Below, in pieces: positions 1 to 64,000 of a stretch of DNA of 64,000 nt. The translations under genes and the position numbers were made by a program. The first letter of the stretch is position 1, and each line of letters starts with the position of its first letter. Under the pieces are notes generated by a model. The model saw only the letters and a list, made by a program, of their open reading frames with translations. It did no database searches and was not told where the DNA came from. This stretch comes from Desulfotignum sp. (GTDB lineage Bacteria; Desulfobacterota; Desulfobacteria; Desulfobacterales; Desulfobacteraceae): positions 224,839 through 288,838 of the forward strand of contig JAABSA010000001.1 of NCBI GenBank assembly GCA_011390635.1, given 5' to 3'.

Positions 1-520
1 TGTATTCCCCGCTTTTAATGACCACAGGGGAGATACCGATCTTTTTTGCCACCTCCATGAGATTCACATATTCCATAATAACCCCGATGCTGCCGGTAAT
101 GGTGCCTGGATTGGCCATGATTTTTTCGGCACCCGCAGCAATATAATATCCCCCTGAGGCAGCCACTGATCCCATTGACGCAATCACTTTTTTGGTCTTA
201 CGGGTTTTTATCAGTTCCCTGAAAATTTCCTGGGATGGTCCGATACCTCCACCAGGGCTGTCCACCCGGACAATAATGGCTGCGATTTTTTCATCTTCTC
301 TAAAGGATACAATATGTTCAATCACTTTTTTGGATGACAGAATCGGGCCTGTGACCTCCACGATCCCGATATTTCCGTTGGATTCTTGATAGGAACCGGT
401 GGTGGTTTTCACCATATTTGTACTGACAAATATCAGGGTCACAACCCCGACAAACATGACCGTGGCACAGCAGGCCATCATTATCACAAAAAACAAAACC
501 GGATGTCGTCGTGAAAACAT
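1..520 (-). CDS. sppA: Signal peptide peptidase SppA, 3' end beyond window
   Basis: This gene is absent from the ORF track because it runs off the left edge; I translated it from the ATG at 520. The N-terminus MFSRRHPVLFFVIMMACC begins a membrane anchor of about 30 residues, as in the single-pass SppA proteases that degrade cleaved signal peptides in the membrane. The S49-family core follows: VRVDSPGGG near residue 88, then GSVAASGGYYIAAGAEKI near residue 120, where the Ser before GGY is the nucleophile of the family. GTITGSIGVI follows. The catalytic Lys region lies beyond the edge. The gene sits downstream of rpsA behind a strong terminator, so it probably has its own promoter or depends on readthrough. 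Confidence 0.9.
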   Translation of the reverse strand, partial: MFSRRHPVLFFVIMMACCATVMFVGVVTLIFVSTNMVKTTTGSYQESNGNIGIVEVTGPILSSKKVIEHIVSFREDEKIAAIIVRVDSPGGGIGPSQEIFRELIKTRKTKKVIASMGSVAASGGYYIAAGAEKIMANPGTITGSIGVIMEYVNLMEVAKKIGISPVVIKSGEY

Positions 521-537
521 AAATGTGTGTCCTCTTA

Positions 538-577
538 CAAAAAAAGGGGCCGGATAAAATACTGTTTTATCCGGCCC
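538..577 (-). terminator. Intrinsic terminator after rpsA
   Basis: On the minus strand a GGGCCGGATAAAA stem pairs with TTTTATCCGGCCC around a short loop and is followed by seven T. It lies between the rpsA stop and the sppA start, so it should end the rpsA transcript. Confidence 0.85.
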
Positions 578-621
578 TCAGATTATCGTAAAACCCAGTA
601 TGTTACAGATGGAAAACGATC

Positions 622-2499
622 TTACTCATCTTCTTTGTTGTTTCCCTGAACTTTTTTGGCTTCAATCTGTTCCTGGATATTGTTGCGCAGGATTTCACCA
701 AAAGAAGAGGTTGCCGGCTTCATGTTTTTGGCAAACTCTTCCAGATATCTGTCATCATCATCATCTTCCAGTCGTTTGATGGAAAGCCCGATACGCCTTT
801 CATCAGAATTGATGTTCATCACCTTGGCAGTAATGGTATCACCCACCTGGTAATGGTCTTTGGGGCTTTTGATGTTTTCCTTGCTGATTTCAGATACATG
901 AACCAGGCCTTCAATACCTTCTTCCAGTTCCACGAACACACCAAAATCTGTCAGATTGGTAATGACTCCTGATATCTCCTTGCCCACTTCATACCGCTGG
1001 GCAACGGTTTCCCATGGATCGGACTGGGTCTGTTTGATGCCAAGAGAAAAGCGTTCATTGGCTTTGTCGATATCCAGCACCACTGCCTGAATGGTGTCGC
1101 TTTTTTTATAGACTTCAGAGGGATGCTTGATGCGCTTGGTCCAGGAAATATCGGAAATGTGAACCAGCCCGTCAATATCATCGTCAATGCCGATGAAAAG
1201 ACCAAATTCTGTAATGTTTTTAATTTTTCCCTCAATAATGGTGCCAACCGGATATTTCTGGGAAATCACTTCCCAGGGATTCTCCTGGGTCTGCTTGATG
1301 CCCAAAGATATTCTGCGGTTGTCGGGTTTGAGATCCAGCACAACTGCTTCCACCTCTTCTCCCACAGTTACCATCTGGGATGGATGGCGGATCTTACGGG
1401 TCCAGGACATTTCACTGACATGGATGAGTCCTTCAACCCCTTCTTCCAGTTCGATAAATGCACCGTAATCGGTGAGACTGACCACTTTTCCCACAATTTT
1501 AGAACCAATGGGATATTTGTCCACCGCAGTGGTCCAGGGATCTGGTGTGAGCTGTTTCATACCCAGAGACACCCGCTCTTTTTCAAAATCAAAAGAAAGA
1601 ATCTTGACCGTGATTTTATCGCCCACTGAGTAGAGTTCTGACGGGTGTTTTACCCGGCCCCAGGAGATATCTGTAATATGAAGCAATCCGTCCACACCGC
1701 CAAGGTCCACGAAAATACCGTATTCCGTGATATTTTTAACGATGCCTTCCATGACCTTGTCATTTTCAATGGCCTGGAGGGTGGCAGCCCGCAGTGTTTC
1801 ACGTTCCGCTTCCAGCAGTACCCGGCGTGACAGCACTATATTGTTGCGTTTTTTGTTGTACTTGAGAATCTTGAACTCATAGGTCTTGTTGACCATTTCA
1901 TCCATATTTCGTATGGGTCGCAGGTCTGCCTGGGATCCCGGCAAAAATGCCTGCAGCCCGATATCAACGGAAAAACCGCCTTTGACCCGGTTGGTGATAA
2001 CCCCTTTGATAGTACCGTCTGCATCATAGATATCTTTGATGGCATCCCATACTTTGACTTTTTTGGCTTTTTCACGGGACAAAAGAACCGTTTCTTCTTC
2101 CTCGTCCCATACCTCAATCATTACCTCGAAGCGATCATTGAGTTTGACATTCACATTGCCTTGCTCATCAATGAATTCCTGAATAGAGATCCGTCCCTCG
2201 GATTTATATCCCACATCAACCAGCACCATATCCTTTCCCACAGATATGACTGTTCCGGTGACAACCTGTCCCTCTTCGAATTTTTTAAGGCTGGATTCAT
2301 AGATGCCCAGAAGTTCTTCCATTGATTCTTCACCGGTAATTTCATAATCGGGTGTGGAAGTGTCTTCCTGCTCTTCAAATTCTTCCCGGGCTTCTTCCTG
2401 GGCGTCAGTTTCTTCTTGCGCCTCCAATTGTGCTTCCTGTGTCTCCACTTCTTCAGTATTCATGTCTTGATTTTCGTTTTCTTCAGTAATGTTGTTCAT
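622..2499 (-). CDS. rpsA: 30S ribosomal protein S1
   Basis: S1 binds mRNA on the small subunit and helps unfold leaders during initiation. The 625-residue product has an acidic Glu-rich N-terminal extension (about residues 1-75) and then six S1/OB repeats, starting near 76, 160, 240, 330, 415 and 505. Repeats 3-6 carry the usual G-F/IFV...GLVHISDISW pattern. E. coli S1 is 557 residues, so the extra length is mostly the acidic head. The start is preceded by AGGGGGAA. cmk lies directly upstream, an arrangement common in proteobacteria, but a 128-base gap holding an AT-rich hairpin suggests rpsA also has its own promoter. The C-terminal tail after the last repeat is charged and low in complexity. 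Confidence 0.97.
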   Translation of the reverse strand: MNNITEENENQDMNTEEVETQEAQLEAQEETDAQEEAREEFEEQEDTSTPDYEITGEESMEELLGIYESSLKKFEEGQVVTGTVISVGKDMVLVDVGYKSEGRISIQEFIDEQGNVNVKLNDRFEVMIEVWDEEEETVLLSREKAKKVKVWDAIKDIYDADGTIKGVITNRVKGGFSVDIGLQAFLPGSQADLRPIRNMDEMVNKTYEFKILKYNKKRNNIVLSRRVLLEAERETLRAATLQAIENDKVMEGIVKNITEYGIFVDLGGVDGLLHITDISWGRVKHPSELYSVGDKITVKILSFDFEKERVSLGMKQLTPDPWTTAVDKYPIGSKIVGKVVSLTDYGAFIELEEGVEGLIHVSEMSWTRKIRHPSQMVTVGEEVEAVVLDLKPDNRRISLGIKQTQENPWEVISQKYPVGTIIEGKIKNITEFGLFIGIDDDIDGLVHISDISWTKRIKHPSEVYKKSDTIQAVVLDIDKANERFSLGIKQTQSDPWETVAQRYEVGKEISGVITNLTDFGVFVELEEGIEGLVHVSEISKENIKSPKDHYQVGDTITAKVMNINSDERRIGLSIKRLEDDDDDRYLEEFAKNMKPATSSFGEILRNNIQEQIEAKKVQGNNKEDE

Positions 2500-2591
2500 T
2501 AATAGTATTCCCCCTAATCGAATTTAGTTACTCATCCCAATTGGGTCAAAAAGGACAAGTACAATTTACCTTTATAGCAATGGGTAAAAGA

Positions 2592-2628
2592 AAAATCAAT
2601 AAAATTATCTGAAAATTTTATTGATTTT
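2592..2628 (-). terminator. AT-rich hairpin at the cmk stop
   Basis: A 15-bp perfect inverted repeat (aaaatcaataaaatt / aattttattgatttt) overlaps the cmk stop codon. On the minus strand it runs into TTTTTCTTTT. The stem is almost all A/T, so it may be a weak terminator or attenuator between cmk and rpsA. Confidence 0.5.
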
Positions 2629-3277
2629 AAAGATATCTACGCATTTTGGTCACTACCTGCCGGGCCGTCAGATGGGAAGCATCGATATGAATGGCATCAG
2701 GCGCCGGTTTCAAGGGTGCCTGGGATCTTGTACTGTCATCTGCATCTCGTTTTTCCATCTGTTGCCTGACACGGTAAAAATCTTTTTCCGCATCCTGTAT
2801 TTCATCAAAACGCCGTCTTGCCCGCACCGTCAGATCAGCAAAAAGAAAAAACTTGACCGTGGCATCAGGAAAAACCACTGTGCCCATATCACGACCTTCA
2901 AACACGGCATCCTGTTCCTGTGCGATGTTGCGTTGAAGATCCAGCAGTGCCGATCTGACAGCGGGTCTGGCTGAAGTGGCAGAAGCCAGCATGGTGATTC
3001 GGGGTGTCCGGATATGGGGTGTGATATCTTTTCCGGAAGAGACCAGCCGGGGTTCCTCTTTCGTCAGAATAAAGTTCAGGTCAAGTGTTGCCAGAAATGC
3101 GGTAAGTATCTCATTGTTCTGCCAGTCGATATCCTGCTGGATAATCTCATAGGCAACACCCCGATAGAGGGCACCGGTATCAACCCGGACACATCCCAGT
3201 TCATTTGCCAGCAGCTTGCTGACAGTTGTTTTTCCGGCTCCGGCCGGTCCGTCAATGGTGATGATCCGATGGGACAT
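2627..3277 (-). CDS. cmk: Cytidylate kinase
   Basis: Phosphorylates CMP and dCMP with ATP in pyrimidine nucleotide supply. The start MSHRIITIDGPAGAGKTTVSK is the standard Cmk opening with the P-loop GPAGAGKTT at about residues 9-17. Further on are RVDTGALYRGVAYE, FEGRDMGTVVFPDA and RDADDSTRSQAPLKPA, all typical of the bacterial CMP kinase and its NMP-binding insert. The ORF track begins five codons earlier, but the second ATG has TGAGG at good spacing and matches the family N-terminus. It follows hisC with almost no gap, so the two are probably co-transcribed. Confidence 0.95.
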   Translation of the reverse strand: MSHRIITIDGPAGAGKTTVSKLLANELGCVRVDTGALYRGVAYEIIQQDIDWQNNEILTAFLATLDLNFILTKEEPRLVSSGKDITPHIRTPRITMLASATSARPAVRSALLDLQRNIAQEQDAVFEGRDMGTVVFPDATVKFFLFADLTVRARRRFDEIQDAEKDFYRVRQQMEKRDADDSTRSQAPLKPAPDAIHIDASHLTARQVVTKMRRYL

Positions 3278-3293
3278 GATGTTTTGCCTCATG

Positions 3294-4391
3294 TTAGGGT
3301 GTTGGGGGCAGAACCGCTTTTAATGCTGTGATAAATGTCTGGTTTTCTTCGGGTGTTCCGGCATTCACCCGCAAAAATGTGTCAAACCCGTATGATTTCA
3401 TGGAGCGCACAATCACCCCTTTGCGGAGCAACTTGTAAAACAGGGCGGTTGCATCGGTTCTGACATCCACCATCAGAAAATTTGACTGGGTCGGTAATGG
3501 TTCCAATCCCATGGCCGACAACTTCTGCGTTAAAAAATCAATGCCCTGGTGAATGGTATCAACGCTGTGGCGTAAAAAAGCCTGGTCTTTCAATGCCGCG
3601 CTGGCTGCTGCCTGGGCCAGCCCATTGACATTGAAGGGCTGGCGGATACGATTGAGAATCTTTGCCACCTCCCTGTCCATGATACCATACCCGATCCTGA
3701 ATCCTGCCAGACCATAGGCTTTTGAAAATGTTCTCAGGGTCACGATTCTGGGGTCCTGCAATGGACGCGCCAAAGAATTGAATACATTTGTATCTCTGAC
3801 AAATTCCATGTAGGCTTCATCCACGACAATCAGCACATCAGACGGGATTTTCGCCGCAAATTCATGGAATGCATCACGGGTAATGATACTGCCGGTAGGA
3901 TTGAAAGGATTGGTGATAAATACCATTTTTGTATCAGATGATACGGATGCAGCAATCTGTGAAAGATTGGTGTCAAATCCGGACAAAGGCACCATTATCG
4001 GCACCCCTTTTGCCGTTTTTACACTGATTTCATACATGAGAAAAGATGGCAGGGGCATCAGGGCCTTGTCCCCGGGGTCTAAAAATCCATGGGCCAGGAG
4101 GGCTATCAGGTCATCGGATCCATTGCCCAGTACAATGTTGTCAGGAGCCACCTGAAAAATATCTGCCAGGTTTGCGCACAGATCATGGGCCACAGGTTCC
4201 GGATACCGGTTCATGCTGGACAAATTTTCAAGAACCGCCCGGGTCACCTGCGGGGAAAACCCCAGGGGATTTTCATTTGATGCCAGTTTCACCGCTGATT
4301 GGATCTTGTTTTCTCTTTCCAGTTCCTTTAAAGGCTTGCCAGGCTCATATGGCGTGATGGTGGAAATGGATCTACTTGTTTTGAATTGCAT
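3294..4391 (-). CDS. hisC: Histidinol-phosphate aminotransferase
   Basis: A PLP-dependent class II aminotransferase that converts imidazole-acetol phosphate to histidinol phosphate in histidine synthesis. I start at the ATG at 4391 (MQFKTSRSISTITPYEPGKP), which has AGAAGGAG eight bases upstream; the longer ORF in the track runs into the divergent gene. The product is 365 residues. Landmarks are KLASNENPLGFSP near the N-terminus, NIVLGNGSDDLI, VVDEAYMEF, and the PLP lysine in RTFSKAYGLAGFRIGYG. No other his genes are near. The gene heads the hisC-cmk-rpsA run, an order also seen in other proteobacteria. A role in phenylalanine or tyrosine transamination is possible, since HisC paralogues do this. 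Confidence 0.92.
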   Translation of the reverse strand: MQFKTSRSISTITPYEPGKPLKELERENKIQSAVKLASNENPLGFSPQVTRAVLENLSSMNRYPEPVAHDLCANLADIFQVAPDNIVLGNGSDDLIALLAHGFLDPGDKALMPLPSFLMYEISVKTAKGVPIMVPLSGFDTNLSQIAASVSSDTKMVFITNPFNPTGSIITRDAFHEFAAKIPSDVLIVVDEAYMEFVRDTNVFNSLARPLQDPRIVTLRTFSKAYGLAGFRIGYGIMDREVAKILNRIRQPFNVNGLAQAAASAALKDQAFLRHSVDTIHQGIDFLTQKLSAMGLEPLPTQSNFLMVDVRTDATALFYKLLRKGVIVRSMKSYGFDTFLRVNAGTPEENQTFITALKAVLPPTP

Positions 4392-4516
4392 GTAACGGGC
4401 TCCTTCTGGTAAAATCCAATTTTTAGTGAGGATTTGAAATTTTGTCAACACCTGTGATAGAAATCGAAACACAACCAGTTTGTTTTGAAAAAAATGACTG
4501 TAAATGGAGATAACAC

Positions 4517-5692
4517 ATGGCTCTCTGTGTAACCCTCGGACTTGAAAACCTGAAACAGCATCCCCTGTCTGCCTTACAGGGAGCTCGGCTGGGACTGCTT
4601 GCCAACCCTGCATCCGTTGATTCAAAATTTACCCATGCACTGCGGGTGCTCCAGGATTTGTTTCCAGGACAGCTGCGTGCAATTTTTTCTCCCCAGCATG
4701 GTTTTTATGCGGAAAAACAGGACAATATGATTGAATCACACCATACCATGGAACCTGATTTGAACATTCCCATCTACAGTCTCTACAGCCATTCCCGGGT
4801 ACCTGTCCCACAGATGTTTGCAGACATCGATACCCTGGTGGTGGATATCCAGGATGTGGGCACCCGGGTGTACACTTTTATATATACCATCTCTTTTTGT
4901 ATGGAACTGGCTGCACAGATGAACAAAAAAGTGGTTGTACTTGACCGGCCCAATCCCATCGGCGGCTGCCAGGTGGAAGGCAACGTCCTGCAGCAGCAGG
5001 CAGCTTCTTTTGTGGGTAGATTTCCCATCCCCATGCGCCACGGTATGACTGTGGGGGAAATTTGTCAGTTTTTCAACACAGAATTTCATCTGGGGTGTAA
5101 TCTGACCATTGTCCCCATGACCGGCTGGAAGCGCAGCATGTACTGGCAGGATACCGGCCTGGCATGGATTCCCCCGTCTCCCAATCTACCCACCCCGCAT
5201 TCATGCATGGTGTACCCGGGCCAGGTGATTTTTGAGGGGACGAATATCAGTGAGGGGCGGGGAACCACCCTCCCTTTTGAATTATTCGGGGCCCCGTTTA
5301 TGGACACCGCCCAAATGGCACCGAAGCTGAACCAGGCGATTTCAGGGGCCTGGTTCCGGCCGGTGTGTTTTCAGCCCACATCCGGCAAATGGCAGGACCA
5401 GGTCTGCAAAGGGTTCCACATTCATGTGACGGACAAAGAGGTTTTCACTCCCTATACCGCATCGCTGACGGCGCTGCAGATGATTATCAGACATCACCCG
5501 GATGCATTTGCTTTCAAGCAGCCGCCCTATGAATATGAGTATGAGCGGCTGCCCATGGATCTGATACTCGGAGACCAAAATATACGTAACCGCCTTGCTG
5601 CCTTAGAAGACATAAAGACCTTGAAAGCGTTTTGGCAACCGGGGCTATCTGCATTTAAAGCCATTGCAAGCACCTATTATCTCTATGACTGA
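4517..5692 (+). CDS. DUF1343 protein, NamZ-like exo-beta-N-acetylmuramidase
   Basis: The whole 391-residue protein matches the DUF1343 (YbbC/NamZ) family. Visible landmarks include GLLANPASVDS, FSPQHGFY, VVDIQDVGTRVYTFIYT, VVLDRPNPIGG, RHGMTVGEI and FEGTNISEGRGTTLPFELFG. Characterised members release MurNAc from the non-reducing end of peptidoglycan fragments. Many homologues are exported, but I see no signal peptide here, so the protein is probably cytoplasmic and acts on imported muropeptides. GGAG sits seven bases before the ATG. It is divergent from hisC across 125 bases. The function is inferred by family; it fits the MurU-AmgK and Mpl genes in this window. Confidence 0.82.
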   Translation: MALCVTLGLENLKQHPLSALQGARLGLLANPASVDSKFTHALRVLQDLFPGQLRAIFSPQHGFYAEKQDNMIESHHTMEPDLNIPIYSLYSHSRVPVPQMFADIDTLVVDIQDVGTRVYTFIYTISFCMELAAQMNKKVVVLDRPNPIGGCQVEGNVLQQQAASFVGRFPIPMRHGMTVGEICQFFNTEFHLGCNLTIVPMTGWKRSMYWQDTGLAWIPPSPNLPTPHSCMVYPGQVIFEGTNISEGRGTTLPFELFGAPFMDTAQMAPKLNQAISGAWFRPVCFQPTSGKWQDQVCKGFHIHVTDKEVFTPYTASLTALQMIIRHHPDAFAFKQPPYEYEYERLPMDLILGDQNIRNRLAALEDIKTLKAFWQPGLSAFKAIASTYYLYD

Positions 5693-5720
5693 GGCCAGGG
5701 CTAAAAACGATTTCCGCCCA

Positions 5721-5751
5721 TAAAAAAAGGGCCGGTGTAAAACAGGCCCTT
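5721..5751 (-). terminator. Intrinsic terminator of the 86-aa membrane protein gene
   Basis: On the minus strand AAGGGCC and GGCCCTT form a stem around TGTTTTACACC, followed by a run of T. It lies in a convergent gap and probably also limits readthrough from the DUF1343 gene. Confidence 0.75.
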
Positions 5752-5777
5752 CTTATTAACAATACGCCCAACCAAGC

Positions 5778-6038
5778 TTATTTGTTTTTTTTCAGATCGT
5801 TGAGTTCTTTTTCAAGTTCGGCAATCCGTGATTGCTCATCAGCTGGTGCGTCTTTGCCTTCCTTGTTTTTCCAGGAATCCTTGAGTTCATCAAAGCCAAG
5901 GTAAAGTGCAAGCCCGCCACCTAAAAGCAATACAGGGGGGATAACCCCGGCCAGAAGATTCAAAAATTCACCAAACCACACTGCCAGTCCTACAACACCG
6001 AGAAGAACAGCAATAGCACCACCGATTAATGTTTTCAT
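5778..6038 (-). CDS. Small membrane protein with a coiled-coil tail
   Basis: 86 residues. The first 50 form two hydrophobic helices (IGGAIAVLLGVVGLAVWFGEFL and a Pro/Gly-rich VIPPVLLLGGGLALYLG). They are followed by a charged linker and a short heptad-like segment, RIAELEKELNDLKKNK. AAGGAGGA sits upstream of the ATG and a strong terminator follows, so this is a real monocistronic gene. I do not recognise a characterised family. The layout resembles small inner-membrane proteins that self-associate through the C-terminal coiled coil. Confidence 0.75.
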   Translation of the reverse strand: MKTLIGGAIAVLLGVVGLAVWFGEFLNLLAGVIPPVLLLGGGLALYLGFDELKDSWKNKEGKDAPADEQSRIAELEKELNDLKKNK

Positions 6039-6276
6039 AAAGACATCCTCCTTAAAGTTTTATTCAATACCCAAATTATCACAACAATTAAACAGAACCG
6101 TGCGTTTGTCAATGGAAAGAGAAAAATAACACAGCCCAAACGATTTATCAAGCCAATTTTGGGAGGGTTTTACACCCGACACACCCAATTATAATATTGC
6201 CTTTAAAGCCCAGTTTTGATAATACCTAGTCGTTTCAAGTGCATTACAGCAAGGCCACATATTAAAGGGAAATTTC

Positions 6277-8922
6277 ATGAACCTGTTTGCGTCGCTCAAA
6301 ACCCTTGTTCCCAGAACCAGGGAAAGGATTCGCACCACCATTGACTGCCTGCTGGGGGGTACCCATGATTACTTCACCAACCTTTATCCGGGCAACCAAA
6401 GCTATATCGCCAGAAAGGTCCTTAACCAACTCATTAAAAAACTTACCCTTGATGACCATAACCTGGAAAAATTACACGCGCTGGACAAAAGTGACTATAT
6501 TGTTTTTGTGAGCAAAAACAAACGGCTTTTTGATTTTTTATATTTCCATACCCGGCTCAAGGAGCTTGATCTGCCATATCCGGAACTGGGATTTGACCTG
6601 CGGTTCTTTTTTCTTTTGCCCATCAAACGCCTGTGCAGGATATGGCTGTCTCATCTGGACTATTTTTTTCATCATTTTTCTTTCAAGGATTTTTATGCTT
6701 CCGGATATGCGGAACGTGAAATTTTTGCGGGAAAATCCGGATTTGTCTGTCTGATCGAAGAAGATGATTTTTACAACCGGTTCATCAAAGCCTCACCCGA
6801 TCCATTGTTTCATCTGATTGAATTTCAAAAACGCGTGGAAAAACCCGTTATCATAGTGCCTGAAGATATCATCTATGTCACCAAACCCATGCACAAAAAT
6901 CCTGGACTCGGGGACATTCTCTTTGGTACCCATGCAAAACCCGGATTTATCAAGCGGGTGAACATACTGATGCGTCATCCGGAAAAAATCCGGGTGGAGA
7001 TTGCAAGGCCGGTGAATCTTAAAGAATTCATATCACGCCCTGAGATCAATTGTCTTGATTCAGAATTTCAGACCCACCGCCTGAGAAGCCATCTGGTGGA
7101 TATTTTGAACCGCCAGCGTAAAAGCATTACCGGCCCTGTGCTCAAATCCCGCCAGGAGATCACCGAAGATATTCTGACCCGAAAATCTTTGCGCGAATTT
7201 CTGGCTGATTATGCAGCAAGAAACAATATCTCTTTAAAAAAAACAAACAAAAAAGCAGCCGCCTATATCAATGAAATTGCGGCAAACTATAACCTGCGGG
7301 TTATCAACTTCGGCAACTGGATGCTCACCTGGATATTTAAAAATATTTTTGAAGGGCTGATGGTCAACCAGAAGGAGATCAACCGGATGCGGGAAAAATA
7401 TACCGAAGCCCCCCTGATTCTGGTGCCCTGTCACAAAAGCCATCTGGATTATCTGCTTTTGCCCTATGTCATGTTCAGAAACAACATGCCCTGCCCCCAT
7501 ATTGCAGCCGGCAAAAACCTGTCTTTCTGGCCTTTGGGGCCCCTGTTCAGAGGAGGCGGTGCATTTTTTCTGCGCCGGACATTTCAAGGCGCGGAATTAT
7601 ATGCCAAAATATTTGCTGCCTACCTGGAAAAACTGCTCTATGAAGGGTTTAATATCAAAATTTTCATTGAAGGCGGCAGAAGCAGGACGGGTAAACTTCT
7701 GACACCCCGCCCGGGCGGTATGGCCATGATCATCAATGCATACCTGAACGGTGCCTGTGACAACCTGTATTTTGTGCCCATTTTTGTTGGGTATGACCGG
7801 GTTCTGGAAGAAGACGCATATCTCAAGGAAATTGAAGGAGGTAAAAAAGATCCTGAAACACTCAAGGGCCTTATCAGCACCCGAAAATTTTTAAAAAAAA
7901 AATACGGTAAGGTTTATATCCGGTTTGATGAGCCCATTTCCATCAAAGCATACATCCGGCAAAAAAACATAAACCTGTCAAGGGCCACAGCCCCGGAATA
8001 TATGGATTTTGTCAAAGGCTTCAGCTACAGATTAATGGCTGCCATCAACAAAAAAGGGGTGGCCACTCCCCACGGTATCATTGCCAGCGCCATTCTCAAC
8101 AGCCCGAACAATAATTTTGCCAAAGGCGGGATGATCGAGCAGGCCAATACCTATTTAAACATACTGATGGCCCATAACGTGGAATTATCTGAAACCCTGC
8201 TGCTGGATCTGGATAATACATTCAACACCGTCATCAATTCCTTTTTATCCAGAAACTTCATTGAACTGGCAGATGAAGATGAAGAAGAGATAACAGATGA
8301 GACCTATTTTATTGTCAAGCACAATAAACGGCCCATTCTGGACTACTATAAAAACTCGGTGATTTCTTTTTTTGTGCCCTCCGCCTTTACAGCTGTTGCT
8401 ATTTTGGAAGTGGACCGGTTTAATTTCGCCCTGTTTGATCTGGTCCAAAGATACCGGTTTTTACAAAAAATATTTCAGGACGAATTTTTCTGTGACCAGG
8501 AAATCACCTGTGAAGAGCATATTTCCGCGTGCATAAAAGGATTTATCAATGAAGGCATCCTGGTGCCGGACAACACCCGACAGGACATGTTGAACCTGAC
8601 CTCCAGGGGGTTGCGCAAACTCAAATGGTTTGCCTCCTTTATGCTGCCGTTCTTTGAATCCTATGAAACCGCGCTGCTGTATTTTGAAAAAGAAAAGAAA
8701 AGTCCCCCCGATGAAAAGGAACGGGCCAAAAAAATCCATTCCTATGGCATCCGTTTATACAAGCGCAAGCAGATCCGTCGGAAAGAGTCTTTATCGCTGA
8801 TCAACTTTCGAAATGCTGCCAGATTTTTTGTAAAAAACGGCATCAACGGCGCTGAGGACCAGATCCAGATTGATTATTACAAACAGATCATCAACCGCCT
8901 GTCCCGGCTGATCATTTCCTGA
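6277..8922 (+). CDS. plsB: Glycerol-3-phosphate acyltransferase
   Basis: Transfers an acyl chain to sn-glycerol-3-phosphate at the inner membrane, the first step of phospholipid synthesis. The 881-residue length is close to the PlsB class (E. coli 807). The acyltransferase core lies at about 370-560: VPCHKSHLDYLLLPY (HX4D catalytic motif), GGGAFFLRRTF, FIEGGRSRTGK and FVPIFVGYDRVLEE, the four standard blocks. The N-terminal 300 residues and the C-terminal 300 are the helical regions typical of PlsB rather than of short PlsC enzymes. AAGGG lies seven bases before the ATG. It leads a plus-strand run; the next gene begins seven bases after its stop. Confidence 0.93.
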   Translation: MNLFASLKTLVPRTRERIRTTIDCLLGGTHDYFTNLYPGNQSYIARKVLNQLIKKLTLDDHNLEKLHALDKSDYIVFVSKNKRLFDFLYFHTRLKELDLPYPELGFDLRFFFLLPIKRLCRIWLSHLDYFFHHFSFKDFYASGYAEREIFAGKSGFVCLIEEDDFYNRFIKASPDPLFHLIEFQKRVEKPVIIVPEDIIYVTKPMHKNPGLGDILFGTHAKPGFIKRVNILMRHPEKIRVEIARPVNLKEFISRPEINCLDSEFQTHRLRSHLVDILNRQRKSITGPVLKSRQEITEDILTRKSLREFLADYAARNNISLKKTNKKAAAYINEIAANYNLRVINFGNWMLTWIFKNIFEGLMVNQKEINRMREKYTEAPLILVPCHKSHLDYLLLPYVMFRNNMPCPHIAAGKNLSFWPLGPLFRGGGAFFLRRTFQGAELYAKIFAAYLEKLLYEGFNIKIFIEGGRSRTGKLLTPRPGGMAMIINAYLNGACDNLYFVPIFVGYDRVLEEDAYLKEIEGGKKDPETLKGLISTRKFLKKKYGKVYIRFDEPISIKAYIRQKNINLSRATAPEYMDFVKGFSYRLMAAINKKGVATPHGIIASAILNSPNNNFAKGGMIEQANTYLNILMAHNVELSETLLLDLDNTFNTVINSFLSRNFIELADEDEEEITDETYFIVKHNKRPILDYYKNSVISFFVPSAFTAVAILEVDRFNFALFDLVQRYRFLQKIFQDEFFCDQEITCEEHISACIKGFINEGILVPDNTRQDMLNLTSRGLRKLKWFASFMLPFFESYETALLYFEKEKKSPPDEKERAKKIHSYGIRLYKRKQIRRKESLSLINFRNAARFFVKNGINGAEDQIQIDYYKQIINRLSRLIIS

Positions 8923-8929
8923 AAACCCC

Positions 8930-10612
8930 ATGAAAGCACTGATACTGGCCGCAGGATTCGGCACACGGCTTTTGCCCCATACAAAAACCATTGCCAAACC
9001 CCTTTTTACTTTGGGAGGTATCCCCATATTAGCACATACCATCCAATATCTTATCGGTTTCGGATGCCGGCAGATCATGGTCAACACCCATTATCTGCCG
9101 GACCAGATTGCCGATTTTATAGAAACCGGCAAAGAACAATTTGATGCACAGATTACCTGTATCCACGAGCCAATGATCCTGGATACAGGGGGCGCGATTG
9201 CCAATGTGAAAGATGCCATGGCAGGAAATCCTTTTTTTGTCATCAATGGTGACGTGGTAACCAATGTTGATCTGGCAGAGGTGTGGCGTTGTCATTTACG
9301 TAACCGCGCACTTGCCACACTGGTGCTCCATGACAGAAAAGAGTTCAACAAGGTGGCACTGGATGCCGGCAGCTGGATAACCGATTTCAACAGCCCCGGC
9401 AAAGGACTGGCATTCACCGGTATCCAGGTACTGTCCCCGCAGATTTTTGATTACATGCCACCTGAAAAGGTTTTTTCCAGTATTGATCTGTTTGCGGAAC
9501 TTTGCAAAAACCGGCAGATCAAAGCCTATGTGGGTACCGATATTTTCTGGGAAGATATCGGCACACCGGAGGCGTATGCCCGTGTTGCCCGGCAATGGAC
9601 CTGCGCAGCTGCCTTGAAAACAGATATTCAGGATACCGAAATTTTTGCAATGGCCGGTGACGGATCGGACCGGAACTGGTTCAGGGCAATACCCTGTAAC
9701 AGATCCCCATCCAGTTCCTTCAAACGGCCCGGATCAGTTGTCCTTTGTGACCATGGCATTTGTCTGCCCGGCAGTGAGGCCCGCGCCCAGCTGGAGGCGT
9801 TTGTACATATTGGAAACCATTTGTCCAGACAGGGGATACCAGTACCCCGCATACTGGCCCATGATCCTTTGGCCGGCATGGTGGCACTGGAAGATCTGGG
9901 CAATACCCATCTGGTTGACCAGGTTAACAATACCTGCGATGAATCAACCATAAAACAGATGTACAAAAAGGTCATCAACCAGTTGATACTGTTCTCCCAA
10001 AAAGGTGCACACGGGTTTGACCCGGCATGGACATACCAGACCCCCACCTATTCAAAGGGCCTTATTCTGGAAAAAGAGTGCCGGTATTTTATGGATGCGT
10101 TTATGAACAACTATCTGAAAAAAAACCTTTCCTTTGAAACGTTTGAAGATGAATTTTGTTTTGTGGCACAAAAAGCCCTGGACGGTGGTTTTACAGGGCT
10201 CATGCACCGGGATTGCCAGTCAAAAAACATCATGGTTAAAAATACAACCGTTTATTTTATTGATTTTCAATCCGCCAGAACAGGGCCTTTTCAGTATGAT
10301 CTGGCTTCCCTTTTACTGGATCCCTATGTTACACTGCCCAAGCAGGTGCAACAAGATCTGGTATCCTATGCCATGGACCGTCTTGGCCTTGACGTTGAAG
10401 CTCAAAGACAACGGTTTGCCCAATGTTTTCATTTCTGCTCCCTGACCCGGAACCTGCAGATACTCGGGGCATTTGCCCACCTGAGCCGTGTGAAGAAAAA
10501 AACAGGGTTTGAACAACATATCCCTGCGGCAGTGGCATCGTTGAAACAGCTGATTCAGAATATGGATACATCCCCTGTTCCGATATTAACAAAACTGATA
10601 CTGTCCCTGTAA
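8930..10612 (+). CDS. MurU-AmgK type fusion: sugar-1-phosphate uridylyltransferase plus amino-sugar kinase
   Basis: Two domains in one chain. Residues 1-230 are a nucleotidyltransferase: LILAAGFGTRLLPHT, then AKPLFTLGGIPILAH, DTGGAIANV, VINGDVVTN and DIFWEDIGTPEAYA, as in MurU. Residues 240-560 are an aminoglycoside-phosphotransferase fold with LMHRDCQSKNIMV (catalytic Asp), VYFIDFQSARTGP and YDLASLLLDPYV, the pattern of AmgK. In Pseudomonas these are separate proteins that phosphorylate MurNAc at C1 and then form UDP-MurNAc, bypassing fosfomycin-sensitive steps. The fusion order here is MurU then AmgK. It sits between plsB and dapB. A different sugar substrate (for example GlcNAc) cannot be excluded. 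Confidence 0.8.
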   Translation: MKALILAAGFGTRLLPHTKTIAKPLFTLGGIPILAHTIQYLIGFGCRQIMVNTHYLPDQIADFIETGKEQFDAQITCIHEPMILDTGGAIANVKDAMAGNPFFVINGDVVTNVDLAEVWRCHLRNRALATLVLHDRKEFNKVALDAGSWITDFNSPGKGLAFTGIQVLSPQIFDYMPPEKVFSSIDLFAELCKNRQIKAYVGTDIFWEDIGTPEAYARVARQWTCAAALKTDIQDTEIFAMAGDGSDRNWFRAIPCNRSPSSSFKRPGSVVLCDHGICLPGSEARAQLEAFVHIGNHLSRQGIPVPRILAHDPLAGMVALEDLGNTHLVDQVNNTCDESTIKQMYKKVINQLILFSQKGAHGFDPAWTYQTPTYSKGLILEKECRYFMDAFMNNYLKKNLSFETFEDEFCFVAQKALDGGFTGLMHRDCQSKNIMVKNTTVYFIDFQSARTGPFQYDLASLLLDPYVTLPKQVQQDLVSYAMDRLGLDVEAQRQRFAQCFHFCSLTRNLQILGAFAHLSRVKKKTGFEQHIPAAVASLKQLIQNMDTSPVPILTKLILSL

Positions 10613-10621
10613 GGAAACGCC

Positions 10622-11455
10622 ATGGAAAAGATATATGTGATGATCAACGGACTTCCGGGAAATGTGGCTTCCACCATGGCCCGGGCGGCCCTTGCCGACG
10701 ACCGTTTTGAACTGATTCCCTTTTCATTGACCGGCCCGCAGATTTCGCAAAATACCATACAGATCGAAACTGTTTCTATCAGCCTTGTGAAACCGGACAC
10801 CCGGGATATCATCATTGCAGATATCCAAAAAAGGGTTGGTCGATTCATTGCCGTTGATTACACCCATCCCACTGCTGTCAATACCAATGCCAGATTCTAT
10901 ACCCGTCATGATATCCCTTTTGTCATGGGTACCACAGGCGGTGATCGGCAGGCGCTTGAAGCGTGTGTGTCCCGGGCCCGATTTCCGGCTGTCATCGCCC
11001 CGAACATGGCCAAACAGATTGTGGGATTCCAGGCCATGATGGCCTTTGCCGCTGACAGTTTTCCCGGCCTCTTTGCAGGATACACACTTGAAATTAAAGA
11101 AAGCCACCAGCAGAGCAAGGCTGACACCTCTGGCACCGCCAGGGCCATGGTAGGATATTTCAACCGGCTGGGGGTTGCCTTTGATCCGGCCCAAATCCAG
11201 CAGATCCGCGATCCAAAGGTTCAGAAAACCCAGTGGCAGATACCCCAAGAACATCTGTCCGGTCATGGCTGGCACACTTACACCCTTGCAGCTCCGGATG
11301 GATCAGCCGTGTTTGAATTCACACACAATGTCAACGGACGAAAAATATATGTGGCCGGCACCTTTGATGCGGTATTATTTTTGCAAAAACAACTTCAAAA
11401 CACCAACAATCCTAAACGATTGTTTACCATGATTGATGTGTTGCACAAGGGGTGA
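10622..11455 (+). CDS. dapB: 4-hydroxy-tetrahydrodipicolinate reductase, plant/cyanobacterial-like type
   Basis: Reduces hydroxy-tetrahydrodipicolinate on the lysine/diaminopimelate route. The N-terminal Rossmann part has VMINGLPGNVASTMA. The middle holds YTHPTAVNTNARFY and FVMGTTGG. The catalytic segment is IKESHQQSKADTSGTA (about 160-175), matching the DapB2 form of plants and cyanobacteria more than E. coli DapB (RHHRHK). It is 277 residues. AAGGA is six bases before the ATG. It supplies meso-DAP for peptidoglycan, consistent with the recycling enzyme just upstream. Its last bases overlap the next ORF's possible GTG. Confidence 0.88.
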   Translation: MEKIYVMINGLPGNVASTMARAALADDRFELIPFSLTGPQISQNTIQIETVSISLVKPDTRDIIIADIQKRVGRFIAVDYTHPTAVNTNARFYTRHDIPFVMGTTGGDRQALEACVSRARFPAVIAPNMAKQIVGFQAMMAFAADSFPGLFAGYTLEIKESHQQSKADTSGTARAMVGYFNRLGVAFDPAQIQQIRDPKVQKTQWQIPQEHLSGHGWHTYTLAAPDGSAVFEFTHNVNGRKIYVAGTFDAVLFLQKQLQNTNNPKRLFTMIDVLHKG

Positions 11456-11463
11456 AATTTTTC

Positions 11464-11991
11464 ATGGGTACGCTTTTTAACATCATTCTTGTGCTTCTGG
11501 GTCTGGCCTACCTGATCTCCCCGGTGGACATCATCCCGGAAATTCTGGTTCCGTTTCTGGGATGGGTGGATGACGGGCTGGTTTTATACTGCATCTATTA
11601 TTTGATCCGGCATGGGCAGCTTCCCTGGTTCTTTTTCAAACGAAGTACGGGTGCGGGTTATGACCGGGAACCTACCGGCCATAACCGATCCACAACCGGT
11701 TTTCAGACAAAAAATAATGGCTCTGGCCAGAAATCTGGTACCAAAACAAACAGATCCGAACCCGGGCCAAACGGTTCATATTCCCGGTCCACAAGACCTG
11801 CCCATGAAATTCTGGGCGTACCGATGGATGCCTCCTGGGAGGAGATCCAGGCTGCCTATAAACAGCAGATCAAAAAATATCATCCAGATAAGCTGTCCCA
11901 CCTGGGAAAAGAATTTTCAGATCTGGCCTCCAAGCGCTTTTTAGAAATCCAGAACGCTTTTGAAGCCCTTAAAGCTCGAAACGGCCGGTAA
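11464..11991 (+). CDS. DUF1232 membrane domain fused to a C-terminal J domain
   Basis: Residues 1-50 are a YkvA/DUF1232-like membrane segment: YLISPVDIIPEILVPFLGWVDDGLVL carries the family's SPVDxIPD-like core. A Ser/Asn/Gly-rich linker of about 60 residues follows. The last 65 residues form a J domain, AHEILGVPMDASWEEIQAAY then KYHPDKL with the intact HPD tripeptide that stimulates Hsp70. I prefer the ATG at 11464 over the GTG at 11452, which overlaps the dapB stop and has no spaced ribosome site. It is probably a membrane-tethered DnaK co-chaperone; its client is unknown. No Gly/Phe or zinc region is present, so it is a type III J protein. Confidence 0.82.
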   Translation: MGTLFNIILVLLGLAYLISPVDIIPEILVPFLGWVDDGLVLYCIYYLIRHGQLPWFFFKRSTGAGYDREPTGHNRSTTGFQTKNNGSGQKSGTKTNRSEPGPNGSYSRSTRPAHEILGVPMDASWEEIQAAYKQQIKKYHPDKLSHLGKEFSDLASKRFLEIQNAFEALKARNGR

Positions 11992-12038
11992 TATTGGCGG
12001 ACTTTAGACTACATATCTGCCTGTAAAAAGGAAAAACC

Positions 12039-12812
12039 GTGACCGATTTTCTCACTGTTGACAATGCCAGGTACGAAGTTCAGTGGCACTGCCAAGACAA
12101 AAAAAATCATCCGATACTTGTATTTCTCCATGAAGGGTTGGGGTGTGTGCAGATGTGGAAACGTTTTCCTGTAAACCTGGCAAAGAATACAGGCTGCAAC
12201 GCATTTGTGTTCTCCAGGCTGGGGTATGGCAGATCCGATGCCGGCATGCTTCCCTGGAAAATCAACTTCATGCATACCCAGGCCGTAAAAGTTCTGCCAA
12301 AAATTCTTGCAGCAGCCGGTATCCTGGACCATATTCTCATCGGCCATTCCGATGGCGGGTCCATCGCCCTTATTTACGGCGGCAGTTCCCATGCCACAGG
12401 CCTGAAGGGCATTGTTACAGAGGCTGCGCATGTGTTCTGCGAACCTGTGACCCTGACATCCATCAAGGCTGCCAGGCAGTCATACCTTGCAGGCAGTCTC
12501 AAAGAAAAACTGGGGCGGTACCACGATCAAAACACTGACACGGCTTTCTGGGGATGGCATAATGCCTGGCTCAGCCCCGGTTTCGTGCACTGGAATATCC
12601 AAAAATTCCTCAAAAAAATTCAGGTACCGGTACTGGCCCTCCAGGGAAAAGATGATCCCTATGGCACCACGGCCCAGCTGGCTGCCATTAAAACCGGTGT
12701 CAGAAACTGTAAAACAACACCCATCAGCAACTGTTGCCATTCCCCACACCAGGAACAACCGGATGTGGTGCTGTCACACATGACTGCCTTTATCCGGAAC
12801 ATCCTGGAATAA
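12039..12812 (+). CDS. Alpha/beta-hydrolase
   Basis: 257 residues with a GTG start placed six bases after AAGGA. The fold is visible from ILVFLHEGLGCVQMW (oxyanion HxG-like region), FSRLGYGRSD and the nucleophile elbow LIGHSDGGSIAL near residue 110. An Asp in LALQGKDDPYGT (near 210) and a C-terminal His in SNCCHSPHQEQP complete a plausible triad. It resembles the small esterase/C-C hydrolase group, but the substrate cannot be told from sequence. It is the fifth gene in the plsB run, 47 bases after the J-domain gene. Confidence 0.82.
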   Translation: MTDFLTVDNARYEVQWHCQDKKNHPILVFLHEGLGCVQMWKRFPVNLAKNTGCNAFVFSRLGYGRSDAGMLPWKINFMHTQAVKVLPKILAAAGILDHILIGHSDGGSIALIYGGSSHATGLKGIVTEAAHVFCEPVTLTSIKAARQSYLAGSLKEKLGRYHDQNTDTAFWGWHNAWLSPGFVHWNIQKFLKKIQVPVLALQGKDDPYGTTAQLAAIKTGVRNCKTTPISNCCHSPHQEQPDVVLSHMTAFIRNILE

Positions 12813-12965
12813 TGACCGGGTCAATCGCATGTGAAAATTTACATCCTGCCAGGGAAGCATGCCGCGTCTACCACTGGAATAATGATCTGCCGGCATTGAC
12901 AAATCACCGGATCTCTGGGATATAGAACCATTTTTAAATGAGCACACACAATGAAAGGAAACCGC

Positions 12966-13250
12966 GTGACCGGTGTAAGTGAAATTCTGGTTCTGATCCT
13001 GCTCATATCCGGCATACTGATTCTGCCCAGGATGCTCAAACCCCCGCCTGCCGGAAAAGCGGGAAACAAGATGGTCCGGTTATCACAAAAAAAACGGGCC
13101 GCGATTGTTATATCAATTGTGTTTCCGGTTGCCTGTGCCATGGTCATCAAACCATGGGAGGGCCATATTTTGATGTTCGGGACCATTGGCCTTGTTCCTG
13201 TGGCCCTGGGATGGGCCTTTTACTGGATTCTGTCCGCCCCCGAAAAATAA
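12966..13250 (+). CDS. Small membrane protein, unknown function
   Basis: 94 residues from a GTG at 12966, chosen because AAAGGAA lies six bases upstream; the track's ATG at 12951 lacks such a site. There are about three hydrophobic segments: EILVLILLISGILILP, AAIVISIVFPVACAMVI and GTIGLVPVALGWAFYWIL, separated by a basic loop (RLSQKKR). I recognise no family. It ends the plus-strand run before a strong hairpin and faces the qrc genes convergently. Confidence 0.65.
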   Translation: MTGVSEILVLILLISGILILPRMLKPPPAGKAGNKMVRLSQKKRAAIVISIVFPVACAMVIKPWEGHILMFGTIGLVPVALGWAFYWILSAPEK

Positions 13251-13280
13251 CCCGGCAGATCAAAAAACCATTCCCATAAA

Positions 13281-13322
13281 CCAATCCGGCCCTGTCCTGA
13301 AAACAGGACAGGGCCGGATTGG
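13281..13322. terminator. 19-bp perfect hairpin between convergent operons
   Basis: CCAATCCGGCCCTGTCCTG and its exact complement flank an AAAA loop. It separates the plus-strand run from the 3' end of the qrc genes. There is no T-run directly after either arm, so it may act by hairpin strength in both directions or as an mRNA 3' stabiliser. Confidence 0.65.
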
Positions 13323-13359
13323 TGAGTCATCAGCTCTATTTTCTTATCGAAATAATGAA

Positions 13360-13518
13360 CTAATGCTGGTTTTCTTTTGAATCATTCATGGTATCATAGG
13401 CTGCCTTGGCAAAACAGTATGCCATGCCGGCACCCAGAATGCCGATGGCATACCAGAATCCGCCGAAAAAAAGCATATGGCCGATATCCCAGACCCATTC
13501 AAAATTAAATGGAAACAT
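13360..13518 (-). CDS. 52-residue membrane protein downstream of qrcD
   Basis: Too short for the ORF track. I translated it from the ATG at 13518, which follows the near-perfect ribosome site AGGAAAGGAGAAATTT. The product begins MFPFNFEWVWDIGHMLFFGG and contains one or two hydrophobic stretches (MLFFGGFWYAIGILGAGMAYCFAKAAYD) before a short polar tail. It begins 15 bases after the qrcD stop and ends at TAG (13360-13362). Its position and strong ribosome site suggest co-expression with the Qrc complex, perhaps as a small accessory subunit. That role is inference; I know no described function. Confidence 0.72.
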   Translation of the reverse strand: MFPFNFEWVWDIGHMLFFGGFWYAIGILGAGMAYCFAKAAYDTMNDSKENQH

Positions 13519-13533
13519 AAAATTTCTCCTTTC

Positions 13534-14790
13534 CTAAGATTCTTGTGCCTTGGATTTATTCAATTCCAGTTCCTGGGGAAACACCGGCAGGTATCTGTAG
13601 GTTACCGCAATCAGGATAATGCCGTAGGCCACGGGCAGGATGGTGGTGGCCACTTCCTGCCAGGAGGGAATATACAACGCCCAGGTGTCAAAACTCATAA
13701 CCGGCACGGCTACAACCTGAAGCACCATAACCCAGCGGTTGAGACAGACTCCGATGACAGCCAGAATAATGGCCAAAAGCCGCAGGGTAGGATTTTCCCG
13801 GGTGCTCTTGTTGATAAGCAGAATGCCGGGAATAACGCCGCAGATGACAATTTCAGTCACCAGTATCCAATAGCCGTAAAAACTGTTATTGGTATAAAAA
13901 TGGCTCATTTCAAACCCGATACCAGGAGCGGTAACCGTGGCCCAGTATATGGTGTCAATGATTTTGGCGATTATATAGGTACATATCATCCATCCGGAGA
14001 TCTTGGCCAGCAGATGGACCACATTGTCCTTTACCAGTTTTTTTCCGGTAACCGCTTCTGTGATACGGGTCACCAGAAGGGTGAAACAGGGTCCGAAAGC
14101 CGCTGCAGACCAGGTGAACAAAAAAAACGTCCAGGGCCAGATCAAAAGCCCTTCCCGGACCGCAAAAGGCCGGCCGTAAAGCACACCGGCCACCCCGCCC
14201 AGAGATCCCTGGTGGAAAAAGGACAAAAACGCACCCGTGGCCGCAAATATGGCCATAACACCGTGCATGTTGTGGGCCAGGTGATGAAAGAACGGCACCT
14301 TGTTGAGCTGCCGGTTTTCCAGGATATTGGGAATGAACTCAATGGTGAGCACCGCAAAATAGCAGGACAGGCAGAAGGCCACCTCGGTGAGCATCGAATG
14401 CACATTGGCATGCCAGAAAATAAACCAGCCCCGCAAAGGTTGACCAATATCAATGGCCAGGATCAACAGGGCCGAACTGTAGCAGATAAACCCGATGATC
14501 ACAGCAAAATTAATGATATTTTTCAGTTCATCAACTTTAAATATATATTTGAGCAGCCCGGTGAAAAACGCCCCGCCCCCTATGGCAATCACCGCCAGGT
14601 CCGCCCATATCCACAGGGCAAATCCGTAATAGTCATTCATGTTGGTCTGGTTCAACCCTTTGAACCAGCACAGCAGCATGGCATAAACGCCCCAGAGCAG
14701 GACCGCTCCCACAATGGCGATTCCCAGCATGAATTTGGGAAATGAGCACCGTTTTGCGCCTTCAGGTATTAATGCAGCATCCATATTCAA
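13534..14790 (-). CDS. qrcD: Menaquinone reductase, integral membrane subunit QrcD
   Basis: An NrfD/PsrC-type membrane subunit of 418 residues with about ten hydrophobic helices. Examples are FMLGIAIVGAVLLWGVYAMLLCWF at the N-terminus, ADLAVIAIGGGAFFTGLLKYIF and IINFAVIIGFICYSSALLILAIDIGQP. This family holds the quinone site and, in PsrC relatives, acidic residues tied to proton movement. It follows the iron-sulfur subunit gene by 27 bases. In the D. vulgaris Qrc complex QrcD receives electrons from QrcC and reduces menaquinone from the periplasmic side. Assignment rests on the four-gene order as well as sequence. Confidence 0.9.
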   Translation of the reverse strand: MNMDAALIPEGAKRCSFPKFMLGIAIVGAVLLWGVYAMLLCWFKGLNQTNMNDYYGFALWIWADLAVIAIGGGAFFTGLLKYIFKVDELKNIINFAVIIGFICYSSALLILAIDIGQPLRGWFIFWHANVHSMLTEVAFCLSCYFAVLTIEFIPNILENRQLNKVPFFHHLAHNMHGVMAIFAATGAFLSFFHQGSLGGVAGVLYGRPFAVREGLLIWPWTFFLFTWSAAAFGPCFTLLVTRITEAVTGKKLVKDNVVHLLAKISGWMICTYIIAKIIDTIYWATVTAPGIGFEMSHFYTNNSFYGYWILVTEIVICGVIPGILLINKSTRENPTLRLLAIILAVIGVCLNRWVMVLQVVAVPVMSFDTWALYIPSWQEVATTILPVAYGIILIAVTYRYLPVFPQELELNKSKAQES

Positions 14791-14817
14791 TTACTCCTCA
14801 CATAGATTTTGGATTTT

Positions 14818-15675
14818 CTATTCATGGGAAGCAGCCCCATAATGATTTTTCACCTTTTCCCATTCACCATCCAGATAGTTGTCCCCGAGCTTTCTGACCC
14901 ATTCACGCTCAGACATGTAATAGACCTTGGGGTTGGTTCCCAGGCGCTCCAGCAACCGGAATACTTTTGGATTGCGTGATTTTCCCACCACATCCCGGTT
15001 AAGGGGATCCGGATGGGGATCCGGTTTGACGATCTGGTGTACCTTGTGGGAAGGGTTGTTTAAATCACCGAAGATAATGGCACCGGCAGGACATGCTGTG
15101 GTACAGGCAGTCTGATAGGCATCTTCTGCAATTTCATGGGTGCCGTCGTAATATGCTTTTTCCCTGGCCAGCTGGTATCTGTGGTAACAGAAACTGCATT
15201 TTTCCACCACCCCCCGCATTCTTGGCGATACATTGGGGCTCAGGTATTTTTCCATACCCTCGGGCCATATGGGATCCCACCAGTTGAAATACCTTGCATG
15301 GTAGGGACACGAAACCATGCAATACCGGCATCCGAAACACCGGGTGTAGATCTGGGAAACAATGCCGGTGTCATATCCATAATCGGTTGCCGTGGCCGGA
15401 CACACCGACACACAGGGGGAATGGCCGTGGTCTCCTTTACCGCCGCAGTGCTGGCATGGCCTGGGCAGGTAGGTTATCTGGGTGTCTGGAAACGACTTGC
15501 CATTGGTCAGCTTATAAACCCGCATCCAGGTGATGCTGTCCTTTTTATCGGACTCATCCTCCTTAAACGGAATATTATTTTCAGACATGCATGACACCGT
15601 GCAGGACCCGCATCCGGTACATTTGTCCAGATCAATAACCATTCCGTATTTATGTGCTTTTTTATCTTGTATCAT
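14818..15675 (-). CDS. qrcC: Menaquinone reductase, iron-sulfur subunit QrcC
   Basis: 285 residues with four ferredoxin-like cysteine groups: CTGCGSCTVSC near residue 20, CQHCGGKGDHGHSPCVSVCP near 85, CFGCRYCMVSCP near 120, and a split fourth set (CSFCYH plus TACTTACPAGAI). This is the pattern of the four-cluster subunits PsrB, NrfC and QrcC, which wire electrons to an NrfD partner. There is no signal peptide; in the family it is carried out by the Tat-exported partner. It lies between qrcB (31 bases) and qrcD (27 bases), so the operon order is qrcABCD. Confidence 0.92.
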   Translation of the reverse strand: MIQDKKAHKYGMVIDLDKCTGCGSCTVSCMSENNIPFKEDESDKKDSITWMRVYKLTNGKSFPDTQITYLPRPCQHCGGKGDHGHSPCVSVCPATATDYGYDTGIVSQIYTRCFGCRYCMVSCPYHARYFNWWDPIWPEGMEKYLSPNVSPRMRGVVEKCSFCYHRYQLAREKAYYDGTHEIAEDAYQTACTTACPAGAIIFGDLNNPSHKVHQIVKPDPHPDPLNRDVVGKSRNPKVFRLLERLGTNPKVYYMSEREWVRKLGDNYLDGEWEKVKNHYGAASHE

Positions 15676-15706
15676 CAGAACCTCTTTGAAAGTTTGTCCA
15701 CATCAT

Positions 15707-17836
15707 TTAGGCCTTTGAAATTGCGGCTGTCGTTCCACAGGCAGCATCCAGTCCTGAACCAGGTTCAATTACCGGGCTGATTAATTCATGTATGTTTACA
15801 CCTTTTCCGGCCACATATTTATTGTCAAACGTGTGCCCGAGGCCTTTGACCATTCCAATGACACCGGGCATGATACCTTCGTTGAAATTCACCCGCACCC
15901 TTGCAGATCCTGTGGGGGTTGTCAGGGTTGCAAAGCCCCCATCTGTAAGTCCATTGGCAGTATCGGGATTGATTTCCACACATACGTCTTTGCCCTTGAG
16001 CACCCGGTCGGATACGGTTTTAATGGCAAAGGGAGAAGCAGCCGGCACAGTGCCGGGCAACCGCATATTGTCGATAGGCACCAGGGTGAGAGCATAATCC
16101 CCCTGTGGATATATGGTTTGCGGATTATCCGACAGAAAGGCAAAACTGGTTTCCACACTGTCGGTGGGCGGTCCTTCTGCAAGAAGGGCATACCCATTCC
16201 CGGACAGGTCCTCCCAGACACCTGCGGCCACATCTTCCAGGCATGCCCGATAATTGTTCCATGCAAAGCTCCGGGCCATGTCACCCCCAAGGGTTTTGGC
16301 CAGCTGGATTACGGTATCGCCTGCACTGCGGGTATCAAATACCGGATCCAAAACAGGCCGGGTCAGGCCCACAACGGAATTGGCTAATCCGGCTCTTGAG
16401 GGAACATCTTCCAAACGTTCCAGAAATGTGGATACCGGCAGAATCAGATCCGAGGCCATGGCGGTTTCATCCATAAAAGAGGAGAAACTTACCACAAAGG
16501 GAATTTTTTCAAAAGCAGCCCTGGTCTGTGAAGGATCATTCAGGGTGTAACAGGGATTGGCATTGTAAACAAACAAAGCCGTAACCAGCGGATCGGCAGA
16601 CTGGTTTATGTTTGTCACCATTTCCTGCACAGATGCACCCAGTTTTGCCTTGCCGAATCCGTCTTTGGCGGCTGTATCCAGGACAGGGTCTGGAAAAGCC
16701 AGGTAGTCGTGAACAGGCTTGATAAAGGTGCCGCCCTTTTTGTTGACATTGCCGGTCAGGCAGTTGAGGGTGTGCACAGCAGCAAATTCCTTGAGGCTCT
16801 GGGCCCCGTCACCGCGTCCTTTACCGGGAATGGCCACCGGCATTTTTGCTCTGGCAAAGGCAATGGCAATTTTTTTGATATCAGCAGCACTGATGCCCGT
16901 GGCCGCTGCCACTTTTTCCACCGGGTATTTTTGCTGCACCATGGCATTGAACCGGTTGAATCCACCCTTGAAACCAGCGGCAAATTCCGAATCAAACAGA
17001 TTTTCTGTCAGCAGAACCCCGCACATGGCCATGGCCAGATCCGCCTCGGTTCCCGGTGTGACCGGTATCCATCTGTCTGCTGCAGCCGCAGTGGTGGAAA
17101 GCCTGTGCTCAATCTGATAGAGTTTTGCTTTTCGTTGTTTCCGGCTGGAATTGGCTTTGAAACAGGCAACCGGAGACCCCCATCCTTCAAGGATACCGGC
17201 TCCGAAACTCAAAATAAAATCAGCATTCTCCAGATCGAACCCCAGGGTATACCCCTTGCCATGAAGGGTTTGTGCCGTCAGTGCCAGCCAGGATTCAAGG
17301 GTTGGCATAACAAAATGGTTGGGAGAGCCGAATGCGGTCATAAAATGGCTGAACAGTCCCGCCACAGACCCCTGATCCGTGTCCGTGATACAGGCGAGGG
17401 TATGGGCCTGGTCATTTTTTCTAATGCGGCCCAAATGCCCTGCTGCCAGTGCGATGGCCTCTTTCCAGGAGATAGGTTCAAACCGGTCATTGATCTTTTT
17501 CAAGGGGGTTGTTACACGACAGGGATCATACAGGTATTGGAGCCCGGCGATACCATGAAGACATGCCCCGCCGTTATTCACCGGATAGGTGTCACGCCCT
17601 TCTATTTTTACAGGCCTGCCGTCAATTTTTCTGACAGTAATGCCGCAGGTTCCCGGGCAAAGGCTGCACACTGAATGATCATAGGATATTTTTCCGTCAG
17701 GTGGAACAGGTGTCCAGGGCCAGTTCTGGGTCCAGATGGAAGAATCATCCGTCAGTTTGGCCCCAACCGGGGAAATTGCAATCCCTGCAACCGCACCAAG
17801 TCCCAATCCCAAGAAGCTTCTTCTGTCAACTTTCAT
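15707..17836 (-). CDS. qrcB: Menaquinone reductase, molybdopterin-oxidoreductase-like subunit QrcB
   Basis: About 709 residues starting at MKVDRRSFLGLGLGAVAG, a twin-arginine signal; AGAGGA precedes this ATG, so I reject the upstream extension in the track. An N-terminal cluster site, CSLCPGTCGITVRKIDGRP, is followed by a molybdopterin-oxidoreductase body. Landmarks are GGACLHGIAGLQYLYDPCR, LSFGAGILEGWGSP, AIPGKGRGDGAQS and a C-terminal molydop-binding-like domain (VCVEINPDTANGL). In D. vulgaris Qrc this subunit has the fold but no molybdenum; that is family knowledge, not visible here. It is exported and sits on the periplasmic side with QrcA. Confidence 0.92.
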   Translation of the reverse strand: MKVDRRSFLGLGLGAVAGIAISPVGAKLTDDSSIWTQNWPWTPVPPDGKISYDHSVCSLCPGTCGITVRKIDGRPVKIEGRDTYPVNNGGACLHGIAGLQYLYDPCRVTTPLKKINDRFEPISWKEAIALAAGHLGRIRKNDQAHTLACITDTDQGSVAGLFSHFMTAFGSPNHFVMPTLESWLALTAQTLHGKGYTLGFDLENADFILSFGAGILEGWGSPVACFKANSSRKQRKAKLYQIEHRLSTTAAAADRWIPVTPGTEADLAMAMCGVLLTENLFDSEFAAGFKGGFNRFNAMVQQKYPVEKVAAATGISAADIKKIAIAFARAKMPVAIPGKGRGDGAQSLKEFAAVHTLNCLTGNVNKKGGTFIKPVHDYLAFPDPVLDTAAKDGFGKAKLGASVQEMVTNINQSADPLVTALFVYNANPCYTLNDPSQTRAAFEKIPFVVSFSSFMDETAMASDLILPVSTFLERLEDVPSRAGLANSVVGLTRPVLDPVFDTRSAGDTVIQLAKTLGGDMARSFAWNNYRACLEDVAAGVWEDLSGNGYALLAEGPPTDSVETSFAFLSDNPQTIYPQGDYALTLVPIDNMRLPGTVPAASPFAIKTVSDRVLKGKDVCVEINPDTANGLTDGGFATLTTPTGSARVRVNFNEGIMPGVIGMVKGLGHTFDNKYVAGKGVNIHELISPVIEPGSGLDAACGTTAAISKA

Positions 17837-17876
17837 ATGTAAATCCTCTGTAAAGTTTGCAATTCTTGTGTTTGGT

Positions 17877-18548
17877 TTATTTGTGACACTGGAAACAATA
17901 GCCCTGGTGGCCGGTTTCTTCTTTGTGACACACTGCGCAGTCATCCATTTTCATGCGGTCCCAGGAATTTTTCTTGATTCCCCATATATTTTTCCCCCAG
18001 ATATCACGGCTATAGCCGGTAAGCCGGTTTTCTTCATAGGGTCTGGAGGTTGTCGACTCGCCGATATGACCATGACAGGTTACGCAATCCATGCCGGCTG
18101 CTTCAATATGGGCTGCATGGGAAAAGAAAACACAATCCGGCTGTTTTGCATACACATACCAGGGAACCTCCCGCTCCTTTGCCACATATTCGCTGGCAAA
18201 AATGGCTTCATCCCTGGTTTCTCCCATGGGTTCATCCGTATGGCAGTCCAGGCAGGATGCCATTTTCGGGATCCCGGAAAAGGTGCCGTCGTCCCGAAGA
18301 AAGTGACAGGATTCACAATCACCTGTTTCCTGTACATGCAGCGCATGATCAAAATTAAAGGGTTGTTCGTGTTTGGAATAAAGCAGCTTGGGGAACAGCA
18401 GCCATCCGGATAAAAAGCAAATCAGAAATGCCACAATAAAAAAAATGACACCCAGCCCCAGGCCTGTGTCATTTTTCGGGTCTTCGGCGGCACCTTCTGT
18501 TGCACCATCCACGGAACCATGTTCAGTTTTGTTTTCTAGTTCACTCAT
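17877..18548 (-). CDS. qrcA: Menaquinone reductase, multiheme cytochrome c subunit QrcA
   Basis: 223 residues. A single hydrophobic anchor (LGLGVIFFIVAFLICFLSGWLLF, about 29-52) is followed by a periplasmic domain with five CXXCH heme sites: CESCH, CLDCH, CVTCH, CAVCH and CFQCH. Extra His (FNFDHALH, FFSHAAH) can serve as distal ligands. QrcA takes electrons from the periplasmic type I cytochrome c3 pool fed by hydrogenases and formate dehydrogenases. As I recall, the D. vulgaris protein is described as hexaheme, but I count only five canonical sites here. It is the first gene of the operon; the 278-base upstream gap should hold the promoter. Confidence 0.92.
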   Translation of the reverse strand: MSELENKTEHGSVDGATEGAAEDPKNDTGLGLGVIFFIVAFLICFLSGWLLFPKLLYSKHEQPFNFDHALHVQETGDCESCHFLRDDGTFSGIPKMASCLDCHTDEPMGETRDEAIFASEYVAKEREVPWYVYAKQPDCVFFSHAAHIEAAGMDCVTCHGHIGESTTSRPYEENRLTGYSRDIWGKNIWGIKKNSWDRMKMDDCAVCHKEETGHQGYCFQCHK

Positions 18549-18766
18549 GAAAACTCCATCAATGTTAAAATGTTGATGTTACCTATAACCATTTTATCCA
18601 GGCATCACCTGGCCATATTTTTTTGCAGCCGGCATTTGCCTGCCGGGTGCAATTTATCTTCACACAGGATAATCGCGTTATTCTATAGTAATATCTGAAT
18701 TTCTTGTCAAGATAAAATGAGGTTGGGATGGGGCAGGAAATGAGAAGTTACAAACGGCGGCAAACA

Positions 18767-18811
18767 AACCGTATCCACATCCATAACCGGGATATGGATG
18801 TGGATACGGTT
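18767..18811 (-). terminator. 19-bp perfect hairpin after ccsA
   Basis: AACCGTATCCACATCCATA and its exact complement enclose a seven-base loop. On the minus strand it follows the ccsA stop and runs into TTTGTTTG, so it probably ends the recD-resB-ccsA transcript before qrcA's promoter region. The rest of the 18549-18826 gap shows only AT-rich DNA (attctatagtaatatctg) and no gene. Confidence 0.7.
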
Positions 18812-18826
18812 GGAAAAACATACAAA

Positions 18827-19666
18827 TTATCCGTAACTGTGAAGGCCGGACAATAGAAAATTCACTCCGAAATAGGTGAACATCACCGCCATGAACCCCA
18901 CAATGGAAACCAGGGCAAGATTTTTGCCGTGCCAGCCGCGCATCATGCGCAGGTGCATGAAAATGGCATATACAAACCAGGTGATCAATGACCAGGTTTC
19001 CTTGGGATCCCAGGACCAGTATTTCCCCCAGGCAGAATTGGCCCATACCGCGCCAGTGATGATGCCGATGGTCAAAAACAGAAAACCGAATACAACCATC
19101 TGGTAGGTAAGTTCATCAATGACTTCCCCGTCAGGCAGGCGGCTAAAAATAGAGTCTTTGGATGCCTGGCCGGGTTTGATTAAATACATGAGGCTGCAAC
19201 CGAAAGCCAGGGCAAAACCGGCATACCCCAGAAAACAGGTGACGACATGGGCAATGAGCCAGTTACTTTTCAAGGCCGGAATTAACGGATTTATTGTAGA
19301 ACTGATACCGGGATCAAAAGAAGCATAGGCAATGGACAGAAATATCAACGGTGAAACCAACACTCCGAATCCCTGTTCCTTGTATTTGAGTTCCACAAAA
19401 ATATACAGTACTGCCATGGTCCAGGAAAAAAAGACCAAAGATTCATACATGTTTGTAAAAGGGGCACGGCCGAATCCCATCTGATAGGATTCAATCCACC
19501 GAAACCCGATCCCGGCCGTATTGAACACCATGCCTGTAACCAGAACAAGGAACCCGATTGTTGCCAGTTTCTTTTGTTTAAATGCAAAAGATCCGATATA
19601 GAACACCGTGGCCAGTCCATAAATAAAGGTGGCCGACGACAAAGCAAAGGAACTGTTCATAACCAC
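18827..19666 (-). CDS. ccsA: Cytochrome c biogenesis protein CcsA (System II)
   Basis: 279 residues with about eight membrane helices and the heme-handling WWD-type segment WGKYWSWDPKETWSLITWFVYAIFMHLR near the C-terminus. Conserved His residues flank it (IAHVVTCFLGYAGFALAFG, FMHLRMMRGWHGKN). CcsA and ResB together export heme and ligate it to CXXCH apocytochromes, which QrcA next door requires. The start overlaps the resB stop by one base, indicating translational coupling. Confidence 0.92.
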   Translation of the reverse strand: MVMNSSFALSSATFIYGLATVFYIGSFAFKQKKLATIGFLVLVTGMVFNTAGIGFRWIESYQMGFGRAPFTNMYESLVFFSWTMAVLYIFVELKYKEQGFGVLVSPLIFLSIAYASFDPGISSTINPLIPALKSNWLIAHVVTCFLGYAGFALAFGCSLMYLIKPGQASKDSIFSRLPDGEVIDELTYQMVVFGFLFLTIGIITGAVWANSAWGKYWSWDPKETWSLITWFVYAIFMHLRMMRGWHGKNLALVSIVGFMAVMFTYFGVNFLLSGLHSYG

Positions 19667-21039
19667 TATACCTTTTTGAGTTGATTTTCCAGATGGGTTT
19701 TCATTCTTGCAAGTCTGCGCTTCATGTCCTGGCTGCTGCGGTTTGTTCTGCCCGCCAGATGGATGCAGGTGCCCCCCTCATCCATCGGCTGAAGAGCGAC
19801 AAGATAGGACTGGTGTGACATAAAAAAAGTGATCCAGCACCCCAGAATCATCATGATAAAACCGGCGTATACATACCAGACCCCAGGATCTTTTGTCACC
19901 TGAAGCCCGGTATAATATCGTTTTTCAAAATCCTTGATGACAAAGGTGAACCGGCCTTTGCGCATCTTGTCAAAGGTGGGAAATTTTACGGGCAGCCCGA
20001 TCTGAATTTCTGGTTCACCCGCAAGGCTCACCTTTCCAAAAAAAGTCTCTTCCAGGTTGTGTCCCCTGAAGTCAAAATGGGGCAAAAAGCCCTGGAGCAG
20101 AAAACTGCCCTGGTCATCGGGCAGGGTAATGGTTTCTCCCACCTGTAAGGTCCTGGTGATCTCATCGCCGGTTTGGTTGTCCACAATGGAAAGCACCGCA
20201 GCATCGGGGGTGGCAGTGCCGTAAGAGGACTGAAATATATTGATGCCTTTGTAGCGTAAAGGATGGTTGACCCGGATATCTGTGGTCAGGCTTTCCTGTC
20301 CGTTTTCTATGATAGTCAGGTTGGAGCGAAATTCTTCAGGGGCACCGGTATTATAAAATTTCACCTCGAATTCATTGCATTTAATGGCAAAATCCAAAGA
20401 AATGGGCTCTCTTGTCTTGGCGGCAAACACCTGACGGATCTGGCCGCCTTCATCTATCCTGACAGAGGCCTTAAAGCCAAACATCGCCCCCACAAGTGCT
20501 CCGGCCAGCAGGAGCAGGACACTGGCGTGCACCACAAAGACTCCCAGGCGGGTCCACCGCCCTTTTTCTGCATACAGCAGCGTGGTATTCTGGTCTTTTT
20601 GCCGGATCACCGGACCTGCCTGTCTTGACAGCCAGGTTTCACAGGAATCGGCTATCTGGTCTGGATTATGTTCCACCGTAACTGTCTGTTTTGTTGTAGA
20701 TTTCAAAAACCGGTCCGGATGAAACCGCACCTGTTTGGGGAAAATGGTTTTCCAGATAAGAGAAAGCCGTTCCACAGAACAAACCACAAGATTGATGCAC
20801 AGCAAAAGCAGCAGAAACAAAAACCACCAGGCATGGTACATGTCATCAATATGGAAGACCTTTATCAGGTTATACATGCCTTTTCCATAAAGATCGATGT
20901 ATTGCTGGGGTGATCCGTTCTGGAGCACCACTGTTCCGATGATGGAGGTAACAGCCAGCAGCACCAGTATATAAACCGTCAGTTTGACAGAGCAGAAAAA
21001 TACCCATATCTGCCGGGGGATGGTGTCTTGATTTTTCAC
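19666..21039 (-). CDS. resB: Cytochrome c biogenesis protein ResB (System II)
   Basis: 457 residues of the ResB/Ccs1 family. Three N-terminal helices come first (VKLTVYILVLLAVTSIIGTVVLQNG, WWFLFLLLLLCINLVVCSVERL, LGVFVVHASVLLLLAGALVGAMFGF). A large periplasmic domain follows, with PLRYKGINIFQSSYG. A final helix (YVYAGFIMMILGCWITFFMSH) precedes a cytoplasmic tail. The opening IWVFFCSVKLTVYILVLLA matches the family. It holds apocytochrome for CcsA-mediated heme attachment. It starts 21 bases after the recD stop, an unusual pairing that may be transcriptional only. Confidence 0.92.
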   Translation of the reverse strand: MKNQDTIPRQIWVFFCSVKLTVYILVLLAVTSIIGTVVLQNGSPQQYIDLYGKGMYNLIKVFHIDDMYHAWWFLFLLLLLCINLVVCSVERLSLIWKTIFPKQVRFHPDRFLKSTTKQTVTVEHNPDQIADSCETWLSRQAGPVIRQKDQNTTLLYAEKGRWTRLGVFVVHASVLLLLAGALVGAMFGFKASVRIDEGGQIRQVFAAKTREPISLDFAIKCNEFEVKFYNTGAPEEFRSNLTIIENGQESLTTDIRVNHPLRYKGINIFQSSYGTATPDAAVLSIVDNQTGDEITRTLQVGETITLPDDQGSFLLQGFLPHFDFRGHNLEETFFGKVSLAGEPEIQIGLPVKFPTFDKMRKGRFTFVIKDFEKRYYTGLQVTKDPGVWYVYAGFIMMILGCWITFFMSHQSYLVALQPMDEGGTCIHLAGRTNRSSQDMKRRLARMKTHLENQLKKV

Positions 21040-21060
21040 TTTTTTTCTTTCATTATCAGG

Positions 21061-22797
21061 TTATGGTCCCATGACAGGATCAGAAGCATTTTTGCCCAGT
21101 TCACGGGCCAGCAGACGGGATACATTGGAGGTTTTTTCTACAGACAGGCCCATGGCTTCTCTGATGACCTCCATGCGGCCCAGAATGATGGCTTTTTTCC
21201 TGGCCCGGGTTACCCCGGTATACAGCAGCTGCCGGGTGACAACCCGGGACAGCCGGTCCGGGATCACTATCAAAACAGTCTCAAACTCCGATCCCTGACT
21301 TTTATGAATGGTTACGCCAAAGGCTGGTTCATGGGAGGGAAGATCCAGATAACGAAACTGTCGGACCAGTTTGTTCTCCATTTTGAAACCAGCTGTCATG
21401 GTACCTTTTCGGTTCAAAACAACCCCTGTATCTCCATTAAAAAGCCCCCTGGTATAATCATTTGCAGTGATCATGATCAATTGTTTAAAAAACCGTCCTC
21501 TTATACCAGAATCAAAAAACTTGCGCAAAATCTTTTCACAAATATGATTAATTTGTAATGTTCCGTATTCCCCATTTTTATGGGCACATAAAATTCTGAA
21601 CCTGTCCATGGCATTGAGCGATTGTATCATATCCTGCTGTTCCATGAACGGACCATATCCATGTTTGATATGGGTCGCAAGTGTCTGGTAATAATCTGTG
21701 TGCGGCTGTTCGAACACAAGATCAGGATACCGGCCTGTTGTAAGAATGCTGGTCACGGCATTTACATCATTTTTCCGGATGGCGGTAGCCAGATTCTCAA
21801 TACCTGTTTTTCCGCCGGATCTGAAATTATACTCCAGAAAAACCACAAAAGGCGCCATGGCATCTGTTTTGCAAATATCAGTGAACACGGCGCCAGCCTG
21901 TACCGGGGACAGTTGGTTTTCATCTCCCAAAAGAATCACCCGGGCTGTCTGGGGAATGGCTTCCATCAGGCGGGTCATCAATGCCATATCAATCATGGAT
22001 GCTTCGTCAATAATCACCACGTCAGCCGGGAGCAGATTGTCTTTCCCATGTACAAATCCAGGCTGGTCTTTTTTGGGAATCAATACGGAATGAATGGTTG
22101 CCCCATCCCTTAGGCGCACCGCAGCCTTTCCCGTGGGAGCCACTGATAAAAACCGCACAAAGGGCAGTCCATAAAATGCGGCATGGGCCTGTATCACCTG
22201 TGTGATAATGTTTGTGATATGGGTTTTTCCAGTGCCTGGTCCCCCGGAAATAATGGTGAAATTGCTTGACAATGCCTGTAAAACCGCTTCTTTCTGGTGC
22301 TGGACATGATCTGGATGCTGTCCTGTGAACCACTGATCCAATGCACCTGTAATGAAATCGTGGTTCACGGACACGGGATGTGACCGGATGCGGGCAGCCA
22401 GGTTCTGCACCAGGCGATCCTGAAAATCATGGTATTTGGACAGATAAAGACAGCCATCTGAATCCAGAACCAAAGGAAGCTGATGATGATATGAATCTGT
22501 GGAATTTTCCACCATGGATGCAGATTCCAGGGCATTCATCCAGGTGTCAAAATCAGGAAGACGTACCATATCTCCATTGTCTGGTGTCAGGTGGATGATG
22601 GTGTCCGATGCTGCTTTTATATCCAGGCGTATGTGTCCGTCGGCCAGGGCCCTGGAAACCAGAGCGCAGGAGATCGCTGCCAGAGGATGGTCTTCGGAGA
22701 ACACACCTGCCATGGTTGTGGCAAAATAATAGTCCAGATGGGATATTACGCCATGTTCATGCAGCCTGTTCAAAAGACGAAAGCCTTTTGCTGTCAT
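21061..22797 (-). CDS. recD: Exodeoxyribonuclease V alpha subunit, RecD helicase
   Basis: 578 residues, close to E. coli RecD (608). The N-terminal domain (LNRLHEHGVISHLDYYFATTMAG ... ALVSRALADGHIRLDI) is that of RecBCD-type RecD1, not the long RecD2. Helicase motifs are clear: Walker A ISGGPGTGKTHI near 185, DEASMIDMALMTRL (motif II), LLGDENQLSPVQAG (motif III), and VTIHKSQGSEFETV plus LYTGVTRARKKAII (motifs V-VI). RecD is the 5'-3' motor of the RecBCD recombination nuclease. recB and recC are not adjacent on either side here. It is transcribed with resB and ccsA. Confidence 0.9.
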   Translation of the reverse strand: MTAKGFRLLNRLHEHGVISHLDYYFATTMAGVFSEDHPLAAISCALVSRALADGHIRLDIKAASDTIIHLTPDNGDMVRLPDFDTWMNALESASMVENSTDSYHHQLPLVLDSDGCLYLSKYHDFQDRLVQNLAARIRSHPVSVNHDFITGALDQWFTGQHPDHVQHQKEAVLQALSSNFTIISGGPGTGKTHITNIITQVIQAHAAFYGLPFVRFLSVAPTGKAAVRLRDGATIHSVLIPKKDQPGFVHGKDNLLPADVVIIDEASMIDMALMTRLMEAIPQTARVILLGDENQLSPVQAGAVFTDICKTDAMAPFVVFLEYNFRSGGKTGIENLATAIRKNDVNAVTSILTTGRYPDLVFEQPHTDYYQTLATHIKHGYGPFMEQQDMIQSLNAMDRFRILCAHKNGEYGTLQINHICEKILRKFFDSGIRGRFFKQLIMITANDYTRGLFNGDTGVVLNRKGTMTAGFKMENKLVRQFRYLDLPSHEPAFGVTIHKSQGSEFETVLIVIPDRLSRVVTRQLLYTGVTRARKKAIILGRMEVIREAMGLSVEKTSNVSRLLARELGKNASDPVMGP

Positions 22798-22971
22798 TGA
22801 AATAATTTCCTGTGGGTTGCGGTTTCGTTATCATGTGTACCAATGTTTTGTGAGAAAATAAAGAGTGAACCTGCCGGTTGTATTCCCGGCATCAAACCAA
22901 CCAGCAACTCAAATGAGTTTTATAAAAAGGGGAAAGAAGATGATCATTGCAAAAAAGCAATGTGTGTAAAA

Positions 22972-23000
22972 AAGGCACCTTATAAAAAATAAGGTGCCTT
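22972..23000 (-). terminator. Intrinsic terminator after the 94-aa basic protein gene
   Basis: AAGGCACCTTAT pairs with ATAAGGTGCCTT around a five-base A/T loop. On the minus strand the stem is followed by TTTTTT, ending transcription from the gene at 23019-23303 and shielding recD. Confidence 0.85.
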
Positions 23001-23018
23001 AAAGACTGTTTAAAAAAA

Positions 23019-23303
23019 TTATACTGTTTTTGAAAAAGGTGATCTTACGCCGGACTCCCTGGTGGTTTTTCTTCTGTCACCAGAAACATTGCGCCTGTCT
23101 ACTCCTTTTCTGCGATTGTTTTGAAAGGACAGATCCACAAAGATGCCTTCTCGCACACTGCTTCTTCTGTCAGCTTTGGCTTTTCGCCGGTCTCTTCGAA
23201 ACTTGCGGGTAATGGTTCTTCTACGTTCGGAAAATCCCCGGATTCTGTAAGGTGCATCAATGGTTTCGTCCCTGACCGGTAAAATTTTATAATCAAATAC
23301 CAT
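23019..23303 (-). CDS. Small basic protein rich in DRR/ERRR motifs
   Basis: 94 residues and very basic. Short arginine motifs recur: SERRRTITRKFRRDRRKAK, ADRRSSVREG, NNRRKGVDRRNVSGDRRK. It begins MVFDYKILPVRDETIDAPYR. No catalytic motif, membrane segment or known domain is visible. RR-x-DRR clusters recur in small deltaproteobacterial proteins and in the linkers that precede PilZ or response-regulator domains, so nucleic-acid or nucleotide binding is possible but unproven. The gene stands alone with its own terminator. The protein at 27889 shares a DRRMNRDRR segment. Confidence 0.6.
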   Translation of the reverse strand: MVFDYKILPVRDETIDAPYRIRGFSERRRTITRKFRRDRRKAKADRRSSVREGIFVDLSFQNNRRKGVDRRNVSGDRRKTTRESGVRSPFSKTV

Positions 23304-23381
23304 GGCTTTTTCCCATACAATTATCAGGTTGACATTAAACCCTCAGCCTGTTCATGATATCGTCTTATATACGGTGTGGCT

Positions 23382-23822
23382 TTAATTTTTTTGTTTGGTA
23401 TCTTCAATGTATTGGTGGATTCTTAAAAAAGGCACATACAGAGAATCACTGGTTTTAATATGATCCACAAGCCAGTTTCTCAGTTCCAGAATGGTCTCCA
23501 TGGTCAGGTTTGTGACATCTTCTGCAATCTCCCGTCGCAGGCTGATGGCACTTTTGATGAACTGGCGATGCGCTCTGGAATGGATATCCCGGTCAGGATA
23601 TCCCCGTTTCCTGAGAATTTTTTCCTCAGTGGAAAAATACAGTTTTGCATAGTCATTGATGTCGGAAATCATGTTGGCGAACGCTTTGGGATCCGCTTTT
23701 TTTTGTTTCAATTCAATAAGTTCATTAAAAAGTGTAAACATTTTTTTCTGGTGATTATCGATTTCGGCAACATCCACACTGAAGCCTTTATCCCATTCGA
23801 TCTTGAGATCGGTTTGTGTCAT
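23382..23822 (-). CDS. Bacteriohemerythrin-like protein with an altered iron site
   Basis: 146 residues from the ATG at 23822, with AAGGAG six bases upstream; the longer ORF start is rejected. The hemerythrin four-helix pattern is clear: EWDKGFSVDVAEIDNHQKKMF, LYFSTEEKILRKRGYPDRDIHSRAHRQF and NWLVDHIKTSDSLY. The bridging Glu (TEE), the His pair (HSRAH), the later His (DHI) and Asp (SD) are kept. Where the family has QHK there is HQK, and where it has HF..EE there is YF..EE. Both histidines expected for the second iron are therefore replaced. Normal hemerythrins bind O2 or sense oxygen; this one may bind one iron or none. It is last in the hemL-mpl run. Confidence 0.85.
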   Translation of the reverse strand: MTQTDLKIEWDKGFSVDVAEIDNHQKKMFTLFNELIELKQKKADPKAFANMISDINDYAKLYFSTEEKILRKRGYPDRDIHSRAHRQFIKSAISLRREIAEDVTNLTMETILELRNWLVDHIKTSDSLYVPFLRIHQYIEDTKQKN

Positions 23823-23832
23823 TCTTATCTCC

Positions 23833-24021
23833 TTACTGCTTCTTTTTTTTTCCAAACCATACATTGCCGAAAATTGCAATGGAAAGCACCACTATAAAAA
23901 TTGTTGCAATCCAGGTGCCCTGTTTTCCGAATCTCGGATAAATAACCATGGGAACCAGATACATGTACAATACTATATGACATATCCCGATGCAGACAAG
24001 GCGGCCCCAGTTTTTTTTCAT
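23833..24021 (-). CDS. 62-residue membrane protein in the hemL-mpl operon
   Basis: Its ATG overlaps the mpl stop as ATGA, so translation is coupled. The product MKKNWGRLVCIGICHIVLYM has two hydrophobic helices (about 8-29 and 38-55: ATIFIVVLSIAIFGNVWFG) and a basic end, KKKKQ. It ends 10 bases before the hemerythrin start. I recognise no family; the alternative frame at 23825-24025 in the track lacks such hydrophobic pattern and coupling. It is probably a small inner-membrane protein with basic cytoplasmic tails. Confidence 0.7.
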   Translation of the reverse strand: MKKNWGRLVCIGICHIVLYMYLVPMVIYPRFGKQGTWIATIFIVVLSIAIFGNVWFGKKKKQ

Positions 24022-25409
24022 GCAATCATCTCAAGCAGTCTGGTATGGATATTATCAAATCCACCATTGGACATGATCAATACAAGATCTTTTGGTGCCA
24101 GCCGGGGCTGCAAAAATGCCAGCACTGCAGTTACATCGGCAAAATGGTGGGCTTCCACCCCCATATTATTGATATCTGATACCAGTTTTTTTTGTGAAAG
24201 CCGCTCATTTTCCGGGATTGTTTTTTTCACTGAAGGATTGCATATACAAACCAAATCCGCTTCTGCAAAAGCATGCGGATAACTGGCCTGAAAAAAAGAG
24301 CGCATGGAGGTGTTGGTTCTGGGTTCAAAAACGGCAATAACACGACCTTTGCTGTAAAAAGGTTTGACTGCGCGAATGGTTTCTCTGACAGCGGACGGGT
24401 GGTGGGCAAAATCATCCATCACTGTGATCCTGTTTTTAATCCCCCGGATTTCCTGGCGGCGCCTGATACCGGAAAAAGAAGCCATGGCCTTCTGAATCAG
24501 GCCAATGTCTGCACCAATAACATCTGCCGCAGCAGCACAGGCCAGAAAATTCATCAGATTATGCTGTCCCTGCATGCGGGTCTCAATGTCATAGATCCTG
24601 TTTGGGCCATGGATTCGGGACCGGGTCACAAATCCCTGCCGTGTGGTATCTGTAAAATACCAGTCTGCTCCAATGCCATAGGTAATGGTGCGTTTTTTTT
24701 GATCCGCAAGGATATCCATGAGATGGGGACTGTCTTTGCAGGCGATGACATGGCTGGTGGCGGTTACTTTTTTGACCAGACCGGAAAAAACACGCTTGAC
24801 ATGGTCCAGGTCCGTAAAGATATCTGCATGATCAAATTCTACACCGGTGATGATGGTGATAAAAGGATCGTAGTGCATAAATTTGGGCCCTTTATCAAAA
24901 AAGGCTGTATCATACTCATCTCCTTCAATAACCATGTAATCACCTGAACCGATGTTGAAGCTGGACTGGTAATCTTTCAGAATACCGCCGATCATGAAAC
25001 AGGGATCCAGACCGGCGACGGCAAGAATATGTGCCATAATGGATGCTGTGGTTGTCTTGCCGTGGGTCCCTGTCACAAGGATTATTTTCTTATCACCTGC
25101 AATAAACCGGTTTACTGCCTGGGGCATGGACAGACAGGCGATTTTTTTTTCCAGCACAGCCTGTGCTTCGGGGTTATCCCGGGTGACGGCATTGCCGATG
25201 ATCACAAGATCCGGTTCATGGGCCAGGTTTTGCGGATCAAACCCGTTAAAAAGCGTTATCCCGTTGTCAGACAGAAAATCACTCATGGGCGGATAGACAT
25301 TCTGATCTGATCCGGTCACCTGAAATCCCATCTGTTTTAGAATACAGGCAAGGGTTCCCATACCGGTGCCACAGGCAGCCACCAAATGAATTTTTTGTAT
25401 CCCGGACAT
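24018..25409 (-). CDS. mpl: UDP-MurNAc:L-Ala-gamma-D-Glu-meso-DAP ligase
   Basis: Mpl reattaches the recycled murein tripeptide to UDP-MurNAc, saving de novo peptide synthesis. The 463-residue chain begins with a MurC-like Rossmann motif (AACGTGMGTLACILK). It has the ATP site VTGTHGKTTTASIMAH near 115 and the segment VIEGDEYDTAFFDKGPKF, which distinguishes Mpl from MurC. VEFDHADIF and the C-terminal VMDDFAHHPSAVRETI and AVFEPRTNTSM complete the Mur-ligase fold. It starts four bases after the hemL stop. Its presence fits the muramidase and MurU-AmgK genes nearby. Confidence 0.92.
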   Translation of the reverse strand: MSGIQKIHLVAACGTGMGTLACILKQMGFQVTGSDQNVYPPMSDFLSDNGITLFNGFDPQNLAHEPDLVIIGNAVTRDNPEAQAVLEKKIACLSMPQAVNRFIAGDKKIILVTGTHGKTTTASIMAHILAVAGLDPCFMIGGILKDYQSSFNIGSGDYMVIEGDEYDTAFFDKGPKFMHYDPFITIITGVEFDHADIFTDLDHVKRVFSGLVKKVTATSHVIACKDSPHLMDILADQKKRTITYGIGADWYFTDTTRQGFVTRSRIHGPNRIYDIETRMQGQHNLMNFLACAAAADVIGADIGLIQKAMASFSGIRRRQEIRGIKNRITVMDDFAHHPSAVRETIRAVKPFYSKGRVIAVFEPRTNTSMRSFFQASYPHAFAEADLVCICNPSVKKTIPENERLSQKKLVSDINNMGVEAHHFADVTAVLAFLQPRLAPKDLVLIMSNGGFDNIHTRLLEMIA

Positions 25410-25412
25410 ATG

Positions 25413-26696
25413 CTATAGATCCGCCATCACCGCTTTTGCCGCGGCTATCGTATCAGCAATGTCCTGGTCTGTGTGCGCAAGGGACACAAAGCAGGCTTCA
25501 AACTGGGATGGTGCCAGGTATATACCCCTTTGCAGCATGCCCTTGTAAAAAGCGGCAAACCTGTCCAGATTGCTCGTTTTGGCATCTTCAAAATTATACA
25601 CCTTTCGGTCGGTAAAGAAAAATCCTGCCATGGAGCCTGCATGCCCGGTCTGAAAAGGGATGCCGGCATCTTCAGCAGCTGTCTGAAGTCCGTTCACAAG
25701 GGTGTGGGTCCGGGTGTTCAGGGTTTCATATACCCCTTCTTCCTGCAGGGCATTCAAGGTGGCAATGCCGGCTGCCATGGCCAGTGGATTGCCTGACAGT
25801 GTTCCGGCCTGATAAATAGAGCCAACGGGGGCAATCTGGGCCATGATATCCCGCCTGCCACCATAGGCACCCACAGGCAGGCCGCCGCCTATGATTTTGC
25901 CGAAGCAGGTCAGATCCGGTGTAATGTTGAACAGCCCCTGGGCAGATCCTTTTGCTACCCGAAAACCTGTCATGACCTCGTCAAAAATCAATAGCGCGCC
26001 ATATTTTCGGGTTTCCTGTCTCAGGGTTTCAAGGAATCCTTCTTTGGGCATCACCATGCCCATGTTACCTGCCACCGGCTCCAGGATGACCGCGGCCACC
26101 TGATCCCCTTTCTGTTCCATGATCTGCTTGAATCGGGCAATATCATTATAAGGCAACGACAAAGTGTTCTGGGTCACTGATTTTGGAATCCCGGGACTGC
26201 CGGGAATGCCCAGAGTGGCAACACCGGATCCTGCCGCCACCAGCAGGGTATCGGCATGACCATGGTAGCAGCCGTCAAATTTGATGATGATATCCCTGCC
26301 GGTAAATCCCCGGGCCAAACGAAGGGCACTCATGGTGGCTTCAGTGCCGGAATTGACCATGCGCACCATATCCACGGACGGGACCAGCCGGGTTACCAGT
26401 TTCGCCAGCCGGGTTTCCAGATGGGTGGGCGCACCAAAACTGGTACCGGTTTCCAGCACTTGTTGGAGGGCCTGGATAACGCTCGGGGGCCGGTGTCCCA
26501 GAATCAGGGGACCCCAGGATAATACATAGTCAATATATGCATTGCCATCGGCATCATACAGCCGGCTTTTGTCTCCTTTTTCAATAAACAGCGGCTGCCC
26601 GCCCACAGAACCGCAGGCCCGAACCGGAGAATTAACGCCTCCAGGAATCAGTTTTTGGGCCTCATCAAACAAGGTTGCAGATTTTGGAAATATCAT
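25413..26696 (-). CDS. hemL: Glutamate-1-semialdehyde 2,1-aminomutase
   Basis: Converts glutamate-1-semialdehyde to 5-aminolevulinate, the C5-pathway entry to heme, siroheme and cobalamin. It has 427 residues, the normal length. Motifs are [69 protein letters not shown] and the PLP-lysine region [19 protein letters not shown]. The large tetrapyrrole demand of a multiheme-cytochrome organism suits this gene. It leads the run hemL-mpl-small membrane protein-hemerythrin; a 186-base gap separates it from the divergent tRNA-Lys. Confidence 0.96.
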
Positions 26697-26882
26697 ATGG
26701 TTTCCTTATGACGTCTAAAAGGTGATATCCAGACAGGGCTGGATTTTATACTGCTTTATATAAACAGGTAACTATAGCAAACCTCCTTTTATCGGGTCAA
26801 CCGGTTTGTTCACCCGGGCTCGTGAAAAAACCATTGACATCCGGTTTTGCGGCTGGTATTTTGCCCTCTGTTGAAATGCAAC

Positions 26883-26958
26883 GGGCCGTTAGCTCAATTG
26901 GTAGAGCAACTGACTCTTAATCAGTAGGTCGAAGGTTCGATCCCTTCACGGCCCACCA
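26883..26958 (+). tRNA. tRNA-Lys (CTT)
   Basis: A complete cloverleaf: acceptor GGGCCGT/ACGGCCC, D arm GCTC/GAGC, anticodon stem ACTGA/TCAGT with loop CTCTTAA (anticodon CTT), and T arm GAAGG/CCTTC with loop TTCGATC. CCA is encoded. It decodes AAG lysine codons. Confidence 0.97.
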
Positions 26959-26967
26959 GTAATATAA

Positions 26968-27006
26968 AGGGTTTTTAGCTTTTTGGCTAAAAACCCTATT
27001 TTTTTT
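26968..27006 (+). terminator. Terminator after tRNA-Lys
   Basis: AGGGTTTTTAGC and GCTAAAAACCCT form a stem around a T-rich loop, followed by ATTTTTTTT. It begins ten bases after the tRNA CCA. Confidence 0.9.
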
Positions 27007-27121
27007 ACACAGGCAGTTACACCAACACCATATAAAACCTGAAACACACTATATGGCAATGAAAAGAGCACTATTCTGTAAAAGAATGGTATGTCATTTA
27101 CACGAAACATAAGGCTATTAC

Positions 27122-27403
27122 ATGAACATTTATGTCGGCAATTTATCTGAACAAATTACGGAGAATCATTTGAAGACGATTTTTGGAGAATATGGTAAAG
27201 TGGAAAAGGCAAAGATTATATCCGATAGATTTTCAGGCCGGACCAAAGGGTTTGGTTTTGTTGAAATGCCCAGCAATGCAGAGGCTGATCAAGCCATCAA
27301 GGCCCTGAACAGGACCGTCCACCAAGGCAAACAGATAAAAGTCAATCCTGCAGATTCCGGGGGAAAAAAACCCAAAAAAAAGTTTCACAAAAACCGTTTC
27401 TAA
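27122..27403 (+). CDS. RRM-domain RNA-binding protein
   Basis: 93 residues: one RNA-recognition motif and a basic tail. RNP2 is IYVGNL at residues 3-8 and RNP1 is TKGFGFVEM near 40-48, both with aromatic RNA-stacking residues. The tail GGKKPKKKFHKNRF is a short basic patch. Such small RRM proteins are common in Desulfobacterota and cyanobacteria, where some are cold-induced; the targets are unknown. Start: ATG seven bases after AAGG. The 115-base gap after the tRNA terminator probably contains its own promoter and a leader. Confidence 0.88.
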   Translation: MNIYVGNLSEQITENHLKTIFGEYGKVEKAKIISDRFSGRTKGFGFVEMPSNAEADQAIKALNRTVHQGKQIKVNPADSGGKKPKKKFHKNRF

Positions 27404-27539
27404 CGGCTTCTTGTTGAACCTGTGGAAACACTTTCTATTTTATAAAAATCTGTTCATCCAAGCCTGAAAATCGTCTGACAAAAAATCATATGTGTTTCGC
27501 AGCACTTTGGCGCTGTCAGGTCATTCATGGCATAAAACC

Positions 27540-27802
27540 GGTGTTTGCGGGCCTGGTATGGATCTGTTTTTGCTTTTTGTCACTCCTGCCGGCAGGCACG
27601 CACAACATACCAATGAAGTACAGCAACCCGCCCTCTGTTTAAAGACTATCCCGGCATGTCTTACCATCATGACCTTCGGCTCTGACGGTCCGTTCGCAGT
27701 ACTCCATCAGGGGCCCCTCATAGAGCGCACTCTGCTGCAGCAAATATTAAGATATACCATAAATATTTTGACATTTTTGACTATATTGTGGTATTTTTTT
27801 TG
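27540..27802. repeat. Intergenic structured element, copy A
   Basis: The 482-base gap between the RRM gene and the next ORF has no convincing gene. It holds one copy of an element whose second copy lies upstream of leuS. The clearest shared block is cttcggctctgacggtccg, about 80 percent identical to copy B over 47 bases. Upstream blocks (gcaac..., ...gcatgtc) and the end gcaaatatt ... aatattttga are also shared. Ends GGGCCTGgtATGGAtCTG and CAGtacTCCATCAGGggCCC can pair imperfectly over about 18 positions. Boundaries are approximate and orientation unknown. The track ORF at 27492-27803 through it looks spurious. Confidence 0.6.
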
Positions 27803-27888
27803 ACGACACAATGCCCAGGCAAAACCCCTTACAATCGGTTGCGATTGAATTTATATTGTAAATCGCGTTCAATCATGGAGATATTGTG

Positions 27889-28434
27889 ATGAATGATTTT
27901 TTAAAAAATCTGAGAAGCTCCCAGAAAAAAGAAACCCCTGGCACGCGAAAAAACCAGGCGGGCAGCTATTACCCCGAACCTGACCGGCGCATGAACCGAG
28001 ACAGAAGAATGACCTATCCCAATACCAAGGAGAATGCACCATGGCAGCACCGAGATATCATGCCTGAAGTGCTGGAACATATGGCAAGCCTTTCCGAAAA
28101 TATGGAAAGGCTGGTGAACGCCCAGGAGACAGTGGTGGAAGCGCAGATAGAACAGCACCATGCAGTAACCCGGTTTTTCACCACCCTTAACACCATGCTC
28201 TGCCATGACACGGCGACCACTGCCAACCCTGGAGATCATCCGCCCAAAACCACCACCAGCTATACATCCGGCACCCATTACACAAAAGATGAAGTTATGA
28301 CCATGATCCATGATTTGCGCACACAGGGAGCCACGTTTTCAATGATCGCAGATCATTTGAAACAAAAAAATATCCCCACCTTCTCCGGAAGAGGGGAATG
28401 GCATGCCCAGACAATTCACAGGATTTGCAGATAG
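27889..28434 (+). CDS. Hypothetical protein with a recombinase-like C-terminal helix-turn-helix
   Basis: 181 residues from the ATG at 27889, with GGAG eight bases upstream. The N-terminus is charged and disordered-looking and carries PEPDRRMNRDRRM, like the basic protein at 23019. The middle (about 60-110: VLEHMASLSENMERLVNAQETVVEAQIEQHH) is a probable coiled coil. The last 45 residues (MIHDLRTQGATFSMIADHLK, IPTFSGRGEWHAQTIHRICR) resemble the small helix-turn-helix segment of large serine recombinases. There is no catalytic recombinase domain, so DNA binding is the most that can be inferred. Its 3' end overlaps the convergent tetR gene by 19 bases. Confidence 0.65.
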   Translation: MNDFLKNLRSSQKKETPGTRKNQAGSYYPEPDRRMNRDRRMTYPNTKENAPWQHRDIMPEVLEHMASLSENMERLVNAQETVVEAQIEQHHAVTRFFTTLNTMLCHDTATTANPGDHPPKTTTSYTSGTHYTKDEVMTMIHDLRTQGATFSMIADHLKQKNIPTFSGRGEWHAQTIHRICR

Positions 28435-29066
28435 GGGGGTTTTTTCTGCAGACCCTGGATGATAATTTTAAATGCAGTGATGAGTGTGGACTTTACAAAA
28501 TCTTTCTGGTTGTTGAGCTTTTTTTTAGAGTCCACCCACAGCACTACGCCTGCATAGGAACCCCACAGCACATCAGCCATGGCTACCGGGTGTTCATCAA
28601 TGAAAATACCTTTTTCGATTCCCTCTTTTATGACCTGGATGATGGCACCATGGGCCTGGGCTGAATTTTGTTTTAACTGGGCCATGACTTCATCCGACAG
28701 ATTGTGAAGGGTTTCCCCTGACTGCAGGTGAAACAGGTTGATCAAAATGTTGGGATCATGGTCATACAGATCGATGAATACATCTCTGAACCGCTCAATT
28801 TTTTCTTCCACATGGATATCCTGGTTCACCACCTTGTGAATCTGGGTGGACAGATATTTGAGAATATCAATGGAAAGGGATGTATGGAGTTCTTCTTTGT
28901 TTTTAAAATACAGATAGATGGTCCCGGGACTCAGTTCGGCTTCAGAAGCAATCTCTTCCATGGTTGCGCTGTTGAATCCCTTGACGGAAAAAATCTTTTG
29001 GGCCGCATTGATGATATCCCTGCGCCGCCGTTGTTTTTCCCTTTGTTTTCGCTCATATATGCCCAT
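28416..29066 (-). CDS. TetR/AcrR-family transcriptional regulator
   Basis: 216 residues. The N-terminal DNA-binding domain is typical: RRRDIINAAQKIFSVKGFNSATMEEIASEAELSPGTIYLYFKNKEEL, with the helix-turn-helix at about 35-60. The rest is the ligand and dimer domain. The gene is divergent from the CoA-transferase/GNAT fusion across 219 bases. Given the arrangement, it probably represses that gene and itself in response to an acyl-CoA or similar ligand; that is inference. A short palindrome (atgaa-tcaac-ttcat) lies 18 bases upstream of its start. Confidence 0.9.
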   Translation of the reverse strand: MGIYERKQREKQRRRRDIINAAQKIFSVKGFNSATMEEIASEAELSPGTIYLYFKNKEELHTSLSIDILKYLSTQIHKVVNQDIHVEEKIERFRDVFIDLYDHDPNILINLFHLQSGETLHNLSDEVMAQLKQNSAQAHGAIIQVIKEGIEKGIFIDEHPVAMADVLWGSYAGVVLWVDSKKKLNNQKDFVKSTLITAFKIIIQGLQKKPPYLQIL

Positions 29067-29083
29067 TTCTTCCCCGTTATTTT

Positions 29084-29098
29084 ATGAATCAACTTCAT
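29084..29098. promoter_or_regulatory. Candidate TetR operator
   Basis: ATGAA tcaac TTCAT, a 15-base inverted repeat just upstream of the tetR start in the divergent 219-base intergenic region. Its size and place suit a regulator site, but 5-bp arms are weak evidence. The rest of the gap is AT-rich and holds a small AATCAG/CTGATT hairpin near 29180. Confidence 0.3.
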
Positions 29099-29285
29099 TT
29101 ATTGTGCAACTAAATAAAACATATACAAAATTGCCTTGCATTTCACAAGGATAAAAATGAAAATATGAAAATATAATCAGTTTTCTGATTTTATCACCCC
29201 GTTCATTTTTTTCATGCTTTTTTGTTCCCATTATCAGGTTTTTTGGTTATGATAGAAAGCTAAAAACATACTTGGAGATATAATT

Positions 29286-31205
29286 ATGCCAAAAACGACA
29301 TATTGGGCTGATGCATACGTGCAAAAAGCCTGTGGTGCAGCCGACGCTTTGCAGCACATACGCCCTGGACAGCGGGTGTTTATCGGCTCATCCTGTGGTG
29401 AACCCCAACACCTGGTGGCTGAACTGTCCAAGGCATCGGCCCGGTTTACAGATCTTGAAATTGTCCGGCTGTTAAGCATTGAAAGCGGTCCGCTGACCCT
29501 GATTGCAAACCGGTCCCATTCCCAGCAGTTCAATATCCGTTCCTTTTATCTGGGCTCGGCATCTCCCACCAAAATTCAAAAAAACCAGCGGTTCATCACC
29601 CCCATCAACCTGTCTCAGATACCCCATCTGTTCAAATCCAAACTCATGCCCTTGAATGCCGCCCTGATCCAGGCATCTCCGCCCGATGATTTCGGATGGA
29701 TGAGCCTGGGAGTTTCCGTGGACATCACCATGGCTGCCTGCGAATCCGCAGATCTTGTGATTTGCCAGGTGAACCCTAACATGCCCAGGGTATTAGGACG
29801 AAGCTTTATCCATGTCAATGATGTGGACTATATTGTGGAACATGAAGAAGATCTGCTCACCATCCAGCCCCTGCCGGAAATGGAAACTGCCAATACCATA
29901 GCCAAACATATTTCCCGCCTCATTGATGACGGATCCACCATCCAGACAAGCCTTGGGGTCACCAATGATGCCACCATGGTCTGCCTGGCCGAGAAAAACG
30001 ATCTGGGAGTCCATTCCCAGTACATATCTGAACCCATGATGCGCCTTTTCTCCATGGGGGTGATCACCAACAAGAAAAAAGGACTCAACAACGGAAAACT
30101 GGTGGCCGGCAGTGCCGTAGGTTCCAATCTGCTCTATGAGTTCATTGATGACAACCCGTCCATTGAATTTCATCCGTCGGATTATATCAACAACCCCACC
30201 ATCATCGGCCGCCACAACAAAATGATCTCTTTGAATACGGCCATGGCCATAGATTTGACCGGCCAGGTGGCTGCAGATGCCCTGCCCTACAACAATTATA
30301 CCGGTATCAACGGTCTGCTGGATTTCACCCGGGGGGCTGCCATGTCCCGGGATGGAAAATCCATCCTCATGATGACTGCCACGGCAGACAATGGACGTAC
30401 CAGCCGGATCGTAGCACAGATGTCAAATATTGCAGTCGTGGTACCAAGGGGGGATGTCCAGTTTGTGGCCACAGAATACGGCGTGGTCAACCTGTTCGGC
30501 AAAACCCTTCAAGAACGGGCCATGGCCCTGATCAGTATTGCACATCCGGATTTCAGGGATGAATTGTTTTCCAAGGCCAAAGAACTAAACCTCATCGATG
30601 TGGACCGCAAATTCAAACAGGCCATCAAAGGAGTATATCCCCTCAAATATGAGGAAAACAGGGAAATACAGGGGATCCACATCACCTTCCGTCCGGCAAA
30701 ACCCATAGATGAACGGAGTATTCAAGAACATTATTACACCATGAACCGCGGGGATATCATTTCCCGGTTTTTCCATGAGAAAAAAAGTTTTGTTCATACC
30801 CAGATTGAAACCACCTTTGAAATTGACTATATCAATGATCTGACCATGGTGGCCACCATCGGAGAACTGGGATTTGAAACAATCATTGCCGTGGGCGAAT
30901 ATTTCCGCAACACCATTATCAATATGGCGGAAATCGCCTTTTCCGTGTCCAGAGAATACCAGGGCATGGGCATTGCCAAAGTTCTCCAGGAAAAGCTGGC
31001 CACCGCTGCCAAAGAAAACGGCATCAAAGGCCTGATCGCCTACACATCTCCTCACAACAAAGGCATGATCCAGTTGTTCAACAAGCTGCCCTATAAGGTC
31101 AATTATGAAAAAGATGATGACATGATCATCCTCAACTGCCTGTTTTCCGAACCCCTGGACAAAGCAAAAGCACCCGGGACTATTCCCGATATTTCCATGA
31201 TATAA
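29286..31205 (+). CDS. Acetyl-CoA hydrolase/transferase-family protein fused to a GNAT domain
   Basis: 639 residues. About 1-440 match the class I CoA-transferase/4-hydroxybutyrate CoA-transferase family: GQRVFIGSSCGEPQHLV, SPPDDFGWMSLGVSVD, SLGVTNDATMVCL, FTRGAAMSRDGKSI, TEYGVVNLFGKTLQERA and IAHPDFRDEL. About 480-639 form a GNAT acetyltransferase-like domain (FSVSREYQGMGIAKVLQEKL is the acetyl-CoA-binding A motif). The catalytic Glu of 4HB CoA-transferases lies in a HSEM/HTEM segment; here it reads GVHSQYIS, with Gln at residue 245. The protein may thus be an acyl-CoA-binding acetyltransferase rather than a CoA-transferase. Divergent from tetR. Confidence 0.85.
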   Translation: MPKTTYWADAYVQKACGAADALQHIRPGQRVFIGSSCGEPQHLVAELSKASARFTDLEIVRLLSIESGPLTLIANRSHSQQFNIRSFYLGSASPTKIQKNQRFITPINLSQIPHLFKSKLMPLNAALIQASPPDDFGWMSLGVSVDITMAACESADLVICQVNPNMPRVLGRSFIHVNDVDYIVEHEEDLLTIQPLPEMETANTIAKHISRLIDDGSTIQTSLGVTNDATMVCLAEKNDLGVHSQYISEPMMRLFSMGVITNKKKGLNNGKLVAGSAVGSNLLYEFIDDNPSIEFHPSDYINNPTIIGRHNKMISLNTAMAIDLTGQVAADALPYNNYTGINGLLDFTRGAAMSRDGKSILMMTATADNGRTSRIVAQMSNIAVVVPRGDVQFVATEYGVVNLFGKTLQERAMALISIAHPDFRDELFSKAKELNLIDVDRKFKQAIKGVYPLKYEENREIQGIHITFRPAKPIDERSIQEHYYTMNRGDIISRFFHEKKSFVHTQIETTFEIDYINDLTMVATIGELGFETIIAVGEYFRNTIINMAEIAFSVSREYQGMGIAKVLQEKLATAAKENGIKGLIAYTSPHNKGMIQLFNKLPYKVNYEKDDDMIILNCLFSEPLDKAKAPGTIPDISMI

Positions 31206-31230
31206 CACCTATAGGCGTTTCGCATAAGGG

Positions 31231-31274
31231 CGTGTTGTGCATGGGCGGTTCGCGAACCGTCCATGCACAACACG
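31231..31274. repeat. 44-bp near-perfect palindrome
   Basis: CGTGTTGTGCATGGGCGGTTCG is followed directly by its complement with a single G/T mismatch. It lies between the convergent CoA-transferase/GNAT and rlmD genes. There is no T-run, so it may be a bidirectional hairpin terminator or a protein-binding palindrome. The rest of the 31206-31367 gap holds no gene I can support. Confidence 0.7.
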
Positions 31275-31367
31275 GACCATTCCCGGTATATTCATGATAT
31301 GGCCCTGAATGATTTGGATCATATACTCTGGCGGGCAGTGGCATACCCCCCTGCCTGGACACGCCGG

Positions 31368-32756
31368 TTACCTGGATGCGAGTAAGGCCACGGATTCGAT
31401 GTGGTAGGTATGGGGAAACATGTCCACCGGCTGAACTTTCTGCACTTCATACACAGGACAAAGCAACGCAAGATCCCGGGCCAGAGTGGCGGGATTACAG
31501 GAAACATATACAATGGTTTCAGGACGCAGTGTAAGCACCTGGGCCACCACATCCTTGTGCATTCCCACCCGTGGGGGGTCGATGACCACCACATCAGGGG
31601 TCTGATTGAGTTCCGGCAGGACCTGCCGGATGTCTCCTTGCAAAAATCGGCAGTTTTCAATATGGTTGCGGCGGGCATTTTTCCGGGCGTCTGCCACAGC
31701 TGAATCAATAATCTCAATGCCGGTCACCTGCGCGGCCTTGTCTGACAGCCAGATGGGGATGGTTCCGGTGCCTGAATACAGATCCAGCACGGTTTGTTCA
31801 CCCGTGAGATTACAGTATCGGGCAACGATATCATACAATTTTTCACAAGCCCGGGTATTGGTCTGGAAAAAGGAGTTGGCTGATATGTCAAATGCAAACC
31901 TGCCCAGGCGTTCGGTGATCACATCTTGGCCATGGAGCAGTATTTCTTCTTTGCCCAGGCTGACACCGGATCTGGCATCAGTGATATTGTTTACAATGGA
32001 TGCAATGTCACCAAAGGCCCGGGCCAGCTCACGGGCCAGGGCTGTGACAACGGCCGGATTTTTATCTGTGGTGACAATATTGACCATCCACTGGTCATAT
32101 GCCACAGAATGCCTCAGCATGACAAACCGCCAGAACCCGGTATGATGGCGCAGGTGATAGGCAGGCAGGCCCGATTTTTTTACAAAAGTCCTGATGTGAT
32201 CCAGGATCTTATTGCCCGGATCCGGCATGATTTCACACTGGCCGATATCAATGACCTGGTCAAAGGTGCCGGGCACATGCAGTCCGATCCCAAGATCCTT
32301 TGTAATTGTCTCATCCGCGAGTTCCTCGGGCATGAGCCAGCGTCTGGCAGAACAGGAAAACTCCATTTTGTTCCGGTATCCAAACACCTTTTCCGAGGCA
32401 ATCGCATCCAGGACCGGCACATGGTCCAGCCCCCCGATGTGGACCAGGGACTGAACCACATGCTGTTTTTTATAGTCAAGCTGGGTCTGGTAGGGAATCT
32501 GCTGCCATTTGCATCCCCCGCAGAAATTACAGTATTGACACCGGCCTTCCTGACGCAGAGAAGACGGGGTGATGATCCGGATCAGCTTGCCTTCGGCCCA
32601 GGATTTTTTCTTTTTGACAATCTTTACCAGAACCTTGTCTCCCGGGACACACCGGTCCACAAAAACGGGAAACCCTTCCGGTTTGGCCAGTCCTTTGCCC
32701 CCATAGGCAAGGTCAATGATCTCAAGTTCACAGGTACCGCGTTTTTTAATGGTCAT
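31368..32756 (-). CDS. rlmD: RlmD/TrmA-family RNA (uracil-C5)-methyltransferase
   Basis: 462 residues in three parts. A TRAM domain is at about 8-65 (CELEIIDLAYGGKGLAKPEG). An iron-sulfur cluster site follows, CQYCNFCGGCKWQQIPYQTQL near 78. The SAM methyltransferase C-terminus has DLYSGTGTIPIWL, the catalytic VVIDPPRVGMHKDV and YVSCNPATLARD, where the Cys is the uracil-C6 nucleophile. The family methylates U1939 or U747 of 23S rRNA, or U54 of tRNA. The cluster and TRAM domain favour the RlmD type, but the exact target is not decided by sequence alone. The 249-base gap to the divergent hydrolase shows no clear extra gene. Confidence 0.88.
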   Translation of the reverse strand: MTIKKRGTCELEIIDLAYGGKGLAKPEGFPVFVDRCVPGDKVLVKIVKKKKSWAEGKLIRIITPSSLRQEGRCQYCNFCGGCKWQQIPYQTQLDYKKQHVVQSLVHIGGLDHVPVLDAIASEKVFGYRNKMEFSCSARRWLMPEELADETITKDLGIGLHVPGTFDQVIDIGQCEIMPDPGNKILDHIRTFVKKSGLPAYHLRHHTGFWRFVMLRHSVAYDQWMVNIVTTDKNPAVVTALARELARAFGDIASIVNNITDARSGVSLGKEEILLHGQDVITERLGRFAFDISANSFFQTNTRACEKLYDIVARYCNLTGEQTVLDLYSGTGTIPIWLSDKAAQVTGIEIIDSAVADARKNARRNHIENCRFLQGDIRQVLPELNQTPDVVVIDPPRVGMHKDVVAQVLTLRPETIVYVSCNPATLARDLALLCPVYEVQKVQPVDMFPHTYHIESVALLASR

Positions 32757-33005
32757 GCGTGTGTTTTTCTCATCTGCTGGTTCAGGTTGATTGTCCTGCT
32801 GTCAGGCAGCCATGTCAGTCAATTTACAAGGTCGGTGCCTGTTATTTTAAACAGTCAGGCCGCTTTTTGCTTTCATACCCCGTGCCGGTTTTATATGAAA
32901 GAACCGGGAAATCCATTTGAATTCTTTCATGATTTATTGTGCCCGCCAGGGCATGGGTGTCATTCAAAACTTGATATTATAAGCACTTCATGACATAAAG
33001 ACAAG

Positions 33006-33749
33006 ATGCAAATGATGGAGACACAGTTTGTGGTGGATCACCTTACCCTGACAGGAGAGCTGTTCTTGCCAGACACCATGGACCCTCCCCTGGTGGTGGG
33101 GTCCCACGGCTTAGAGGGCAGCCGCCACTCTGCCAAACAGCAGGTACTCTCCCGGCTGCTGCCGGAAAACGGTATGGCATTTTTCCGGTTTGACCACCGG
33201 GGGTGCGGGGACAGCCAGGGAAATTTTGTTACTGACACCTCCCTTGCCAAACGGACCAAAGATTTTGTGGCGGCTGTGGGGCATGTTCTGAAACGTGAAC
33301 TCACCTGCCGGAGTATAGGGTTGTTCGGTTCTTCCATGGGCGGGGCCATCTGCATCAATGCCTGGCAGGCCCTGGAAAAAACCGGTGTCAACCTGTGCGG
33401 CGGTGTGCTGTGTGCAGCCCCCGTGAAAAGCCGGACCATCCATAACATCCCCACCCGGAGAACTGATGCCCGGCCGGCCCTGCCCCTTGCTTTTTTTAAA
33501 AATAACCTGCTGTTTGACCTCACCGGCCAGGCAGCCGCCCTCCACCATGTATTGCTTTTCCACGGGGATGCCGACAAGGTAGTGCCGGTGTCCAATGCCC
33601 ATATCATTTATGACAGCATGAAAGCTCCCAAAGAATGCATCATACAACAAGGCGGGGACCACCGGATGTCCTCGCTTGCCCATCAGGCCCAATTTGAAGC
33701 ACGGGCTTTGGCATGGTATAATAAAATATTTGCCCGGGCATTGTCTTGA
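33006..33749 (+). CDS. Alpha/beta-hydrolase (dienelactone/esterase type)
   Basis: 247 residues. It opens with a beta-rich segment (FVVDHLTLTGELFLP). The hydrolase core follows: VVGSHGLEGSRHS (oxyanion region), FFRFDHRGCGDSQG, nucleophile elbow LFGSSMGGAICIN near 108, an Asp in FHGDADKVVPVSNA near 196 and a His in GGDHRMSS near 222. This is a complete serine hydrolase triad. It resembles S9/BAAT-type small hydrolases; the substrate is unknown. The start could also be the ATG three codons later. No partner gene is evident; it converges on cinA. Confidence 0.82.
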   Translation: MQMMETQFVVDHLTLTGELFLPDTMDPPLVVGSHGLEGSRHSAKQQVLSRLLPENGMAFFRFDHRGCGDSQGNFVTDTSLAKRTKDFVAAVGHVLKRELTCRSIGLFGSSMGGAICINAWQALEKTGVNLCGGVLCAAPVKSRTIHNIPTRRTDARPALPLAFFKNNLLFDLTGQAAALHHVLLFHGDADKVVPVSNAHIIYDSMKAPKECIIQQGGDHRMSSLAHQAQFEARALAWYNKIFARALS

Positions 33750-33825
33750 AAGGTCACCGGACCGGGCCGAACCGGTTCTGAATGCAATTTTTTGATCAGG
33801 CACACCTCCTTTTCTCTGTGTGGTT

Positions 33826-35184
33826 TCACCCCTGCTCCCCATTCTTGTCTGTCAGATGTCGCCTGAGGGTTTCCAGGGCCATGGCGGCAAACATTTTCTT
33901 GTTTTTGCTTCTGTCGTCAAACCGGAACGTATAGGTTTGTGATATTGCCACCCCGGGTCCGGCCAGGCCGATACACACCGTTCCCACAGTTTTTTGTGTC
34001 GGACCGCCCCCGGGACCTGCAATGCCGGTAGTGGAAACAGCCCAGTCAGATCCGCTGATCTGTCTTGCACCAGAGGCCATTTCCAGGGCTGTGGTTTCAT
34101 GGACCGCACCATGGGTTTCCAGGGTTTTGGGATTGACATTGAGAATCTTTATTTTGGCTGTATTGGCATAGGTGACCGCTGACAATAAAAAATAATCCGA
34201 ACTGCCCGGCACCTCCGTGATCAAATGGGAAATCAGCCCGCCGGTGCAGGATTCTGCAACCGAAAGGGTCTGGCCGCGCCGGGTGAGCAGTCTGCCCACC
34301 TCAGCTTCCAATGACAGGCCGGTAAACGACACCACCTTGTTTTTCAATTGGTCTTCAACCCATTGTCCTGCCCCGGTTATATAGGCTTGTGGTTCTTTTA
34401 TGGGTGTGTTTATGGTATCAGGATTCCTGGATCCGGTATCCATGGATGCATCATCAGTAACCATGGACTTGATCATGGATTTACCGTCAATGTTGCCGGC
34501 ACGTGCAGCGTCATACACCAGTTTTACTTCAATGGTGGGAAAGCTGGCGCGAAATCCCAGGCGGATACCGGGAAATCTGTCATCAAACCCATCCAGCAGC
34601 GCACCGACTTTGGATTCATGAAGTCCAAAAACAGTCAGACGTCTGATATGCAGGCTGGTTTTGAGAGCAAAGGTTTTTACGATATGCGGTACCACCCGGG
34701 TTTCCATCATCTGTTTCATTTCCGATGGCACCCCGGGCATACAGTAAAACCAGCACTGGTGCAGCAAAAAACAAAATCCCGGTGCCGTGCCGTGGTGATT
34801 GACCAGAACATCTGCCGATGCCGGCAGCCAGGCCTGTTTTTCGTTGTCAGGGGTGAGTGCAAATCCCCGGCGGTCAAAATATGCCTGCATGGATGCACGG
34901 GCTTCTTGGTTCAGCACCAGCGGTTTATTTGCGGCCCTGGCGCAGGCCCGGGCCGTGATATCATCCCGGGTGGGTCCAAGCCCCCCTGTGACCAGGCAGA
35001 GACGGGCCCGCAGGGAAATACGCAACATCGTTTCTGTAACGGCATCCACATCATCCCCTATGGCCGTAATCTGGGAAACCACAATGCCCATCTGTTTGAG
35101 CCGGTCACATAAAAAGCCGCTGTTGGTGTCCACCAGATCTCCCAGCAGCACTTCATCGCCCGTGGACAGAATTTCCGCTCTCAT
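33826..35184 (-). CDS. cinA: CinA-like nicotinamide-nucleotide amidase
   Basis: 452 residues in two domains. Residues 1-170 are the MoaB/MogA-like COG1058 domain (AEILSTGDEVLLGDLVDTNS, VTGGLGPTRDDITA). Residues 290-452 are the PncC domain (GRLLTRRGQTLSVAESCTGGL, ISHLITEVPGSSDYFLLSAVTYAN, TTGIAGPGGGPTQKTVGTV). PncC deamidates NMN in pyridine nucleotide salvage, and CinA proteins also hydrolyse ADP-ribose. The SCTGG serine is the amidase nucleophile. A linker of about 30 residues between the domains looks low in complexity. It is 37 bases downstream of the radical SAM gene. Confidence 0.93.
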   Translation of the reverse strand: MRAEILSTGDEVLLGDLVDTNSGFLCDRLKQMGIVVSQITAIGDDVDAVTETMLRISLRARLCLVTGGLGPTRDDITARACARAANKPLVLNQEARASMQAYFDRRGFALTPDNEKQAWLPASADVLVNHHGTAPGFCFLLHQCWFYCMPGVPSEMKQMMETRVVPHIVKTFALKTSLHIRRLTVFGLHESKVGALLDGFDDRFPGIRLGFRASFPTIEVKLVYDAARAGNIDGKSMIKSMVTDDASMDTGSRNPDTINTPIKEPQAYITGAGQWVEDQLKNKVVSFTGLSLEAEVGRLLTRRGQTLSVAESCTGGLISHLITEVPGSSDYFLLSAVTYANTAKIKILNVNPKTLETHGAVHETTALEMASGARQISGSDWAVSTTGIAGPGGGPTQKTVGTVCIGLAGPGVAISQTYTFRFDDRSKNKKMFAAMALETLRRHLTDKNGEQG

Positions 35185-35221
35185 GTCATATCCTTTTGCA
35201 TATCATTTTTTTTGATAATCA

Positions 35222-36778
35222 TCACTTATCCGGTGTGCCGGCCGTTTTTTGTCTGTCATCCATGCTGCGATTGAAAAATATGGCGTGGTTGGAGGAAAAA
35301 AAAGCAGGGTTCCTGCGGAACCGTGATCCAATTCCCAATTGTTTTTTAAAGGTTTTGTCCAAAAAAAATTTCACCTGTTTTCGGCCCCACCCTGCTGGAT
35401 GGATGAAGTTAAGATACAACGAAAGATCCCCGTGGTAAAATTCCCTGGTATCAAGATCCTGTGCATCCTGGCTGAACCTGGGCAGATTAAATACCGCCAG
35501 GTTCAAATAATCAATATACTCCTGGTGGTGCCTCGTAAAATCAAGGGTTTTACAGGCAGAGGCCTTATCTTCGAAACTGGTGCCGAACAGCAGATATACA
35601 TAGGTAAAAATACCGGCCTGGCTGAGATTTTTCAAAATCCGGGACACCAGGGCCAGATCCGTGCCCTTGTGCATGCTGTCCAGGACAGCCTGGTCACCGG
35701 ATTCCAGGCCCAGTTTGAGCATGCCGCACCCGCTGCGTTTTAATTGAAGGCAGAAATCTTTGCTGGCCAAATCTTTTTCAAACCGCACAAACCCATACCA
35801 GGTAAAGGGAATATCATTGCCAAAGGCGGCCAGTGCCCGTAAAAATGCAGGGGTCATGGCATTGTCGATAAAATGTATCGTGTCCGGATGAAACCGCTTA
35901 TACACTTCCATGACATCATCCAGCACAAGTGCGGCACGTCTGGTGCGGTAGGGGCGGATTTCCGCTTTTTCAGGGCAGAACCTGCATTTGCGCCAATAGC
36001 AACCGATAGTGCTTCTGAACGGCAGAATCTTTGCCGGGGCCAGGTAGTCATGGGCTGCGGCAAACCCGTAATCCGGAACATAGTGCCGCTTTGTGGTACC
36101 GGGTTTACCCAGCAGTTCCAGCAGCGGGATCTCCCCTTCTCCGGGTATCATGACATCAATGAGCCCGGTAAAGGGATTGGTGAAGTCCGGCTGGCTCATC
36201 CAGGAAGAGACCAGTCCCCCGCCCATGACCAGTTTTTTATGAACAAAATTGTCCCGAATCCAACCGGCCAGGGCAAAGCTGACCAGGGCCTGGTTAAGAT
36301 AGCACAGAGAAATTCCCACCCAGCAAGAATCCCATTGGGACAGCACCGGCCGAAGCCGGTCTTCAAAATACTCATAAAACGGATTGGAACGGTAGGTTTG
36401 TGCACTTGTGAGCAGGTCTTTGCTGCGCACAGAAGACAGATGGTGATCCGCATAATCACTCAAGGTCACTTTGAACCGCTTATCCACGGCAAGGGTCAGC
36501 AGTTTGTTTAGATCATATACCCGCTGGTGGTAACGGTCCTGGTTGGTATATAATGCCGGATCCCGCAGATCGGCAAGAATGAAGTCCCGGTTTTTCAATG
36601 CCCTGGCAGACCAGGAATCCGTGGGGATCAACTCCCGGCTGATCAGGTATAAAAAACCGTCAATGCTGGCATCAATCACCTGGCAAAAAATACCATTGTC
36701 TGCCAGGGCTCCTGCCAGATATGCCACCCCTGCAGGTGGTTCACAGGGTTTGGCCACAGGGGGAAATAGTAATAACAT
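35222..36778 (-). CDS. Radical SAM protein with B12-binding-like N-terminus
   Basis: 518 residues. The start MLLLFPPVAKPCEPPAGVAYLAGAL matches the front of B12-binding radical SAM proteins, although a clear DxHxxG cobalamin motif is not visible. The cluster site is IGCYWRKCRFCPEK, spaced CX4CX2C rather than CX3CX2C. Downstream are TIHFIDNAMTPAFLRAL and KLGLESGDQAVLDSMHKG, the usual SAM-binding strands. The product could be a methyltransferase or another radical enzyme; the substrate is unknown. GAGGA precedes the ATG. It is probably co-transcribed with cinA. Confidence 0.85.
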   Translation of the reverse strand: MLLLFPPVAKPCEPPAGVAYLAGALADNGIFCQVIDASIDGFLYLISRELIPTDSWSARALKNRDFILADLRDPALYTNQDRYHQRVYDLNKLLTLAVDKRFKVTLSDYADHHLSSVRSKDLLTSAQTYRSNPFYEYFEDRLRPVLSQWDSCWVGISLCYLNQALVSFALAGWIRDNFVHKKLVMGGGLVSSWMSQPDFTNPFTGLIDVMIPGEGEIPLLELLGKPGTTKRHYVPDYGFAAAHDYLAPAKILPFRSTIGCYWRKCRFCPEKAEIRPYRTRRAALVLDDVMEVYKRFHPDTIHFIDNAMTPAFLRALAAFGNDIPFTWYGFVRFEKDLASKDFCLQLKRSGCGMLKLGLESGDQAVLDSMHKGTDLALVSRILKNLSQAGIFTYVYLLFGTSFEDKASACKTLDFTRHHQEYIDYLNLAVFNLPRFSQDAQDLDTREFYHGDLSLYLNFIHPAGWGRKQVKFFLDKTFKKQLGIGSRFRRNPAFFSSNHAIFFNRSMDDRQKTAGTPDK

Positions 36779-36862
36779 CAGATTAGGTCCTCATTTGGTA
36801 TCTTTGATGCCAGCACATGCTTGTACCATATTTGCGGGAAATTGCCCAAAGAAAATGTGAGA

Positions 36863-36888
36863 AAATGTTTCTGTCCATAGAAACATTT
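36863..36888 (+). promoter_or_regulatory. Palindrome upstream of the trp promoter
   Basis: AAATGTTTC and GAAACATTT form a 9-bp perfect inverted repeat with an eight-base centre, ending three bases before the -35 hexamer of the trp promoter. It may be an operator. It does not resemble the E. coli TrpR site. Confidence 0.45.
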
Positions 36889-36891
36889 GTC

Positions 36892-36918
36892 TTGACAACC
36901 CGATGCAAATTGTATAAT
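36892..36918 (+). promoter_or_regulatory. Sigma70-type promoter of the trp operon
   Basis: TTGACA (36892) and TATAAT (36913) are both consensus hexamers, though the spacer is only 15 bases. They lie about 115 bases upstream of trpE, oriented correctly. The short spacer would make the promoter weaker or regulator-dependent. Confidence 0.7.
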
Positions 36919-36963
36919 TTGCCCGGCAGCGTAACAATGCAGCTTTGATTGCCAAAGGAAAAA

Positions 36964-37059
36964 ATGCAGTCCAGAACATTGCAGATACACCCTAAACTTG
37001 TCACATATCTTTGGATAACCACAGGCAGTTCCCATGATCTTATCCCAGTTTCCCGGTAA
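36964..37059 (+). CDS. Candidate trp leader ORF overlapping the trpE start
   Basis: A 31-codon ORF, too short for the track. AAAGGA lies four bases before its ATG, a better ribosome site than trpE has. It encodes MQSRTLQIHPKLVTYLWITT and continues through the trpE ATG (37034) in another frame, stopping at TAA 37057-37059. One Trp codon is present. There is no following hairpin plus T-run, so classic attenuation is not supported. It may couple translation to trpE or be fortuitous. Confidence 0.4.
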   Translation: MQSRTLQIHPKLVTYLWITTGSSHDLIPVSR

Positions 37060-38551
37060 ATCCCGCTTCAGACAATTTGCCAAAAACCATAACGTGGTAC
37101 CGGTGTGCACCAGGATTCTTGCAGATACCGATACCCCGGTTTCCATCTTGAACAAATGCCATGCTCCAGACAGGGAAACGTTTCTTCTGGAAAGCGTGGA
37201 AGGAACAGAACGATGGGCCAGGTACAGTTTTTTAGGGGTGCGTGCCTATGGCAGCGTGCAGGTGTTTAAAGAGCATGTAACGCTTGTTACCCATAAAAAC
37301 ACTGCCCAAGAAAAATACCAAACCATTGCTCATGACAATGACCCTCTGGCTGTTATCCGCAACATTATTGCAGGTTATCACCCGGCACATATCCCGGATC
37401 TTCCCCGTTTCTGGACCGGTCTGACAGGATATGTGACCTATGAAATGGTCTCTTTTTTTGAGAACATCCCGGTATCCCTGCCTGAAAATGAACCCTATGC
37501 CCATTTTATTATCCCGGACCAGATGGTTATCTTTGATAATGTCCAGCAGACCCTGACCTGTCTGAACATCTGTTACCTGGATGCAGATGCACACCCGGAT
37601 GGGGTATATGAACTGGCAGTGCACGACCTGCACCGGCTTGTGCGCATGGTGAACGCCACGCCCCGGACCCCTGTTTTTTCAAAGACAGATCCTGTGACCC
37701 TGGAAAGCCTGATTCCCCCATCCCGATACCTTGCCGGGGTGGATACCATCAAGCACCATATCCGGGAAGGAGATATCTTCCAGGCGGTGTATTCCCAGCC
37801 GTTTTCCTGCAGAACCAACCTGGATCCGATCCTGTTCTACCGGGCTCAGCGGTACATCAACCCCTCTCCCTATATGTTTTTCATGAACTTCGGTGACAGG
37901 GTCATTGCCGGATCATCTCCGGAAACCATGGTCAGGCTGGAAAACACAGTGGCCACTCTCAGACCCATTGCCGGAACCCGGCCCAGGGGAACCACTGAGC
38001 AACAGGACCAGGCACTGGCAGATGAACTGCTCGGTGATGAAAAAGAAAGAGCAGAGCATGTCATGCTCATCGATCTGGGCAGAAACGATCTGGGCCGGGT
38101 GGCAGAACCCGGCACCGTGCAGGTGACAGACACCATGATCATCGAACGGTATTCCCATGTCATGCACCTGGTATCCAATATCACCTGTGACCTGAAACAG
38201 ACCTGTGATGCCCTGGACCTGTTTGCTGCCACCTTTCCCGCCGGCACCCTTACCGGAGCCCCTAAAATAAAGGCCATGGAGATCATCAGCAGGCTGGAAG
38301 ACCAGCCAAGAAAAATATATGGCGGGGCTGCCGGATATATTTCCTTTACAGGCAACATGGATTTTGCCATTATCATACGTACCGCAGTCATGGAAAACCA
38401 GACCCTGACAGTCCAGGCCGGGGCCGGCATTGTGTATGATTCAGATCCCGAAACAGAACTCGAAGAATGTAAAAACAAAGCAAAAAGTGTCGGGGCCGCC
38501 TTGAAACTGGCACTTTCCCACACCCCCCTTTCCCATACCAATGGAGGCTGA
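37034..38551 (+). CDS. trpE: Anthranilate synthase component I
   Basis: 505 residues; forms anthranilate from chorismate with ammonia delivered by TrpG. The N-terminal regulatory part has the family opening (NHNVVPVCTRILADTDTPVS, FLLESVEGTERWARYSFLG); the LLES segment is part of the tryptophan feedback site in TrpE. The chorismate-binding core has IREGDIFQAVYSQPF, GSSPETMVRLE, TLRPIAGTRPRG, EHVMLIDLGRNDLGRV and FPAGTLTGAPKIKAMEII. It has only a weak ribosome site. trpG follows after two bases, so expression is coupled. Confidence 0.95.
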   Translation: MILSQFPGKSRFRQFAKNHNVVPVCTRILADTDTPVSILNKCHAPDRETFLLESVEGTERWARYSFLGVRAYGSVQVFKEHVTLVTHKNTAQEKYQTIAHDNDPLAVIRNIIAGYHPAHIPDLPRFWTGLTGYVTYEMVSFFENIPVSLPENEPYAHFIIPDQMVIFDNVQQTLTCLNICYLDADAHPDGVYELAVHDLHRLVRMVNATPRTPVFSKTDPVTLESLIPPSRYLAGVDTIKHHIREGDIFQAVYSQPFSCRTNLDPILFYRAQRYINPSPYMFFMNFGDRVIAGSSPETMVRLENTVATLRPIAGTRPRGTTEQQDQALADELLGDEKERAEHVMLIDLGRNDLGRVAEPGTVQVTDTMIIERYSHVMHLVSNITCDLKQTCDALDLFAATFPAGTLTGAPKIKAMEIISRLEDQPRKIYGGAAGYISFTGNMDFAIIIRTAVMENQTLTVQAGAGIVYDSDPETELEECKNKAKSVGAALKLALSHTPLSHTNGG

Positions 38552-38553
38552 TC

Positions 38554-39126
38554 ATGCAGGTGGTCATCATCGACAATTATGATTCATTTACCTTTAACCT
38601 GGTACATTATCTGCTGCATACAGGTGTGACAGTAGAGGTGTTCAGAAACGACAAAATCAGTGTCAGGGACCTGGAAGAAATGGACCCCGGTGCCATTGTT
38701 ATTTCACCCGGCCCGGGCCGGCCCGAAGATGCCGGCATATCGCTGGATGTGGTGGGTCATTTGTCCGGCAAGATTCCCATCCTGGGGGTTTGTCTCGGTC
38801 ACCAGGTCATAGCCCGGAGCTTCGGAGGCACCATTGTTCATGCCCAACAGATCATGCACGGCAAAACATCAATCATCACCACGGACGGAGACCATATTTT
38901 TGCGGGCATTTCCCGGCCCTTTGCCGTGATGCGGTACCATTCTCTGGCAGTGCGGGCATCAGATCTTCCACACTGTCTCCAGGTAACCGCCAGGACCAAA
39001 GATGGTGAAATCATGGGCATCCGGCATAAGGACCACCCCACCCAGGGGGTCCAGTTCCATCCGGAATCCTTCATGACCGCCGTGGGCAAACGGTTGATCC
39101 GCAATTTTATTACAGGAGCGGCATAG
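38554..39126 (+). CDS. trpG: Anthranilate synthase component II (glutamine amidotransferase)
   Basis: 190 residues of the class I amidotransferase fold: VIIDNYDSFTFNLVHYL at the start, VISPGPGRPEDAG (oxyanion region), the nucleophile Cys in GVCLGHQVIARSFGG near 80 and the His-Glu pair in GVQFHPESFMTA near the end. It supplies ammonia to TrpE. The single-domain, separate-gene form is like that of many deltaproteobacteria. It may also serve as PabA for folate synthesis if no second copy exists. It abuts trpD without a gap. Confidence 0.95.
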   Translation: MQVVIIDNYDSFTFNLVHYLLHTGVTVEVFRNDKISVRDLEEMDPGAIVISPGPGRPEDAGISLDVVGHLSGKIPILGVCLGHQVIARSFGGTIVHAQQIMHGKTSIITTDGDHIFAGISRPFAVMRYHSLAVRASDLPHCLQVTARTKDGEIMGIRHKDHPTQGVQFHPESFMTAVGKRLIRNFITGAA

Positions 39127-40134
39127 ATGACTTTCATTGACAATCTCAACTGTATTATCGCAGGCCAAAACCTTACCCGGGAGCAGGCTGCAGAGATGAT
39201 CACAGATATTTTCAGCGGCACTGTAACCCCTGCCCGGACCGGGGCATTCATGGCCGCTCTGGCCACCAAGGGTGAAACCTTCGAGGAACTGGCAGGCGCG
39301 GCCCGGGCCATGCGCAGAAAAGCCGCCCGGATACAGACCCTGTCCAAAAAGGTCATTGACACCTGCGGCACCGGAGGTGATGCCTCAGGTTCCTTTAATA
39401 TCTCCACCACAGCCGCCTTTGTGGTGGCAGGTGCCGGAATCACGGTGGCCAAACACGGCAACCGCAGTATCTCGAGCAAATGCGGCAGTGCGGATGTGCT
39501 GGAAGCACTGGGGGTCAATCTTGACCTTGATCCGGAGATTGTGGAAGAAGCCATCAATGAGATCGGCATCGGGTTCATGTTTGCCCCCCGTTTCCACGGG
39601 GCCATGAAACATGCGGCACAGGCCAGAAAGGAATGCGGTATCCGCAGCATATTCAACATGCTGGGGCCCCTGAGCAACCCGGCTGCCGCCTCCTGCCAGA
39701 TTGTAGGGGTGTATGCCCCGGCCCTTACGGAAATGTTTGCCAAAGCCCTGCATCTTCTGGGCGTGGAAAACGCCTTTGTGGTCCATGGCCACGACGGCAT
39801 GGATGAAATCACCACCACGGATCTGACCCGGGTATCCCAATTGTCCAGGGGCCGCATCAAATCCTATGATCTGGATCCGCTGCAGTATTTTGACGATTAT
39901 GCCGATCCCGCAGATCTTATGGGAGGTGATGTACAGACAAATGCCGGCATCACTGCCGCCATCCTGGACGGTGAAAAAGGCCCCCGGCGGAATATTGTAC
40001 TGATCAATGCCGGGGCAGGCCTTGTGGCGGCTGATGCGGCCAAAGACATCCACCAGGGGATAGAAATGGCGGCAGATGCCATTGATTCGGGCAGGGCCAT
40101 GAAAAAATGCCGGGCGCTGGTCCGGTTTACTTAG
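39127..40134 (+). CDS. trpD: Anthranilate phosphoribosyltransferase
   Basis: 335 residues. It couples anthranilate to PRPP. The PRPP-binding loop is DTCGTGGDASGSFNISTTAAFV near 80, followed by VAKHGNRSISSKCGSADVLEALG. FMFAPRFHGAMKHAAQARKECGIRSIFNMLGPLSNPA is the substrate region. The start codon follows the trpG stop immediately. Length and motifs are normal for the family. Confidence 0.96.
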   Translation: MTFIDNLNCIIAGQNLTREQAAEMITDIFSGTVTPARTGAFMAALATKGETFEELAGAARAMRRKAARIQTLSKKVIDTCGTGGDASGSFNISTTAAFVVAGAGITVAKHGNRSISSKCGSADVLEALGVNLDLDPEIVEEAINEIGIGFMFAPRFHGAMKHAAQARKECGIRSIFNMLGPLSNPAAASCQIVGVYAPALTEMFAKALHLLGVENAFVVHGHDGMDEITTTDLTRVSQLSRGRIKSYDLDPLQYFDDYADPADLMGGDVQTNAGITAAILDGEKGPRRNIVLINAGAGLVAADAAKDIHQGIEMAADAIDSGRAMKKCRALVRFT

Positions 40135-40148
40135 AGCGAAGGGCACAG

Positions 40149-40946
40149 ATGAAAATCAGCGGGTTTTTAAAAACCATACAAGAGATCAAGCAACAGGAGG
40201 TGGAGCAGCACCGGCGCAATTTCCCCCTGGCTGCCTTGCGCAGGAAAGTTGAGCAGTTGCCCGGCCGGGCTGATTTTTTTGCAGCCATGACAAAAAGCTG
40301 CCCGTCAGATGTGGGCATTATTGCGGAAATCAAAAAAGCCTCCCCTTCCAAGGGGGATATCCGGCTGGATTTGGACACCAGATCCTTTGTTGCAGCTTTC
40401 ACCGATGCAGGGGCAAGGGCTGTGTCGGTGCTAACGGAATCGAAATATTTCAAAGGCAGCCTGGCAGATCTTGCAACCGCCTGCACTGCCACGGATCTGC
40501 CGGTGCTCAGAAAGGATTTCATCATCCATGAGTACCAGATCTATGAAGCAAAACAGGCAGGGGCTTCGTCTGTGCTGCTCATCACCACATTGCTGTCCTC
40601 TTGCCAGCAGGCGGAGTATACCAGTCTTGCACGTGAACTGCACATGGAACCTTTGGTGGAAATCGCTTCTGAGTGGGAAATGGAGCAGGCCCTTGTGACC
40701 GGGGCAAAGGTGGTGGGCATCAACAACAGAAATCTTGCCACCCTTGAAGTGGACACAGCGGCTGCCGGCCGTATCGCCGCTGTTTTGCCCAAAGACATCC
40801 TGCCGGTGGCAGCCTCGGGGATTGTCTGCCGCAGGGATGTCACAGACGGGGTAAATGCCGGTATATACAACTTTCTAGTGGGAGAAAGCATTGTCCGTGC
40901 AAAAAATCCCGGGGCATTTATCCGTTCTTTGATCCAGGATGCATAA
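40149..40946 (+). CDS. trpC: Indole-3-glycerol-phosphate synthase
   Basis: 265 residues from the ATG at 40149, with GAAGGG just upstream; the ORF-track start lies inside trpD and lacks family similarity. The TIM-barrel landmarks are VGIIAEIKKASPSKGDIR near 55, VSVLTESKYFKGS, PVLRKDFIIHEYQIYEA, EPLVEIASEWEMEQA, VVGINNRNLATLEVD and ASGIVCRRDV. It closes the indole ring of indole-3-glycerol phosphate. It overlaps the trpF start by eight bases. Confidence 0.95.
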   Translation: MKISGFLKTIQEIKQQEVEQHRRNFPLAALRRKVEQLPGRADFFAAMTKSCPSDVGIIAEIKKASPSKGDIRLDLDTRSFVAAFTDAGARAVSVLTESKYFKGSLADLATACTATDLPVLRKDFIIHEYQIYEAKQAGASSVLLITTLLSSCQQAEYTSLARELHMEPLVEIASEWEMEQALVTGAKVVGINNRNLATLEVDTAAAGRIAAVLPKDILPVAASGIVCRRDVTDGVNAGIYNFLVGESIVRAKNPGAFIRSLIQDA

Positions 40947-41637
40947 AACCGTGGCAGTATCCTTTACCCACAAATTTCCCGCCCTTCGCCCCTTTATCAA
41001 GATCTGCGGATTGACCGATCCTGACAATGCAGCGGCATGCGCCCGGGCAGGTGCCGATGTCATCGGGCTGGTGTTTTACCCAAAAAGTCCACGGCACCTG
41101 CCGATATCCCGGGCCGTGGAGGTGGTACAGGCCCTTCCCTCCCATGTCCCGGTCTGGGGGGTGTTTGTAGATGCAACTTTGGATGCCATCATGGCACATG
41201 TGGATGCCTGCGGTTTAACAGGTGTACAGCTCCATGGCATAGAGCCGCCGGAACTTCTGGATGCGTTGGCCCAAAAAAATCTGACCGTGGTCAAGGCTGT
41301 TTTTTCCTCCAGGCATCCGTGCTTAGATACCATCGGCCAGTATGCATCTGCTGACGGCTTTTTGGTGGAATGCGGGCTGGGAAAACTGCCCGGCGGCAAT
41401 GCCAGGACCTGGGACTTTCACCGGGCTAAAAAAATTACCGCACAGCACCCGGTGATTCTGGCCGGCGGCTTAAACAGAGACAACATCAGCCAGGCCATTG
41501 CCGATGTTTCCCCTATGGGGGTAGATATCTCATCAGGTGTGGAAACCGCTCCCGGCACCAAGCACATCCCCAGGGTTGCTGACCTGGTCATGCAGGTCAA
41601 AGGATTGCAGGATGTAATCTACGGAGGCAGTGCTTGA
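40939..41637 (+). CDS. trpF: Phosphoribosylanthranilate isomerase
   Basis: 232 residues. Key segments are FIKICGLTDPDNAAACARAGAD (catalytic Cys in KICGL), VIGLVFYPKSPRHL, GVFVDA, LTGVQLHGIEPPELL and VILAGGLNRDNISQAI. GVDISSGVETAPGTKHIPRV carries the catalytic Asp. The start overlaps the trpC stop (ATGCATAA). It is the last gene of this trp set; trpB and trpA do not follow, because a convergent LysM gene begins 30 bases later. Confidence 0.95.
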   Translation: MHKTVAVSFTHKFPALRPFIKICGLTDPDNAAACARAGADVIGLVFYPKSPRHLPISRAVEVVQALPSHVPVWGVFVDATLDAIMAHVDACGLTGVQLHGIEPPELLDALAQKNLTVVKAVFSSRHPCLDTIGQYASADGFLVECGLGKLPGGNARTWDFHRAKKITAQHPVILAGGLNRDNISQAIADVSPMGVDISSGVETAPGTKHIPRVADLVMQVKGLQDVIYGGSA

Positions 41638-41666
41638 GCATGGTGGTGCCCCAGCGCGGTGGTGGC

Positions 41667-42359
41667 TCATCGCACCAGGATATTTGTGCCGGGATAAATC
41701 CGGGCCTCCGCATCCATATTGTTGAGTTTTCGCAGTGCTGGCACAGTGGTGTTATATTCCTGGGCAATGCGCCACAGGGTTTCCCCTTTTTTTACCGTGT
41801 GAAACACCTCTGAGGTTTTTTTGTCCTGAACCTTTGGGGCTTTTTTTACGGTGGGTGTGGTTTCCACAGATTTTACCGGCGCAGGGGATGCAGCCATTTT
41901 ACTAACAGTTGACAGCTTTTGCTCCAGATTTCCCATACGTTCGGTCAGAGAATCAAATTTGATCTGGGCAGCAGCTTCCAGCCGGGATACCTGCTGCTGC
42001 ACCTGTGACAGGGTTGCATCCATATCTGTTTGGGTGCCGGCACCAGCACCGGTCATCAGTTTTGCCTGTATGTTCTCCAGTGCGGTTTCCATGGTTGCCA
42101 GCCGATCTTCTAATGCCCCGGGATTTGCATTCTGTGACAAGGAGGGCACCGTCTGTGTGTCGGTATCAGATGAACTGAAAAACAAGAAAAACACAACCAG
42201 GGTTACTGCCAGTGCACCGGCAATGATCAGGGTGAATTCATGTTTTTTCAGCAAAGACGATCCGGCAGCCATGGATCCGGATGGATCAATTTGTTTTTTC
42301 CGGTTGGTGTTTGTTCGGGTGGTGGTTATTTTTGAAGCCAATCTGTCTTTTTGTGTCAT
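41667..42359 (-). CDS. Membrane-anchored LysM-domain protein
   Basis: 230 residues. A charged cytoplasmic N-terminus (about 1-38) leads to one membrane helix (FTLIIAGALAVTLVVFFLFF, about 39-58). A predicted coiled coil follows (about 75-150: LEDRLATMETALENIQAKL, VSRLEAAAQIKFDSLTERMGNLEQKLSTV). A Pro/Lys linker then leads to a C-terminal LysM domain (about 185-230: FHTVKKGETLWRIAQEYNTT). LysM binds the glycan of peptidoglycan, so the protein probably tethers or senses the cell wall. No enzymatic domain is present. Confidence 0.85.
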   Translation of the reverse strand: MTQKDRLASKITTTRTNTNRKKQIDPSGSMAAGSSLLKKHEFTLIIAGALAVTLVVFFLFFSSSDTDTQTVPSLSQNANPGALEDRLATMETALENIQAKLMTGAGAGTQTDMDATLSQVQQQVSRLEAAAQIKFDSLTERMGNLEQKLSTVSKMAASPAPVKSVETTPTVKKAPKVQDKKTSEVFHTVKKGETLWRIAQEYNTTVPALRKLNNMDAEARIYPGTNILVR

Positions 42360-42549
42360 CTCTTGCTCCTGTTTTATGCGGTGTTTTTGTATTTCATATC
42401 ATTCCACACAAAATTTTAAAACCATTTCACATCATTTTTGTGTTGCACATTTTTTCGTTCAGACGGTTTCAAGATTGGACACGCCCCCAAGGTTATGGTA
42501 AAACAATGATAACAGAAAACTTTGTTACCAGATTTCAGGAAATCTTAGA

Positions 42550-43413
42550 ATGACATTTTTAGCCAGATATCTTGTCCAGGCCCTGATTTTTTCGTGCACT
42601 GTATTATGCTGCATATCATTTGGTGCTGCCGATGAAACACAAATACATACCAACCAGCTGGGAATGCGGTTTGTTCTGATTCCGGCCGGCCGGTTTGTCA
42701 TGGGCAGCCCTCCTTCTGAAAAAGGCCGGCAATGGAATGAAAAACAACACCAGGTAACCATTTCCAAAAGTTTTTATATGGGTGAAACAGAAGTCACACA
42801 GGGCCAGTGGAACCGTCTGGTTTCACCCAATCCGTCTGCCTTCAGGCTGGGAAATCAGTATCCGGTGGATTCCGTCTCCTGGCATGAGGCCATGCAGTTT
42901 ATCGCATTTCTCAATACACTGGAAAACACCGCCCGATACCGGCTGCCCACGGAAGCAGAATGGGAATACGCCTGCCGGGCCGGCAGCACAACCGCTTTTT
43001 CCAGCGGACCAATCACCACCATTTCCTGTGTGGAACCGGAGCCGGCTCTGGTGAATACGGCATGGTATTGTTATAATTCCGGGCTGGCCAACCCGCCCAG
43101 GGATTTTAAACCCCATCCGGTAAAAACCCTGAGACCCAATGCCTGGGGGCTTTACGACATGCACGGAAATGTCCAGGAATGGGTGTTGGATGCCTGCAAA
43201 GGGCGCAGTCTGTTCCGGACAAGCGTTGGTGCGGTGACCGACACATACAAAGAAAACATGGTTGATCCGCTGGAAAAAAAAGGCGATCACCGGGTTGTCC
43301 GGGGCGGTGGCTGGTTCCAGAACGGCAAATACCAGAGAAGTGCCTACCGCAGTTTTTACAAACCCGTTGCCGTCAGAAACAGCCTGGGATTTCGCGTTGT
43401 TTACACCCGCTGA
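42550..43413 (+). CDS. Exported FGE-sulfatase-fold protein (SUMF1 family)
   Basis: 287 residues. A signal peptide (MTFLARYLVQALIFSCTVLCCISFGAA, about 1-27) is followed by a formylglycine-generating-enzyme fold: MRFVLIPAGRFVMGSPPSE, GETEVTQGQWNRL, VDSVSWHEAMQFIAFLN, YRLPTEAEWEYACRAGS, GLYDMHGNVQEWVLD and VVRGGGWFQNG. In true FGE the copper-binding Cys pair lies in the segment that here reads KYQRSAYRSFYKP, and no Cys is present there. It is thus probably a ligand-binding relative and not a sulfatase activator. The 190-base upstream gap separates it from the divergent LysM gene. Confidence 0.85.
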   Translation: MTFLARYLVQALIFSCTVLCCISFGAADETQIHTNQLGMRFVLIPAGRFVMGSPPSEKGRQWNEKQHQVTISKSFYMGETEVTQGQWNRLVSPNPSAFRLGNQYPVDSVSWHEAMQFIAFLNTLENTARYRLPTEAEWEYACRAGSTTAFSSGPITTISCVEPEPALVNTAWYCYNSGLANPPRDFKPHPVKTLRPNAWGLYDMHGNVQEWVLDACKGRSLFRTSVGAVTDTYKENMVDPLEKKGDHRVVRGGGWFQNGKYQRSAYRSFYKPVAVRNSLGFRVVYTR

Positions 43414-43448
43414 TACCCAATGATCTATAAAGGTATGGTGCAGATACG

Positions 43449-43766
43449 TTAGAACCTGGACTGGATCCGCTTATACATACCCAGTCTTTTTTTTAGAATC
43501 AACAGCCTGAGCCATTCTTCCATTTTTTTTGCCAGCCGGCCTTTCATTTGGTTTTCATCTGTTTTGTGCTCTTGTCCACTGCTGTATGAAACAGAAGGCC
43601 CGGCTTTTTCCAGGATCTTTTTCATGCGTGTGCAACCAGCCTGTATATCCTGGTCTGTGCCCTGATATGTTTCATTGAGGCTGTCATACATATCCAGCGC
43701 ATCCTGGTAATATCCCTGATGTTCATATGCTTTGGCCAGCTCCAGGCTCTTATATTCATGGTCCAT
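43449..43766 (-). CDS. Small TPR-like protein
   Basis: 105 residues. The first 50 look like one tetratricopeptide repeat and a half: SLELAKAYEHQGYYQDALDMYDSLNETY, then a second helix with Cys and Lys. The C-terminal part is basic and helical (KKMEEWLRLLILKKRLG). It follows the FtsB/DivIC-like gene by ten bases in the murJ run, so it may act with envelope assembly proteins. I do not recognise a named family. Confidence 0.68.
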   Translation of the reverse strand: MDHEYKSLELAKAYEHQGYYQDALDMYDSLNETYQGTDQDIQAGCTRMKKILEKAGPSVSYSSGQEHKTDENQMKGRLAKKMEEWLRLLILKKRLGMYKRIQSRF

Positions 43767-43776
43767 GGCTATCCTT

Positions 43777-44061
43777 TTATTCTTTTGTTTGTATAAAAAT
43801 CAACTCATCGGGCGCTGCCATACCATGTTCATGCTTTGCCAGGTGTTTAATATAGGCAGCATCCTGTTTCAACCGCAGAATCTGTTTTTCAATGGCTTTG
43901 TTTTCCTGTCTGGTAATCTGTATGCGGGACAATACATGAGCCTGTTTCAATGTAAGCTGGTCATAGTCTCTGATTCCGTTCTCAGAAAAATACATTACAA
44001 ACAGGATCAGCACCATGAGAACAAGAGCCAGATAAAAAATGGTTTTTTCAATCATTACCAT
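43777..44061 (-). CDS. FtsB/DivIC-like septum protein
   Basis: 94 residues from the ATG at 44061, with AAGGA nine bases upstream. One N-terminal membrane helix (IFYLALVLMVLILFVMYFSENGI) is followed by a coiled coil (LKQAHVLSRIQITRQENKAIEKQILRLKQD) and YIKHLAKHEHGMAAPDELIFI. That ending fits the FtsB/DivIC pattern (...ARExxGmvrpgEivf). These proteins bridge FtsL and FtsQ in the divisome. It lies directly after murJ, nearly overlapping. Confidence 0.8.
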   Translation of the reverse strand: MVMIEKTIFYLALVLMVLILFVMYFSENGIRDYDQLTLKQAHVLSRIQITRQENKAIEKQILRLKQDAAYIKHLAKHEHGMAAPDELIFIQTKE

Positions 44062-44066
44062 AAAAA

Positions 44067-45617
44067 TCAATCCTTTTGTGAACCCTTTTTCAACCAGTCT
44101 TTAACCAGATCAATCTCTGGAAATTTCAGTGCTGCGGCAGCCAGAAAAACCAGTGTGATGCCCATCACCACACAAACAGTCACACCGGCAGCCAAAAAAA
44201 GCTTTCCGTGTGCATCATTGATGATAATTGTCGCAGCCCATCTTACAGACATTGCCATTATAACAGATAAAAAAAGGGCGCGGCAAGCTGAAATCAGCAT
44301 ATGAATCCGTGAAAATCTCACCCGGGCCGGGGGATGAAACACCAGATAAACAAATCCCGCACCTGATGACAATGATACAGACAGGGCCAGCCCGTTGATC
44401 CCCATGAGGCCGGACAAAACAGGTGCCAGCACGAGATTGGTGCAAATGCAGATCATGCCGGCAAAAAATGGATGCCAGATACTGGACACGGCATAGTGAA
44501 GGGTTACAAAAACACGGGATCCGATGAATGCCCACAACCCTGTTGCCAGATAAAACAGGCATGCTGCCGTCTGGGTAACGGCATGGGCATCAAATGCCCC
44601 CTGACCGAACAAAAGTCTGACAATAGGGTCGTTCAGGGCCATGAGCCCTGCCATGGCGGGCATAGTCACAAACATTACCAGCCGGACCCCGGTATCAAAT
44701 ACAGGGGTAATGTGGGTCATTTGCCCAATGGCTGCTTTTTTGGCAAAAAATGGCAGCAATACGATGGAAAAAGAAACAGCAATCAAAGACATTGGAAACT
44801 GCACCAGCCGGTCTGCATAGTACAAAAAGGATACACTGCCCTCTGCCAGAAAAGAAGCAAGAAAAGATACCACCAGAATATTCACCTGAAAGGGCGCCGC
44901 TCCAACCATGCAGGGGATCATTTTTTTTGCCGTATTAACAACACCCGGGTGGCATATCACAAACCGGGCAGGCCCCAGCATGCCGTGCTGGACCATGAAA
45001 GGCACCTGAAAGCCCAATTGCACCAGACCGCCAAAAATAATGCCCAGGGCAAGCCCTGTGACCGGGATATCAAAATATCCGGCGGCAAAAAGGGTGAACA
45101 GAATCACCACCAGGTTAAACAAAAGGGGGGTCATGCCCGGCAGCCAGAAATTACCCAGGGTGTTGAGCACCCCCATGCACAAAGAAATCACCATGATGAT
45201 CCAGACATAGGGTACCATGATTTTAAACAGAACAAGGGCAAGTGAAAACCGCTCACTCCCCGGCACAAAACCCGGTGCCATGACCTGCAGGATCCAGGGC
45301 GCCAGCAAAACCCCGCACAGAACAAGAAAAACACCCAGTGCAGACAGCATCACCAGCGCGGAGAACACCATGGAAACCGCCTGGTCTTTTCTGCCGGTCT
45401 CAATATACCGGGAAAACCAGGGTACAAAAGAAATACTGAATATCCCGTCACTGAACATTTTTCTGAGCAGATCAAAGGGCCGGAACGTAATAAAAAATGC
45501 ATCGCTCTGGGCGGAAGTGCCGATGACCATGGCAATCACTGCATCCCGGATGACCCCGAAAATCCGACTCAAAAGGGTAAAACCACTGACAGACATGGTG
45601 TTTTTAACCAGGGACAT
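44067..45617 (-). CDS. murJ: Lipid II flippase MurJ
   Basis: About 516 residues from the ATG at 45617 (MSLVKNTMSVSGFTLLSRIFG), nine bases after AAGGA; the longer ORF start is unlikely. There are about 14 membrane helices, and the diagnostic N-terminal segment SRIFGVIRDAVIAMVIGTSAQSDAFFITFRPFDLLRKMFSDGIFSISFVPWFS is present, with the cavity Arg residues (SRIFG, IRD). FVTLHYAVSSIWHPFFAG lies further on. MurJ moves lipid II across the inner membrane for peptidoglycan synthesis. The downstream partners are the FtsB-like and TPR-like genes. Confidence 0.93.
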   Translation of the reverse strand: MSLVKNTMSVSGFTLLSRIFGVIRDAVIAMVIGTSAQSDAFFITFRPFDLLRKMFSDGIFSISFVPWFSRYIETGRKDQAVSMVFSALVMLSALGVFLVLCGVLLAPWILQVMAPGFVPGSERFSLALVLFKIMVPYVWIIMVISLCMGVLNTLGNFWLPGMTPLLFNLVVILFTLFAAGYFDIPVTGLALGIIFGGLVQLGFQVPFMVQHGMLGPARFVICHPGVVNTAKKMIPCMVGAAPFQVNILVVSFLASFLAEGSVSFLYYADRLVQFPMSLIAVSFSIVLLPFFAKKAAIGQMTHITPVFDTGVRLVMFVTMPAMAGLMALNDPIVRLLFGQGAFDAHAVTQTAACLFYLATGLWAFIGSRVFVTLHYAVSSIWHPFFAGMICICTNLVLAPVLSGLMGINGLALSVSLSSGAGFVYLVFHPPARVRFSRIHMLISACRALFLSVIMAMSVRWAATIIINDAHGKLFLAAGVTVCVVMGITLVFLAAAALKFPEIDLVKDWLKKGSQKD

Positions 45618-45720
45618 TATAAATTTTCCTTGACAAAAATCCAAAAATTTTATATCTGTTCTTTTTTAAAACATAAAATTTTTTAACAGTTAACTGACGA
45701 ATATAAGGAGTAACCGCAAA

Positions 45721-45978
45721 TTGGCCAACCACAAATCTGCAAAAAAACGGGCAAAACAGAACCTGGTGAGACGTCAACGAAACAGATCTGTAAAAACCAC
45801 ACTGAAAACATTGGAAAAAAAGGTGCGCGCGGCCAAAGCATCCGGCGATGATGCGGCAGTGGAATTGATGCGCCAGAACCAGTCTGCGCTTCAAAAAGCG
45901 TCCCAAAAAGGCATCATCCATAAAAAAACCGCTTCCAGAAAGATTTCAAGATTATCCAAACTTGTGAATGCCTCCTGA
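45721..45978 (+). CDS. rpsT: 30S ribosomal protein S20
   Basis: 85 residues with a TTG start preceded by AAGGAG. The sequence ANHKSAKKRAKQNLVRRQRN ... IHKKTASRKISRLSKLVNA is the whole S20, which binds 16S rRNA early in assembly. TTG starts are common in rpsT and linked to its autoregulation in E. coli. It is divergent from murJ and followed by a hairpin. Confidence 0.96.
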   Translation: MANHKSAKKRAKQNLVRRQRNRSVKTTLKTLEKKVRAAKASGDDAAVELMRQNQSALQKASQKGIIHKKTASRKISRLSKLVNAS

Positions 45979-45988
45979 GGTTTTATGA

Positions 45989-46022
45989 AACGACAGGAGT
46001 CCCCAGGGCAACTCCTGTCGTT
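45989..46022. terminator. Convergent hairpin between rpsT and lptE
   Basis: AACGACAGGAGT and ACTCCTGTCGTT pair around a ten-base loop. It serves the rpsT 3' end and, on the other strand, the end of leuS-lptE. T-runs are weak on both sides. Confidence 0.65.
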
Positions 46023-46039
46023 GAACCATATCGCTTGTG

Positions 46040-46576
46040 TTAGAAATTGACCATCATCTGACTGACAACCCTTTCTGCAATCCGTTGCGCAATTATCTCA
46101 ATTGCTTCATTGATACTGGCTTCATCATTTATCTTGTCTTCATCCACCATATAGGATTCAGATGAAGAAAAATTGGACACAGACCACAGAATATCATCGT
46201 CTGTGTCCAGAAGCTGAACATCCACCACAGCGGTTACATTTCTTTCAACCACTGTCTCCGTAGAAGACCGGGATAAAACCGAAAAAGTGATGGCTTTGAT
46301 CTTGCCCTTGATCCTCCGGGCAGCATTTGCAGGATCGACCACTTTTGTATCGGATTTTTCCTGAATTTCCCGTATCAACCCATTGGTGAAATCGATTGCT
46401 GCGCGTGTCTGGGATGTTTTGTTCTCAAACACCTCCACCCCCACGCGGGTCACCCCCTGGTAAATATATCCGCCCCCTTCCAGGCGATATCCGCAACCGG
46501 AAAACAAAAGCAGCACCCCCGCCAGTATACAGAGCGATTTTTTCCCATTGTCGCTTTTGATGCCAGACAGTTTCAT
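46040..46576 (-). CDS. lptE: LPS-assembly lipoprotein LptE
   Basis: 178 residues. A lipoprotein signal ends in the lipobox LLFSGC (about 24-28). YRLEGGGYIYQGVTRVGVEVFENKTSQ follows, the LptE opening. The rest is a mixed alpha/beta domain with EIIAQRIAERVVSQMM at the end, as in the LptE/RlpB family. LptE plugs the outer-membrane LptD barrel to insert LPS. It is one base from the leuS stop, an order common in proteobacteria. Confidence 0.88.
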   Translation of the reverse strand: MKLSGIKSDNGKKSLCILAGVLLLFSGCGYRLEGGGYIYQGVTRVGVEVFENKTSQTRAAIDFTNGLIREIQEKSDTKVVDPANAARRIKGKIKAITFSVLSRSSTETVVERNVTAVVDVQLLDTDDDILWSVSNFSSSESYMVDEDKINDEASINEAIEIIAQRIAERVVSQMMVNF

Positions 46577-46577
46577 G

Positions 46578-49187
46578 TTACACCACTATATTTACAAGTA
46601 TCTGTTTTTTGCGTACAAGGATGATCTTTTTTACCGGTGCATCCTGGATATGTTTTACAACCTTGTCATCTGCCAGGGCCGCATCTTTAATGGCAGGTTC
46701 GGCAGTATCTGCCGCCACACTGAATCTGGCACGCAGTTTGCCGTTCACCTGGACCACTACCAGCACCTCATCTGTTTCAATGCTGTCTGTGCGAAATGTG
46801 GGCCAGGACTGTTCCAGAATGGATCCTTGATGTCCCATTTTCTCAAACAATTCCTCACAAAAATGCGGTACAATGGGACTGAGCAGAAGCAGCATGTTTT
46901 CCATGGCAGATAACACAACGGCCTTGATTTCATTGTCTGATGTGTCCAGGTCAATGGTGTAGACCGCATTCACCAGTTCCATGACAGCGGCAATGGCCGT
47001 GTTGAAATGAAAGCTTTCATCAATATCCGCCGTTACCTTTTTGATGGTCTGTTGGGTCTTGATATACAGGGATCTGGCCGACTGGCTTTTCAGATCCCCG
47101 GCAGGCCCTTTGAATGCTGTCACCTGGCTGGTATCAATCTTTTGCATGCACGCAAGGGCCAGGCGCCAGACACGGTTGATAAAGCGGTTGCTGCCCTCGA
47201 CCCCGTCTTCACTCCATTCCAGATCTCTTTCCGGCGGAGCAGCAAACAGACAGAAAAGCCGGGTAACATCAGCCCCGTATTTTTCCAACAGCTCATTGGG
47301 ATCCACCACATTTTTTTTGGATTTGGACATTTTAATGACCCGGCCTATTTCAACATCCTTGCCGCACCGGGTGCACACGAACGTTTCATTTGCTTCTTTT
47401 CTGGCTTCCTCCGGGTAAAGATATCCATGCTCAGGACAGGTCATGGTTTCTTTGCACACCATTCCCTGGGTGAGCAGCCGGGTAAAGGGTTCTTTGAAAT
47501 CGATCATGCCAAAATGGTGGAGCACCCGCATAAAATAGCGGGAATAGAGCAAATGAAGGACTGCATGCTCCACCCCGCCGATATACTGGTCCACAGGTGC
47601 CCAGTATTTCACGGCAGCCGGGTCAAACATTCCCTGGTCAAATCTGGGGGAGCAGTACCGCAGATAATACCAGGAGGATTCCACAAAGGTATCCATGGTA
47701 TCTGTATCCCGTCTGGCATCTTTGCGCCCGCACCTGGGACACACCGCCTGTTTGAAATAATCCAGCGTGGGCAGAGGGGATCCGCCTTTTTCTAAAAGGT
47801 TGGCATCTTCGGGCAGTGCTATGGGAAGATCTTTTTGGGAAACCGGCACCACTTTGCAGTCCGGGCAGTGTATGACCGGGATGGGGGCACCCCAGTACCG
47901 CTGGCGTGAAATACCCCAGTCCCGCAGCCGATAGGAGACAGCCTTTTTCCCCCTTCCTTGCTCTGCCAGCCAGTCTGTGATGGTTTCAATGGCTTTTTCG
48001 CTGTCCATGCCGTCAAACTGACCGGAATTCACCATGATACCCGGTCCGGTATAGGCGGTTTCCATGGTATCCGGATCCAGGGGGGGGGAGGCCGGCTGCA
48101 CCACCACACGAATCTCAAGGCCATATTTTTTTGCAAAGTCAAAATCCCGCTGGTCTCCGGCAGGCACCGACATGATAGCACCGGTGCCGTATCCCATGAG
48201 CACAAAATTGGCTGTATAAATGGGGATCTCTTCTCCTGTGGCAGGATTGATGCAGTGCCTGCCCGTGAAAACCCCTTCTTTCTCATATTTTTCCAGGCCC
48301 TCCAGGGACCGCTCCTGGGCAGCGACTTTTTCAAGAAAAGCTGCCACATCCTTTTCCTGTTTGGTTCCTTTGCACAGGGTTTCCACCAGGGGATGCTCGG
48401 GTGCCAGGCACATAAAGGTGGCCCCGAAAATGGTATCCGGACGTGTGGTAAACACCGGTATCTGAGCCTCCATGCCGGCAACCTGAAATGTCAGTTCCGA
48501 TCCCACGCTTTTGCCGATCCAGTTTTTCTGCATCACCGTGACCTTGTCCGGCCACCCAGGCAGTTTATCACAATAGACCAGCAGGTCTTCGGCAAAATCG
48601 GTGATCCTGAAAAACCACTGCCACAGCTTTTTCTGGTGAACCGGGCGGGAACACCGCCAGCACTTATCCTGTTCCACCTGCTCATTGGCCAGAACTGTCT
48701 GGCACTTTTCACACCAGTTGACAAAAGATTCCTTGCGGTAGGCCATGCCGTTTTCCAGCATTTTAAGGAACAGCCACTGCTCCCACTTATAGTATTCCGG
48801 CCGGCAGGTGGCAATCTCTCTGTCCCAGTCATAGGAAAACCCCATCTTTTTCAACTGGGCCCGCATGGCACGGATATTATCATAGGTCCAGGCAGCCGGA
48901 TGGGTATTGTTGTCAATAGCTGCATTTTCAGCCGGCATGCCAAAGGCGTCCCATCCCATGGGGTGGAGAACATTGAATCCCTTCATCCTTTTATACCGCA
49001 CCACCACATCACCGATGGTATAATTGCGCACATGGCCGATATGAATTTTCCCTGACGGATAAGGAAACATTTCCAGCAGATAATATTTTTCTTTTTCAGG
49101 ATCTTCGGTGACTTTGAAAAGGTGATGATCCTGCCAATATGCCTGCCATCTGGGTTCAACATCAGCAGGGTTGTACCATTCCTCCAT
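46578..49187 (-). CDS. leuS: Leucyl-tRNA synthetase
   Basis: 869 residues from the ATG at 49187 ([18 protein letters not shown]), with AAAGGA nine bases upstream; the 990-residue ORF in the track adds unrelated intergenic sequence. Class I motifs are present: [16 protein letters not shown] (HIGH) and [12 protein letters not shown] (KMSKS, about 615). The CP1 editing domain has [13 protein letters not shown] and [13 protein letters not shown]-like [15 protein letters not shown]. Two zinc-type Cys sets ([30 protein letters not shown]) are visible. It charges tRNA-Leu. The long upstream gap holds element B. Confidence 0.97.
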
Positions 49188-49344
49188 TCTATATTTTCCT
49201 TTCACAAGCATCTTCACACAGATTTTTAGATTATCAAAACCTATTAGATGCCACAACCAAAGGCAAATAGCAAGACAGTTTGAATTACCGCTGGATATTT
49301 GCCATAAGTGCATTGTTTTTTTCATCCTTCCATGCAGTGTCCAG

Positions 49345-49600
49345 GTCCCGGGCCCGCCCCTGGAGGTTTGCTGCGCCCGGCCCGAGATCCTGCGCGGGCC
49401 TGTTTTTATCAGAATGATAATACAACGCAACACCCCTTGTGGTTGAAAGGCTGACATCCTTGCATGTCCGGCCAGGCCCCCTCCGGCTCTAACGGTCCGG
49501 TCACAGCAAACCTCCAGGGGCTCCTTACCGCGATCCTCCCTGTACATCATTGGTCATAGCAAATATTCAGGCGCCATCCCGATGGCGCCTGAATATTTTG
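49345..49600. repeat. Intergenic structured element, copy B
   Basis: Within the 541-base leuS/rpsF gap. GCCCCTGGAGGTTTGCTG (49356-49373) and CAGCAAACCTCCAGGGGC (49504-49521) are an 18-bp perfect inverted repeat 130 bases apart. Pairing continues inward (CCGGCCCG with CGGTCCGG), and an inner GGGCCTG/CAGGCCC pair follows. ctccggctctaacggtccg matches copy A. The element ends in a perfect 36-base palindrome with a two-base centre (aaatattcaggcgccatc, 49561-49598), flanked as in copy A by gcaaatatt and aatattttga. Part of it is read as the false N-terminus of the long leuS ORF. It could be a small mobile repeat or a structured RNA; no coding gene is supported. Confidence 0.65.
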
Positions 49601-49728
49601 ATCTTGACCCAGACAGCGTGTAATGGTATATAAAATGGTTTTGATAAGCACCTGAATGGCAGGCGCTGCTGTATATAATCCTTGCTCCGGAACCATATGC
49701 CGGGGCTTTATATCCGCAAGGAGAAAAA

Positions 49729-50247
49729 ATGAGAAAGTATGAAACTATCGTTATTTCTGACCCTGATCTTCAGGATCAAACACGCACTGAGCTGTTTGAT
49801 AAAATCAGAGATATCATTACCAGAGAAAACGGAATTTTTTTATACCTTGATGACTGGGGCAGTAAAAAGCTGGCCTATGAAATCAGAAAAAAATTGCGGG
49901 GCCACTATGCATGCCTTACCTTTGGCGGCACAGGAGACCTGGTAAAGGAACTGGAAAGAAATCTGCGCCTCAATGAAAATGTCATGAAATTTATGACCAT
50001 CCTTGTTTCTGATGACGTGACTGCAGAATCACTGGCCCAGGAAGTCAAAGATGCCGAAGCTGCAAAAGCTGCTTCTGATGCTGCCCAGGCTGCTGCGGTT
50101 GCTGAGAATGCAACCAAAACTGACGCAGATACTGGTGTCGAGACCAGTGAAGAACCTGTGAAAACAGCGCAGGCATCCGGATCAGATAAACCGGCAGTAC
50201 AAACAGAAACGCAAACTGCTGAAACAGTCACTGATGACCAGAACTGA
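49729..50247 (+). CDS. rpsF: 30S ribosomal protein S6 with a long Ala-rich tail
   Basis: 172 residues. The first 100 are the S6 ferredoxin-like fold: [57 protein letters not shown] 65-residue tail rich in Ala, Thr, Glu and Asp follows ([20 protein letters not shown]). E. coli S6 has a much shorter tail that RimK extends with Glu. S6 pairs with S18 on the platform. AAGGAG precedes the start; rpsR follows after 23 bases. Confidence 0.95.
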
Positions 50248-50270
50248 TTCAGGATTGGAGGAAAAATATC

Positions 50271-50534
50271 ATGTATAAAAGTCAAGGTCAAAGAGGTGAC
50301 AGCAAGAACCGGTTTTACCAGCGGCGTAAAATATGCAGATTCTGTGTGGACAACGGCATGGACATCGATTACAAAAACCCCAAAGCCCTTAAACAGTTTA
50401 TTACTGAACGCGGAAAAATCATTCCCAGACGGATTACCGGAACCTGTGCCAAACACCAGCGCAAATTGACACTCGCCATTAAACAATCCCGCCAGATAGC
50501 GTTGCTGCCGTTTGTGGGAAGACCCCCGCAGTAA
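50271..50534 (+). CDS. rpsR: 30S ribosomal protein S18
   Basis: 87 residues, with the core [47 protein letters not shown]. The C-x-x-C pair plus Cys and His (TCAKH) give the zinc-binding C+ form, unlike the Cys-free E. coli protein. It forms the platform heterodimer with S6. The next gene's reading frame begins inside or just after its end. Confidence 0.96.
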
Positions 50535-50559
50535 ATCAGGACTGCCGGAGTATTTCAAG

Positions 50560-51489
50560 GTGACCAACATCATCCCCTACCCGTCTGCTGTCAAAGACAT
50601 TGTTCTGGGAATCTGCCTGTGCATTCTGATCTTTGCCGTCAGCTATACGTTCCCTTTTGTGGGCGTGTTTGCCCTGCTGGTGCTTCCTTTGCCGGTGCTG
50701 TTTTACCGGCTGAAACTGGGACGGAACAGCGGCGGTATCATAGCAGCCATCAGCTTTGCCATTCTCATGGTGATGACCCGTGGATTTGCATTTGACACCC
50801 TTTATTTTGGTGCCCTGCTCATGACCGGGATGTTTTTGGGTGAATGCATCGAACGTCATATGGGCATTGAACGGACAATGATCTATACCGTTACCGGTGT
50901 TCTGGGTTCTGCACTGGCGGCATTTGTCGTGTATGCCGGAATTCAGACGACAGCCATGGGTGATATGGTGTCGGATTATATCACGCAGTACTTTCACCTG
51001 ACGTCTGCCTTGTATACTGACATGGGCATTGACAAGGAACAGATTGCCGTGTTGAACTCCGCATTTCTCATTGTTATGCCCGGTATGCTCATTGTCTCGT
51101 ATATGACCACAGTATGGCTCAATATCCTGATCATCAAAAAACTGCTGCGCAGGATCGGAATAATCCTCAAAAACATGGAGGATTTGAACCGTTTCAAGGC
51201 ACCTGACCTGCTAGTCTGGGTGGTGATCGGACTGGGCGTGTTGCTGGCTTTGCCCGTTGGCGCTGCAAAATACGTCGGCATCAATTGTCTGATTATACTA
51301 ATGCTTGTTTATTTTTTTCAAGGAATTGCCATTATATCATTTTATTTCCAGAAAAAAGGATCCCCAACTTTTTTAAAAGTATTTTGCTATGGACTGATTG
51401 CCGTACAGATCTATTTTCTCATTCTGGTCATCGGCCTTGGATTCTTTGACAACTGGATCAACTTCAGGAAACTGGAGACGCAAAAGTGA
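50560..51489 (+). CDS. DUF2232 membrane protein
   Basis: About 309 residues from a GTG at 50560, with CGGAG nine bases upstream; the track's GTG at 50512 lies inside rpsR. There are about eight hydrophobic helices, for example AVKDIVLGICLCILIFAVSYTFP, VFALLVLPLPVLFYRLKLG and LVWVVIGLGVLLALPVGAAKYVG. The placement between rpsR and rplI is typical of DUF2232 (YybS-like) proteins in Desulfobacterota and Firmicutes. The function is not established; the fold looks like an S-component-type integral membrane protein, which is inference. Confidence 0.82.
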   Translation: MTNIIPYPSAVKDIVLGICLCILIFAVSYTFPFVGVFALLVLPLPVLFYRLKLGRNSGGIIAAISFAILMVMTRGFAFDTLYFGALLMTGMFLGECIERHMGIERTMIYTVTGVLGSALAAFVVYAGIQTTAMGDMVSDYITQYFHLTSALYTDMGIDKEQIAVLNSAFLIVMPGMLIVSYMTTVWLNILIIKKLLRRIGIILKNMEDLNRFKAPDLLVWVVIGLGVLLALPVGAAKYVGINCLIILMLVYFFQGIAIISFYFQKKGSPTFLKVFCYGLIAVQIYFLILVIGLGFFDNWINFRKLETQK

Positions 51490-51543
51490 TAACAAACCCT
51501 ATCGGCCCATGTAAAAGGGGCTGAACCTTTTTTGGAGGTTTAC

Positions 51544-52002
51544 ATGAAAGTCATATTAAAAGAAACCATTGATACCCTGGGTATTGCAGGCTCGGAATGT
51601 GAGGTTGCCGCTGGATATGGCCGCAACTATCTGCTTCCCCAGGGAAAAGCAATGATTGCCACGCCCCAGAACAAACGCGTTATGGAACAGGCCAGGGCAA
51701 AACTCGAACTGCAGATTGCCAAAGAGAAAAAACTGGCCGAAGAGATGGCCGCAAAAATCAAGGATGTGGTCTGCAGACTCAAAGCCAAAGTCCGTGAAGA
51801 GATATATCTTTACGGATCCATCACCACTCACGACATCAAAGAATCCTTGAACAGCCAGAACATATCGGTGGAGCGCCGTTCCATCCTCCTGGCTGAACCC
51901 ATCAAGGAGACTGGTGAATACAAGGTTCCCATAAGGCTCTACAAGGATGTGGAGCCGGAAATCACCGTGGTTGTTGAAGCAGAAGAAAAACAGGAAAAAT
52001 AA
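51544..52002 (+). CDS. rplI: 50S ribosomal protein L9
   Basis: 152 residues from the ATG at 51544, five bases after GGAGG; the TTG at 51532 in the track overlaps this ribosome site. The N-terminal domain MKVILKETIDTLGIAGSECEVAAGYGRNYLLPQGKA is diagnostic. A long central helix (EQARAKLELQIAKEKKLAEEMAAKI) and a C-terminal domain follow. It is in the rpsF-rpsR-DUF2232-rplI-dnaB order found widely. Confidence 0.96.
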   Translation: MKVILKETIDTLGIAGSECEVAAGYGRNYLLPQGKAMIATPQNKRVMEQARAKLELQIAKEKKLAEEMAAKIKDVVCRLKAKVREEIYLYGSITTHDIKESLNSQNISVERRSILLAEPIKETGEYKVPIRLYKDVEPEITVVVEAEEKQEK

Positions 52003-52071
52003 AAGACATCCGCCTGTGCTGCCCGGTTACCCGGCCGGTGTCAGCACAGGTTCAAAACGGTTGGAAACTTC

Positions 52072-53451
52072 GTGGCCAATATCAGATCCAGAAAGTCAGA
52101 TCCCCTCTTAGACCGCACACCGCCCCATGATCTGGATGCGGAAGCCTCATTGTTGAGCGCTATTTTCATCACCAATGATGTGCTGTTTGATATCACCGAT
52201 ATTTTAACCCCTGAAGACTTTTACAAAGGTGCCCATAAAAAAATTTTCCGGGTCATCCTGGACCTTGCGGCCCAGGAAGAGCCGGCAGATCTTGTGACGG
52301 TTGCCAATGCCCTTAAAAAAAAGGATGAGCTGGAAAGCATAGGAGGTGCAGCATATCTGGCATCCATTGCAGATGCGGCACCGGTTGCGGTAAATGCAGT
52401 ACATTATGCCAGAATTATCCAGGGCAAAGCCTCCTTGCGCATGATGATTGATGCTGCCTCAAAAATCATCCAGCTCTGTCTTGAAGACAAAGGAAACGTG
52501 GAAGATACCATTGATTTTGCTGAATCTTCCATTTTCCAGATATCGGAAAAAAAATCAGGTGGATCTTTCAGATCCCTGGGAGAACTGATTAATATCAACA
52601 TTGATAAACTGGAAGAACAGCAGGGAAAAGATGGGGGGCTTTCCGGGCTTTCAACGGGGTATATGCGCCTGAACAAAATCACCTCCGGACTTCAAAAATC
52701 GGATCTCATCATTCTGGCGGCCAGGCCCAGTATGGGCAAAACCGCCTTTGCTCTGAACATTGCCAGAAATGTTGCACTCGAAGAGCAAAAGCCGGTGGCT
52801 GTCTTTTCCCTTGAAATGTCCAATGAACAATTGTCCATGCGGCTGTTGACCTCTGAAGCCCGCATTGATTCCAACCGGCTGCGCACCGGGTTCATCAGCC
52901 AGGAAGACTGGCAGAATGCCACGGACGCCGCGGGTATTCTCAATGAAATGCCCATTTTTATAGATGATACCCCCAATATCACGGTCATGGATGTTCGTGC
53001 CAAGGCCAGAAAGCTTTACCAGAAGCATGGAGAGCTTGGGTTGATCATCATAGACTACCTCCAGCTCATGAAAGCCCCGTTCAATTCCGACCGCAGGGAC
53101 CTGGAGATCGCTGAAATATCCCGGGGATTGAAAGCGCTGGCAAAAGAGCTGGATATCCCGGTCATGGCCTTGTCCCAGCTCAACCGCATGCTGGAACAGC
53201 GCAGCGATAAACGGCCCATGATGTCGGATCTGCGTGAATCAGGTGCTCTGGAACAGGATGCAGACATCATTGCCTTTATTTACAGAGATGAGGTTTACAA
53301 CAAGGAGCCGGACAACCCCAAAAAAGGGACTGCTGAAATCATTGTGGCCAAAAACCGAAACGGCGCCATCGGTACGGCCATGATGCATTTTCACGACCAG
53401 TATACCCGGTTTGAGGAACTGGCACCGGACAGATATCAGGAATTTCAATGA
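52072..53451 (+). CDS. dnaB: Replicative DNA helicase DnaB
   Basis: 459 residues with a GTG start. The N-terminal primase-interaction domain (TPPHDLDAEASLLSAIFITNDV) is followed by the RecA-like motor: ILAARPSMGKTAFALNIARN (Walker A near 220), VAVFSLEMSNEQLSMRLL, LGLIIIDYLQLMKAP (Walker B), ALSQLNRMLEQR and SDLRESGALEQDADIIAF. No intein is present. It unwinds DNA at the fork and is loaded through DnaA and a loader. hflX starts four bases before its stop. Confidence 0.97.
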   Translation: MANIRSRKSDPLLDRTPPHDLDAEASLLSAIFITNDVLFDITDILTPEDFYKGAHKKIFRVILDLAAQEEPADLVTVANALKKKDELESIGGAAYLASIADAAPVAVNAVHYARIIQGKASLRMMIDAASKIIQLCLEDKGNVEDTIDFAESSIFQISEKKSGGSFRSLGELININIDKLEEQQGKDGGLSGLSTGYMRLNKITSGLQKSDLIILAARPSMGKTAFALNIARNVALEEQKPVAVFSLEMSNEQLSMRLLTSEARIDSNRLRTGFISQEDWQNATDAAGILNEMPIFIDDTPNITVMDVRAKARKLYQKHGELGLIIIDYLQLMKAPFNSDRRDLEIAEISRGLKALAKELDIPVMALSQLNRMLEQRSDKRPMMSDLRESGALEQDADIIAFIYRDEVYNKEPDNPKKGTAEIIVAKNRNGAIGTAMMHFHDQYTRFEELAPDRYQEFQ

Positions 53452-55082
53452 AAAAAGAGATCTACGGCAATCTGGCAGGTCTTCGCAACGTTCAGATCAA
53501 ACGCATTGAAAACCTGTACTCTGTAAAATCTGCGCCTGAATATATCATAAGCCCTGATATTGCCGCAGAGCTGGTGCAGATATCCCATGATATCCGCCGC
53601 CAGGTGGGATTGATGGTGGACAGAAACGGCAAAACAATCTGTGTCATTGCCGGAGACCCACACCGCATTGTGATTCCTGTGACACCGGACCATATGGCAA
53701 TACCGGGACGGCTCAAAGGCCTGCGGTGCATCCACACCCACCTGCAGAATGAACCCCTTACCCAGGATGACCTCACCGACCTTGCCCTGCTCCGTTTAGA
53801 CTATATCACTGCCATCTGTCTGACAAAGGATGGACAGCCCGGACCGGTTTATTCGGGTCACGTGCTTCCGGATGAAACCCGGGAACCCTATCAGATACTG
53901 CCCGCAGCCACCATATATGATCTGAACATCGACTGTCTGTCCCGGATCATGGCCCTGGAAACCGAACTGTCCCGGAAAAACGCACTGCACAAACCGGCGT
54001 CCGGCCGGGAAAATGCCTTTTTGATCAATGCCGTCACCCAGGATCCCCAGGAAGCATCCGCTTCCATGGAGGAACTCAAAGAGCTTTGTAAAACCAGCAG
54101 CATCAGCGTTATCGGCAGCGCAATCCAGCGCAGAAAACAGATCGACCCCAAATTTGTGGTGGGAAAAGGAAAATTATCTTCTCTGGTGATAAAAGCCATA
54201 CAGAACCATGCTACCATGCTGGTATTTGACAGAGAATTGTCGCCTTCCCAGATCCGGTCCATTACCGATTTTGTGGAAATGAAGGTCATAGACAGAACCC
54301 AGTTGATCCTGGACATTTTTGCCAAACAAGCCAGATCCAGGGAGGGAAAATTCCAGGTGGAACTTGCCCAGATGGAATATCTGCTGCCCCGGCTTATCAC
54401 AAAGAATACAGCCATGTCCAGGCTCACCGGCGGCATCGGCGGCAGGGGTCCTGGCGAAACCAAGCTGGAAATCAACAGAAGGCGGGTGCGGGACAGAATC
54501 ACCCGCCTGAAAAAAGAGATTGTGCAAATTCGCAAACAACGCAGCCAGCAGAAAGCAAAAAGAAGACAAAAAAACCTGCCTGTCATTTCCATTGTAGGGT
54601 ATACCAATGCTGGCAAATCCACCCTTCTCAACACCCTGACCCAGAGCAATATCGTTGCGGCAGACCGGCTTTTCGCCACCCTGGACCCTTCTTCCAGGCG
54701 CCTGCGGTTCCCCCGGGATATCGAGGTTATTATCACCGATACAGTGGGGTTTATCCAGAATCTTCCCAAAGAACTGCTGGAGGCATTCCATGCCACTTTG
54801 GAGGAACTGGCCGAAGCAGACATCATTTTGCATGTCATTGACATCAGCAATCCCCGGTATATGCAGCAAAAACAGTCTGTGGAAAAAATTTTAACCCAGC
54901 TGGAGCTGGATAAAATTCCGGTGCTGTATGTATTTAACAAGCTGGATCTGGTGGATATGACAGATTTTGACAACAAATGGCTGTTACACCAGGGAATCTG
55001 TGTGAGTGCCCAAGACAAGCAGACCCTGTCTCCTCTGGTGGAAAAACTGGAAACCATGGTCACCTTGCACAATACCAATTAG
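53448..55082 (+). CDS. hflX: GTPase HflX with an extended N-terminal domain
   Basis: 544 residues against 426 in E. coli. The HflX core begins near 190: AIQRRKQIDPKFVVGKGKLSSL, DRTQLILDIFAKQARSREGK, LTGGIGGRGPGETKLE, G1 IVGYTNAGKSTLLNTL near 375, TDTVGFIQNLPKELLEAFH (G3) and YVFNKLDLVD (G4). HflX splits stalled or hibernating ribosomes. The first 185 residues are an extra domain with GLRCIHTHLQNEPLTQDDLT, which looks like a JAB/MPN H-x-H ... T-x-x-D pattern. Similar extensions occur in clostridial HflX. It overlaps the dnaB stop by four bases. Confidence 0.93.
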   Translation: MKKEIYGNLAGLRNVQIKRIENLYSVKSAPEYIISPDIAAELVQISHDIRRQVGLMVDRNGKTICVIAGDPHRIVIPVTPDHMAIPGRLKGLRCIHTHLQNEPLTQDDLTDLALLRLDYITAICLTKDGQPGPVYSGHVLPDETREPYQILPAATIYDLNIDCLSRIMALETELSRKNALHKPASGRENAFLINAVTQDPQEASASMEELKELCKTSSISVIGSAIQRRKQIDPKFVVGKGKLSSLVIKAIQNHATMLVFDRELSPSQIRSITDFVEMKVIDRTQLILDIFAKQARSREGKFQVELAQMEYLLPRLITKNTAMSRLTGGIGGRGPGETKLEINRRRVRDRITRLKKEIVQIRKQRSQQKAKRRQKNLPVISIVGYTNAGKSTLLNTLTQSNIVAADRLFATLDPSSRRLRFPRDIEVIITDTVGFIQNLPKELLEAFHATLEELAEADIILHVIDISNPRYMQQKQSVEKILTQLELDKIPVLYVFNKLDLVDMTDFDNKWLLHQGICVSAQDKQTLSPLVEKLETMVTLHNTN

Positions 55083-55143
55083 GTGTTGACCAACCTTTCA
55101 TTTTGCTTTACATATACACACATTTTTTACAAATAAAAGAGAG

Positions 55144-55365
55144 ATGCAGACAGGACATTTGGAACAGATGATTATCAGCGACCGTGAGAGACAGGATTCA
55201 ATGGACATGCCTGAATGTTTTGGCGAGTTCAGTAAGAACAACAAGCTGTGCTTTTCCCATTGCGCCATGTCGATCCGATGCTGTATCATGCGCAGCAGAC
55301 ACCCCAAAATGGACATTCTTGAAAAGCTGCTCATCCACAACCATTATGCGGTAAAACCCCACTGA
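55144..55365 (+). CDS. Small Cys-rich protein
   Basis: 73 residues. The centre, CFGEFSKNNKLCFSHCAMSI followed by RCCIM, has a spaced set of cysteines like the short C-x-G-x-(F/Y)-D/S ... C-x-x-x-C-x-x-x-x-x-C motif of small deltaproteobacterial proteins that may bind zinc. The ends show no motif. Only a weak ribosome site (AAGAGAG) abuts the ATG. It lies 61 bases after hflX and could be its last operon member. I know no defined function; it might be spurious, but the Cys spacing argues for a real gene. Confidence 0.55.
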   Translation: MQTGHLEQMIISDRERQDSMDMPECFGEFSKNNKLCFSHCAMSIRCCIMRSRHPKMDILEKLLIHNHYAVKPH

Positions 55366-55469
55366 CAGCCATGCCCCTGCGGGCGCAACAACGCATGATA
55401 ACAAGGGCCACAGGATTGTTCCGTTTTCATATGCGAAACGTCACCCGTCATTGCTCAGTTATCAGCTTC

Positions 55470-55506
55470 TAGTAAACAAACACAAATTCTTCCCTGCTGT
55501 TTACTA
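55470..55506 (-). other. Inverted repeat downstream of the FAD oxidase gene
   Basis: TAGTAAAC and GTTTACTA are 21 bases apart in the gap 55366-55527. Beside it, the sequence aacagctaacggctaacagcta is internally repetitive. The hairpin could terminate the minus-strand oxidase gene, but has only 8 bp. No gene is seen in the rest of the gap. Confidence 0.35.
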
Positions 55507-55527
55507 ACAGCTAACGGCTAACAGCTA

Positions 55528-56907
55528 TCAGACAAAAATTTTTCCGGGATTCAGTATCTGACGGGGATCAAACACAGCTTTGATCTTTTTCATGAGATCC
55601 AGTTCAACCGGTCCGATCTCCAGTGACAGATAGGCCATTTTGGTCAGTCCCACACCGTGTTCCCCAGTGATGGTGCCGCCCAGCTCAAGGGTGGCTTCAA
55701 AAAGCTGGTCCACGGCTTTTTGGGCCTGTTTTGCCTGGGAGGGATTTTGCTTGTCATACATGATATTGCAGTGGATATTGCCATCTCCGGCATGGCCGAA
55801 ACTGACAATGGTAAGGCCGGATGTCTGTTGAATTTTTTTAATGCGCGCCACCATGTCCGGTATTCTGGAGATAGGCACCACAATATCTTCGTTGATCTTC
55901 TGGTTGGCAATTTTATAGAGAATGGGGGACAAGGCTTTTCTGGCCTCCCACAATGCAGCAGCCTCATCCTGATCTTGTGCCAAGCGGATGTTAAGTGCCC
56001 TGGATTTTTTGCAGAAATCTATGATCAAATCTGTCTGGGTCTTCACTGTCCGTGCATCCCCGTCCACTTCCAGAATCAGCAGGGCGCTGGCCTGGTCCGG
56101 CAGTGCAAAGGTCAAATAGTCTTTTACCAGGCCCAAAGATGCTTCATCCAGGTATTCCACACACCTGGGAATTACCGCCAGGCGCATGATGCCGGAAACA
56201 GTTTTCGCCGCCTTGTGCATGTCATCAAAACACACAGCCAGGGTGGACACGCATTCGGGTTTTGGCAAAAGCTTGAGCGTAATCCGGGTCACCAGGGCCA
56301 GGGTACCTTCGGACCCCACAATAAGGCGTGTCAGATCATATCCCGCCACCCCCTTGGCTGTGGAAACCCCGGTTGTGATGATATCACCACAGGGCAGCAC
56401 CGCACGAAGCCCGAGTACGTACTCTCTGGTCACCCCGTATTTCACGGCCCTGGGTCCGCCGGCACATTCGCCGATATTTCCGCCGATGCTGCATATGGAA
56501 GCGCTGGCCGGATCAGGCGGATAAAACAGTCCGCGCTCTTCCACTGCTTTGTGAAGATGGGACACGATCACCCCGGGTTCCACTGTTGCCGTAAAATTCT
56601 CCGGATCAATGGCAATGATGCTGTTCATCCGTGTGGTCACCAGAACCAAGCCTCCCTGGATTGGTACCGCCCCCCCTGTCATGCCCGAACCGCTTCCCCT
56701 GGGAATGACCGGCATTCGTTTTTCCCAGGCCAGTTTCATGATATCTGCCACCTGGGTTTCTGATGCCGGGAACACCACTGCATCCGGCAGACAGGAGGTG
56801 CCTGTGGCATCATAGGAATAGCACAGAAGATCTTCTTTGTTCCGGGTCACATACTCCTTGCCCACAAGTTTTTGAAGATGCTTGTAGACCGATGCGCACA
56901 TAGCCAT
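55528..56907 (-). CDS. FAD-linked D-lactate/glycolate oxidase (GlcD-like)
   Basis: 459 residues. The FAD-binding PCMH domain is at about 35-215: MPVIPRGSGSGMTGGAVPIQ, VEPGVIVSHLHKAVEERGLFYPPDPAS, SIGGNIGECAGGPRAVKYGVTREYVLGL. The FAD-oxidase C domain follows, with IVSFGHAGDGNIHCNIMYDK, GTITGEHGVGLTKMAYL and the ending DPRQILNPGKIF. These enzymes oxidise D-lactate, glycolate or related 2-hydroxyacids to 2-oxoacids. In many sulfate reducers they pair with an iron-sulfur GlcF-type partner, not seen next to it here. The ATG directly follows the dnaA stop. Confidence 0.88.
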   Translation of the reverse strand: MAMCASVYKHLQKLVGKEYVTRNKEDLLCYSYDATGTSCLPDAVVFPASETQVADIMKLAWEKRMPVIPRGSGSGMTGGAVPIQGGLVLVTTRMNSIIAIDPENFTATVEPGVIVSHLHKAVEERGLFYPPDPASASICSIGGNIGECAGGPRAVKYGVTREYVLGLRAVLPCGDIITTGVSTAKGVAGYDLTRLIVGSEGTLALVTRITLKLLPKPECVSTLAVCFDDMHKAAKTVSGIMRLAVIPRCVEYLDEASLGLVKDYLTFALPDQASALLILEVDGDARTVKTQTDLIIDFCKKSRALNIRLAQDQDEAAALWEARKALSPILYKIANQKINEDIVVPISRIPDMVARIKKIQQTSGLTIVSFGHAGDGNIHCNIMYDKQNPSQAKQAQKAVDQLFEATLELGGTITGEHGVGLTKMAYLSLEIGPVELDLMKKIKAVFDPRQILNPGKIFV

Positions 56908-58284
56908 CTAAAATTTTCCTGATTCAATCTTTTTTGACAGATACTGCACCTGTTCAAACAGAATACCTTTCTGCTGCAGTTCTTTTTCCACGGCATTCAC
57001 CGAATAAATGGCGGTGGCATGGTAGCGCTTGAAGCTGGAACCAATTTTCTTGATGGGCTGGTCTGTATATTTTCTGGATAAAAATATGGCCACCTGGCGG
57101 GGTTTGACAATGCGTTTTTTCCGGGATTTGGAGACAAGGTCCTGCTCGGTTACGGCATATTCTTTACACACCAGTTTTTTGATCACATCAATGGTGATAC
57201 GTTTTTGATGTTTGCGGATATTGGCCAGCACACTTTTTGCCAGTTCAATATCAATATTGCACCCGAGAAGCTGACCTTTGGCTGCCACACCAAACAACCC
57301 GCTTTCCAGCTGCCTGACATCATCGCACAATTCCTGGGCAATGTATTCAGTGACCTGGGTGGGAATAATGCAATCCAGGTGTTTTGATTTCTGTCTGAGA
57401 ATTTTCACCCGTGTTGTAAAATCCGGCACCTGAATTTCGGTTACCAGACCCATGGTCAGGCGGGACCGCAGCTGGTCATCCATTTTGGGGATATCATCCG
57501 GAAGGTCGCAGCCTGAAAAAATAATTTTCCGGTCAGCATTCAGCAGATAATCAAGGGTAATGGCCAGTTCTTTCTGGATGGCCTGCTTTCCGGATAAAAA
57601 ATGGATATCTTCTAAAATCAGCATCTCGCATTTCTTGCGGTATTTTTCCTTGAATGTATCAATGGTATTATTTTTCAAAGCATAAATCATTTCATTGGTA
57701 AAATCCTCGGCTGTTACATAATACACCCGCAATGCACTTTGTTTGGTGATCACATGATGCCCCACAGCCTGGGAAAGATGGCTTTTGCCAAGACCGGTTT
57801 TGCCCAAAAGATACAAAATACCCGCACCGTTCATTTTTCCCTGGGCCAGAGACAGGGAAGCGGAATAGGCAAAACTGGAATTGTCCCCCACCACAAAATC
57901 ATCAAAGGTGTAGCCTTTTTTCAGCATCCTGCCGCTGCTGAAGCACCGACCGAATCCGGGCAATGAAGCCTGAATCGGATGTTTTATTTCGGATTGTAAA
58001 ACCCTTGCAGCCAATACGCCATCAGGATCTTTTTTGGGAATTTCTTGTGTTGTAAAGGTAATGTGTACCGGGTGCCCGAGTTTTTTGAATTCTGTTTCAA
58101 ACAATGCCTGGTAATTTTCCTTCAACCGTCTGACAAAAAACGCATTGGGTGTAGACAGACTGATGCAGCCATCTTTATATTCCAGAAGGTCAAGGGGATC
58201 TATCCACATCCTGTAGCTGTGATCAGGGATTGTTTTTTTGATTTGAGATTTAACCTGTGCCCAGAATCCGTCCATGGTTTTCAA
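56908..58284 (-). CDS. dnaA: Replication initiator DnaA, divergent
   Basis: About 458 residues. I choose the TTG at 58284, eight bases after AAAGG; GTG 58305 or ATG 58275 are alternatives. Domain I is VKSQIKKTIPDHSYRMWIDPL. Domain III has FDDFVVGDNSSFAYSAS, Walker A LLGKTGLGKSHLSQAVG, Walker B MLILEDIHFL, sensor ISGCDLPDDIPKMDDQLRSRLTMGLV. Domain IV keeps KPRQVAIFLSRKYTDQPIKKIGSSF, but the signature normally RDHTTV reads RYHATAI. Asp and the first Thr contact DnaA-box bases in E. coli, so box specificity is probably changed. No dnaN or recF is adjacent. Confidence 0.88.
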   Translation of the reverse strand: MKTMDGFWAQVKSQIKKTIPDHSYRMWIDPLDLLEYKDGCISLSTPNAFFVRRLKENYQALFETEFKKLGHPVHITFTTQEIPKKDPDGVLAARVLQSEIKHPIQASLPGFGRCFSSGRMLKKGYTFDDFVVGDNSSFAYSASLSLAQGKMNGAGILYLLGKTGLGKSHLSQAVGHHVITKQSALRVYYVTAEDFTNEMIYALKNNTIDTFKEKYRKKCEMLILEDIHFLSGKQAIQKELAITLDYLLNADRKIIFSGCDLPDDIPKMDDQLRSRLTMGLVTEIQVPDFTTRVKILRQKSKHLDCIIPTQVTEYIAQELCDDVRQLESGLFGVAAKGQLLGCNIDIELAKSVLANIRKHQKRITIDVIKKLVCKEYAVTEQDLVSKSRKKRIVKPRQVAIFLSRKYTDQPIKKIGSSFKRYHATAIYSVNAVEKELQQKGILFEQVQYLSKKIESGKF

Positions 58285-58494
58285 CAAGCAGACCTTTCTT
58301 TTCACATAAAAATTGGAATTATTATCAATGGTGCCAAGTTAGCGTGATACTCAGCGAATACGAGCAGACCCAAAAAAAGTATGTGTTTTTCTATGCGAAT
58401 ATCCATTCCTGGTCAAACCGGATCATTCGTGTTAGGAAAAGATGAGCATTTTGTTTGGCACAATTATTCAACACATTGAAATTGCAGTATTTTT

Positions 58495-58700
58495 TTTGTG
58501 AAACAGGAATTTTTTCAAAAATTACAGTCACTTCCCCAAGTTCTTATTTTTGTAGGAAATTTCATTGATTCACCTGTTATACAAATCTGATTAGAAAAAA
58601 TTTTTCTTTGTTTTTCTTTGTTTTTCTTTGTTTTTTGTCAATTTAGACAAAAAACAGGAATTTTTTTTTGTTCTATCATACCAATGGTTTCACAATTTAT
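58495..58700. other. AT-rich tandem-repeat region upstream of dnaA
   Basis: In the roughly 480-base gap between dnaA and pdxA. It has three exact copies of tttttctttg (58601-58630). A 10-bp inverted repeat GTTTTTTGTC/GACAAAAAAC follows at 58630-58655. The direct repeat aaacaggaattttt occurs at 58501 and 58652. The sequence is very AT-rich. No TTATCCACA box is present here. It could be the dnaA/pdxA promoter region or a replication-origin unwinding segment; neither is shown. I see no gene in the gap. Confidence 0.4.
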
Positions 58701-58789
58701 CAGGTCCCATAATATTTACAATCCCCACCCGCAATAGTATATTGTTTTCTTTTAACCAAATGAAAGCCTTTCAATTACATATGGTATCC

Positions 58790-59825
<1,036 letters not shown>

Positions 59826-59833
<8 letters not shown>

Positions 59834-62642
59834 CATCATTATCCAGGGTGCCAGGGAACACAACCTGAAAAACATTGATGTGACGATTCCCAAAAACCGC
59901 CTCACGGTGATCACGGGACTGTCCGGTTCAGGCAAATCCACCCTGGCCTTTGACACCCTGTATGCCGAAGGACAGCGGCGGTATGTGGAATCTTTATCCA
60001 CATATGCCAGGCAGTTCTTAGGGCAGATGGACAAACCGGATGTGGATGTCATTGACGGTCTGTCTCCTGCCATATCCATTGAACAGAAAACCGCCGGCCA
60101 CAATCCCAGATCCACGGTGGGCACTGTAACTGAAATTTATGATTACCTGCGGCTGTTGTTCGCCAGGGTGGGAACCCCTTATTGTCATCTGTGCGGCAAA
60201 CCCATTCTGGCCATGTCGGTTGACCAGATCTGTGACCGAATCATGGCCATGAAACAGCAGACACGCATCATGCTTCTTGCACCCCTTATCCGGGACAAAA
60301 AAGGACGGCATGACACTGTTTTTTCCAAAATGATAAAACAAGGGTTTGCCAGGATCCGGGTGGATGGTCAGATATATCCTGCCCAGGACCATCCGGTTCT
60401 GGACAAAAACAAAAAACATGATATTGCAGCGGTTGTGGATCGCCTTATTATCAAACCCGGCATTGAAAAGCGGCTCACTGATTCTCTGGAACTTGCCCTG
60501 TCCCTGTCAGAAGGAACTGTCATCGTAATGGATATAACCCAAAACCGGGACATTTTGTACAGTGAAGCCGCCTTTTGCCACACCTGCCATATCAGTTATC
60601 CGGAACTTACCCCTGCCGCTTTTTCCTTTAACTCCCCCCATGGCGCCTGTCCCCATTGTGACGGTTTAGGAACCGTCACCGAGTTTGATCCTGATCTGAT
60701 CGTACCGGATCCTAATATCTCTTTACGCCAGGGGGCTGTACTTCCCTGGCAGAACCGTGATTCCGTCCAGTTCATGGAATTTTTGGATGCCCTTACCACC
60801 CATTTTAATGAAGATATTTATACCCCCTTTAAAGACTTGTCTTCTCCATTTCGCCATTCTCTTTTATTTGGATCCGGACAGGAAAAAATCAGCTTTTACA
60901 TGGAACGTGCCGGCAAAAAAATCATCTATAAAAAAACATTCGAGGGTATCATCCCCAATTTAAAACGGCGCTTTCATGAAACCGATTCCCCTGTTGTGCG
61001 TGATGATATCAAAAATTATATGAATTTTATTGCCTGCCCCCAATGCAAAGGTACCCGCCTGAATCCCGCTTCTGCCTGTGTCAGGATCGGAAAATACACC
61101 ATCTGGGAACTTTGCAGCCTTTCTATTCCCAAGGCCCTGGCTGCCATTTCCGCACTGGAACTTACAGGAAAAAAAAAGGTCATTGCCGCTGGCATTCTGA
61201 GGGAACTTTTACAACGTCTGGGTTTTTTGGAAAACGTTGGCCTGGAATACCTGACCCTTTCCCGGTCTGCTGCCACCCTGTCCGGCGGTGAAAGCCAGAG
61301 AATCCGCCTGGCCACCCAGATCGGGTCCAGGCTTACAGGTGTTCTATATGTGCTGGATGAACCCAGTATCGGTCTGCACCAGAGAGATAATGCCAGGCTT
61401 ATCAAAACCCTCATGGATTTGAGGAACCTGGGCAATACCGTTGTGGTGGTGGAGCATGACCTACAGACCATAATATCCGCAGACCATGTCATCGATATCG
61501 GTCCAGGTGCCGGTATAAACGGGGGCCGGGTCATATTTTCCGGACCGCCTGAAGACCTGGCTGCCTGTGCAGATTCTCTGACAGGCCAATACCTGTGCGG
61601 TAAAAAAAAGATTCCTGTGCCAGCCACCCGCAGAAAAGGCAATGGCAAGACAGTAACCATTGTCAAGGCATCTGCCAATAATCTCAAACATATCACGGTT
61701 TCCTTTCCTTTGGGGTGCTTTATCTGTGTGACCGGCGTATCAGGATCAGGAAAATCCACGCTTGTATTGTCCACCCTGTACCAGGCCCTGTCCAACCAGA
61801 TCAACCATTCCCGGAAAACCGTGGGATGTCATGAAGAGATCACGGGCATTTCGTATCTGGACAAGGTCATTCACATTGATCAGTCCGCCATTGGAAAAAC
61901 CCCCCGGTCCAACCCGGGCACCTATACCGGTGTGCTCACCCATATCAGGGAATTGTTTGCAAAGACTCCGGAATCTCGTGCCAGGGGATATAAATCCGGC
62001 CGGTTCAGTTTTAATATCCGGGGCGGCAGGTGTGAGGCCTGTTCCGGGGATGGTATTGTCAAAATTGAGATGCATTTTCTGCCTGATGTGTATGTGGCCT
62101 GTGATGTGTGCAAAGGAAAACGCTACAACAGAGAAACCCTGGATATCAGATACAAGGGATACAATATCGCCCAGGTACTGGATATGACCATCAACCAGGC
62201 TGTCTTGTTCTTTGATAGAATATCCGCCATCCAGGTAAAACTTGCCACTTTGGCGGAAGTGGGGCTGGGCTATATCAAACTCGGGCAGTTTGCCACGACC
62301 CTTTCCGGAGGGGAAGCCCAACGGATCAAGCTGGCCAGAGAATTGTCCAAAAAAAGTACCGGAAAAACCATTTACATTCTGGATGAACCCACCACAGGGC
62401 TGCATGCCGATGACATAAACCGATTGTTATCGGTTCTGGACAGGCTGGCGGCTGCCGGCAACACAATTGTGGTCATAGAACATAACCTGGATGTAATCAA
62501 ATACGCCGATCATATCATTGACTTAGGTTTGGAAGGCGGTGACAAGGGCGGTCAGATCATTGCCCGGGGCACGCCTGAAAATGTGGCACAAACCAGCCAA
62601 TCTTATACCGGGTACTATCTGGCAAAGGTTCTCAACGGTTGA
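59826..62642 (+). CDS. uvrA: Excinuclease ABC subunit A
   Basis: 938 residues from the ATG at 59826 (MDNIIIQGAREHNLKNIDVT); the track start lies inside pdxA. Two ABC units are seen: ITGLSGSGKSTLAFDTLYAEGQRRYVESLSTYARQFLGQM with signature TLSGGESQRIRLATQIGS, and VTGVSGSGKSTLVLSTL with TLSGGEAQRIKLARELS. Zinc modules are CHLCGKPI ... and CEACSGDGIVKIEMHFLPDVYVACDVCKGKRYN. UvrA finds bulky DNA damage and loads UvrB. Length and motifs are standard; co-transcription with pdxA is unusual. Confidence 0.97.
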
Positions 62643-62682
62643 ACAGCCTTTTGCACAGCCAAAGGCTATGACAAAAGCTGTG
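62643..62682. terminator. Hairpin between uvrA and the HsdR_N-like gene
   Basis: ACAGCCTTTTG pairs with CAAAAGCTGT with one bulged base around an inner AGCCTTT/AAAGGCT hairpin. It follows the uvrA stop in a convergent gap. No strong T-run is present. Confidence 0.45.
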
Positions 62683-62686
62683 GCAT

Positions 62687-63268
62687 TTATGCCTGATGTG
62701 TTCTGTTTGAATCAATGACACAGATATCCGTGTCACAGGGGCAAGCCCCATCCACCTCAAAGGCATAGGCTATTCTGGATGCCTTTTTGTACAGATCAAC
62801 TGAAATTTCGGGAAAAAATGTGTCATCATCCAGGGAGTCCAACGCTTTTTTATCAGGAATTGCATCTATCCCCTGGCCTGTGACCTTGCCGGTAAGCCCA
62901 TTGATGATCTCAGCATCTTCACCATTGGTGGTCACAATGACAGGAATCTGGTAGGAAAAAACGATCCGGGACAAAGCCAGATTGGAGAGCCTGCGGGACA
63001 CAAGGGAACCTGGCGCATACCTTACCATCATACCGGTTTTTTCCCCTGATTGGACAAGAAAATCGATACGCAGAGAAGCGGATCTTTCCCGGGCATGGAT
63101 GATCACCGGCCAAAGGCTGAGGATCTCTTTTCTGTCATACCCGCAGATCTGGACCAGGTGACGGGCGATTTTTTGTCGGTACCGTTCATCATGGGTATCG
63201 GGCACAATGCTATTGGTCAAAAAATCGGTGAGTTCTCCCATAACAAGGTGGTGTGGATTTTTTTGCAT
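62687..63268 (-). CDS. HsdR_N-like protein of unknown role
   Basis: 193 residues from the ATG at 63268, with GGAG six bases upstream. The sequence YRQKIARHLVQICGYDRKEI, LRIDFLVQSGEKTGMMVRYAPGSLVSRRLSNLALSRIVFSYQIPV and VIVTTNGEDAEIINGLTGK resembles the stand-alone type I restriction HsdR N-terminal (PD-(D/E)xK) family. The acidic strand is present (RIDF), but the ExK position reads MVRYAP, so nuclease activity is doubtful. There is no methylase or specificity gene around, so this is not an R-M system. A conserved Cys motif (GACPCDTDIC) ends it. Confidence 0.78.
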   Translation of the reverse strand: MQKNPHHLVMGELTDFLTNSIVPDTHDERYRQKIARHLVQICGYDRKEILSLWPVIIHARERSASLRIDFLVQSGEKTGMMVRYAPGSLVSRRLSNLALSRIVFSYQIPVIVTTNGEDAEIINGLTGKVTGQGIDAIPDKKALDSLDDDTFFPEISVDLYKKASRIAYAFEVDGACPCDTDICVIDSNRTHQA

Positions 63269-63341
63269 GGACCTCTCCTGTATCAGTAAAATGCGCCACA
63301 TAGATGTGTTGCATTATAATACGCCGGGCTCTGGTGTAAAG

Positions 63342-63380
63342 CAAAAAAGCCCTGACCGGTAGCTGTAACCGGTCAGGGCT
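63342..63380 (-). terminator. Terminator of the rRNA operon
   Basis: On the minus strand AGCCCTGACCGGT pairs with ACCGGTCAGGGCT and is followed by six T. It lies 14 bases past the 5S rRNA. Confidence 0.92.
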
Positions 63381-63393
63381 TTTTGATAGATAA

Positions 63394-63509
<116 letters not shown>

Positions 63510-63654
63510 TTAAGATGGTTTGGATCCGGCAACTTCTGAAGGCTTTATCCGCCAAAACCGCCGGCGGTACATGTCCCATGAATCCAAAAATTCGTTGCAG
63601 TAAATATTATGATAATGTGTTCTCATGAAAGCGTTTAAACCTGTAAGGGAAAAA

Positions 63655-64000
<346 letters not shown>

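Follow-up and report, generated by a model that had tools for sequence, protein, structure and literature searches.

A predicted MurU-AmgK fusion protein of Desulfobacterales and its probable role in MurNAc salvage

A single open reading frame in the window (the whole stretch of 64,000 nucleotides that was analysed) encodes a MurU-type nucleotidyltransferase joined to an AmgK-type kinase, and its product is probably a bifunctional enzyme that salvages MurNAc to UDP-MurNAc. On comparative grounds, we regard the fusion as a known pathway in a new and well-supported arrangement. A search of the open-access literature, incomplete in its coverage, found no description of a MurU-AmgK fusion.

Domain architecture and conservation

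The fused frame (positions 8930–10612, + strand, stop codon included) starts with ATG, is intact and encodes 560 amino acids. The earlier note had read it as MurU followed by AmgK in one polypeptide, and had proposed a domain scan and a structure prediction as checks. This order was borne out by Pfam, NCBIfam and the domain trees. Pfam placed an NTP_transferase domain at residues 2–222 (1.2e-24) and an APH domain at residues 280–466 (3.9e-17), and NCBIfam models of both MurU and AmgK were matched. The predicted structure of the fusion (pLDDT 93.9, pTM 0.90) resembled Pseudomonas putida MurU (4Y7T; target-normalised TM 0.89, rmsd 2.1 Å) as well as the AmgK-like structure 3CSV (TM 0.72), and the domain arrangement in this model is confident.

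The MurU-type nucleotidyltransferase domain comprises residues 1–226 (positions 8930–9607), and all features described in this paragraph lie on the + strand. It contains the NTP-binding signature LAAGFGTR at residues 6–13 (8945–8968), Asn52, which aligns with the UTP residue of P. putida MurU (9083–9085), and two predicted metal ligands, Asp108 (9251–9253) and Asp209 (9554–9556). The AmgK-type anomeric sugar kinase domain covers residues about 237–560 (9638–10609). Its APH catalytic residues (HRD...N and DFQ) are intact, with the catalytic loop HRDCQSKN at residues 426–433 (10205–10228) and the DFQ metal motif at residues 445–447 (10262–10270), the Gln447 of which is common to the AmgK references. 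Across 34 aligned fusions, the nucleotidyltransferase signature (G9, G11 and R13), Asp108, Asp209, the H, R, D, Q, S and N of the kinase motif HRDxQSxN, and D445/Q447 were all invariant; Asp108 was also invariant in all rows of the reference alignment.

Matches to the fusion, mostly spanning both halves of the query, were present in 57 of 59 relatives, and because of this recurrence the fusion is not an assembly artefact. It is carried by nearly all sampled Desulfobacterales, and the MurU and AmgK equivalog models matched all 14 of the 14 members tested. In within-genus comparisons, dN was well below dS in both halves (about one quarter to one third of dS or less in most pairs). Judged by its sequence, the fusion is a maintained protein rather than a chance run-on. 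The best 80 loci in the scan of named genomes all came from Desulfobacterales or from genomes labelled no more closely than Deltaproteobacteria or Proteobacteria, bar one contig binned as Sphingobacteriia. That contig (L031) is identical to the window across the match, and the bin is probably misnamed or mixed.

Family assignment of the two halves

For the nucleotidyltransferase half, the MurU model NF045761 was the top match among 15 NCBIfam models with 127.4 bits, followed by man1P_GTase (106.8 bits) and HddC (87.6 bits). The cut-off of NF045761, 250 bits, was missed by the domain as well as by the whole protein (123.9 bits), and it was also missed by the Legionella (237.9 bits) and Bacteroides (134.3 bits) homologues. 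When a profile of this half was compared with the PDB, the UDP-glucose, GDP-mannose and heptose transferases scored above MurU, and because of this ranking overall similarity alone is not decisive between MurU and the mannose-1-phosphate or heptose-1-phosphate transferases. The domain ends near residue 226 with the kinase directly after it, a minimal fold without a C-terminal beta-helix tail, as in MurU.

A single residue was more informative about the nucleotide. In P. putida MurU, UTP is reported to be held by Asn52, and the GTP-using HddC has Ser at this position (PMC6981941). In our alignment, Asn was present in 15 of 15 fused rows, in 31 of 31 rows from other Desulfobacterota and in all MurU references, and it was absent from the other nucleotidyltransferases of that set, including the GDP-mannose enzyme (Ala) and HddC (Ser). 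Since the UTP-glucose enzyme 8X7S appears to carry a counterpart of Asn52 too, the residue predicts UTP and not the sugar.

The kinase half matched two AmgK models and no other model in NCBIfam, and in the PDB search 3CSV was the sole significant match (7.7e-17, the next being 0.12). The NCBIfam cut-offs were again missed, with 90.7 bits against 550 for NF045759 and 61.4 against 500 for NF045698; the Legionella (263.1 bits) and Bacteroides (63.9 bits) homologues likewise missed that of NF045759. By these comparisons, the kinase half is specifically closest to AmgK-type proteins.

The earlier note had held that a phylogeny placing the domains with sugar kinases or mannose-1-phosphate transferases of unrelated pathways would speak against its reading. 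Such trees were run for both domains, and the halves fell among homologues of MurU and AmgK, which does not refute the reading. All sampled fusion kinases of Desulfobacterales formed a single clade (support 99) in the kinase tree. This clade lay within the stand-alone AmgK homologues of Desulfobacterota, and the closest group outside these was the AmgK of Bacteroidota. In the nucleotidyltransferase tree, the fusion halves also formed one clade (99), nested among the separate MurU homologues of the phylum, with the exception of one fused Desulfobacterales locus, L149. This locus stood apart from the other fusions here and grouped with them in the kinase tree, a placement that is uncertain given the long branches. 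By these trees, the fusion belongs with MurU and AmgK in the broad families, and since it scores below the cut-offs it is not filed under the NCBI equivalogs of either.

Three further AmgK homologues were observed in the course of the analysis. At L132 (G036 C24), a second, stand-alone AmgK homologue with 255 bits to NF045698 occurs in a genome that also has the fusion; it groups with alphaproteobacterial-type AmgK and is more canonical than the fusion kinase. A Sinorhizobium homologue (L155:832-2346) is annotated TsaE and looks like a TsaE-AmgK fusion. In a Bacteroides homologue (L111:2932-4362), the kinase is followed by a RapZ C-terminal domain, which accounts for the annotation of this protein as 'RNase adapter RapZ'.

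Genomic neighbourhood and origin of the fusion

The placement of the fusion between plsB and dapB given in the earlier note was confirmed, with same-strand flanks: plsB (6277–8922, +) lies directly upstream with a gap of 7 bp, and a plant-type dapB (TIGR02130; 10622–11455, +) directly downstream with a gap of 9 bp. The spacing and shared strand suggest co-transcription, and a scan for consensus promoters and terminators gave matches at chance level only. The case for co-expression with envelope genes drawn from plsB and dapB is weaker than the link to namZ, a gene at 4517–5692 (+) that the earlier note had missed. It encodes an exo-beta-N-acetylmuramidase homologue (PF07075, 4.5e-82; PF20732, 2.5e-48) and is the predicted supplier of MurNAc.

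NamZ was found in 52 of 59 relatives. Both genes occur in 51 genomes, and in 40 of these namZ was located 4–13 kb from the fusion; linkage was counted within 15 kb, and several of the exceptions were fragmented assemblies. One gene order recurs in Desulfobacterales, in which namZ is followed by a small ORF on the reverse strand, then by plsB, the fusion and dapB. The small ORF (5778–6038, - strand, between namZ and plsB) encodes 86 amino acids with a hydrophobic N-terminal half, is conserved throughout Desulfobacterales and had no Pfam match. Synteny is also kept for a protein with DUF1232 and DnaJ domains encoded 3' of dapB (11452–11991, +).

Outside the order, namZ adjoins the murU-amgK genes at four loci (L115, L116, L117 and L118) and lies near them at a fifth (L134), and the NamZ family is also present in the Bacteroides control genome. 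Among 247 Desulfobacterota genomes, a MurU/AmgK match was found in 130 of 137 with NamZ versus 60 of 110 without it, a comparison that ignores shared descent and in which weak matches may be unrelated nucleotidyltransferases. Inspection of the NamZ N-termini by eye revealed no evident signal peptide. In G207, G247, G137, G115 and others, the NamZ domain lies within open frames of about 680–870 amino acids, which suggests NamZ fusions, with read-through as a possible cause.

Searches for other recycling genes returned AnmK in 0 of 39 genomes, with positive controls, and MurQ over its cut-off in 0 of 39 genomes. AmpG (26 of 31 genomes), a GH3 hydrolase (28 of 31) and MurA (27 of 31) were found over their cut-offs. 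The linkage to NamZ, together with the lack of AnmK and MurQ in these searches, points to free MurNAc as the predicted substrate.

Elsewhere in Desulfobacterota, MurU and AmgK are mostly encoded by separate neighbours in the gene order of the fusion, and in many cases the two frames overlap or are parted by one in-frame stop. Most of the separate nucleotidyltransferases in Desulfobacterota carry a tail of 63–95 amino acids, ManC-like, which matched left-handed beta-helices in those scanned and is missing from the fusion. Frames of about 650–700 amino acids in other classes were considered as fusions and rejected, being mostly two ORFs with in-frame stops between them, which the homologue search reads through. 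Of the loci that were read, L117 and L123 alone were fused outside the order. In L124, of the same family as L123, one stop separates the two halves, from which fusion appears to have occurred more than once. The Desulfobacterales fusion would have arisen from a neighbouring murU-amgK pair, with the kinase in place of the beta-helix tail of the nucleotidyltransferase. Desulfobacterota hold unlinked, adjacent, abutting and fused states, and would offer a clear case of gene fusion by stop loss.

Proposed function and comparison with known systems

In the proposed mechanism, the C-terminal kinase would phosphorylate free MurNAc with ATP at the anomeric carbon to MurNAc-alpha-1-phosphate, and the N-terminal domain would convert this intermediate with UTP to UDP-MurNAc and pyrophosphate, so that the recycled sugar would rejoin peptidoglycan synthesis after MurA/MurB. 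Free MurNAc would be supplied by the nearby-encoded, probably cytosolic NamZ and not by the AnmK-MupP route of Pseudomonas. We infer the substrate, the nucleoside triphosphate, the role of NamZ as source and the order of evolutionary events. More tentatively, and with somewhat less than even confidence, we propose that Desulfobacterales have a distinct route free of AnmK and MurQ, in which cytosolic NamZ releases MurNAc, the fused enzyme converts it to UDP-MurNAc, and MurNAc-1-phosphate is possibly handed between fixed active sites. Against MurNAc salvage stand the missed equivalog cut-offs, the PDB profile ranking, the ManC-like tail in relatives and the more canonical second AmgK in G036. 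Two further points count against the salvage reading: a cytosolic NamZ would have to meet substrate that ends in MurNAc, and anhydro-MurNAc would need some other fate if AnmK is absent.

The fusion might instead mainly salvage GlcNAc, which cell-wall breakdown also supplies, with the kinase forming GlcNAc-1-phosphate and the transferase UDP-GlcNAc. Characterised AmgK accepts both MurNAc and GlcNAc (PMC5411481), as the name of the NCBIfam model also indicates, and Asn52 is silent on the sugar. However, the top NCBIfam model of the nucleotidyltransferase half is MurU, the gene with conserved linkage to the fusion encodes a muramidase, and the search gave no MurQ to route MurNAc toward GlcNAc; we consider a mainly GlcNAc-directed role unlikely. 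Slightly less likely still is a role in a different envelope pathway, with a sugar kinase that just looks like AmgK and an NDP-sugar synthase of the mannose, heptose or glucose type. The PDB profile scores favouring UDP-glucose and GDP-mannose transferases and the ManC-like tail on separate homologues would fit such a pathway, but Asn52 is invariant, in contrast to Ala in the GDP-mannose enzyme and Ser in HddC, all significant matches of the kinase are to AmgK-type proteins, and the linkage to NamZ also speaks against it. A LicC-LicA-like fusion activating choline or an amino-alcohol, a type that exists in Treponema and likewise has the nucleotidyltransferase before the APH kinase, is highly improbable, and this identity was rejected: LicC (1JYK) matched weakly (4.8e-5; 60.7 bits across a short N-terminal stretch in the profile search) and LicA was not among the PDB matches of the kinase half.

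If MurNAc salvage by the fusion is correct, recycling that bypasses MurA would reach sulfate reducers through a NamZ-fed branch. The fusion would then be a one-gene enzyme from MurNAc to UDP-MurNAc that an order of anaerobes has kept, and would also suit peptidoglycan labelling with MurNAc probes in laboratory strains as a single-gene tool; Tannerella AmgK and MurU expressed in E. coli have served as a positive control for such labelling (PMC13041923).

The closest functional comparison is with AmgK and MurU of the Pseudomonas AnmK-MupP-AmgK-MurU pathway, which share enzyme families, catalytic motifs and predicted reactions with the fusion. In Pseudomonas the two are separate proteins, whereas Desulfobacterales have the two families joined in one chain, with no AnmK found and with namZ nearby, and the fusion sequence falls far below the MurU and AmgK equivalog cut-offs. 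The gammaproteobacterial pairs (L113, L114) have the order amgK-murU, in contrast to MurU then AmgK in the fusion. GlmU is likewise bifunctional, a single chain catalysing two successive steps to a UDP-amino sugar, as proposed here, but its second activity is an acetyltransferase and not a kinase, and it acts in de novo synthesis, not salvage. AmgK of Bacteroidota, which the kinase tree placed closest to the AmgK homologues of Desulfobacterota among outside groups, is a protein separate from MurU and, unlike the fusion, bears a RapZ C-terminal domain. The separate murU-amgK genes of other Desulfobacterota are unfused, and most of their nucleotidyltransferases have the 63–95 amino acid tail, but they share the order and strand of the fusion and some lie beside namZ.
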